Of a stretch of 33,125 bases of DNA, positions 1 to 33,125 are shown piece after piece (the first letter of the stretch is position 1; each line of letters begins with the position of its first letter). The stretch lies in NCBI GenBank assembly GCA_030262715.1, contig JAJSZR010000010.1, positions 1-33,125 on the forward strand, given 5' to 3'. Under the pieces are notes generated by a model, which was given only the letters and a program-made list of their open reading frames with translations, searched no databases and was not told the origin of the DNA. The DNA is from Deltaproteobacteria bacterium. Lineage in GTDB: Bacteria; Desulfobacterota; Dissulfuribacteria; Dissulfuribacterales; UBA3076. The position numbers and the translations under genes were made by a program.

Positions 1-130
1 CTTTGACCTTCTACCTTTGACCTGATCTCACGCGCAGTGTAATTATTCTATGCACTGGCTATGCCATAATAGGGCAAAATCTCATCCTACTGTTATTATT
101 GAACATTCATCAAAATAAATGGAATCAGGA

Positions 131-169
131 TGGGTAAGCGATTACCCAAAGTGGGTAATCGCTTACCCA
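131..169. repeat. Perfect inverted repeat made of two hairpins
   Basis: An 18-bp arm, TGGGTAAGCGATTACCCA, is followed after AAG by its exact reverse complement (152-169). Each arm is itself an inverted repeat: TGGGTAA, a four-base loop (GCGA or TCGC), then TTACCCA. The unit can therefore fold as one long hairpin or as two short ones. It lies in gene-free DNA. The GTAAGCG...CGCTTAC core resembles the ends of the elements at 7495-7743 and 25640-25749. Function is unknown; it could be a REP-like element, a protein-binding site or paired transposon ends. Confidence 0.8.
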
Positions 170-293
170 ATCTAGCACGCTTTCGCTCCTTTTCTTTATT
201 TGAATTAATTAACCGTTGCGGCGGCATCCTTCATTCACTGGTTTACACTTACTCCCAAAAATGGTGCATTATCGAATCGAATGCCGGATGCCG

Positions 294-321
294 AAACTGG
301 AAACTGGAAATTGGAAACTGG
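294..321. repeat. 7-bp tandem repeat, AAACTGG type
   Basis: Four consecutive 7-bp units read AAACTGG, AAACTGG, AAATTGG, AAACTGG. The array ends six bases before the miniature element at 328. It belongs to the same compositional class as the 7-bp GAAATTA repeats at 7515-7542 and the AAACTGG/AAATT repeats at 16579 and 20102, which suggests a repeat type scattered between genes in this genome. The apparent open reading frame across 130-339 is only a translation of this repeat and the palindrome. Confidence 0.7.
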
Positions 322-327
322 GTAAAA

Positions 328-407
328 CGTAACTTCTAAATAAGTCCGTGCAAATCATATTTTGCGACTATCTAATGGCTATTACCCGGACTTATTGAGA
401 AGTTACG
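328..407 (-). mobile_element. 80-bp deletion derivative of the 148-bp miniature element (copy 1)
   Basis: The ends are 23-bp inverted repeats with two mismatches (328-350 against 385-407), carrying the core CGTAACTTCT and AGAAGTTACG. Read on the minus strand, one end followed by about 45 bases of the other end matches the element at 25312-25459, including the block GATAGTCGCAAAATATGATT. The two central hairpins are missing. Flanking 8-mers (321-328 and 407-414) match at only 5 of 8 positions, so a target duplication is not convincing here. It lies between the palindrome region and the ATPase remnant. Confidence 0.75.
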
Positions 408-457
408 GTTCATCCCATTCAGTACTTAATCCGGAAATGCGATGGTTTCCCGCAGAT

Positions 458-719
458 CTACAAATACCACCAGGGGACAGTGGTGACAGTTGATTTCTTT
501 CCGACCACATCCTTTCCCCTGTATATGACAAATCCCTTCTTAGATGTGTTTCCTTTCAGATTAAGCCATGAAAGAACACTTGATTTGAATTCTCTGCGGA
601 TGACCTTTAAGTTCATCCGAGGTCCTGATCGAAAGAAGGAAAGAAAGCACTCCCGTATCTGCAAAATATAATTTGGGGGTTTTTAAAAGGCGCTTTCTAA
701 AATTCTTGTGATGGGAATG
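458..719 (-). pseudogene. Decayed C-terminus of an AAA/DUF4143-type ATPase
   Basis: Reading the minus strand from about 719, one frame gives KNFRKRLLKTPKLYFADTG and then LLSIRTSDELKGHP, which matches the well-known 'KRLxKxPKLYFxDTGLxxYLLGI...L..HP' block of DUF4143 proteins. That frame then stops. A second frame continues with REFKSS and KKGFVIYRGKDVV and ends in TVPWWYL at 458, which matches the extreme C-terminus of the same family. The middle of the domain and the whole N-terminal P-loop ATPase domain are absent, so this is a frameshifted, internally deleted relic. It abuts the 3' end of mscS and lies next to miniature-element copy 1. The family call rests on motif memory, not on a search. 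Confidence 0.65.
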
Positions 720-739
720 TATCACGCGTTTAGCGCGAT

Positions 740-1804
740 TTAATTCGTATCTGCAGAAATGAGATGAACGTCTCTTTGGGGGAAGGGGATGGAGATACCC
801 TCTTTTCCAAAGGCATTAAAAATGATATTCATGATCTGATGCGTGACAAGCCCTTTGTTCCTTGGGTCTTCTACCCAGCACAGTAGCTCAAAGTCAATTG
901 ACGAATCCCCAAACGCCCTTAGCCTCGCCCTTGGCTCAGGGTCTTTTGACACCATGGAATTGGACCTGGCTATATCTACCAGGATATCCTCTACCTTTTC
1001 CAGGTCGCTCTCATAGGCCACACCTACCGGTATGCGTATCCTGAATCTGGGGACCGGGGCGCTTTCATTGATTATCTTGACATTTGCCAGTATGGAATTA
1101 GGGACTGTGATGAGCACATCGTCTCTTGTCTTGATCCTTGTAGAACGGATGCCTATATCCACCACTTCTCCCCTTTCCCCGGTATCAAGAATTATGTAAT
1201 CCCCGACCTTGAAGGGCTTGTCCACAAAAATACTGATCCCGCCAAAAAAATTAGCAAGGGTGTCCTTTGCTGCCAGCGCAACGGCTATTCCTGCAATCCC
1301 TGCAGATGCAAACAGCGGCGTGAGGTTTACATTCCAGATTGCAAGCATCCACAGGATGCCTATGATCACGGCTGCAACACGAAATATGTTCTTGAAGAGA
1401 AGGAAGATGTCTCGTCCGGCCTCCCCTGTCCTGGCCGCAATCGGAAAGCTCTTGTCTGACAGCCAGTTCACTATCCTGATAGCCGCAATCCACCACACAA
1501 AAAGGATCAGACTCTTGGTAACCATTGGAAGGATGTTGTCCCACGGCGGCTGCGACTCCAGTAATATCAGCCCGTGAAGGATACCTATTAAGGCAATAGT
1601 CCAGAATACAGGACCATGGACAAAGGATATCAGCTTGTCATCAAAACTGAACTTTGTAAGGCCTGCCAAGCGCTTTAAGATTTTGTCAATAAATATGTCA
1701 GCAGCCTTGGCCAGCACCAGGTAGATCAGCACTGTGACCAGGGCCTCAAGGCCAGGCACGTCACTGAGTATCTTGAAATGATGTAAGAGGTGTAAAAGAT
1801 CCAT
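740..1804 (-). CDS. Small-conductance mechanosensitive channel, MscS family
   Basis: Encodes a 354-residue inner-membrane channel of the kind that opens under membrane tension and releases solutes during hypo-osmotic shock. Several hydrophobic segments occupy roughly the first 190 residues. The last is the glycine/alanine-rich pore helix (ASAGIAGIAVALAAKDTLAN), followed directly by the family signature FFGGISIFVDKPFKVGDYI and the beta domain (GERGEVVDIGIRSTRIKT, VPNSILAN). The C-terminal alpha/beta domain is complete. Length and extra N-terminal helices suit an MscS-like protein somewhat larger than the E. coli prototype, so no exact subtype is given. ATG at 1804 is preceded by a perfect TATAAT (1827-1832) but no clear ribosome site. 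No stem with a T-run follows the stop. Confidence 0.9.
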   Translation of the reverse strand: MDLLHLLHHFKILSDVPGLEALVTVLIYLVLAKAADIFIDKILKRLAGLTKFSFDDKLISFVHGPVFWTIALIGILHGLILLESQPPWDNILPMVTKSLILFVWWIAAIRIVNWLSDKSFPIAARTGEAGRDIFLLFKNIFRVAAVIIGILWMLAIWNVNLTPLFASAGIAGIAVALAAKDTLANFFGGISIFVDKPFKVGDYIILDTGERGEVVDIGIRSTRIKTRDDVLITVPNSILANVKIINESAPVPRFRIRIPVGVAYESDLEKVEDILVDIARSNSMVSKDPEPRARLRAFGDSSIDFELLCWVEDPRNKGLVTHQIMNIIFNAFGKEGISIPFPQRDVHLISADTN

Positions 1805-1805
1805 A

Positions 1806-1834
1806 TTGACATCAAATAGGTGCTATATTATATG
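1806..1834 (+). promoter_or_regulatory. Probable sigma-70 promoter of rpsT
   Basis: A perfect -35 hexamer TTGACA (1806-1811) is followed after 17 bases by TATATG (1829-1834, 4 of 6 consensus bases). This would start transcription near 1841, about 45 bases before the rpsT start codon. Placement is by eye. Confidence 0.5.
1827..1832 (-). promoter_or_regulatory. Probable -10 element of mscS
   Basis: The minus strand reads TATAAT, a perfect -10 hexamer, 23 to 28 bases upstream of the mscS ATG. No good -35 hexamer is visible at 16 to 18 bases, so it would be a weak or activated promoter. It overlaps the proposed -10 of rpsT on the other strand, so the two promoters could exclude one another. Confidence 0.35.
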
Positions 1835-1886
1835 AGCTACAAACAAAAACAAATAATAGTACTATATTCAGATATAGGAGGATAGA

Positions 1887-2168
1887 TTGGCCAACCACAA
1901 ATCTGCCCTTAAGAGGGCACGTCAGAATAAAGAACGCCAATTGCGTAATAAATCCCAAAAGACCAAAATAAAAAGCATTGTAAAGGCACTTGAGGCCGCC
2001 ATCACAGAGAAATCACCTGCAGAGATCCAGGAGCATATACGGTTGGCTCAAAAAGCCATTGCCAAGACAGCGGCCAAGGGTACTATTCACAAGCGTACAG
2101 CTTCGCGGAAGATTTCCAGGCTGAGCAGGAAAGTTCAGGTCCTGAAAAAGGCCCAGACAGCGGGTTAG
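1887..2168 (+). CDS. rpsT: 30S ribosomal protein S20
   Basis: Encodes a 93-residue basic protein that binds 16S rRNA early in 30S assembly. The N-terminus MANHKSALKRARQNKERQLR and the pattern KTAAKGTIHKRTASRKISRL are diagnostic of S20, and the length is typical. Translation starts at TTG, with a strong AGGAGG-type site seven bases upstream; E. coli rpsT also starts with UUG and its product represses its own translation, so similar autoregulation is plausible here. It is transcribed alone, divergent from mscS, and its TAG stop (2166-2168) overlaps the TAA stop of convergent lptE (2165-2167). No terminator separates the two genes. Confidence 0.97.
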   Translation: MANHKSALKRARQNKERQLRNKSQKTKIKSIVKALEAAITEKSPAEIQEHIRLAQKAIAKTAAKGTIHKRTASRKISRLSRKVQVLKKAQTAG

Positions 2169-2722
2169 AAGACACCTGTAATCCTGTGGTATACTATATC
2201 AGCCACGTCGCGGCTGAGCCTTTGCAGGGCCTCGTCCTTGAGGGCCTCGGTCTGCATTATATCCTTCCCTACAAGAAATTCTTCCTCTCTCCAAATATTA
2301 CTGGTTTGCCATATGACCTTGCCGCTTTCGCGGTGTACCAGATGCACAGAGTACTCGGCCGTGATACGTCGTTCAACAGCCTGGTCATACCTGATGTAGG
2401 AAAGACCATAGGTATCTGTGCTTACAATCTCTCCCTTAAGGATCACATCGGCTTCATACTTTGGGACAAGCTTCAGTCCCCTGCCCCTTAAGAATTCATG
2501 TCTAAGTTCTTCAGTTATCCAGACTCCAAGCAAAAGTTCGTTGCTACGGTTGGCCCATGGTGCCACATATACGGTTTTTATCCAGGCAGGTAATTCCACG
2601 CGTTCGGCACAGTGGTATCCACAACCAGATAACGAGGTACAGAGAATACAGAAGGCAAAAACAATAAGGATAAAAGGCCCCAAGTGATGTGTACAGGAAA
2701 CAATTTGTAAAATTCTAGGCAT
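2165..2722 (-). CDS. lptE: LPS-assembly lipoprotein LptE
   Basis: Encodes a 185-residue outer-membrane lipoprotein that plugs the LptD barrel during lipopolysaccharide export. A hydrophobic signal sequence ends in a lipobox LSGC, and the mature protein begins CGYH, the usual LptE start. Further typical blocks are VYVAPWANRS and the C-terminal DEALQRLSRDVADIVYHRI. It begins 25 bases after leuS; the leuS-lptE order is also found in E. coli, which supports the call. It is the last gene of the long minus-strand run and converges on rpsT. Its presence implies a diderm organism that makes LPS. LptE diverges fast, so identification leans on the N-terminal motif, length and neighbour. Confidence 0.85.
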   Translation of the reverse strand: MPRILQIVSCTHHLGPFILIVFAFCILCTSLSGCGYHCAERVELPAWIKTVYVAPWANRSNELLLGVWITEELRHEFLRGRGLKLVPKYEADVILKGEIVSTDTYGLSYIRYDQAVERRITAEYSVHLVHRESGKVIWQTSNIWREEEFLVGKDIMQTEALKDEALQRLSRDVADIVYHRITGVF

Positions 2723-2747
2723 TTTAAATGCTATCCCTCAGCTCCCC

Positions 2748-5273
2748 TTAATCCTTTACCACAATGTTCATCAGTCTTCCAGGCACATATATGATTTTAT
2801 ATACAGCCTTCCCTTCTGTGTACCGCTTTACCTTCGGATCATCCAGGGCCATAGATTCGATGATTTTCTTATCTACACTTTGAGCTACCTCGACCTGGCT
2901 GCGAAGCTTACCATTTACCTGTATCACGATATTTACAGTATCGGCCCGTGCGACTTCGGGATCTGCAACAGGCCACGGTTCAAGACTTATAGTCCTCTTA
3001 TGGCCTAAAAGCTGCCACAGTTCGTCTGTTATGTGGGGCACCATTGGAGAGAGCAAGATCAACACTGCTTCCATGGCCTCTCTCAGTACGGCCCAATCTC
3101 CCTGTTTGTCCATCTCAGGGGTTCCATACTGGTTGAGGTAGGCCATCACTTCATTGATTAACTCCATGACTGCACTGATGGCCGTATTGAAATGAAAGCG
3201 CTGTTCAATGTCTTCGGTAACCTTTAAAATCGTCTGGTGTGTTTTTTGTCTCACGGCCTTAAGGGCATTTGTCCCCTGGATCAGGGTCTCCTTGTCGGTC
3301 CTTGCCAGGGTCAAACCCTCAAGGTTTTCCGTAACCAGACGCCAGATCCGGTGCAGAAACCTGTGGGCACCTTCAACTCCTTGATCGCTCCATTCGAGAT
3401 CCCTTTCCGGCGGGGAAGCGAAAAGGATGAAGAGGCGAATCGTATCAACTCCGTAAATATGGATCATCTCATCAGGGTCAACCACGTTCCCCTTGGATTT
3501 GGACATCTTTGCCCCGTCCTTGAGGACCATGCCTTGAGTCAAAAGATTTGTAAAAGGCTCATCTGCCGAGAGCCATCCCAGGTCCCGAAGGGCCTTGGTA
3601 AAGAATCTTGCATACAGGAGATGCAATATGGCGTGTTCAATTCCACCGATATACTGATTTACAGGGAGCCACGTATCCACCCTTGTTCGATCAAGGGGGG
3701 CCGAGGTTTCATCAGGGCATGTGTATCTCGCAAAATACCAGGATGACTCCACAAAGGTATCCATTGTGTCGGTTTCCCGCCGGGCAGGTCCACCGCATTT
3801 GGGGCAGGTTGCAGACCAGAAGTCCTCAAGGCCGGGAAGGGGAGACCGGCCCTGCTTGTCCAACCGGGCATCCAGGGGGAGGATCACAGGCAGGTCTTGT
3901 TTCCTGACCGGTACGATCCCGCATGTATCGCAATGGACCATGGGAATGGGCGCTCCCCAATAGCGCTGTCTGGATATCCCCCAATCCCTCAGGCGATAGC
4001 TGATCTTTTGATTCCCAAGGCCCTTGGCCTCCAGGTGTCTGGTTATGGCCTCCTTGGCCTGTTCGTTATACATGCCATCAAAATGGCCGGAGTTGACAAG
4101 GATACCTGGGCCCTCCCATGCCTCTTTCATGGTCTCGGGTTCCAGGTTTTCTCCCTCTGGTTGAATTACCACCTTTATGGGCAACCTGTATTCCTTGGCA
4201 AACTCAAAGTCCCTCTGATCATGAGCAGGCACAGCCATCACCGCTCCGGTGCCGTATTCCATTAACACGAAATTAGCAATGTAGACCGGGATACTCTCAC
4301 CAGTCAGCGGATGCTTGACATAAGCCCCGGTGAAGACACCTTCTTTGGATCTGGTGATCTGGTGATCTGGTGATCTGGTGATCTGTCTTTCTCTTGAAGG
4401 TATTTTGCCCCAATGGTCTATAAAGGCTTTTACTTCTTCTTCCTGGTCTGTGCCCATACAGAGTTCCAGGGCCATAGGGTGTTCCGGTGACAGGCTCATG
4501 AAGGTCGCACCCAAAAGGGTATCCGGTCTGGTAGTAAATACCCTGATTTCGCCGTCGTCTCCCACCAGCGGGAATGTGATCTCTGCCCCTACACTGCGAC
4601 CGATCCAGTTGCGCTGCATTGTAAGGACCTTTTCCGGCCATCCGGTCAGCCTGTCACATCCTTCCAGTAGCTCTTGAGTATAGTCAGTGATCTTGAAAAA
4701 CCATCCATCGAGCTCTTTTTCCACTACCTCAGTATCACACCGCCAGCACTTGCCGTCCTCTACCTGCTCGTTGGCAAGGACTGTCTGGCAGCCTTCACAC
4801 CAGTTGACCTTGGATTTACGGCGATATACGAGTCCTGCTTCAAACATCTGGATAAAGAAGATCTGTTCCCAGCGATAGTACTCCGGATCACATGTGGCAA
4901 ATTCTCTTTTCCAATCATATGACAACCCCAGGCGTTTGAGTTGTTTGCGCATATATTTAATATTTTCATAAGTCCATGTGGCAGGATGGATCCCGTGTTC
5001 AATAGCAGCATTCTCAGCAGGCATACCAAAGGCATCCCACCCCATGGGATGCAAAACGTTATAGCCTTGCATGCGTTTGTACCGGGCCACCACGTCACCT
5101 ATGGTGTAATTCCTGACATGACCCATGTGTATCCGGCCTGAAGGATAGGGAAACATCTCCAGGACATAATAGCAGGGTCTGGAACTATCCTCCTTGGCGG
5201 AAAAAAGATCCTCTTTCGCCCAGTCAGCCTGGTGCCTTTCTTCTATTGCTTTGAAATCATATCGCGTGGTCAT
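2748..5273 (-). CDS. leuS: Leucyl-tRNA synthetase
   Basis: Charges tRNA-Leu with leucine in the cytoplasm. The start is taken as ATG at 5273 ([15 protein letters not shown]), 11 bases after the nusB stop; an in-frame extension to 5366 would overlap nusB and lacks family similarity. The product is 841 residues. Visible are the class I HIGH site as HMGH (residues 49-52), a zinc-type CEGC...CWRC cluster (159-179), the CP1 editing domain with [12 protein letters not shown], the second zinc-type cluster around CDTCG and CPKCGG, and KMSKS (589-593). Within CP1, residues about 297-309 ([13 protein letters not shown]) are encoded by an 8-bp tandem repeat not expected in the family. All catalytic motifs are intact, so the enzyme should be functional. 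Confidence 0.97.
4348..4385. repeat. 8-bp microsatellite inside leuS
   Basis: GATCTGGT is repeated 4.75 times without error. Because 24 bp is three units and eight codons, the encoded peptide has an eight-residue period (DHQITRSP). The array keeps the leuS frame and falls between the LeuRS editing-core segment and the conserved KEGVFTGAY. Change by one unit (8 bp) would shift the frame; only changes of three units are silent for frame. Confidence 0.95.
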
Positions 5274-5284
5274 GATCTCTAGGG

Positions 5285-5731
5285 CTATGTCTTTTGTTTC
5301 TTTTCTCTCTCCCTTAAGACAGCATCCAGGATACCGTTGACAAAGGCGCTTGATTCTCCGCTGCAAAACTTCTTTGCAAGCTCAAGGGCCTCATTTATGG
5401 CTACCTTGGGAGGAATATCAGGGCAGTAACATAACTCAAAGGTCCCTATGCGTAAAATGTTTCTGTCTACACTGGCCATTCTTTCCAACCGCCACCGCTT
5501 GGTGTTCCTTTGCAGAATGGAATCGATTTTCGCCTTATGGGTAAGCACGCCTTGCAACCGGGTCCGGCCGAACTCCAGGGCAGGATCATTTTCAGGGATA
5601 GCCTCTGAAGCCAGACCAGTGGCGTATTCCGTAACAGCCTTATCTATGTCCTCAATTGTATCCCAGTCACATTGGTAAAGGATCTGAAGAGCAATCTCTC
5701 GCCCTTTACGGCGAACGGACAATTTAGGCAT
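5285..5731 (-). CDS. nusB: Transcription antitermination factor NusB
   Basis: Encodes a 148-residue all-helical RNA-binding protein which, with S10 (NusE), binds boxA and helps RNA polymerase complete rRNA operons. The N-terminal pattern [17 protein letters not shown], the middle block [19 protein letters not shown] and the end [18 protein letters not shown] match NusB throughout, and the length is usual. Its start overlaps the end of ribH by eight bases, indicating translational coupling; ribH-nusB is a very widely conserved pair. leuS starts 11 bases downstream. Confidence 0.96.
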
Positions 5732-6194
5732 TTAGGCCTTTTAAGAGGTTTGCCATCTCTACAGCCGCCAAGGCAGCGTCCCAACCCTTGTTGCCGGCCT
5801 TGGTGCCTGCCCGTTCAATGGCCTGCTCGATACTGTCCGTTGTAAGCACTCCAAAGGCAACAGGGCAATCTGCCTGCATTGCAACCTGCGCGATTCCCTT
5901 GGAAGCCTCGGCAGCTATATAGTCAAAGTGTGGTGTAGCTCCGCGGATGATGCACCCCAGACATATCACGGCGTCATAGCGGCCGCTATTAGCCATACAC
6001 TTGGCAACAAGGGGAATTTCAAAGGCCCCGGGCACCCAGGCCACTTCAATATCATCTTCTATGCCTCCGTGCCTGACAAGTGCATCTAATGCACCTCCAA
6101 GGAGCTTACTGGAAATGAATTCGTTAAATCGCGCAATCACAATACCTAAACGCAATCCCTGGGCCTGTAGATGACCTTCAAATGTCTTAGGCAT
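5724..6194 (-). CDS. ribH: 6,7-dimethyl-8-ribityllumazine synthase
   Basis: Condenses 5-amino-6-ribitylaminouracil with 3,4-dihydroxy-2-butanone 4-phosphate to give lumazine, the penultimate riboflavin step. It usually assembles as an icosahedral or pentameric shell. Motifs are [27 protein letters not shown] and [15 protein letters not shown] with the catalytic histidine. The start chosen is ATG at 6194 ([10 protein letters not shown], 156 residues), preceded by a GAGGGG ribosome site; the longer frame to 6227 adds 11 residues foreign to the family. ribBA, which makes one substrate, lies 36 bases upstream, and nusB overlaps the end. Confidence 0.96.
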
Positions 6195-6230
6195 GATATT
6201 CCCCTCTCGTTTTTTCAGCGGAATCAAACA

Positions 6231-7439
6231 CTAAATATGTAACAGATGTCCCATCTTCTCTCTCTTGCACTTCAGGTAATTCACATTCTCCTCATGGGGC
6301 GGGATTTCGATAGGGACTCTCTCCACTACTTCCATGCCATATCCCTCGAGCCCCACAATCTTTTTGGGATTGTTGGTCATAAGCCTCATCTTCCTCACCC
6401 CAAGATCCCGCAGGATCTGGGCACCGACACCATAGTCCCTGAGATCTGGTTTAAAGCCCAGTTCACGGTTGGCCTCCACGGTATCTCTTCCTTGATCCTG
6501 CAGACAGTAAGCCCGCAGCTTATTAAGGAGGCCGATACCCCGGCCTTCCTGTCTCATATAGACAAGGATACCCCGGCCTTCCTCGGCTATCTGATGCATG
6601 GACCTTTGTAACTGCAGGCCGCAATCACACCTGAGGGAACCAAACACGTCTCCTGTCAGACACTCAGAGTGTACACGCACAAGAATTTCCTCGTCTGCTT
6701 GGATTTCCGTATCCCCCAACACCAGGGCAAGATGCTCATTGGGATCGATTATGCTGCTGTAGATGATGAGCTTCCATTCTCCACCAAACCTGGAGGGCAG
6801 CCTTGTCTCAACCTCCCGGTGGACAAAGCTCTCGGTGCGGAGACGATAGGCTATGAGATCTGCTATGGTGACGATCTTGAGATCGTGTTTCTTAGAGAAG
6901 ACTTCAAGGTCAGGCATCCGGGCCATGGTCCCATCGTCCTTCATGATCTCGCATATGACCCCTGAGGGCTTAAGGCCGGCCAGCCTTGCAAGATCCACAG
7001 AGCCCTCAGTCTGGCCTGCCCTCACAAGGACTCCTCCCTTCCTTGCCTTTAATGGAAAGACATGGCCTGGTATGGCAATATCCTCCGGGCCGGATTCATC
7101 TGCTACGGCAGTCAGGATAGTAGTTGCCCTGTCATGGGCAGAGATACCGGTTGTGACTCCATATTTAGCCTCTATGGATACCGTAAAATTCGTGCCATAC
7201 CTCGACGTGTTCCGGGAAGTCATCATAGGGAGCTTCAGCTTGTTTACTTGCTTTCCTTCAAGGGCAAGACAGATCAGGCCGCGACCATACCTGGCCATAA
7301 AATTGATGGCCTCAGGGGTCACCATTTCTGCAGCCATAGTGAGGTCACCCTCGTTTTCCCGGTCCTCGTCGTCGACAAGGATAAACATCTTTCCAGCCCG
7401 GATATCCTCGATAGCACTTTCTATGGTTGATAATGACAT
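6231..7439 (-). CDS. ribBA: Bifunctional DHBP synthase / GTP cyclohydrolase II
   Basis: A 402-residue fusion supplying both riboflavin precursors. Residues 1 to about 200 are RibB (3,4-dihydroxy-2-butanone 4-phosphate synthase), with [23 protein letters not shown] and [16 protein letters not shown]. The remainder is RibA (GTP cyclohydrolase II), with the zinc cysteines in [17 protein letters not shown] and the active-site block [18 protein letters not shown]. Both halves have their key residues, so both activities are expected. A GAGG ribosome site precedes ATG 7439. In this genome the gene is separated from ribE by a 249-bp mobile cassette. No FMN riboswitch is recognisable upstream. Confidence 0.96.
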
Positions 7440-7494
7440 TTTTACTAAACCTCATTAAAAAAAATTACGTCCGTGAACTGTGTTCCTGTTATAT

Positions 7495-7743
7495 GTGAGC
7501 GTTCACGGAACGTTGAAATTAGAAATTAGAAATTAGAAATTTGACCTTCATGCTTTTGTACTGTTGTTGATCATTATCTGATAGCCTATGGTGTTCTGAA
7601 CTTTTTTGTTCCACTTATCAAAGTCGTGCCAGACCATATCTGATAACTCTTCTGCCAGTTTGCAAACATCCGACTCGTAAACTCGTTTCATCTTTCCCCA
7701 ATTTCTATTTTCTAATTTCAAGTTTCAAGCCGTGAACGGCTAC
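7495..7743. mobile_element. Non-autonomous cassette with IS66-like ends, carrying a four-helix-bundle ORF remnant
   Basis: The left end GTGAGCGTTCACGG (7495-7508) and the right end CCGTGAACGGCTAC (7730-7743) are inverted repeats, 11 of 14 matching. They continue inward as imperfectly inverted GAAATT-rich DNA, including four 7-bp GAAATTA/GAAATTT units at 7515-7542. The 8-mers just outside are TGTTATAT (7487-7494) and TTTTATAT (7744-7751), 7 of 8 identical, as expected of a slightly decayed target duplication; the right copy includes the ribE stop codon. IS66-family elements are known for ends beginning GTAA and for 8-bp duplications, so mobilisation by an IS66 transposase is plausible. It encodes no transposase. 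It sits between ribE and ribBA. Confidence 0.65.
7548..7691 (-). pseudogene. Truncated four-helix-bundle (S23 / 23S rRNA intervening-sequence type) protein
   Basis: A 47-residue frame starts at ATG 7691, four bases after a GGGGA ribosome-site-like stretch. It begins MKRVYESDVCKLAEEL and continues SDMVWHDFDKWNKKVQNTIG, then YQIM, which matches the N-terminal helix and turn of the small four-helix-bundle family first known from proteins encoded in 23S rRNA intervening sequences. Normal members are roughly 110 to 130 residues; here the sequence leaves the family pattern after YQIM and stops at TGA 7548. Two to three helices are missing, so it is probably non-functional. It fills the centre of the cassette 7495-7743. 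Family recognition is from motif memory. Confidence 0.65.
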
Positions 7744-7745
7744 TT

Positions 7746-8399
7746 TTATATAAACCCGTGATGTGCCAGGAACTCTGTATCAATATTGGTCTGTTTCTCT
7801 GGTTTAATATGTCCAGCCAGAACTAACTTCTCAATATACTTCCCAATAAGATCTACCTCAATATTGATTTTATCTCGCTTTTTCCTAAAACCCATAGTAG
7901 TGAGTTTAGCAGTATGCGGGATGATTGCCACTGAGAAATAGCCCTTACCATAACTGTTCACAGTAAGGCTGATGCCGTCAACTGCTACAGAGCCTTTTTC
8001 AATGATGTACCGGTCAAGGCTTTCTGGAATAGCTATAGTAAATAAAGTGAACTGGCTTAGATGCTCCTCTTCAATTACTTCTCCTATTCCATCCACATGG
8101 CCACTTACCAGATGCCCGCCAAGACGGTCCGAGGGCCTGAGTGCACGCTCAAGATTAACACGGTCTCCAACCCTGAGCCCGGATAATGTGGTCCTTGAAA
8201 GGGTCTCTGGAGAAACATCCACCCTGAAGACGCCCTCGGAGATAGTAGTGGCGGTCAGACAGACCCCATTCACAGCAATACTCTCCCCCTCCTGAGGATC
8301 TTTAATAGAAAAGTCAGAATGAATAGTAAAGACCAGACCTTGACCTGCCTGCCGAACTGCCTTGAGGGCCCCAAGGCCCTGGATTATCCCCGTAAACAT
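7746..8399 (-). CDS. ribE: Riboflavin synthase, alpha chain
   Basis: Dismutates two molecules of 6,7-dimethyl-8-ribityllumazine to riboflavin plus the pyrimidine precursor. The 217-residue protein shows the two tandem lumazine-binding barrels: MFTGIIQGLG with GESIAVNGVCLT and SPETLSRTTL in the first, and GHVDGIGEV with KGSVAVDGISLTVN and IPHTAKLTTMG in the second. Length and both repeats are normal. It starts six bases after ribD. Its TAA stop lies within the apparent target duplication of the mobile cassette just downstream, which spared the coding sequence. The same enzyme is called ribC in some species. Confidence 0.96.
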   Translation of the reverse strand: MFTGIIQGLGALKAVRQAGQGLVFTIHSDFSIKDPQEGESIAVNGVCLTATTISEGVFRVDVSPETLSRTTLSGLRVGDRVNLERALRPSDRLGGHLVSGHVDGIGEVIEEEHLSQFTLFTIAIPESLDRYIIEKGSVAVDGISLTVNSYGKGYFSVAIIPHTAKLTTMGFRKKRDKINIEVDLIGKYIEKLVLAGHIKPEKQTNIDTEFLAHHGFI

Positions 8400-8405
8400 T
8401 TATGG

Positions 8406-9536
8406 TCAGCTCCAGAAGGAATCAATGTTTGTGACCAGACCACGGACCAGCCAATTATCGCCCAGCTTACGATGTTGTACTCTTAATAGCCTTGTCGCCC
8501 TTCCCACGTCTATGGCCCCTGAACCACCTATTGCGGGCCGGGCACCCTTTCCACCGATTACCATAGGGGCATAATAAAAAAAGGCCTCATCAACAGACGC
8601 CTGGTCCAAGAATGCCCCGTGGACTGCGGCCCCGCCTTCCACCAGGAGTGAATGTACCCCAAAGTCGCCCAGCATCCTGAGCACATTCCTGATGTCCACC
8701 CTGCCTTGCTCATCAGGTGGCGTAAACCAGACCTTTGTACCAGAGGCCTCCAGGGCCTGCCTGTGCTTATCTGTGGATTTACCTTTCACCCCGATTATCA
8801 CAGTAGGTGCAGAGGACTGTATGTGACATATCCGGCTGGAGGGATCAACGCTCAGCCCACTGTCCAGCACTACCCTGATGGGATCTTTACCAGCTTTCTT
8901 GCCTTTTCTGCAAGTAAGCTGTGGATCGTCCGCCACTATGGTCTCTTTGCCGACCAGTATGGCGTCACTTATCTCTCTCAGGCGGTGACCAGAGCTGCGG
9001 GCCTGCTGGTTTGTGATCCACTTGGAGTGGCCTGTTCGGGTTGCAATCCTGCCATCCAAGCTACATGCAACCTTGGACCTGACCCAAGGTAAACCGGTCA
9101 ACATGTGCTTAGTAAAAGGGGCAATCAAGAGACGGCACTCATCTCTGAGACACCCAATCTCGACTTCAAGACCCCTTTCCCGGAGAAATCCTGCTCCGCC
9201 TCCAACCACCTTCGGGTTTGGGTCAAGTGTACCAATTACGACCCTTCTGATGCCGGCCTGCAGTATGGCATGTGTACAGGGCGGTGTCCTGCCGGTGTGA
9301 TTGCATGGTTCCAAAGTTACATACAGATCAGCCCCTTTGGCCGCATCTCCAGCGGCCTTTAGGGCATGGACCTCAGCATGGGGTGTGCCGGCCTTCTGGT
9401 GCCAGCCTTCTCCAAGGATCATGCCTTGCCGGGCCACAACTGCGCCTACAGCAGGGTTTGGAGTGGTGTATCCAAGGCCTTTCTCACCAAGTCTCAAGGC
9501 CCTGTGCATATATTTGATATCATCACCGGACCACAT
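8406..9536 (-). CDS. ribD: Bifunctional riboflavin deaminase/reductase
   Basis: A 376-residue enzyme for the second and third riboflavin steps. The N-terminal cytidine-deaminase-like domain (to about residue 145) has the zinc site HAEVHAL with TLEPCNHTGRTPPCTHAI. The C-terminal domain (from about 146) is the NADPH-dependent reductase, with RSKVACSLDGRIATRTG, the ILVG turn and LLVEGGAAVHGAFL. Both domains are complete. The ATG follows the nrdR stop without any gap (TGAATG), so translation is coupled. nrdR-ribD-ribE is a frequent bacterial order. Confidence 0.96.
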   Translation of the reverse strand: MWSGDDIKYMHRALRLGEKGLGYTTPNPAVGAVVARQGMILGEGWHQKAGTPHAEVHALKAAGDAAKGADLYVTLEPCNHTGRTPPCTHAILQAGIRRVVIGTLDPNPKVVGGGAGFLRERGLEVEIGCLRDECRLLIAPFTKHMLTGLPWVRSKVACSLDGRIATRTGHSKWITNQQARSSGHRLREISDAILVGKETIVADDPQLTCRKGKKAGKDPIRVVLDSGLSVDPSSRICHIQSSAPTVIIGVKGKSTDKHRQALEASGTKVWFTPPDEQGRVDIRNVLRMLGDFGVHSLLVEGGAAVHGAFLDQASVDEAFFYYAPMVIGGKGARPAIGGSGAIDVGRATRLLRVQHRKLGDNWLVRGLVTNIDSFWS

Positions 9537-10010
9537 TCAAGAACTCTGATTACGGGAACTTTCGCTCAGCAATTCCTGCAGTTGTTCCATGAACTCATTA
9601 AGGTCCTTAAACTGCCTGTATACAGAGGCAAAACGCACGTAAGCCACATCGTCCCATATCCTCAATTGGGACATAACACGTTCCCCTAAGAATCTGCTCT
9701 CCACCTCCCTTTCTCCTCTATCTTGAATTTCTTTCTCAAGATCGCTGACAAAGGCCTCTACTTCGTCCATGCTCACAGGCCTCTTTTCACAGGCCTTTAC
9801 TATCCCCTCAACGATTTTTTCCCGGTCAAAGGATTCACGTCTTCCGTCCTTTTTGACTACCATGGGCTGGAACTCTTGAATCCTCTCATAGGTAGTAAAA
9901 CGCTCATGACAAGACAGGCATTCACGACGTCGACGGATGGCCCTGCCGTCCTGGCTGGCCCTGGAGTCAATAACTTTACTTTCAGAAGAACTGCAGAATG
10001 GGCACTTCAT
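9537..10010 (-). CDS. nrdR: Transcriptional repressor NrdR
   Basis: A 157-residue nucleotide-sensing repressor of ribonucleotide reductase genes. The N-terminal zinc ribbon has MKCPFCSS and [13 protein letters not shown], followed by an ATP-cone domain ([20 protein letters not shown] ... [12 protein letters not shown]). The family normally binds tandem NrdR boxes upstream of nrd genes; no nrd gene or box was identified in this window. It lies six bases downstream of the dCMP deaminase gene and abuts ribD, in line with co-expression of deoxynucleotide-related functions. Confidence 0.96.
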
Positions 10011-10016
10011 TGGATT

Positions 10017-10499
10017 TCAACCGGTTGAGGGATTAGTTTCCCGGAATTCTATGAGATCTATTCCAGCCTCTGCCAACATATCACGGGACATGGGATCTGC
10101 ATAGCCTTTTGCGTAATAGATAGAACGGATGCCGGCATTTATCAGCATTTTTGTGCATATAACACAAGGCAGGTTAGTGCAGTACAGAACAGAACCAGCT
10201 ATAGGAATCCCATGGTATGCAGCTTGAATAATTACATTTTGTTCAGCATGGAGACCCCTGCAAAGCTCGTGTCTCTCGCCCGAAGGGACCTTGAGTTTCT
10301 CCCTCAGGCATCCTATTTCAAGACAGTGCCTCAAGCCACTTGGGGCTCCGTTGTAACCTGTGGCCAATATACGACGATTTTTTACAAGAATTGCCCCTAC
10401 TTTACGGCGCAGGCACGTGGATCTCTGGGCAACCAAGTGCGCTATGGACATGAAGTAGGCATCCCAGGATGGCCTCGGATCTCTGATATCTTTTTCCAT
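10017..10499 (-). CDS. Deoxycytidylate (dCMP) deaminase
   Basis: Converts dCMP to dUMP, feeding dTTP synthesis. Members near competence genes are called ComEB. The 160-residue protein has the zinc site HAEQNVI with [17 protein letters not shown], plus the family block [21 protein letters not shown] cysteine-rich insert ([11 protein letters not shown]...CRG) suits the extra zinc site of this family. The start is ATG 10499 ([12 protein letters not shown]); an in-frame TTG at 10508 would add three residues. It lies between glyA and nrdR; glyA makes the methylene-THF that thymidylate synthase uses with dUMP, so the pairing is metabolically sensible. Confidence 0.92.
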
Positions 10500-10520
10500 A
10501 TTTCCCAATTTATCCCAGAT

Positions 10521-11783
10521 TCAGCCAATACCATATCGTGTCAAACGTTCAGAATATAGCGGAAACCTATCGCACAGGGACCGGATCTTCATTTTAATAT
10601 CTCCGATCAACTTGTCGTCTTCAGGATGGTTCAAGAGTTCTGAGATATAGTCACCCACCTCTTCCATCTCTTTTTCTTTGAGCCCTCTCGTAGTCACTCC
10701 AGGGGTCCCGATCCGGATACCGCTGGTAACACTCGGGGAACGGGTATCAAAGGGTATAGTGTTCTTGTTTACCGTGATACCTGACCGCTCCAGCACCTCC
10801 TCTGCCTCCGCTCCGGTGAGGCCCTTGTCTGAAAGATCCACGAGTAACAAGTGATTATCCGTACCTCCTGAGACCAGACGAAATCCTCGGTCTTGCATGG
10901 TCTTTGCGAGGGTCTTTGCGTTTGAAACAATCTGCTGCTGGTATATTTTAAACTCGTCTCTCAGGGCCTCTTTAAAGGCTACGGCCTTCGCAGCGATTAT
11001 GTGCATCAGAGGACCTCCCTGAATGCCCGGGAAGACCTGACTGTTCAAGGATCGGGAATATTTTTTCCTAGCTAATATGATTCCGCCCCTGGGACCTCTC
11101 AAAGTCTTATGGGTTGTGGAGGTAATAAAATCTGCAAAGGGGACCGGGGATGGATGAACACCTGATGCCACAAGCCCGGCTATATGGGCCATGTCTACCA
11201 TGAGATAGGCCCCAACTTCGTCGGCTATCGTCCTGAAGGACGCAAAATCTATGGTGCGGGGGTGTGCACTTGCCCCGGCAATAATGAGCTTAGGGTGTTG
11301 TTTTCCGGCAATTTCTGCAACCTGGTCGTAATCTATGGCTTCGGTCTCCCGGCTTACGCCATAGTGGACTATCTTGAAAAACCGTCCTGAAAAACTCGCT
11401 GGTAAACCATGAGAGAGATGCCCTCCGTGTGCCAAATCCATGGACAAGATGGAGTCACCTGGGTTAAGGACGGCAAAATATACCGCCATGTTTGCCTGAG
11501 TACCTGAGTGGGGCTGTACGTTGGCATACTCTGATCCGAAGAGCTGGTTCAGGCGGTCAATGGCAAGCCTTTCCACCACGTCCATGTTCTTGCATCCGCC
11601 ATAGTATCTTCTCCCAGGATAGCCCTCGGCATACTTGTTCATGAAGACACTGCCTTCTGCCTGCATGACCGCCTCACTCACAAAGTTTTCCGAGGCTATC
11701 ATTTCTAGCTGCTCTGTCTGCCGTTCTATCTCGGCCCTGAATGCCTGGAAGACCTCAGGGTCAGTGCGTTTCAAATGAATCAC
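10521..11783 (-). CDS. glyA: Serine hydroxymethyltransferase
   Basis: A PLP enzyme that interconverts serine and glycine with transfer of a one-carbon unit to tetrahydrofolate. The 420-residue sequence is canonical: [31 protein letters not shown], the cofactor region [18 protein letters not shown], and the Schiff-base lysine at position 226 in [12 protein letters not shown]. It starts three bases after rpiB ends. Downstream, dCMP deaminase begins 21 bases after its stop. Confidence 0.98.
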
Positions 11784-11786
11784 TTT

Positions 11787-12221
11787 TTACTCCAATGAGT
11801 CAATCATATTGATTCTGCGACTGTGACGTCCGCCTTTGAAAGGAGTCATAAGCCACACCTTGATCATCTCTTCGGCAAGATCAGGGCCTATTACCCTTCC
11901 ACCCATGCAAAGTATGTTTGAGTCATTGTGTTCCCGGCTCATCCTGGCAGTAAAGAGATCATGGCATACGGTAGCCCTGATACCTGGTATGCGATTGGCT
12001 ACTATGGACATGCCTATACCGGTTCCACAGACCAGGATACCCCTTTCACACTGACCGGATGCCACGGACTTTGCAACCTTGCGGCCCTGTATAGGATAGT
12101 CAACCGAATCCGGAGAGTAACAGCCCAGATCCAGGACCTCATGTCCAAGTTCTATGAGTAAACTGCGTATCTTTTCTTTTAGTTCAAATCCACCATGATC
12201 CGAACCGATAGCTATCTTCAT
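11787..12221 (-). CDS. rpiB: Ribose 5-phosphate isomerase B
   Basis: Interconverts ribose 5-phosphate and ribulose 5-phosphate; ribulose 5-phosphate is also the substrate of the RibB half of RibBA. The 144-residue protein shows IGSDHGGFELKE, the active-site cysteine C65 in GILVCGTGIGMSIVANR, and AREH-like SREHNDSNILCMGGR. It lies 11 bases after fabF and three bases before glyA, an order common in related genomes. RpiB-like proteins may act on other sugar phosphates, but the operon suits the pentose-phosphate role. Confidence 0.95.
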   Translation of the reverse strand: MKIAIGSDHGGFELKEKIRSLLIELGHEVLDLGCYSPDSVDYPIQGRKVAKSVASGQCERGILVCGTGIGMSIVANRIPGIRATVCHDLFTARMSREHNDSNILCMGGRVIGPDLAEEMIKVWLMTPFKGGRHSRRINMIDSLE

Positions 12222-12232
12222 GGATCTGAGTC

Positions 12233-13486
12233 TTACCGGTACTTGCGGAAAATCAATACGGCATTAGTCCCGCCAAAGCCAAAGGAATTGGACATAACCA
12301 CATCAACGGGCTGGCTCCTTGCCTTATTGGGCACATAGTCAAGGTCGCATTCCGGGTCCGGGATTACATAGTTGATAGTTGGAGGGATAATCCCGTCTTC
12401 AATGGTCTTTATACAAAAAATCGCCTCAACTCCCCCGGCACCTCCCAACAGGTGCCCGGTCATGGATTTGGTGGAACTCACCGGGATATCTTTTGCCCTG
12501 TCCTTGAAGACCGTCTTAATGGCCCTTGTTTCACACAGATCATTGAGGGGAGTACTCGTACCATGGGCATTTATATAGTCTATGTCCTGATAGTTGAGCC
12601 CGGCGTCCTCAAGGGCCATGGACATACACCTTGCACCGCCGTCTCCGTCCTCGGGTGGGGCTGTGACATGATAGGCATCTCCGGTAAGCCCGTATCCAAT
12701 TATCTCTGCCCGGATATTGGCACCCCTTTCCAGGGCATGATTCAACTCCTCGATAATTAGGATACCTGCGCCCTCGCCGATTATAAATCCGTCGCGGTCT
12801 TTATCAAAGGGCCTTGAAGCCTCTTCAGGCCTTTTATTCCTTGTAGAGAGGGCCTTCATATTGGCAAAACCCGCAAATGCCAATTGTGTAATCACTGATT
12901 CGTTGCCACCGCATATCATCACATCAGCCGCCTCTCTCTGTATTGTCTTAAAAGCGTCTCCTATGGCGTGGCTACCTGCTGCGCAGGCAGTGCATACTAC
13001 AGTATTGGGGCCTTTTGCTCCGCACATTATTGAGATCTGGCCGGAGGCCATGTTAGGTATGGCCATGGGAATAAAGAACGGACTCACGCGTCTGGGCCCC
13101 TTATTTACAAGGACATCTCTGAAGTATTCAATTGATCCCAGCCCGCCAAGACCACATCCGGTAATAACACCGGCCCTTGAGGCCTCGTCTTCCGGGATTT
13201 TGAGGTCCGCGTCTTCAATGGCCATCCGGGTCGCCGCCAGACCCAGTCTCACAAAAGGATCAATCCGCTTAGCCAGCTTCTCCGACATAAAATCAACCGG
13301 TTCAAAGCCCTTCACCTCTCCGGCAATCTGGGAAGGATAGTCTTTTGCGTCAAAACGAGTAACAGGACCTATACCGGACTTTCCAGCTATCAGATTCGCC
13401 CAGCTGGCCTCAACCCCAATACCCACTGGGCAAAGAAGACCAATACCTGTTACTACTACCCTCCGGTTCTGGCTTTGGTTTGTCAT
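12233..13486 (-). CDS. fabF: Beta-ketoacyl-ACP synthase II
   Basis: Elongates acyl-ACP with malonyl-ACP in type II fatty-acid synthesis. The 417-residue protein has the catalytic triad of the family: C168 in [16 protein letters not shown], one histidine in [11 protein letters not shown] and one in [17 protein letters not shown]. It starts 43 bases after acpP, the usual acpP-fabF arrangement. Start and end match the family without extension. Confidence 0.97.
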
Positions 13487-13529
13487 GATGATATATAGTA
13501 TCGGCCTTAATTACAGTGCCTTTTGTGGT

Positions 13530-13766
13530 TCACTTTTCTCCATGTTCTTTGACAAAGTCAATAGCGTCCTGGACTGTTTGCATCTTTTCCGCATCTTCGT
13601 CGGCTATTTCTATGTCGAATTCCTCTTCCATGGCCATGACCAGCTCCACAAGATCCAGGGAATCCGCTCCAAGGTCATCTACAAAAGAGGCCTTCGGCAC
13701 TATCTTTTCCTTGGCAACGCTAAGCTGGCTTGCAATGATATCAATCATCTTGGTATCTATACTCAT
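13530..13766 (-). CDS. acpP: Acyl carrier protein
   Basis: A 78-residue acidic carrier that holds growing acyl chains on a phosphopantetheine arm. The attachment serine is S36 in [18 protein letters not shown], the classic motif, followed by the typical [21 protein letters not shown]-type ribosome site precedes the ATG. It sits between fabG and fabF, 58 bases after the fabG stop, the largest gap in this part of the run. Confidence 0.98.
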
Positions 13767-13824
13767 TTTTGTCCTCTCCTATATCCTGTTGGTTCAAAAA
13801 AATAGACTAATCAATAGTAGAATT

Positions 13825-14583
13825 TTAATCGCAGATCAATCCCCCATTTACATGGAGCACGTGTCCGGTGATATATGATGCCCCCTCCGAGGCTAAAAAG
13901 CCCACAGCCTCAGCCACATCCTCAGGGCTTCCCATTCGGCCCGCAGGAATCTGGCTCAATAGCTGTTCTTTTACTTTTTCCGGCAATCCGGCAGTCATGC
14001 CTGTCTCAATGAAGCCCGGAGCCACGACATTTGCAGTAATCCCCCTTGATGCCACCTCCCTGGCCACAGACTTTGTAAATCCCTCCAAACCGGCCTTGGA
14101 TGCAGCATAGTTGGCCTGGCCCGGATTTCCCATAGAGCCAACTATCGAGCCTATACTGATAATTCGGCCCCATCTCTGTTTGAGCATGGCCATAATGACT
14201 GCCTGGGTGCAATTAAATGCCCCCTTCAGGTTCACCGATATCACCAGGTCCCAATCCTTTGCCTTCATCCGGGCAAGTAAGCTGTCCTGGGTAATGCCTG
14301 CATTATTAACCAGTATGTGGACCCCGCCATGGTCTTTGATAACGGCCTTAAGGGCCTTAGAACTTGCTTCAGTATCTGCGACATCGAAAGGCAGGAAGCT
14401 GCCGGCCCCTCCAATCTCCATGATTTCGTCTAAGACTCCTTGGGCGGTTTCCTGATCACAGACATCGTTTACAAAGATATAGGCCCCGAGGCAAGCAAGT
14501 TTGAGGCATATGACCCGGCCTATTCCCCTGGATCCGCCGGTCACTACTGCTATCTTCCCTTGGAGTTCTTGGTTGCCCGACAT
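13825..14583 (-). CDS. fabG: 3-oxoacyl-ACP reductase
   Basis: NADPH-dependent reduction of beta-ketoacyl-ACP. The 252-residue short-chain dehydrogenase shows the cofactor loop TGGSRGIGR, NNAGITQDSL, the catalytic serine in ISIGSIVGSMGNPGQ, and YAASKAG with tyrosine and lysine, plus the FabG-typical end GHVLHVNGGL. ATG 14583 is one base after the etfA stop, so it is translationally coupled to the Etf genes. Its place next to acpP and fabF makes FabG the preferred assignment among short-chain dehydrogenases. Confidence 0.94.
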   Translation of the reverse strand: MSGNQELQGKIAVVTGGSRGIGRVICLKLACLGAYIFVNDVCDQETAQGVLDEIMEIGGAGSFLPFDVADTEASSKALKAVIKDHGGVHILVNNAGITQDSLLARMKAKDWDLVISVNLKGAFNCTQAVIMAMLKQRWGRIISIGSIVGSMGNPGQANYAASKAGLEGFTKSVAREVASRGITANVVAPGFIETGMTAGLPEKVKEQLLSQIPAGRMGSPEDVAEAVGFLASEGASYITGHVLHVNGGLICD

Positions 14584-14584
14584 G

Positions 14585-15781
14585 TTATAGTCCCCGCTCT
14601 TTTCGAATATTCCGGATCAGAAGGGGTAATATCTCCTTAACGTCCCCAACCAGGCCATAAGTAGCTACATCAAAAATGGGGGCCTCAGCGTCTTTATTTA
14701 TTGCCACTATGATCTCTGACCCTTGCATTCCAACTATATGCTGTATGGCCCCTGATACCCCGCAAGCCACATAAAGCTTGGGAGACACGGTAACACCTGT
14801 TTGACCAATTTGGGTGCGGCCGGGTAGCCACCCGGCATCTACGGCTGCCCTTGTAGCCCCAACCGTACCTCCGAGCAAATCAGCCAGCTCCCTGGCCAGA
14901 TTCACGTTCTTTTCCTGTTCGAATCCCCTGCCTGCTGTCACAATTACATCCGCTTCACTAAGATTGGGACCTTCTGCCTGCTCCTTCACAGACTCAAGGA
15001 CTTGGACCCGATGGCTCAGCAGATCTTCCTCGGGAAGGACTCGGATCACATCGCCTTTTCGTCCGGGATCGGGGGTATTAGCTCTCATGACATGGGGTCT
15101 GACTGTGGCCATTTGGGGCCGGTGACCAGGGCATACAATAGTTGCAAGGAGATTTCCCCCAAAGGCCGGCCTGGTCTGGAGCAACGCCCTGTCCTCTGCC
15201 CGGATATCAAGTCCTGTACAATCAGCAGTGAGTCCTGTCTTGAGGATTGTGGCGACTCTGGGTATATAGGAACGTCCCATGGCCGTGGCACCGGCCAAAA
15301 TGATTTCGGGCCTTTCTTTTCTGGCGAGATCTGTAAGTATGTTCCCATAAACCTCATCGGTGAATGTTGCAAGCTCAGGGTGGTCAATAACCAGCACCCT
15401 ATCCGCCCCATAGGATATCAATTCCTGGGCCCTGGATTCTATTTCGTGTCCCATGAGTACCGCGGTAACTTCCGTGCCGAGTTCGTCTGCAAGTCCCCTG
15501 GACTTCGCCAGGAGCTCAAGTGTCACAGGGACAAGGATCTCTCTCCTGCACTCTGCAACCACCCATACCCCTTTCCAGGAGTTTAAATCTGTCGCGAGCA
15601 GAATTTCCTTACCGTGAAATTCTAATGCACCTTCAGGACAGCCATCTACACAAATCCCGCATAGTGTGCAGGCATCCTGATCCACCACGGCCACATCGTC
15701 TTGTACACAAATAGCCTCAAAAGTGCATACCTCTTCACATTCACCACATCCGGTGCACTTTTCTGTGTCAACCTTGAGCAT
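14585..15781 (-). CDS. etfA: Electron transfer flavoprotein alpha subunit with N-terminal 2[4Fe-4S] ferredoxin domain
   Basis: A 398-residue fusion. Residues 1 to about 55 form a bacterial ferredoxin with two complete Cys sets: C9, C12, C15, C19 and C38, C41, C44, C48 (CTGCGECEEVC, CTLCGICVDGCP). A linker leads to the EtfA N-domain (WVVAECR, VTAVLMG) and the C-terminal FAD domain with TAGRGFEQEKN, GQTGVTVSPKLYVACGVSGAIQH and INKDAEAPIFDVATYG. With EtfB it passes electrons to or from acyl-CoA dehydrogenase. The ferredoxin module suggests that an iron-sulfur partner is the other end of the chain. The start overlaps the etfB stop by one base (TAATG). Confidence 0.93.
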   Translation of the reverse strand: MLKVDTEKCTGCGECEEVCTFEAICVQDDVAVVDQDACTLCGICVDGCPEGALEFHGKEILLATDLNSWKGVWVVAECRREILVPVTLELLAKSRGLADELGTEVTAVLMGHEIESRAQELISYGADRVLVIDHPELATFTDEVYGNILTDLARKERPEIILAGATAMGRSYIPRVATILKTGLTADCTGLDIRAEDRALLQTRPAFGGNLLATIVCPGHRPQMATVRPHVMRANTPDPGRKGDVIRVLPEEDLLSHRVQVLESVKEQAEGPNLSEADVIVTAGRGFEQEKNVNLARELADLLGGTVGATRAAVDAGWLPGRTQIGQTGVTVSPKLYVACGVSGAIQHIVGMQGSEIIVAINKDAEAPIFDVATYGLVGDVKEILPLLIRNIRKERGL

Positions 15782-16569
15782 TACAGAATCCCTGCTTCTT
15801 TGAATCTGAAGACCAGGGCTTCCACCTGTTCCTCTGCTGAGCCCTCAAGCATCTCTTGCCGGGCCTCAAAAGTGGGAAGCGACGTAGATACGACCTGAGT
15901 TGCGGAGCCTGCCAGCCCGATCCTGCCAGGCTCTGCTCCGAGCTTCTGGGCGTCCCATACAGGGATATCGGCCTTCCTGGCCCGCATCTTTCCTTTGAGG
16001 GAGGGAAGCCTGGAAGTGTTGAGGGAGGCAAGAACTGTCAGGAGGGCAGGCATCTCAAGTTCAAGCATATCATAGCCATCTTCATTAACCCGCCTGAGAT
16101 GCATTGTCTTCCCGTCATCCAGGACACTGAGTGCGCTTACGCATGTCACATGGGGAAGGCCAAGCCGGACGGCCAGCCCTGGGCCTACCTGGGCCGTATC
16201 ACCATCTATGGCCTGTTTGCCGCAAAGCACAAGGTCAACAGGCCCCAGCTTCTCTATTGCCTTTGCCAGTGTATAGGTGGTGGCCAGGGTATCTGCCCCT
16301 GCAAAGGCCCGGTCTGACAGAAGGATTCCCTTATCCGCTCCAAGGGACAGGGCTTCTCTCAAGGCATTTTCCGCCTGTGGCGGCCCCATGCTCAGTACAG
16401 TGACCTCTCCGCCGTAAGTGTCTCTCATCTGAAGACCGGCCTCAAGGGCATGGAAGTCAAAGGGGTTTATTACAGCCTCTACCCCTTCCCGTACCAGGGT
16501 GCCCTTTTCCGTATCAAAACGCACGGTCTTTGCATCCGGAACCTGTTTTATGCAGACCACTATGTTCAT
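15781..16569 (-). CDS. etfB: Electron transfer flavoprotein beta subunit
   Basis: A 262-residue partner of EtfA. The start is ATG 16569 (MNIVVCIKQVPDAKTV); a longer frame to 16617 only translates the upstream repeat. Key blocks are the N-terminal VVCIKQVPD, INPFDFHALEAGLQ and CGKQAIDGDTAQVGPGLA. The DGDTAQVGP form is shared with Etfs of anaerobes, including flavin-bifurcating ones, and differs from the DDDxNQTG form of mitochondrial-type Etf; that bifurcation occurs here is only an inference. No Shine-Dalgarno sequence is visible; a repeat element ends ten bases upstream of the start. It lies between acyl-CoA dehydrogenase and etfA. Confidence 0.93.
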   Translation of the reverse strand: MNIVVCIKQVPDAKTVRFDTEKGTLVREGVEAVINPFDFHALEAGLQMRDTYGGEVTVLSMGPPQAENALREALSLGADKGILLSDRAFAGADTLATTYTLAKAIEKLGPVDLVLCGKQAIDGDTAQVGPGLAVRLGLPHVTCVSALSVLDDGKTMHLRRVNEDGYDMLELEMPALLTVLASLNTSRLPSLKGKMRARKADIPVWDAQKLGAEPGRIGLAGSATQVVSTSLPTFEARQEMLEGSAEEQVEALVFRFKEAGIL

Positions 16570-16578
16570 ACTAAAATG

Positions 16579-16660
16579 TGAAACTGGAAATTCGAAATTT
16601 GAAATTAGGTAACACACCTACATCTTTGTGTTTTTCCCAATTTCAAATTTCACTGCCAAA
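16579..16660. repeat. Intergenic repeat, copy A
   Basis: An 82-bp sequence begins TGAAACTGGAAATTCGAAAT and ends CAAATTTCACTGCCAAA. It aligns with copy B at 20102-20176 along its whole length, except for a 7-bp duplication (TGAAATT) and a few substitutions. The GAAATT-rich left end and the AATTTC-rich right end are imperfect inverted repeats around a CATCTTT...TTTTT centre. It exactly fills the space between the acyl-CoA dehydrogenase stop (16661) and the etfB start region. Confidence 0.85.
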
Positions 16661-17824
16661 TTATTTTTTCGCGTACTCCTTATTTAGTGCCTTGCCGATA
16701 ACATTGCGCATGATCTGGTTTGTACCCTCATATATCTGGAGGACCTTTGCATCCCGCATCATCTTTTCAACCGGATAGGACTTCATGTATCCATAGCCAC
16801 CAAGGATCTGGACCGCATCGGTGGTTACCTGCATGGCCATATCAGTGGCAAAAAGCTTTGCCATTGCAGACAGCTTGGCAACGTCATTTGCCCCTGCATC
16901 AATGGTCCTGGCTACTGAATACACAAGGGCCCTTGAGGCCTCTATCCGAGTAGCCATATCTGCCAGCATATGCTGGATGGCCTGAAAGGAGATTATGGGC
17001 TGGTCGAACTGTATTCTCTGCCTTGCATATTTGACCGCTTCATCCAGGGCCGCCTGGGCAAGTCCGACTGCCATGGCCCCTATTCCAGGTCTGGCCAGGT
17101 CCAGGGTCCTCATGGCTATAATGAAGCCCTGGCCCTTTTTGCCAAGCATACGGTCCTTTGGAATACGGCACTCATTAAATACAAGTTCCCTGGTTGATGA
17201 GGCATTCAGTCCCATCTTTCGTTCTTTTTTCCCGAAGCTAAACCCCGGATCACCCTTCTCCAGTATAAAGGCTGTGGCACCCCTGGCCCCTTTGTTCCTG
17301 TTGGTCATGGTTATGATGGTATATATTTCCGCTTCGCCACCGCTGGTTATCCACTGTTTGGTGCCATTTATTATCCAGTCATCTCCATCTTCTACTGCTG
17401 TAGTCTGGATCCTTGCGGCATCACTCCCGGCATTGGCTTCGGTAAGGCCGAAGGCTACAAGGCGTTTGCCTGATGTGATATCCGGGAGATAGCGGGCCTT
17501 TTGCTCATCAGATCCAAAGAGCAGAATAGGATAACCTCCCAGCGCACTGGCAGCAAAAGTGGTAGTAACAGCAATGCAACCATAGGCAAGCTGCTCTACC
17601 GCCAGGCAGTTTTCAAAACAGCCTTTTGCAAATCCACCGTATTCTTCAGGGATATAAAGCCCGAAAAGATCCGCCTGGGCCATATCCTTCATGATATCCC
17701 AAGGAAATTCTTCAGCCTCGTCGAGCTTTGCTCTTACAGGAATGATCTTCTCCACGGCTATCTGCCATGCCAGATCCACGATCATCTGTTGCTCTTCGGT
17801 CAAGAAATAATTGACTTGTGTCAT
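16661..17824 (-). CDS. Acyl-CoA dehydrogenase, short-chain/butyryl type
   Basis: A 387-residue FAD enzyme that interconverts acyl-CoA and trans-2-enoyl-CoA and exchanges electrons with Etf. The start is ATG 17824 (MTQVNYFLTEEQQ) behind an AGGA site; an in-frame GTG at 17845 is less likely. Visible are IPEEYGG, the flavin/substrate block FGLTEANAGSDAARIQTTA, WITSGGEAEIY, and the catalytic glutamate E366 in QIYEGTNQIMRNVI, the position used by short- and medium-chain members. Unusually, it lies between fabH and fabG, followed by etfBA. Chain-length preference cannot be read from sequence alone. Confidence 0.92.
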   Translation of the reverse strand: MTQVNYFLTEEQQMIVDLAWQIAVEKIIPVRAKLDEAEEFPWDIMKDMAQADLFGLYIPEEYGGFAKGCFENCLAVEQLAYGCIAVTTTFAASALGGYPILLFGSDEQKARYLPDITSGKRLVAFGLTEANAGSDAARIQTTAVEDGDDWIINGTKQWITSGGEAEIYTIITMTNRNKGARGATAFILEKGDPGFSFGKKERKMGLNASSTRELVFNECRIPKDRMLGKKGQGFIIAMRTLDLARPGIGAMAVGLAQAALDEAVKYARQRIQFDQPIISFQAIQHMLADMATRIEASRALVYSVARTIDAGANDVAKLSAMAKLFATDMAMQVTTDAVQILGGYGYMKSYPVEKMMRDAKVLQIYEGTNQIMRNVIGKALNKEYAKK

Positions 17825-17857
17825 ATAAAAATCCTTTCTCTCCACTCAATACCCATA

Positions 17858-18841
17858 TCACCAGCACATGGCCACAGATCCCCAGGTAAAACCCCCTCCG
17901 AAAGCAACCATCAATATATGGGAACCAGGGACTAGCATCCCTCTGCGATTAGCTTCATCCAAAGCAATGGGTATGCTCGCCGCCGAGGTATTACCATACT
18001 TGTGAATATTGATAAAGATTTTCTCCTTAGGAATTCCCAACCTCTCTCCCAGAAAATCAATGATTCTTATGTTGGCCTGATGAGAAAACAGAAGGTCCAC
18101 ATCATCTCCGGTCCATCCATTAGCCTCCAGGGCCTCCCAGGCCACAGACTCCATTGCTTTTACCGCGTGCTTGAATACCTCTCTACCCTGCATATGAATA
18201 TACTGCCACCCCTTTTCAAGGTTTTCGTGACTTACCGGGAAGGCTGTCCCAAGGCCTTTTAATATAAGAAGCTCTCCCAATGAACCATCTGCATAAAGGT
18301 GAGTGGAGAGAATGCCCCGGTCCTCTCTGGTACCGGTAATTACGGCTGCCCCTGCCCCATCACCGAAGAGCACGCACGTATTCCGGTCTTCCCAATTTGT
18401 AACACGGGAGAGCACTTCGCTCCCAATCACAAGGATCTTCATGCTTGAGTTGTTCTGGATAAATTTATCTGCTACGGAGAGGCCATAGATAAAACTAGTA
18501 CAAGCGGCATACAGGTCAAAGGCCCCGGCTTTTTTTGCTCCCAGCTCATTCTGCACCAGACAGGCAACAGAGGGCATGAGCATGTCCGGAGTCATAGTAC
18601 CAACTACGATAAGATCCAGATCCTGTGGTCGCACCCCTGCCATATCAAGGGCCTTTCTTGCTGACTGTATAGCAAGATAAGAGTTGGTCTCCTGGTCATT
18701 AGAGATATGGCGTTGAATGATCCCGGTCCTGGTACGTATCCACTCGTCGGTAGTATCCACCCGGCTTTCCAGGTCTTTGTTGGTTACCACTCTTTGGGGT
18801 ACATAAGACCCTGTCCCTATAATTATACTACGAATAGGCAT
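17858..18841 (-). CDS. fabH: Beta-ketoacyl-ACP synthase III
   Basis: Starts fatty-acid synthesis by joining acetyl-CoA or another acyl-CoA to malonyl-ACP. The 327-residue protein carries the triad cysteine C114 in DLYAACTSFIYGL, the histidine in LFSHQANIRIID and the asparagine in YGNTSAASIPIAL, with TDEWIRTRTGI near the N-terminus. It follows plsX by 37 bases, the standard plsX-fabH order. Next in the run is the acyl-CoA dehydrogenase rather than fabD. Confidence 0.97.
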   Translation of the reverse strand: MPIRSIIIGTGSYVPQRVVTNKDLESRVDTTDEWIRTRTGIIQRHISNDQETNSYLAIQSARKALDMAGVRPQDLDLIVVGTMTPDMLMPSVACLVQNELGAKKAGAFDLYAACTSFIYGLSVADKFIQNNSSMKILVIGSEVLSRVTNWEDRNTCVLFGDGAGAAVITGTREDRGILSTHLYADGSLGELLILKGLGTAFPVSHENLEKGWQYIHMQGREVFKHAVKAMESVAWEALEANGWTGDDVDLLFSHQANIRIIDFLGERLGIPKEKIFINIHKYGNTSAASIPIALDEANRRGMLVPGSHILMVAFGGGFTWGSVAMCW

Positions 18842-18878
18842 AATTATTAGACTTTAAACGATGGGAAAGACTTTGATA

Positions 18879-19886
18879 TCACCGGACTGCCTTGAACAGC
18901 TTCTGTCTTATTGAAAGAAAATTGTCAAGCTTATCAGCCAACTTTATCTTAGCAAGTTCGTGTGCTAGCTGTATTGCATTTTTAACTGCTTTGGAACCGG
19001 AGAGTCCGTGACATATGATTGCTATCCCGTTGATACCTAATAGAGGAGCGCCACCGTACTCAGCATAATCTATTATCTTGTAGAACCTCTTAAAGGCGGA
19101 TCTCAAGGGATATCCCATTTCAGCCATGAGACCTTCTCCGATCTCTGAACTCAGCATGGTGAGTACGGCCTTTGCGAGACCTTCACTCAGTTTAAGACAT
19201 ATGTTACCCACAAATCCATCGCACACTATTACGTCTACGTCGCCTTTGAAGACTTCACCGCCTTCTACATTGCCAATAAAGTCCAGGTCACTGTCCGCAA
19301 GGAGATCATAAGCCCTTTTTACGAGCTGGTTGCCCTTGGTGCCTTCCTCCCCGATACTTAGTAGTCCCACTCTGGGCCGGGAATTATCCAAAAGCTCCCT
19401 TGAAAATACTGAGCCCATTATTCCAAACTGCAGCAGATGAACGGGCTTGCAGTCTACGTTTGCCCCCACGTCTATCATGGTCACGGGCTTTTTCAGAGTC
19501 GGCATAAGCGTAGCGATGGCCGGCCGAACGCCATTGATTCTGCCCAGGGCAACCATGGCTGTTGCCAGCGTGGCTCCTGAGTTACCTGCACTGACTAAGG
19601 CCTTGGCCTTTCCTTGACGCACAAGTTCAAAAGCAACTCGAATTGAAGAATCCTTTTTATGTCTCAGAGAATCAGCCGGGGATTCTTCCATATCAACTAC
19701 TTGAGAGGCCGGATAGATGCTGATGGGCAAATCATCCCCGCCCTGCCGTTGAAGTGTATCCCTCAGTACATCTTCTATCCCAACCAGGGTAATCCCAAAG
19801 CCGTGATCTCTGGCTGCATCGACCGCTCCCTTTACCAAGACATCAGGGCCTCGATCACCCCCCATGGCATCTACTGCTACAGACAT
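18879..19886 (-). CDS. plsX: Phosphate acyltransferase PlsX
   Basis: Converts acyl-ACP to acyl phosphate for glycerol-3-phosphate acylation by PlsY, the first membrane-associated step in phospholipid synthesis. The 335-residue protein begins MSVAVDAMGGDRGPDVLVKG and contains SAGNSGATLATAMVALGRI, MIDVGANVDCKPVHLLQF, GNVEGGEVFKGDVDVIVCDG and YAEYGGAPLLGING, all diagnostic. Length is normal. It starts three bases after rpmF, and the yceD-rpmF-plsX-fabH order is widespread in bacteria. Confidence 0.98.
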   Translation of the reverse strand: MSVAVDAMGGDRGPDVLVKGAVDAARDHGFGITLVGIEDVLRDTLQRQGGDDLPISIYPASQVVDMEESPADSLRHKKDSSIRVAFELVRQGKAKALVSAGNSGATLATAMVALGRINGVRPAIATLMPTLKKPVTMIDVGANVDCKPVHLLQFGIMGSVFSRELLDNSRPRVGLLSIGEEGTKGNQLVKRAYDLLADSDLDFIGNVEGGEVFKGDVDVIVCDGFVGNICLKLSEGLAKAVLTMLSSEIGEGLMAEMGYPLRSAFKRFYKIIDYAEYGGAPLLGINGIAIICHGLSGSKAVKNAIQLAHELAKIKLADKLDNFLSIRQKLFKAVR

Positions 19887-19889
19887 TTT

Positions 19890-20075
19890 CTAGTCTAAAT
19901 CTTTTTCTTCAGTGAATACTTTTCCCTTATAGGTACCACATTGGGGACAGATCCTGTGAGGGAACTTGGGTTCTGTACACTGAGGGCATATTGAAAGATT
20001 CGGTATTCGAAGCGCATTATGCGAGCGACGCTTACCCTTGCGTGAACGTGAAGTCTTTCTCTGCGGAACTGCCAT
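19890..20075 (-). CDS. rpmF: 50S ribosomal protein L32
   Basis: A 61-residue basic ribosomal protein. MAVPQRKTSRSRKGKRRSHN is the L32 hallmark, followed by a zinc-binding pair of CxxC motifs (CPQC...CPQCG), so this is the zinc-containing version. A GGAGGT ribosome site lies eight bases before ATG 20075. It is coupled to plsX downstream. Repeat copy B lies upstream, between it and yceD. Confidence 0.98.
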   Translation of the reverse strand: MAVPQRKTSRSRKGKRRSHNALRIPNLSICPQCTEPKFPHRICPQCGTYKGKVFTEEKDLD

Positions 20076-20101
20076 TTCTTAATACCTCCAAAGACAGATG
20101 C

Positions 20102-20176
20102 TGAAACTGGAAATTCGAAATTAGGTAACGCATCTGCATCTTTTTGTTTTTCCCAATTTCAAATTTTACTGCCAAA
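20102..20176. repeat. Intergenic repeat, copy B
   Basis: A 75-bp sequence matching copy A (16579-16660) from TGAAACTGGAAATTCGAAAT to ACTGCCAAA, in the same orientation, without the extra TGAAATT. It lies in the 158-base space between yceD and rpmF, which is probably transcribed. The rest of that space shows no further feature except the rpmF ribosome site. Confidence 0.85.
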
Positions 20177-20233
20177 ATACAATATCAACAAAGTGTAAAC
20201 TACTTCTAAGATTTAATGAAGGATGCTGGATAT

Positions 20234-20782
20234 TCATTTGGCTGCTTCATGCAGCTTTTTTAACACACTAAATGGGTTCTCCAAGGTTTCTTTTTGGCAA
20301 CGGCATTCCTCTCTATTAAGGTCCGCACCGCACCCGGGACAGATGCCTTTACAGTCCTCACTGCAGACATGTCGCATAGGAATCTGAAGCAGAATCTGTT
20401 CTCTGAATATATCCCCTATTCGGATTTCAGCCCCATCATAAAAGGATACTTCCATGTCTTTACTGCCAAGGGCTGTTTCTTTTTCTTTGTCTATCGATTG
20501 GCTAGGCACAAGTTCATAAAAAAAAGATGTATCTATCTCCTGATTGTACTCCTCCAGACAACGGTCGCACTTGAGAACAATCAAGGCCGCAACCTTACCG
20601 TTTAGATGTATATTCCTATCAACACGGTAGAGAAAGATTTTCCCTTTTGCAGGGCCCTGTATTCTGCACTCCTCTGTATCAGACAAGAGTCCCAGCATGT
20701 CTTCGAAGACCAGATGCAGACCATCTTCCGGAATGTCCTCTACAAGGACAGTGCTTCTAAATCCTTTTATTTTTTTGGTCAT
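20234..20782 (-). CDS. yceD: DUF177 / YceD family protein
   Basis: A 182-residue protein of the YceD family, almost always found directly upstream of rpmF and linked to 23S rRNA or large-subunit maturation, although its biochemistry is not settled. A first cysteine pair lies in LKCDRCLEEY. The C-terminus carries the zinc-type cluster CSEDCKGICPGCGADLN...CRC that marks this family. Length is normal. The gap to rpmF is longer than usual because repeat copy B lies in it. Confidence 0.88.
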   Translation of the reverse strand: MTKKIKGFRSTVLVEDIPEDGLHLVFEDMLGLLSDTEECRIQGPAKGKIFLYRVDRNIHLNGKVAALIVLKCDRCLEEYNQEIDTSFFYELVPSQSIDKEKETALGSKDMEVSFYDGAEIRIGDIFREQILLQIPMRHVCSEDCKGICPGCGADLNREECRCQKETLENPFSVLKKLHEAAK

Positions 20783-20859
20783 TAAACTCTAAGGCCAATG
20801 GCCTGATTAATTTCAGATTATTAAAGCTTTCTGCACAAATTTTGTACTATATAGAATGG

Positions 20860-21582
20860 CTAAGCCTTGTCAAGATAAGTAGAAGGAGGATTTACTATAC
20901 TGGCTATAATTATTCCTGCCTCGTAAAGGACATACAGGGGCACCCCCATCATGGCCATATTGAAGATGTCCGGTGTGGGAGTGAGAATGGCAGCCATTAT
21001 GGCAATTAATAGAATAGCATAACGTCTATATCTCCCAAAGGTCTTGGGGCTACAGATTTTCAGGCTACAAAGCAATGTCATGAGCAATGGAATTTCGAAA
21101 ATCAGGCCGAAGCTAAGGAGAAAGAGTCCAACAAAATTCACAAATTTACCTACAGCTATTACAGGCCTCAGGTGTTGTGACTGGTAACCCAGAAGGAAGT
21201 TTATCCCAAACGGAAGGGTTACGAAAAAACAGAAAAGGACTCCTGAATAAAAGAGTAGAAGCGCGGACAGTATAAACACCAGGGAAGATTTTCTGGAAAA
21301 ACCAAGTACATCTACCAGCCCCTGCGACATACGCCAGAATATCCATGGTGCCAGAAGAATTAATGCCCCAACGCTTGAGAGCTTGAGCAGGGCCAGCATC
21401 GGCTCCAGCACCCCAAAAAAGGCCAGTCGCTGCTGGAAATGGGACTGAAGAAAGGCAAGGAAGTGAGGAGAAAGCCAGTAAATAATGGCAGTGAGCCCTG
21501 TAAAGCAAATTGCGGTTTCCAGTAGAAAACGCCTTAAATATTTAAGCAGGCGTACCAAGGTCTGGGCCAGAGATTCAGGCAT
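20860..21582 (-). CDS. tatC: Sec-independent (Tat) translocase subunit TatC
   Basis: A 240-residue polytopic inner-membrane protein that recognises twin-arginine signal peptides in Tat export. Six hydrophobic segments are apparent. The strongest family marks are FGLIFEIPLLMTLL (with the conserved glutamate) and LTPTPDIFNMAMMGVPLYVLYE near the C-terminus. The N-terminus has KYLRRFLLE where HLxELRxR is usual, so it is somewhat divergent, but the fold pattern is intact. No tatA or tatB is in the window. Neighbours are purQ (37 bases upstream) and yceD. Confidence 0.88.
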   Translation of the reverse strand: MPESLAQTLVRLLKYLRRFLLETAICFTGLTAIIYWLSPHFLAFLQSHFQQRLAFFGVLEPMLALLKLSSVGALILLAPWIFWRMSQGLVDVLGFSRKSSLVFILSALLLFYSGVLFCFFVTLPFGINFLLGYQSQHLRPVIAVGKFVNFVGLFLLSFGLIFEIPLLMTLLCSLKICSPKTFGRYRRYAILLIAIMAAILTPTPDIFNMAMMGVPLYVLYEAGIIIASIVNPPSTYLDKA

Positions 21583-21619
21583 AGTCTTTCGCCATACAGA
21601 AAATAATCAAAGAGGTCCT

Positions 21620-22447
21620 TCAGCCGAGCTTCTCCCGCACATAGTCCACGGCATTCCGGAAAAAGGCCAGTCCTGCCCCTTCCTCTGGCAATTCTTCCCT
21701 GGTCCATCGTGGATGGTTGGTCCTGTGATGAAAGGCCTCAGGATGGGGCATCAGGCCCATGAGCCTGCCTGTAGTATCACAAATTCCAGCTATGGCGAGC
21801 TCCGAGCCATTTGGATTGTGGGGATAGTCTTGTGTGAGTTCCCCTGTTACAGGCGATGCATATTGAAGTGCAATAAGGCCTTCTGCTACCAGCCGGTCCC
21901 TTGCAGATATATCAATTGTTACGAACTTTCCTTCTCCGTGTCTTACAGGCAACTCAATACGGTCTATTCCACGGGTGAATATGCAAGAAGAATCTGGAGA
22001 TACCTTGCAAGTGACCCACCGGTCTTCGAACCTGCCGGAATCGTTATGGGTGAGACTTACGTAGCGTCGCTCATAATCGCCATCGAAACCTGGCAGGAGA
22101 CCGGTCTTTGCCATCAATTGAAAACCATTACACACTCCCAGTACCAGACCTCCATTTTCCACAAATTTCAGGAGCTGATCCAGCAGACGTTCTCCACTCC
22201 CCCTGACCCTGGCATTTCGGAGCCTGTAAGCCCCGGCCTGCGCCGCCCCCAGATTATCGCCATCTAAAAATCCACCCGGCAGATTAAGGAAATGATAGTC
22301 ATCCAGGCGGACGCTCCCATCCAGGAGATCACTGAGGTGTACTATGTCAACCTGGTCTGCACCGGCCAGCCTGCACGCATTGGCCATCTCCATCTCACAG
22401 TTGGTTCCGTATCCGGCTGTAACAATTACACGTACTTGGGATGTCAT
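21620..22447 (-). CDS. purQ: Phosphoribosylformylglycinamidine synthase, glutaminase subunit
   Basis: The class I glutamine amidotransferase subunit that releases ammonia for PurL in the fourth step of purine synthesis. The start is ATG 22447 (MTSQVRVIVTAGYGTNCE) behind an AGGAG site; the frame reaching 22492 would overlap the upstream gene. The nucleophile cysteine is in LGVCNGFQLM, and the His/Glu pair is in GLMPHPEAFHH. At 275 residues it is longer than the roughly 225-residue E. coli-independent PurQ type, with extra segments resembling the glutaminase end of large PurL. purL and purS are not in the window. Confidence 0.92.
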   Translation of the reverse strand: MTSQVRVIVTAGYGTNCEMEMANACRLAGADQVDIVHLSDLLDGSVRLDDYHFLNLPGGFLDGDNLGAAQAGAYRLRNARVRGSGERLLDQLLKFVENGGLVLGVCNGFQLMAKTGLLPGFDGDYERRYVSLTHNDSGRFEDRWVTCKVSPDSSCIFTRGIDRIELPVRHGEGKFVTIDISARDRLVAEGLIALQYASPVTGELTQDYPHNPNGSELAIAGICDTTGRLMGLMPHPEAFHHRTNHPRWTREELPEEGAGLAFFRNAVDYVREKLG

Positions 22448-22470
22448 ATAAAACTCCTGTCTCCCCTCCG

Positions 22471-23340
22471 TTACCCACAGGTCTCCAGCCACTGATTAAC
22501 CTCGTTCTCAAAGAGCTCATAAAAGGCATCAGAACCTCCTAAGCCGGTTCGACCGAAGGTATAATTGATTTCAATGAATAGAGGAACATTAGATTCCTTC
22601 AAAAAAACAAGATCAAAACCTGCCATATTGATTCCAGTATGTGTGCACAACTCTTTTACTGCATCTCTTCCTATGGCCTGCAACTCCGGATCGGACCGGG
22701 CATCAATTTGTCCACCCTTTGCAATATTGTGGAAAAAGCCCGATGTGTTGTATCGCCAGTAGCTCTGGATGTGATTTCCTATGATCACAATCCTGAGATC
22801 CCTTTGGAGACCAGGGATAAATTCCTGCAATACAAAGCCAAAGGTGCCCTGTATCTCAAAATGCTTGAGTACTTCTGTTGCCTGCTCCAGGTCCTGGGCA
22901 TCCTCTATCAGCCAGATCTGGGCCCCCTCTCCTCCACTGGTCCCCTTTATCACAAATGGATAATCCGGGAGCCGGGGACGGTGGCCCATTTCAGGGTGAT
23001 CGCCTAACATGGTTTCAACTCGTGGAAAGATCCACGTCTTCGGGTGAGGAATCCTGTAACTCCAGAAGAGCAGGGTATCTCCCACCTTTCCCTCCCACTT
23101 AAAGCGAAGACTGTAATTCGGAAAGACATTAGGACACAGGGTACAGCACAGGGTATAGAGTTCTCCGGACACTGTCTGTGGTAATATCACTGCCCTGGCT
23201 TTCGTGAGGTTACGAATCATATCCTCATCCCAGATGCCTCTTTCCCAGTAAAAGAGGTCGCCTTTAATCATAGGATGAAAGGATATCACAGGGCCTTTGG
23301 CATCAGGCTTAGATTCCTGATTGATAATATTTTTCTCCAA
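22471..23340 (-). CDS. ATP-grasp ligase-like protein of unknown substrate
   Basis: A 289-residue protein with an ATP-grasp fold of the RimK/glutathione-synthetase type. Visible are the nucleotide-binding strand YPFVIKGTSGGEGAQIWLI, the hinge region GFVLQEFIPG with LRIVIIG, and the metal-binding end FDLVFLKESNVPLFIEIN. Such enzymes join a carboxylate to an amine through an acyl phosphate; the substrate cannot be read here. The N-terminal part (VISFHPMIKGDLFYW ...) resembles uncharacterised deltaproteobacterial ATP-grasp proteins. The start is unsure: TTG 23340 gives the longest product, while GTG 23289 or ATG 23271 are alternatives, and none has a good ribosome site. It is the first gene of the run, 23 bases ahead of purQ and divergent from hisI. 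Confidence 0.75.
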   Translation of the reverse strand: MEKNIINQESKPDAKGPVISFHPMIKGDLFYWERGIWDEDMIRNLTKARAVILPQTVSGELYTLCCTLCPNVFPNYSLRFKWEGKVGDTLLFWSYRIPHPKTWIFPRVETMLGDHPEMGHRPRLPDYPFVIKGTSGGEGAQIWLIEDAQDLEQATEVLKHFEIQGTFGFVLQEFIPGLQRDLRIVIIGNHIQSYWRYNTSGFFHNIAKGGQIDARSDPELQAIGRDAVKELCTHTGINMAGFDLVFLKESNVPLFIEINYTFGRTGLGGSDAFYELFENEVNQWLETCG

Positions 23341-23410
23341 TCTGTAATTGAGTTACAAATCTTTTACACGAATCATTTGGGTTTTTCCAGAGCAAGCATA
23401 TCATCTCACC

Positions 23411-23439
23411 TTGACATAACTATCCTTGACCATTAAAAA
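23411..23439 (+). promoter_or_regulatory. Probable sigma-70 promoter of hisI-hisG-engB
   Basis: A perfect TTGACA (23411-23416) is followed after 17 bases by TAAAAA (23434-23439, 4 of 6). Initiation would fall near 23446, two bases before the hisI ATG, so the mRNA would be essentially leaderless; no ribosome site is visible before that ATG. Confidence 0.5.
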
Positions 23440-23447
23440 TCCGCTTC

Positions 23448-23834
23448 ATGGCAAATGCAAAAGATCTCTGCTTTGATAAGGGAAATGGCCTGCTGCCGGT
23501 GATAGCCCAGGACTATGAGACAGGTGAAGTGCTCATGCTGGCCTATATGAACAGACTGGCATGGGAAAAGACTCTGGAGACAGGCAAGGTCCATTACTGG
23601 AGCCGTACAAGGGACAAATTGTGGCTCAAGGGTGAGTCCTCCGGCCATGTTCAGTTACTGAAGGCTGCCTATACGGACTGCGATCTGGATACAATACTGG
23701 TAAAGGTGGAACAATTGGGCGGTGCGGCCTGCCATAAAGGCTACAGGAGTTGCTTTTATCGAAAGGTCCAGGGGGAATCCCTGGTCCGGATTGCAGAGCC
23801 TGTTTTTGATCCCAAGGAGATTTACAAAAAGTGA
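23448..23834 (+). CDS. hisI: Phosphoribosyl-AMP cyclohydrolase
   Basis: Opens the purine ring of phosphoribosyl-AMP in the third step of histidine synthesis. The 128-residue monofunctional protein has [38 protein letters not shown], the metal-binding TDCDLDT and the zinc-type [12 protein letters not shown]. No HisE domain follows, so hisE must lie elsewhere. No Shine-Dalgarno is visible. Its TGA overlaps the GTG start of hisG by four bases (GTGA), so the two are translationally coupled. Confidence 0.95.
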
Positions 23835-24703
23835 ACCAACTTAAGCTAGGTATCCCGAAGGGAAGTCTAGAAAAGGCAACAATTGAGCTCTTTGCAAAGT
23901 CAGGGTGGCGTATAGATGTCCATCACAGGAGCTATTTCCCCAGTATAGATGATCCCAGTATCGCCTGCAGCATCTGCAGGGCTCAGGAGATGTCCCGTTA
24001 TGTTGAGCAAGAAATCCTAGACGTCGGTATTACAGGCCGTGATTGGATCCTGGAGAATGACTCAGATATAATAGTTATAGCAGACCTGATATACTCCAAG
24101 GTAAGCAAACGTCCTGCCCGATGGGTCCTGGCCGTACCGGCCGACTCTCCTTATCGTTCTATTAAGGACCTTGAGGGCAAGAAGATAGCCACAGAGCTTG
24201 TCAACTTCTCGAAGCGTTATTTTTCAGAACGGGGAGTAGACGTAAGTGTTGAGTTCTCATGGGGAGCCACCGAGGGCAAGGTTGCCTCCGGGCTTGCGGA
24301 CGCCATTGTTGAGGTAACAGAGACCGGGAGCACCATCAAGGCCCACGGCCTGGTGATTATAGAAGAGCTGATGCAGTCAAATCCCCAGTTGATAGCCAAC
24401 AAACATGCCTGGGAAGATCCCTGGAAAAGGGAGAAGATTGAACAGATATCCATGCTCCTGCAGAGCGCATTGCGTGCAGATCGTCTTGTGGTGCTAAAGA
24501 TGAATGTTCCCAAGGAAAAGCTGCAGCCAGTGGTAGATATACTGCCCAGCCTTAATGCCCCTACGGTTTCTACGCTGTATAAACAGGAGTGGTGCTCTGT
24601 GGAGACGGTAATAAACGAAGCTGAAGTGAGGGGGCTTATTCCACGGCTGATGGCCGCAGGTGCCCAGGGGATCATAGAACATTCCCTCAACAAGGTCCTC
24701 TAG
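23831..24703 (+). CDS. hisG: ATP phosphoribosyltransferase, long form
   Basis: Catalyses the committed step of histidine synthesis from ATP and PRPP. At 290 residues this is the long form, with the C-terminal regulatory domain (from about residue 210) that binds histidine, so no HisZ partner should be needed. Motifs are [26 protein letters not shown] and the PRPP loop [18 protein letters not shown]. It starts with GTG inside the hisI stop and is followed by engB after five bases. Feedback inhibition by histidine is inferred from the domain. Confidence 0.96.
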
Positions 24704-24708
24704 ATCCG

Positions 24709-25302
24709 GTGACAGTCAGAATCACCAAGGCCGCTTTTGTTACCAGCGTCTTCAAGCTCTCTCAGCTTCCATCACCCAGCTTGCCGGAAGTGGCCTTTGC
24801 CGGCAGGTCCAATGTGGGCAAATCCTGTCTTTTGAATCGTCTCCTTGGGAGGCACAACCTCGTAAAGGTCAGCTCAAGGCCGGGTTTCACTCGATCCCTT
24901 AACTTCTTCCTGGTCAATGATTCCGTTCACTTTGTCGACCTGCCAGGCTACGGGTATGCAAAGGCCCCGAAACACGTTCAGAGTAAATGGCACAGGCTGG
25001 TAGAGGGCTATATCGAGACCAGAAAACCTCTCAAGGGAGTGGTGTGCATCTTTGACATAAGGCGGGTCCCGGACCAGTTGGACATGGACCTCTTGGACTA
25101 TCTGCATGCCCTGGGAAGGTATGTCTGGTTAGTCCTGAATAAAGCAGATAAGATCTCTCAGCCCAAAAGGCAGAGGCAAATACAGGATATCTGCCGACGA
25201 CTTCCTGGATTTATTGACAAACCTTTGATTATCTCTGCCCGAACAGGAGAGGGTGTTCAGTCTCTGCTTGAAGCGATTTGGCTGCAGATGGATCCAGTCT
25301 GA
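24709..25302 (+). CDS. engB: Ribosome biogenesis GTPase EngB (YsxC/YihA)
   Basis: A 197-residue essential-type GTPase for assembly of the 50S subunit. GTP-binding motifs are complete: G1 GRSNVGKS, switch I around RPGFTRSLNFF, G3 DLPGYGYAKA, G4 as NKAD and G5 in ISARTGEG. It starts with GTG, five bases after hisG, with no clear ribosome site, which suggests coupling to hisG. A 148-bp miniature element begins ten bases after its stop; the hairpins there could act as a transcript end. Confidence 0.96.
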   Translation: MTVRITKAAFVTSVFKLSQLPSPSLPEVAFAGRSNVGKSCLLNRLLGRHNLVKVSSRPGFTRSLNFFLVNDSVHFVDLPGYGYAKAPKHVQSKWHRLVEGYIETRKPLKGVVCIFDIRRVPDQLDMDLLDYLHALGRYVWLVLNKADKISQPKRQRQIQDICRRLPGFIDKPLIISARTGEGVQSLLEAIWLQMDPV

Positions 25303-25311
25303 CGATTTTTT

Positions 25312-25459
25312 GTAACTTCTCAATAACTCAGGGTAAGATGTCTGGATTCCTGCTTTCGCAGGAATGACGATTGGGTATAAGCGCCTGTCATTCCGGCGAA
25401 AGCCGGAATCCAGTGGATAGTCGCAAAATATGATTTGCCCGGACTTATTGAGAAGTTAC
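25312..25459. mobile_element. 148-bp miniature inverted-repeat element, copy 2
   Basis: The ends GTAACTTCTCAATAA (25312-25326) and TTATTGAGAAGTTAC (25445-25459) are perfect 15-bp inverted repeats. The flanks are 8-bp direct repeats GATTTTTT (25304-25311 and 25460-25467), placed exactly at the ends, as in a target duplication, although the T-rich sequence lowers the weight. Inside are two 27-bp hairpins (25342-25368, with GGATTCCTGC; 25387-25413, with ATTCCGGCGAAAGCCGGAAT), which resemble the ATTCC-N-GGAAT repeats widely dispersed in bacteria. It encodes no protein. It separates the convergent engB and tRNA-Leu genes. Same length and layout as copy 3. Confidence 0.88.
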
Positions 25460-25476
25460 GATTTTTTTAAAAATTC

Positions 25477-25563
25477 TGGTGCCGGAGGCGAGAGTCGAAC
25501 TCGCACGGGCAAAAGCCCACGGGATTTTGAGTCCAGCGCGTCTACCAATTCCACCACTCCGGC
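25477..25563 (-). tRNA. tRNA-Leu, anticodon CAA
   Basis: The minus strand folds as a class II tRNA. The acceptor GCCGGAG pairs with CTCCGGC, the T arm is GCGAG-TTCGACT-CTCGC, and a long variable arm has GGGC-TTTT-GCCC. The anticodon loop is CTCAAAA, so the anticodon is CAA, which reads UUG. The discriminator base is A, and the 3' CCA is encoded in the genome (25479-25477). The anticodon stem has one U-C mismatch (second pair from its top), the rest being paired. It is convergent with engB, with copy 2 of the miniature element just downstream. Confidence 0.95.
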
Positions 25564-25639
25564 AGGGCCTTCTCCTGATAACAAAACCAGTAACCATTCA
25601 CGGAATTACAACGCCCGTTTTACCGCAACCCACCGAACT

Positions 25640-25749
25640 GTAAGCGTTTACAGGGTGCTGCAGATGCGAGGCATACGGGTACGCAGACGTACTCCCTGTA
25701 CTTCAAGTGCCCGACAACAAAGCAGATGCGGTGCCCTGTGAACGCTTAC
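25640..25749. mobile_element. 110-bp inverted-repeat element with IS66-like ends
   Basis: The left end GTAAGCGTTTACAGGG and the right end CCCTGTGAACGCTTAC are inverted repeats with one mismatch over 16 bp. Inside lies a further stem, GGGTACG...CGTACTCCC. The 8-mer ACCGAACT occurs immediately left (25632-25639) and again four bases beyond the right end (25754-25761), as expected of a target duplication with a small later change (CAAA). Ends starting GTAA and 8-bp duplications are features of IS66-family elements, so this is probably a non-autonomous derivative. It lies just downstream of coaBC, between that gene and tRNA-Leu. The rest of 25564-25767 shows nothing more. Confidence 0.7.
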
Positions 25750-25767
25750 CAAAACCGAACTACAGTG

Positions 25768-27033
25768 TCAATCAGTAAGCAAATCCTGAATTCGATCCCA
25801 AACCTTTTCTCCGACCTCTTCCTTGTGCAAGAGGGGCAGGACCTCAACATCCCCATTTGCCGAGACAATTAAGACCCTATTACTTGGTACATCAAAGCCG
25901 GCATCAGGCTGGGATACATCATTGGCAATCAGTAGATCCGATCCTTTAAGCCTTATTTTTTTTAGGGCCTGCGCCTTAAGGTCTTGGGTCTCTGCACAAA
26001 AGCCGACGATTATTTGCCTGCCCTTACGACTCTTTACCAACTGCGACAAGATGTCATTTGTCCGGACAAGATCTAAACGCAGTTCAGGGGTATCTTTCTT
26101 GATCTTCTGATCGGCTTTAACAGCAGGGGTGTAGTCCGCCACCGCAGCAGTCATGATTATTGCGTGAGCATCTTGCGAAAGCTTGACTATTATATCCTCC
26201 ATCTCGCCTGCAGTCTCCACAGGATAGATCTCTATTCCCGGAGGAGGTGGAATGGAGACAGGACCACTTACAAGGGTCACTCTCGCACCGCGCCTGAAGG
26301 CAACCATGGCCATAGCATAACCCATGACTCCTGAAGAACGATTAGAGACATATCGGACAGGGTCCAGATATTCCCTGGTCGGCCCGGCCGATACCAGTAC
26401 ATTCATTCCTCTCAGAGTCTGTGGACTTATTGCCTTAAGTATGGCCTCCCTCACTACAGACCACTCTGCCAGTCTGCCCTGGCCCCGGTCGCCACAGGCC
26501 GTTTCCCCTATCTCCGGCTCTATTACTTTGTAGCCTAGTGTCTTAAGACGTTCTATGTTTGCCTGAGTTGCCGGATGCGTATACATGGCCGGATTCATTG
26601 AAGGAAAAAAAAGCGCCGTGCCGGAAAACGCCAGAAGTAATGTGGAGAGAAAATCATCTGCCAGACCATTTGCTGCTTTGCCAATTATATTTGCAGTGGC
26701 AGGCAGCACCAAAAAAAGGGTGGCAGACCTGGCAAGCTCTATGTGAGGGATGATCTCAGAACCCTCCATGCAAAAGAGATCCGTGTATACTTTTTCGCCT
26801 GTAAGAGCCGCGAAAGTAGTAGGCGATACAAACTCGGTTGCATGCTTGGTCATCACTGGTATTACTCGTGCCCCTAATGCCCTGATTTTCTTTGAATAAT
26901 CAGCGACCTTATACGCGGCAATCCCCCCGGTTATTCCAAGAAGGACGGTCTTTCCATCTAATGGCGTATAGGGACGGACCTCTTCAGATAGAATCTCTGA
27001 GCCAGGAATCGGTTTCACATTATCATTGGGCAA
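25768..27033 (-). CDS. coaBC: Bifunctional phosphopantothenoylcysteine decarboxylase / phosphopantothenate-cysteine ligase
   Basis: Catalyses two steps of coenzyme A synthesis. The N-terminal flavoprotein CoaC domain (about residues 28-190) has LLGITGGIAAYK, LVLPATANIIGKAANGLADD, the PSMNPAMY motif in place of PxSANxxM, and the catalytic-cysteine loop GETACGDRGQGRLAE. The C-terminal CoaB ligase has VLVSAGPTREYLDPVRYVSN, SSGVMGYAMA and KIKKDTPELRLDLVRTNDIL. The start is uncertain: TTG 27033 overlaps the upstream lipoprotein stop by 11 bases, GTG 27018 is also possible, and the conserved core begins only about 27 residues later. The 110-bp element follows the stop. Confidence 0.94.
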   Translation of the reverse strand: MPNDNVKPIPGSEILSEEVRPYTPLDGKTVLLGITGGIAAYKVADYSKKIRALGARVIPVMTKHATEFVSPTTFAALTGEKVYTDLFCMEGSEIIPHIELARSATLFLVLPATANIIGKAANGLADDFLSTLLLAFSGTALFFPSMNPAMYTHPATQANIERLKTLGYKVIEPEIGETACGDRGQGRLAEWSVVREAILKAISPQTLRGMNVLVSAGPTREYLDPVRYVSNRSSGVMGYAMAMVAFRRGARVTLVSGPVSIPPPPGIEIYPVETAGEMEDIIVKLSQDAHAIIMTAAVADYTPAVKADQKIKKDTPELRLDLVRTNDILSQLVKSRKGRQIIVGFCAETQDLKAQALKKIRLKGSDLLIANDVSQPDAGFDVPSNRVLIVSANGDVEVLPLLHKEEVGEKVWDRIQDLLTD

Positions 27034-27499
27034 GTGGTTCGTTCACCCAGATCTGGACCTCGGTCTTAAAGCCCATTTGTCCTTCACGTATCTGTATAAA
27101 ACAATGAGAGTTACTTCTTTTGGAGAATGCGAGAAAGCTCCGCTTTGCGTTCAATGTACCATCCAATACCCAGCCATGCTTAGGCATGGATTTTGTGAAA
27201 AATTCCACCAGCGAAACTATTGTTACCCTGCCCTTGAATACCAATATTCCTCCCTGGAAGCCCGAGGTCTTAATCATTATCGTCTTGTCTTCAACCCTTT
27301 CAAGTTCTATAGGTATAGGAAGATCTGGAAACTCATATGTAACGCTGGCGGCTGCGGAACTCGGAGCGGTTTGAGAGAATCCAGGCGAGGATTCCTCTGG
27401 TGTCGAACTCGTCTGGGCGCACGAAGTCAGCAGAAAAATTGGCAGATAAAAGATTAAAGCAGTAATAAAGACAACGGATAATTTTCTGTGAAAGCGCAT
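27023..27499 (-). CDS. Conserved putative lipoprotein
   Basis: A 158-residue protein with a hydrophobic N-terminal segment ending in the lipobox LLTSC (cysteine about residue 27), so it should be lipid-anchored outside the inner membrane. A low-complexity Ser/Thr/Ala linker follows. A compact domain (about residues 60-158) includes PIPIELERVEDKTIMI, GFQGGILVFKGRVT, SLVEFFTKSMPKHGW and VQIWVNEP. I recognise this arrangement from uncharacterised deltaproteobacterial lipoproteins but cannot assign a function. A strong AGGAGG site precedes ATG 27499. Its stop overlaps the proposed coaBC start. Confidence 0.7.
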   Translation of the reverse strand: MRFHRKLSVVFITALIFYLPIFLLTSCAQTSSTPEESSPGFSQTAPSSAAASVTYEFPDLPIPIELERVEDKTIMIKTSGFQGGILVFKGRVTIVSLVEFFTKSMPKHGWVLDGTLNAKRSFLAFSKRSNSHCFIQIREGQMGFKTEVQIWVNEPLAQ

Positions 27500-27564
27500 T
27501 TTACATCCTCCTGTACTTGGTTATGTTTTATGCAATTTTATTTTACCTGTTTTTCCAAAAATCT

Positions 27565-27669
27565 TCAAATAACTTCAATTTCTCCGGCAATCAATTTGGA
27601 TAAATCACTCATCATATCTTTTATACCATAAAAAAGGTGTATATTTAAAATATTATGATAGTCTTTCAT
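27565..27669 (-). CDS. Possible 34-residue small ORF
   Basis: A short frame starts at ATG 27669 with an AAGGAG ribosome site four bases upstream. It reads MKDYHNILNIHLFYGIKDMM, then SDLSKLIAGEIEVI. It is AT-rich, like the rest of this spacer, and resembles no family I know. It could be a leader peptide, the remnant of a longer gene, or chance; the good ribosome site is the main support. The rest of 27500-27697 shows no feature apart from the lipoprotein ribosome site. Confidence 0.25.
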   Translation of the reverse strand: MKDYHNILNIHLFYGIKDMMSDLSKLIAGEIEVI

Positions 27670-27697
27670 TAATCTCCTTGCAGTAAACAAGAACAAC

Positions 27698-27845
27698 GTA
27701 ATTTCTCAATAACTCAGGGTAAGATGTCTGGATTCCGGCCTTCGCCGGAATGACGTTTGGATGTAAGTGTTCGTCATTCCTGCGAAAGCAGGAATCCAGT
27801 GAATAGTTGCAAAGTGTAATCTACTCCAACTTACTGAGAAGTTAC
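27698..27845. mobile_element. 148-bp miniature inverted-repeat element, copy 3
   Basis: The ends GTAATTTCTCAATAA and TTACTGAGAAGTTAC are inverted repeats matching at 13 of 15 positions. The flanking 8-mers AGAACAAC (27690-27697) and AGAGCAAC (27846-27853) match at 7 of 8, a convincing decayed target duplication. The 5' part (CTCAGGGTAAGATGTCTGGA) and layout match copy 2. The two inner hairpins are present, but their variable cores are in the opposite order to those of copy 2. No coding capacity. It lies between the divergent small lipoprotein-side ORF and the cysteine-rich protein. Confidence 0.9.
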
Positions 27846-27881
27846 AGAGCAACCCGATAAGGTAGTAATTTCATAGTATCA

Positions 27882-28109
27882 ATGTCTGACACCAAAAGAG
27901 AAGAAAAATCCGGAGCTCGCCCCAAAAGCTCTCGTTGGGGCAGGCGTAAGCATTATTGCTGCCACGTCTGCGGCAGAGAACTGCCTTTCTGCTGGAATTG
28001 TCCATGTGGCTTCCAGATCTGTGACGACTGTCTCAAAGAAAATATGTGGGGCATGAGCAATGGTATAATATGGATCTGCCCTGACTGTGGACGCATAAGA
28101 AGCTTTTGA
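27882..28109 (+). CDS. Small cysteine-rich (zinc-binding) protein of unknown function
   Basis: A 75-residue protein with a basic N-terminal tail (about 23 residues) and a cysteine-dense body: HYCCHVCGRELPFCWNCPCG, QICDDCLKEN and WICPDCGRI. At least eleven cysteines occur in CxxC-type spacing, which suggests one or two treble-clef or zinc-ribbon sites; the tail could bind nucleic acid. The sequence around ENMWGMSNG looks constrained rather than random. No ribosome site is obvious before ATG 27882; copy 3 of the miniature element ends 36 bases upstream, so native upstream signals may have been displaced. It is convergent with pepF. No function assigned. Confidence 0.7.
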   Translation: MSDTKREEKSGARPKSSRWGRRKHYCCHVCGRELPFCWNCPCGFQICDDCLKENMWGMSNGIIWICPDCGRIRSF

Positions 28110-28153
28110 CAACCTCTCTGGATGTCCTACTGCTGTTTGGATCAGAGTAGAGC

Positions 28154-29953
28154 CTATTCGACACCTATCTTCACAGCCAATTCCTCTATTTCCTTCACCA
28201 TATCATCAATTACATTAAGACCCTGGTACCAGAAATTGGGATCATGGAGGTCTATGCCAAAGGATTCAAGCAACACATAGGGTGTATCACTTCCCCCGGC
28301 AGCCAATAGCTCCAAATAGAGCGGGACAAAATCCAACTTTCCTTTTTCATACATGGAGTAAAGAGATAAGACCAGGAGTTCGCCAAAGGCATAGGCATAT
28401 ACATAGCCTGGTGTATGGATAAAGTGACCTATGTAAGACCACCAAATACCATAGTCATCGGTCAGGGTTACACTGTTGCTGAACATTTCCTCCTGGGTCT
28501 TAACCCAAATATTTGAAAATTCATTCGAAGAAAGCTCTCCCTTTGAACGCCGCATATTGTGAACTTTATTTTCGAACCGGTTCATGGCAATCTGACGGAA
28601 CACAGTGGCAAAAATGGACTCAATCTTAGTGGCAGCGAGCCACAATTTTTCTTCCGGCCTTTCCAAATTCCTCATCAAATCCTTGAATACCAGCATTTCA
28701 CAAAAAACCGAGGCAGTCTCAGCTAAAACCAACGGGGTATGACTGTTTAAATAGCCCTGCTTACCCGCCAGGATCTGGTGAATACCATGGCCAAGCTCAT
28801 GTGCCACTGTCTCAACATCCCTGAAATTCCCAGTGAAATTCACGAGTACATAAGGATGGACCTGGGGAACCACAGGGTGTGCAAAAGCACCCCCGGTCTT
28901 CCCTGGTATTACCGGAGCATGTATCCATTGTCTGTCAAAAAACAGATTGGCAACTGAGGCCATCTTTGGAGAAAATTTTTCAAAGGCATCGAGCACTATC
29001 TCTTTACCTTTCTCCCAATCCACAACCCGCTGAGGCAGATAAGGCAATGGGGCATACCTGTCGTAGTCAAAAAGTTCTTCCAACTCGAGTAAACGCTGCT
29101 TTAAGCCGTAATAGCGCTGGACTATGTCGTAACGATCTGTTGCGGACGCAATCAGGGAATCAACAGTGTCATCATCGAGTTCATTCGCAAGGTTCATGGA
29201 CCTGACCCAGTTACGATAGTCCCGAAGCCTGTCATTGATCATCTTATCGCCAAGGACGGTATTAAAGGTGTGGGTAAGTACAACTGACTGACTGCGTAAA
29301 CCGTCCGTAAGGTCCTTTGCTGCGCTTTTCCTTACCTTACGGTCTGGGGAGTAAAGATCGGTCAAGACCTCTTCCTGGGTGCGGGCTTCTTTACCAAAAC
29401 GCTGGGCCGCCAAGACCTTTTCAAACAACTTAATCCAGCTTGAACGACCTACCGGACTGATCTCAATTATGAGTTGCTCTTCCACTTGAGAGAGAAGATG
29501 AGGTTTGTATCGCCTGGCTGCCTGCAAATAGTGCCTGTAATGCTCCAGTATGGGATTGGAGAGCAGGTCATCCGCCTTCTCATCAGGAACATTTGCCCAC
29601 TCAATATCGAAAAACACCACGTCCTTATTCACCATGCTGGAGAATTCCTTGATTTTCTGCAAAAAAGCACCGGCCTCCGGATCATTAACATGGGTTGAAA
29701 AATGTAGATGGGCAAATGCACTGAGTCTTCCCGCAATAATGGTCAAACCTTCATATTCACTGACAGCAGCAAAGAGTTCTGAAGCTGTGAGTTCTGCAAT
29801 CTTGCCTGTATATTTATCTGCAATCTCAAGGGCCGACTTCTCACATTTCTCCATGTCATCATGAATCCCGGAATCATCAATGCCTTGGTACAAATCCCCA
29901 AGGTCCCAAAGGACTTCTTCTGCCCCCAATTCCTTCATCATTTCATTATTCAT
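28154..29953 (-). CDS. Oligoendopeptidase F family zinc metallopeptidase (M3)
   Basis: A 599-residue cytoplasmic peptidase of the PepF/M3 family that cleaves short peptides. The zinc site HELGH is at residues 385-389 in ETVAHELGHGIHQ, with the third ligand glutamate at 412 in LAETASVFCE. The helical N-terminal domain typical of PepF precedes it, and the C-terminal SYIGHFIHTPGYVYAYAFG block, with substrate-binding His/Tyr residues, is intact. An AAGGA site lies nine bases before ATG 29953. It follows a small lipoprotein gene and converges on the cysteine-rich protein. Substrate is unknown; peptide recycling is the usual role. Confidence 0.95.
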   Translation of the reverse strand: MNNEMMKELGAEEVLWDLGDLYQGIDDSGIHDDMEKCEKSALEIADKYTGKIAELTASELFAAVSEYEGLTIIAGRLSAFAHLHFSTHVNDPEAGAFLQKIKEFSSMVNKDVVFFDIEWANVPDEKADDLLSNPILEHYRHYLQAARRYKPHLLSQVEEQLIIEISPVGRSSWIKLFEKVLAAQRFGKEARTQEEVLTDLYSPDRKVRKSAAKDLTDGLRSQSVVLTHTFNTVLGDKMINDRLRDYRNWVRSMNLANELDDDTVDSLIASATDRYDIVQRYYGLKQRLLELEELFDYDRYAPLPYLPQRVVDWEKGKEIVLDAFEKFSPKMASVANLFFDRQWIHAPVIPGKTGGAFAHPVVPQVHPYVLVNFTGNFRDVETVAHELGHGIHQILAGKQGYLNSHTPLVLAETASVFCEMLVFKDLMRNLERPEEKLWLAATKIESIFATVFRQIAMNRFENKVHNMRRSKGELSSNEFSNIWVKTQEEMFSNSVTLTDDYGIWWSYIGHFIHTPGYVYAYAFGELLVLSLYSMYEKGKLDFVPLYLELLAAGGSDTPYVLLESFGIDLHDPNFWYQGLNVIDDMVKEIEELAVKIGVE

Positions 29954-30062
29954 GTTGAAATTTCCTTAGGGCCATCAGGACATTGTTCTCGGAACGCCAG
30001 TTCCAACCAAAGATGGAGTTTTGCAAGAGGCTCAGGAGACAAAAAAATAGGGGGTAGTAGCT

Positions 30063-30383
30063 CTAAAATTTTGGGGCTCTGTGCCTGGAGGAAAGCAAAG
30101 CATATTTATAGGCCCCGGCATTTTCCAACTTGATCCAGCGGTCACCGGAAAGGAAATACCACTGATTACCGTCAAACTTGGCGACAAGGGCTCCATGGTA
30201 GGACAACATTGTTTTAACTTCATCAGGAGCGTATGGATTATCATATTTCCCTTTGACTTGCGCATCCTGACATGCCGTAAAAAGAAAAAAAAGGCTGGCG
30301 ATATATAGAACCGCACTTAGCCGACGCAAATAATTCACATAAATATTTAAACAATTTTTCATAATAAATATTTTAACATCCAT
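30063..30383 (-). CDS. Small putative lipoprotein of unknown function
   Basis: A 106-residue protein with an N-terminal membrane segment and the lipobox LFTAC, followed by a short mature domain (GKYDNPYAPDEVKTMLSYHG, NQWYFLSGDRWIKLE). I do not recognise the family. The start is a choice between ATG 30383 (MDVKIF, with AGGTG just upstream) and ATG 30362 (MKNCLN); the frame to 30422 lacks support. It lies between the TPR gene and pepF, 62 bases after the TPR stop. The 109 bases before pepF hold no other feature. Confidence 0.55.
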   Translation of the reverse strand: MDVKIFIMKNCLNIYVNYLRRLSAVLYIASLFFLFTACQDAQVKGKYDNPYAPDEVKTMLSYHGALVAKFDGNQWYFLSGDRWIKLENAGAYKYALLSSRHRAPKF

Positions 30384-30397
30384 AGCACCTAAGTCAA
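30370..30397 (-). promoter_or_regulatory. Possible sigma-70 promoter before the small lipoprotein
   Basis: On the minus strand TTGACT (30397-30392) is followed after 16 bases by TAAAAT (30375-30370, 5 of 6). Initiation would be near 30363, almost at the downstream ATG 30362. If real, that start would be used on a leaderless transcript, while ATG 30383 would need read-through from the TPR gene. Confidence 0.35.
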
Positions 30398-30444
30398 GGG
30401 GATACTTTTCCCCTATTGCCAAAGGGTCTTAACCGTCCACCATA

Positions 30445-32145
30445 TCAGAGGGCCTTTTGAGCATCCTGTATTTTCTTTCTCAACCTTGGTTTGTCCTTTG
30501 ATTCCTTCATCAGTTTAAGGGCCTCCTGATAGGCCTGTAATGCCTTATTGAAAATCCCCTTGGCCATATATGCATCTCCAAGGTGCTCTGCTATAACCGG
30601 ATCGTCAGGAACTAACTCATGTGCCTTTTCGAGGCAGGAAACGGCCTGATCATTTTTGCCCTTCTTGAAGTATACCCACCCCAGACTATCTGCTATATAA
30701 CCATCATCCGGCTGTATAGAAAGCGCCTTTTTTATCAAAAGTTCGGCCTCATCAAGGTTAATTCCCTCTTCAGCATAGGTATATCCCAGGAAGTTAAGGG
30801 CTTCAACATAGTCTCCGTCTTCTGCAACGGCCTTTTTGGCACACTCTATGGCCTGATCTCTCTGCCCCAGCTTGTCTAAGACCATTGCAAGATGCAGCAA
30901 TAACTCCTTATCGTCTGGGGTTGTATCCAGGGCCTTACGAAGAATCTCCTCGGAATCATGCGGCCTGTTTGCAGCATCATAGAGATCTGCAAGGGAGAGC
31001 ACCCATTGTTTCGTATTAGGGCGGTCTTTTAGGCTTTCTTCAATAAGGTTCAAGCCCTGATCGAGTTGTCCCTTTTCTTTAAGTAAGTATGCCAAACGAA
31101 CCCTCGCTTCCACGGCAAGTTCATCATCAATGTGGATGGATTCGAGCATCTCTATGGCCGCATCAGGATCACCTTTCTGCTCATAAGCAATTGCCATATA
31201 GTAAAAAATTTGGCCCTGATCAGGGTAAGCTTGAGCCATTTCTTTAAGGATAGACAATGCATCATCATACTTCTTATGTTGAAGACACAGTATAGCAACA
31301 TTAAATCCAACTGCAGGGTAGTTTTGTGCTGACTGCTTGAGCCGGCAAAATTCTGAAATTACCTCGTCTACCCGTTCTTCTTCAATTAATAGCATCAGGA
31401 GCCGCTCTCGCGCCTCAAGGTTATTAGGCTGTTGAGCTAACAGTGCCCTGCAGGAATCAATGGCTTTATCTATCTTTCCTTGCCTTTTGTAGACATCAGC
31501 CAGATCCATATATACCATTATAAGGTGTGGATTCAGCCTTAATGCCTCGTTGAGATGCTCTTCGGCCTTTGAAAGATCACCGGCATCTCGATATATTTTT
31601 CCCAGATAGTAATGTGCCATGAAAGATTGCCTTCCCTCCTGCCTGGCTGCTCTTTCCATGGCCTCAATCGCCCTTGGATACTCCTTAGCCTTAGCGTAAA
31701 TAGTACCGGTCAAAAACAGTGCCTCCTGGTTATCGGGCTCCTCACTTAGTACTTCCTTCAGGAGTTCTAAGGCTTCGGCCACGCGATGTTCGCTGGCATA
31801 AATTCGGGCAAGAACCATCTTCATATCCAGATTATCAATTTCAAGGGCCATGGCCTGTTCAGCCCATTGCTCAGCCTCCTGCAGATTACCCATGCTGGCT
31901 GCTACTTTGGCCAATTCCTCCAATATGGCTATGGATTCCGGATCATGGGCCAGGGCACTTTTCAGGCAACTCGAAGCATCTGAAAGCCTGCCCGAGGACT
32001 TCTCCATAATTGCCTGGAGATAATAAGCATAGGCCAAGCCACGGGAAGGATCCGCCTGGGCCATGGCAGTGAAGCCGGACACCATCAGAACAATGACCAA
32101 AATGAAAAAAAATTTGATACAAAAACGAAAAGGGCTTGCAATCAT
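30445..32145 (-). CDS. Exported tetratricopeptide-repeat protein
   Basis: A 566-residue protein with an N-terminal signal sequence (hydrophobic core FFFILVIVLMVSGFTAMA, then AQADP as a likely signal peptidase I site). From about residue 37 to the end it consists of tandem 34-residue TPR units, more than a dozen. Clear ones include YYLGKIYRDAGDLSKAEEHL and LGWVYFKKGKNDQAVSCLEK. TPR solenoids mediate protein-protein contacts; periplasmic ones of this shape often serve envelope assembly or secretion. No enzyme domain is present. Its ATG overlaps the rpoH stop (ATGA, four bases), so it is translated with the sigma factor. Specific role unknown. Confidence 0.9.
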   Translation of the reverse strand: MIASPFRFCIKFFFILVIVLMVSGFTAMAQADPSRGLAYAYYLQAIMEKSSGRLSDASSCLKSALAHDPESIAILEELAKVAASMGNLQEAEQWAEQAMALEIDNLDMKMVLARIYASEHRVAEALELLKEVLSEEPDNQEALFLTGTIYAKAKEYPRAIEAMERAARQEGRQSFMAHYYLGKIYRDAGDLSKAEEHLNEALRLNPHLIMVYMDLADVYKRQGKIDKAIDSCRALLAQQPNNLEARERLLMLLIEEERVDEVISEFCRLKQSAQNYPAVGFNVAILCLQHKKYDDALSILKEMAQAYPDQGQIFYYMAIAYEQKGDPDAAIEMLESIHIDDELAVEARVRLAYLLKEKGQLDQGLNLIEESLKDRPNTKQWVLSLADLYDAANRPHDSEEILRKALDTTPDDKELLLHLAMVLDKLGQRDQAIECAKKAVAEDGDYVEALNFLGYTYAEEGINLDEAELLIKKALSIQPDDGYIADSLGWVYFKKGKNDQAVSCLEKAHELVPDDPVIAEHLGDAYMAKGIFNKALQAYQEALKLMKESKDKPRLRKKIQDAQKAL

Positions 32146-33092
32146 ATGTCTTCGATACCCTCTGGATAAGAACCTAAATCTGGAATTCTCTTTAGAAGAA
32201 ATGTCCGCAACTTCTTTTTTAGCCTGGCCTCTATTTGTCTCACTCTTTCTCTTGAAACCCCGAAGATATTTCCGAGTTCCTGAAGAGTCTTGGGATCCTC
32301 AGTTAAAAGCCGTTCTTCAAATATGATCTGCTCCTTTCCCTGGAGCTGCTCCTTAAAGGCTGCAAGATGGTCCTTGAGGCTGGCCCGTATCTCTTCCCTG
32401 GCAACCTTGGCTTCAACTGCCGTCTCGTCAGTGGCAAAAAAATCCAGGCATTTATCTTCTGAACCCTCCTTAACCGGAGCATCCATTGAAAGCTCCCAAG
32501 ACCCCATACGCTGCTCCATGTTAATTACATCCTTCTCAGGGACGTTAAGGCGGTCAGAAATGAGCTTTGGCACCGGTTCAAAACCTAAAGCATAAAGCCG
32601 GCTTTTCTCTTTACGAAGGTTATAAAAAAGTTTGCGCTGGACCTGGGTGGTTCCGATTTTTACTAAACGCCAATTATCCATGACGAACTTGAGTATATAT
32701 GCCTTTATCCAGAAAGAAGAATAATAAGAAAATTTTACACCCTTATACGGGTCAAACTTTTTAACTGCCCGCATCAGGCCGATGTTTCCCTCCTGGACGA
32801 GATCTGAAAAATTCTGCATCCAGAATTTCTGAAAATCCAAGGCTATTTTTACCACCAGCCTCAAGTTTGCAGTAACGATCCTGGAGGCCAGTTTCGGATC
32901 TCGCGTCTCATAGTAGGCCTTGGTGAGAGCCTCCTCTTCTTCTCTGCTCAACAAAGGATACCGACTGATCTCCGCAAGATATCGTTGAAGAGGTTCAAGG
33001 GTTACCAGGGAAACAAGGCCCTCAGACTCATTCTTGGGCACCAGGGTAGAAATTTTATCCGGGGTCTTTTTGGACCTGCTTTTCTTTGTCAT
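32142..33092 (-). CDS. rpoH: RNA polymerase sigma factor of the RpoH (sigma-32) type
   Basis: A sigma-70 family factor with regions 2 to 4. Region 2 contains DLVQEGNIGLMRAVKKFDP and FSYYSSFWIKAYILKFVMDN. The segment QRKLFYNLRKEK is the RpoH box, which separates heat-shock sigma factors from RpoD and RpoS, and region 4 ends in LGNIFGVSRERVRQIEARL. There is no region 1.1. ATG 33092 (MTKKSRSKK, 316 residues) is used here; the frame stays open to the window edge (TTG at 33122 gives 326 residues), and neither has a visible ribosome site, so the start is unresolved. It overlaps the TPR gene by four bases. A heat-shock role is inferred from the box. Confidence 0.9.
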   Translation of the reverse strand: MTKKSRSKKTPDKISTLVPKNESEGLVSLVTLEPLQRYLAEISRYPLLSREEEEALTKAYYETRDPKLASRIVTANLRLVVKIALDFQKFWMQNFSDLVQEGNIGLMRAVKKFDPYKGVKFSYYSSFWIKAYILKFVMDNWRLVKIGTTQVQRKLFYNLRKEKSRLYALGFEPVPKLISDRLNVPEKDVINMEQRMGSWELSMDAPVKEGSEDKCLDFFATDETAVEAKVAREEIRASLKDHLAAFKEQLQGKEQIIFEERLLTEDPKTLQELGNIFGVSRERVRQIEARLKKKLRTFLLKRIPDLGSYPEGIEDI

Positions 33093-33125
33093 AAAGGCTT
33101 TTTCAGCGGAATCATTAATCAATTT

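Follow-up and report, generated by a model that had tools for sequence, protein, structure and literature searches.

REP hairpins of the CGTC-1 class are described, in excerpts of PMC3733652, as combining a CGTC or TGTC tag with an 8-bp stem that starts with A-T and then T-A, a 4-base loop and a CCA tail, and the tail-to-tail order of paired units is termed rare for this class. According to the same excerpts, CGTC REPs were reported without a dedicated transposase, and the route by which CGTC-type REPs multiply was stated to be open in 2013. Among IS66-type insertion sequences, the ISBst12 group carries a single transposase gene, and its member ISDge4 has the ends GTGACTACTCAGCA/GTAACTGCTCAGCA and was seen to jump, generating an 8-bp repeat (PMC12898284, excerpts); other IS66 members are quoted with the ends GTAAGCGTCCGGCGAACTCACCTT and GTAACCGTCCGGGCA (PMC12888890, excerpts). 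No IS66 MITE appears in excerpts of PMC3189936 or PMC12888890, and IS66 is absent as a term from excerpts of the MITE review PMC10969869. Our literature search, with works citing PMC3733652 outside its scope, found no paper on ISBst12 with MITE or on DUF4338 with IS66, and a search for nested palindromes in a REPIN/MITE context likewise found none.

Here we describe a repeat family first noticed in a window of 33,125 nucleotides, the whole stretch of DNA analysed, which corresponds to contig C10 of a 94% complete draft assembly (G000) of 2,622,393 bases in 220 contigs. The family is very probably a MITE moved in trans by an IS66-type transposase and carrying a CGTC-1 REP pair that multiplied with it, a cargo that also rearranges.

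Results

An inserted element between engB and tRNA-Leu

Copy 1 of the MITE, in its two-hairpin form, spans 148 bp at positions 25312-25459 of the plus strand, where engB (24709-25302, plus strand) and tRNA-Leu (25477-25563, minus strand) converge on it. Its left terminal inverted repeat, GTAACTTCTCAATAA (25312-25326, plus), matches the right one (25445-25459, minus) perfectly and is identical to the ends of full IS66-type elements; the right repeat, extended inward by 10 bases (GTCCGGGCAA), resembles one end of those elements. The 8-mer GATTTTTT lies on both sides, at 25304-25311 and 25460-25467, and occurs as a single copy at the uninserted site. A single listed reading frame, 25430-25741, touches the copy; it runs across the tRNA on the opposite strand and appears to be spurious. 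The original prediction of a 148-bp element without coding capacity, with perfect 15-bp ends, an identical flanking 8-mer and a position between two convergent units, thus holds at each of these points.

The prediction had also named a second copy of equal length, which is indeed present at 27698-27845 (plus, 148 bp) and is 84% identical to copy 1. Its left target-site duplication, AGAACAAC (27690-27697), is found as a single copy in the uninserted site of the relative G006, and the right one, AGAGCAAC (27846-27853), differs from it by one mismatch (7/8). A third copy, overlooked in the first reading, is a 78-bp short form without the REP pair at 329-406 (plus), whose flanks agree at 5/8 positions. 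End-like sites with up to three mismatches number seven in the window against 0.91 expected, and 0/100 shuffles reach seven. One of them, 7823-7837, with two mismatches, probably owes its likeness to chance because it lies within a reading frame and has no partner.

Other repeats of the window deserve mention. A strong inverted repeat, GGGTAAGCGATTACCC / GGGTAATCGCTTACCC, occupies 132-168, close to the contig start. A separate family of repeats, whose inverted arms are rich in GAAATT, is present at 16587-16663, 20103-20179, 7508-7534 with 7700-7726, and 300-333, and similar sequence is found at intergenic places in G001, G002 and G006.

Relatives preserve the site before insertion. Ten were searched with engB, and tRNA-Leu directly follows engB in the same-genus G001 and G006 only; the remaining relatives have a different neighbour, a contig end or, in G004, paralogues only. 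In both G001 and G006 the engB/tRNA-Leu spacer lacks the element and holds a single copy of the target, AATTTTTC and GATTTTTC, respectively. At the locus of copy 2, G006 reads AAGAACAACCTGATAA where the window reads AAGAACAAC-element-AGAGCAACCCGATAA; the element is absent from G001 as well, in diverged sequence. For the locus of the 329-406 copy, the G006 contig stops there.

A genome-wide family with 8-bp target duplications

Two outcomes had been named beforehand as speaking against mobility, namely a lack of further copies and flanks that never match. Instead, a genome-wide search for the end 15-mer with up to two mismatches returned 72 sites, against 8 for a reversed control pattern, and pairing of ends 40-330 bp apart gave 28 copies, more decayed copies, for instance on C80, C94 and C9, being left unpaired. 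All but one of these are 78-149 bp long (27/28), the exception being 247 bp. Their flanking 8-mers are exact in 17 cases and differ by one mismatch in 4, so that 21/28 copies have at most one mismatch; a further 2 have two. The remaining 5/28, among them the 78-bp window copy at three mismatches and four copies at five to seven, show no recognisable duplication. Exact but partnerless 15-bp ends also occur at C28:17340, C48:9287 and C100:4377 of G000 (L043, L047, L051), either as decayed copies or as solo ends; the first directly precedes a reading frame that, judged by eye, we take to resemble cytidylate kinase.

The same duplication length holds across the genus, which was sampled unevenly: for G004, most of 100 listed places were fetched out of 111 exact ends, and the other members were fetched in part. 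Among 105 candidate pairs, 104 have both flanks, which are exact in 48 and carry at most one mismatch in 68. Dropping six nested pairs, none with matching flanks, leaves 99 pairs, 98 of them with flanks, and an exact 8-bp duplication in 48/98 or one with at most one mismatch in 68/98; the 99 include two chance pairs inside a G002 insertion sequence (L174 and L177). Flanks taken from different copies, which give the chance level, are exact in 0.08% and within one mismatch in 0.35%. Over the range 4-12, length 8 alone is ever identical, lengths 4-7 and 9-12 giving identity in 0/104. Exact duplications are rich in A+T, at 74% over 48 copies and 73% over the 17 of the host genome, compared with 54% in the host's own loci. 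G005 gave no match.

Full elements with the same ends

In the 94% complete host assembly, a search at E 0.001 detected no IS66 transposase and a second one at E 1e-30 yielded no candidates, so the helper transposase would be absent from this genome, lost or unassembled. In the same-genus G002, the exact 15-mer occurs at C59:2167 and C34:1837, where it adjoins two parts of an IS66-type transposase gene; one part scores 25.9 bits against PF03050 (cut-off 23.1), and a DruA-type gene (PF14236, 175 bits) lies beside the exact end and the transposase parts. The two G002 contigs break at a common 127-bp stretch within the transposase gene, a stop codon splits the second part and the outer flanks are unmatched. 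That break coincides with a small repeat of about 120-127 bp with TATACAC inverted ends (L179:3208-3334 and L180:1-127), itself inside the transposase gene.

At E 1e-30, the first G002 transposase part found matches in 5/395 genomes of the phylum; against the named genome collection, where a search may leave out near records, it matched 11 loci. Five elements of 1.7-2.8 kb carry the exact 15-mer at both ends (L288, L291, L294, L295, L297), with hosts that include MAGs of Bacillota (L291), Nitrospiraceae (L297) and Desulfobacteraceae (L294 and L295). A single exact end is found in L292 and L293 from Acidobacteria and in L296 from a Desulfobulbaceae MAG. L286, with ends GTAACTTCTCAAAAA, and L289, with ends 2-3 bases off, are each flanked by a perfect 8-bp duplication, and L287 has weaker ends and no duplication. 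No matching duplication surrounds the full element in L288, L291, L295, L297, L287 or the G002 pair; L294 runs up to a contig edge, and no end pair was found in L290, L298, L299 and L300. Similarity to the MITE runs about 10 bases beyond the 15-mer (GTCCGGGCAA) at one end of L286 and partly in others.

PF03050 is above the Pfam cut-off in P0001, L291, L286 and L294, and the C-terminal G002 fragment, P0003, was assigned to no family. The NCBIfam IS66 transposase model gives 51 (a fragment), 105 and 122 bits, all under its curated cut-off of 180. We name the parent IS66-type, of a divergent ISBst12-like branch, because its transposases pass Pfam's cut-off but miss that of NCBIfam, and so sit at the distant end of IS66 membership. 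L286, L287 and L294 have one long reading frame; L289 and L291 have an additional one of the DruA family. Genes of this family (PF14236, Druantia protein DruA) were observed at L180:855-1727, L291:4802-5512 and L289:2364-3275, in IS66-type elements with these or similar ends.

Other candidates for the parent or carrier were set aside. IS66 genes in G004 (C194, C114, C139) and G006 (C42) lack paired GTAACTTCTCAATAA-like ends. In viral contigs the end 15-mer occurs in 87 stretches; the 80 listed contain one match apiece and no pairs, and were taken as chance. Plasmid and phage collections gave no match in a search that may leave out near records.

We infer that the transposase of the full same-ended elements moved the MITE, and would have done so in trans because none of the IS66 type was detected in the host genome. 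The family is short, geneless and present in many copies, with inverted ends, a duplication of fixed length and ends in common with an autonomous element, as a MITE should be.

A REP pair as cargo

Two inner hairpins fill the centre of copy 1, REP unit 1 at 25342-25369 (minus) and REP unit 2, inverted to it, at 25386-25413 (plus); the pair is oriented tail to tail with the tags inside. Each has CGTC or TGTC, an 8-bp stem ATTCCNGC/GCNGGAAT, a 4-base loop and a CCA tail. Unit 1 carries the CGTC tag facing inward and unit 2 the published variant TGTC (PMC3733652, excerpts). Both units are assigned from sequence, stem covariation and the class definition (PMC3733652, excerpts). The corresponding units of copy 2, at 27728-27755 (minus) and, inverted, 27772-27799 (plus), are assigned from sequence and hairpin matches. 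The inner hairpins thus fit CGTC-1 REPs, as matched to the written description of the class rather than to consensus letters. In an Rfam search, the tRNA alone passes its threshold, and matches to mir-5728 and FtrB at the hairpins fall below theirs.

The two hairpins of copy 1 can also pair with each other to form one long hairpin. Variation among the 23 two-hairpin copies of the host genome supports two separate hairpins over the long one. At stem position 6, both sides have changed with the pair kept in 10 and 6 of the 23 copies, and covariation over the whole structure is 0.099 versus 0.047 in shuffles, with 0/500 as high, scores that relatedness of the copies inflates. Pairs with two-sided changes number 3, which is not above shuffles (234/500). 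As a conserved structure the long single hairpin was rejected, falling under the shuffled mean on all five measures.

Hairpin matches with at most one mismatch number 73 in the host genome (one on C72 counted on both strands), of which 53 are in MITE copies or remnants and 20 elsewhere; 46 of the 53 belong to the 23 two-hairpin copies. Ten of the 20 non-MITE hairpins were read in context, and nine of these belong to one or the other of two further, longer repeats whose flanks are conserved (L062, L066-L072). In relatives outside the family, matches to the whole element cover the hairpin part only, among the matches listed, and the hairpin class therefore exists there without the MITE.

Short, flipped and refilled forms

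Size classes in the genus comprise 70-78 bp without hairpins (16 copies), 104-105 bp with one (6), 144-150 bp mostly with two (56) and 176-178 bp with an enlarged one (6). Of the short copies, 14/21 can be derived, with 0-7 mismatches, from an available two-hairpin copy by removing a single stretch bounded by direct repeats of 5-8 bp (ATCCA, GCCGGAAT, ATTCCGGC, ATTCCCGC or ATTCC); the other 7/21, including the 78-bp copy of the window, depart from the simple slippage rule. Slippage at ACTGG as the origin of the 74-bp copy L155 was not borne out by the direct-repeat deletion test. Among the 56 sequences of 144-150 bp, 41 scored as having a forward spacer between the hairpins and 13 a reversed one, with 2 fitting neither orientation; this ratio is approximate because L059, L097, L107, L139, L153 and L163 are not clean two-hairpin copies. 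Both the short and the flipped forms appear to be products of palindrome rearrangement.

The opposite direction of change, in which the 78-bp form is an ancestral empty MITE and the REP pair was inserted later, possibly more than once, is the most serious alternative, and we consider it rather unlikely. In its favour, the 78-bp form has the look of an intact empty site, TATCCA^GTGACTG, a repeat of ATCCA adjoins the insert as a 5-bp duplication would, and other palindromes fill same-ended frames in the genus. However, a single deletion between short direct repeats fits those 14 of the 21 short copies, and in a low-resolution tree of about 67 columns, which is not decisive, the frames of 78 and 105 bp are interspersed with those of two-hairpin copies, five being identical to one of the latter. 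Hairpin loss is thus favoured, not proven, because an insertion with a 5-bp duplication leaves the identical ATCCA junction.

Further contents were seen between the same ends. L097, L153 and L163 enclose a different palindrome, GTCATTGCGAG...CTCGCAATGAC, and L106, L189 and L192 enclose one like CCCTCTCCC...GGGAGAGGG; in L060, one end only is present and is followed by a CCGGATC-type palindrome.

Transcription termination and other readings

The original prediction added that the element may supply a two-way transcription stop, and the corresponding alternative is that it was kept as a bidirectional terminator between convergent genes, the hairpins being its function and mobility secondary. Copy 1 is convergently placed with a T-run past its right end, and its RNA fold is very stable on both strands (z -9.2 and -11.3). 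Such a fold is uninformative for a terminator because the inverted ends alone give it; moreover, the T-run is older than the insertion, being present already in the uninserted sites of G001 and G006, two relatives that keep the same gene order without the element. The terminator scan, which considered loops of 3-8 bases only, calls no site at copy 1, where a long hairpin with a one-sided T-run exists. As a family function, a two-way stop is not supported by placement or by T-tail counts: a rough ORF-based count of the 28 host copies gives 11 between ORFs of the same direction, 6 divergent, 1 convergent, 1 inside an ORF and 9 at contig edges, with the truly convergent engB/tRNA-Leu copy misfiled, and a T-rich tail follows 15/56 element sides in the host genome and 48/197 overall. 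We therefore regard retention as a terminator as improbable. Copy 1 may locally affect transcripts of engB or tRNA-Leu; its insertion there is most likely neutral.

Movement as a REP/REPIN-type element by a tyrosine (RAYT, Y1) transposase, with the outer repeats incidental, could draw on the REP anatomy of the inverted hairpin pair and on four Y1_Tnp matches in the genome, but is highly improbable given that 8-bp duplications and near-perfect 15-bp ends suit a DDE transposon, that the listed hairpin nearest to any Y1 match is about 2.8 kb away and itself in a MITE copy, and that CGTC REPs were reported without transposase association (PMC3733652, excerpts).

Discussion

At the level of sequence, the ends, the 8-bp duplications, the uninserted sites and the full elements with the same ends are established. 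The model that we favour builds on a full element whose IS66-type transposase acts in trans on ends of 15-25 bp. The enzyme would move whatever DNA lies between those ends and duplicate 8 bp at AT-rich targets that lie for the most part outside genes. The central 70 bp would be cargo, two CGTC-1 REP hairpins arranged tail to tail and multiplied along with the element; the REPs here have very probably spread as MITE cargo. Being palindromic, the cargo would rearrange: one or both hairpins drop out, in most short copies in the way that slippage at short direct repeats predicts, and a minority of copies have the inter-hairpin spacer reversed.

The MITE family itself is of a known kind with an identified parent type; the notable part is its cargo of CGTC-1 REP pairs. 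Such cargo offers a spreading route for a REP class that was reported without a transposase, and a REP pair held in a transposon with duplications, uninserted sites and a known parent type makes hitchhiking directly testable. An IS66-type branch from several phyla is now tied to a MITE family, and the family shows palindromic cargo being lost and flipped. More tentatively, and with considerable doubt on our part, CGTC REPs may spread inside MITEs of DDE insertion sequences, with some REPs found outside MITEs remaining from decayed frames and the IS66-type MITEs of this genus serving as reusable carriers, because at least two unrelated palindromes are also present in elements with the same ends (L097/L153/L163 and L106/L189/L192).

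The comparison with described systems follows the two parts of the element. Its frame resembles the ISBst12 group and ISDge4 in a closely similar end motif (GTAACTGCTCAGCA) and an 8-bp target duplication (PMC12898284, excerpts); unlike that group, the MITE is geneless, and the related full elements fall below the NCBIfam IS66 cut-off, some with a DruA-type gene. MITEAba12 is likewise short and geneless, with the ends and target duplication of its parent insertion sequence, but it has other ends, a 9-bp duplication, a parent in the same genome and, in the excerpts of PMC6382973, no REP cargo seen.

The cargo is closest to dRS3 of Neisseria and RPE-6 of Rickettsia, CGTC-1 repeats with the same tag, stem, loop, tail and paired units. 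In contrast with the CGTC-1 repeats described in the excerpts of PMC3733652, the pairs here are tail to tail and enclosed in a MITE with target duplications. An outer inverted repeat around a REP dimer is known from the CGTC-1 dimers of H. neapolitanus, in 41-bp palindromes, and from the GTAG-15 dimers of A. variabilis, in long palindromes; in those excerpts the outer palindromes are not tied to a transposon, whereas here they are.
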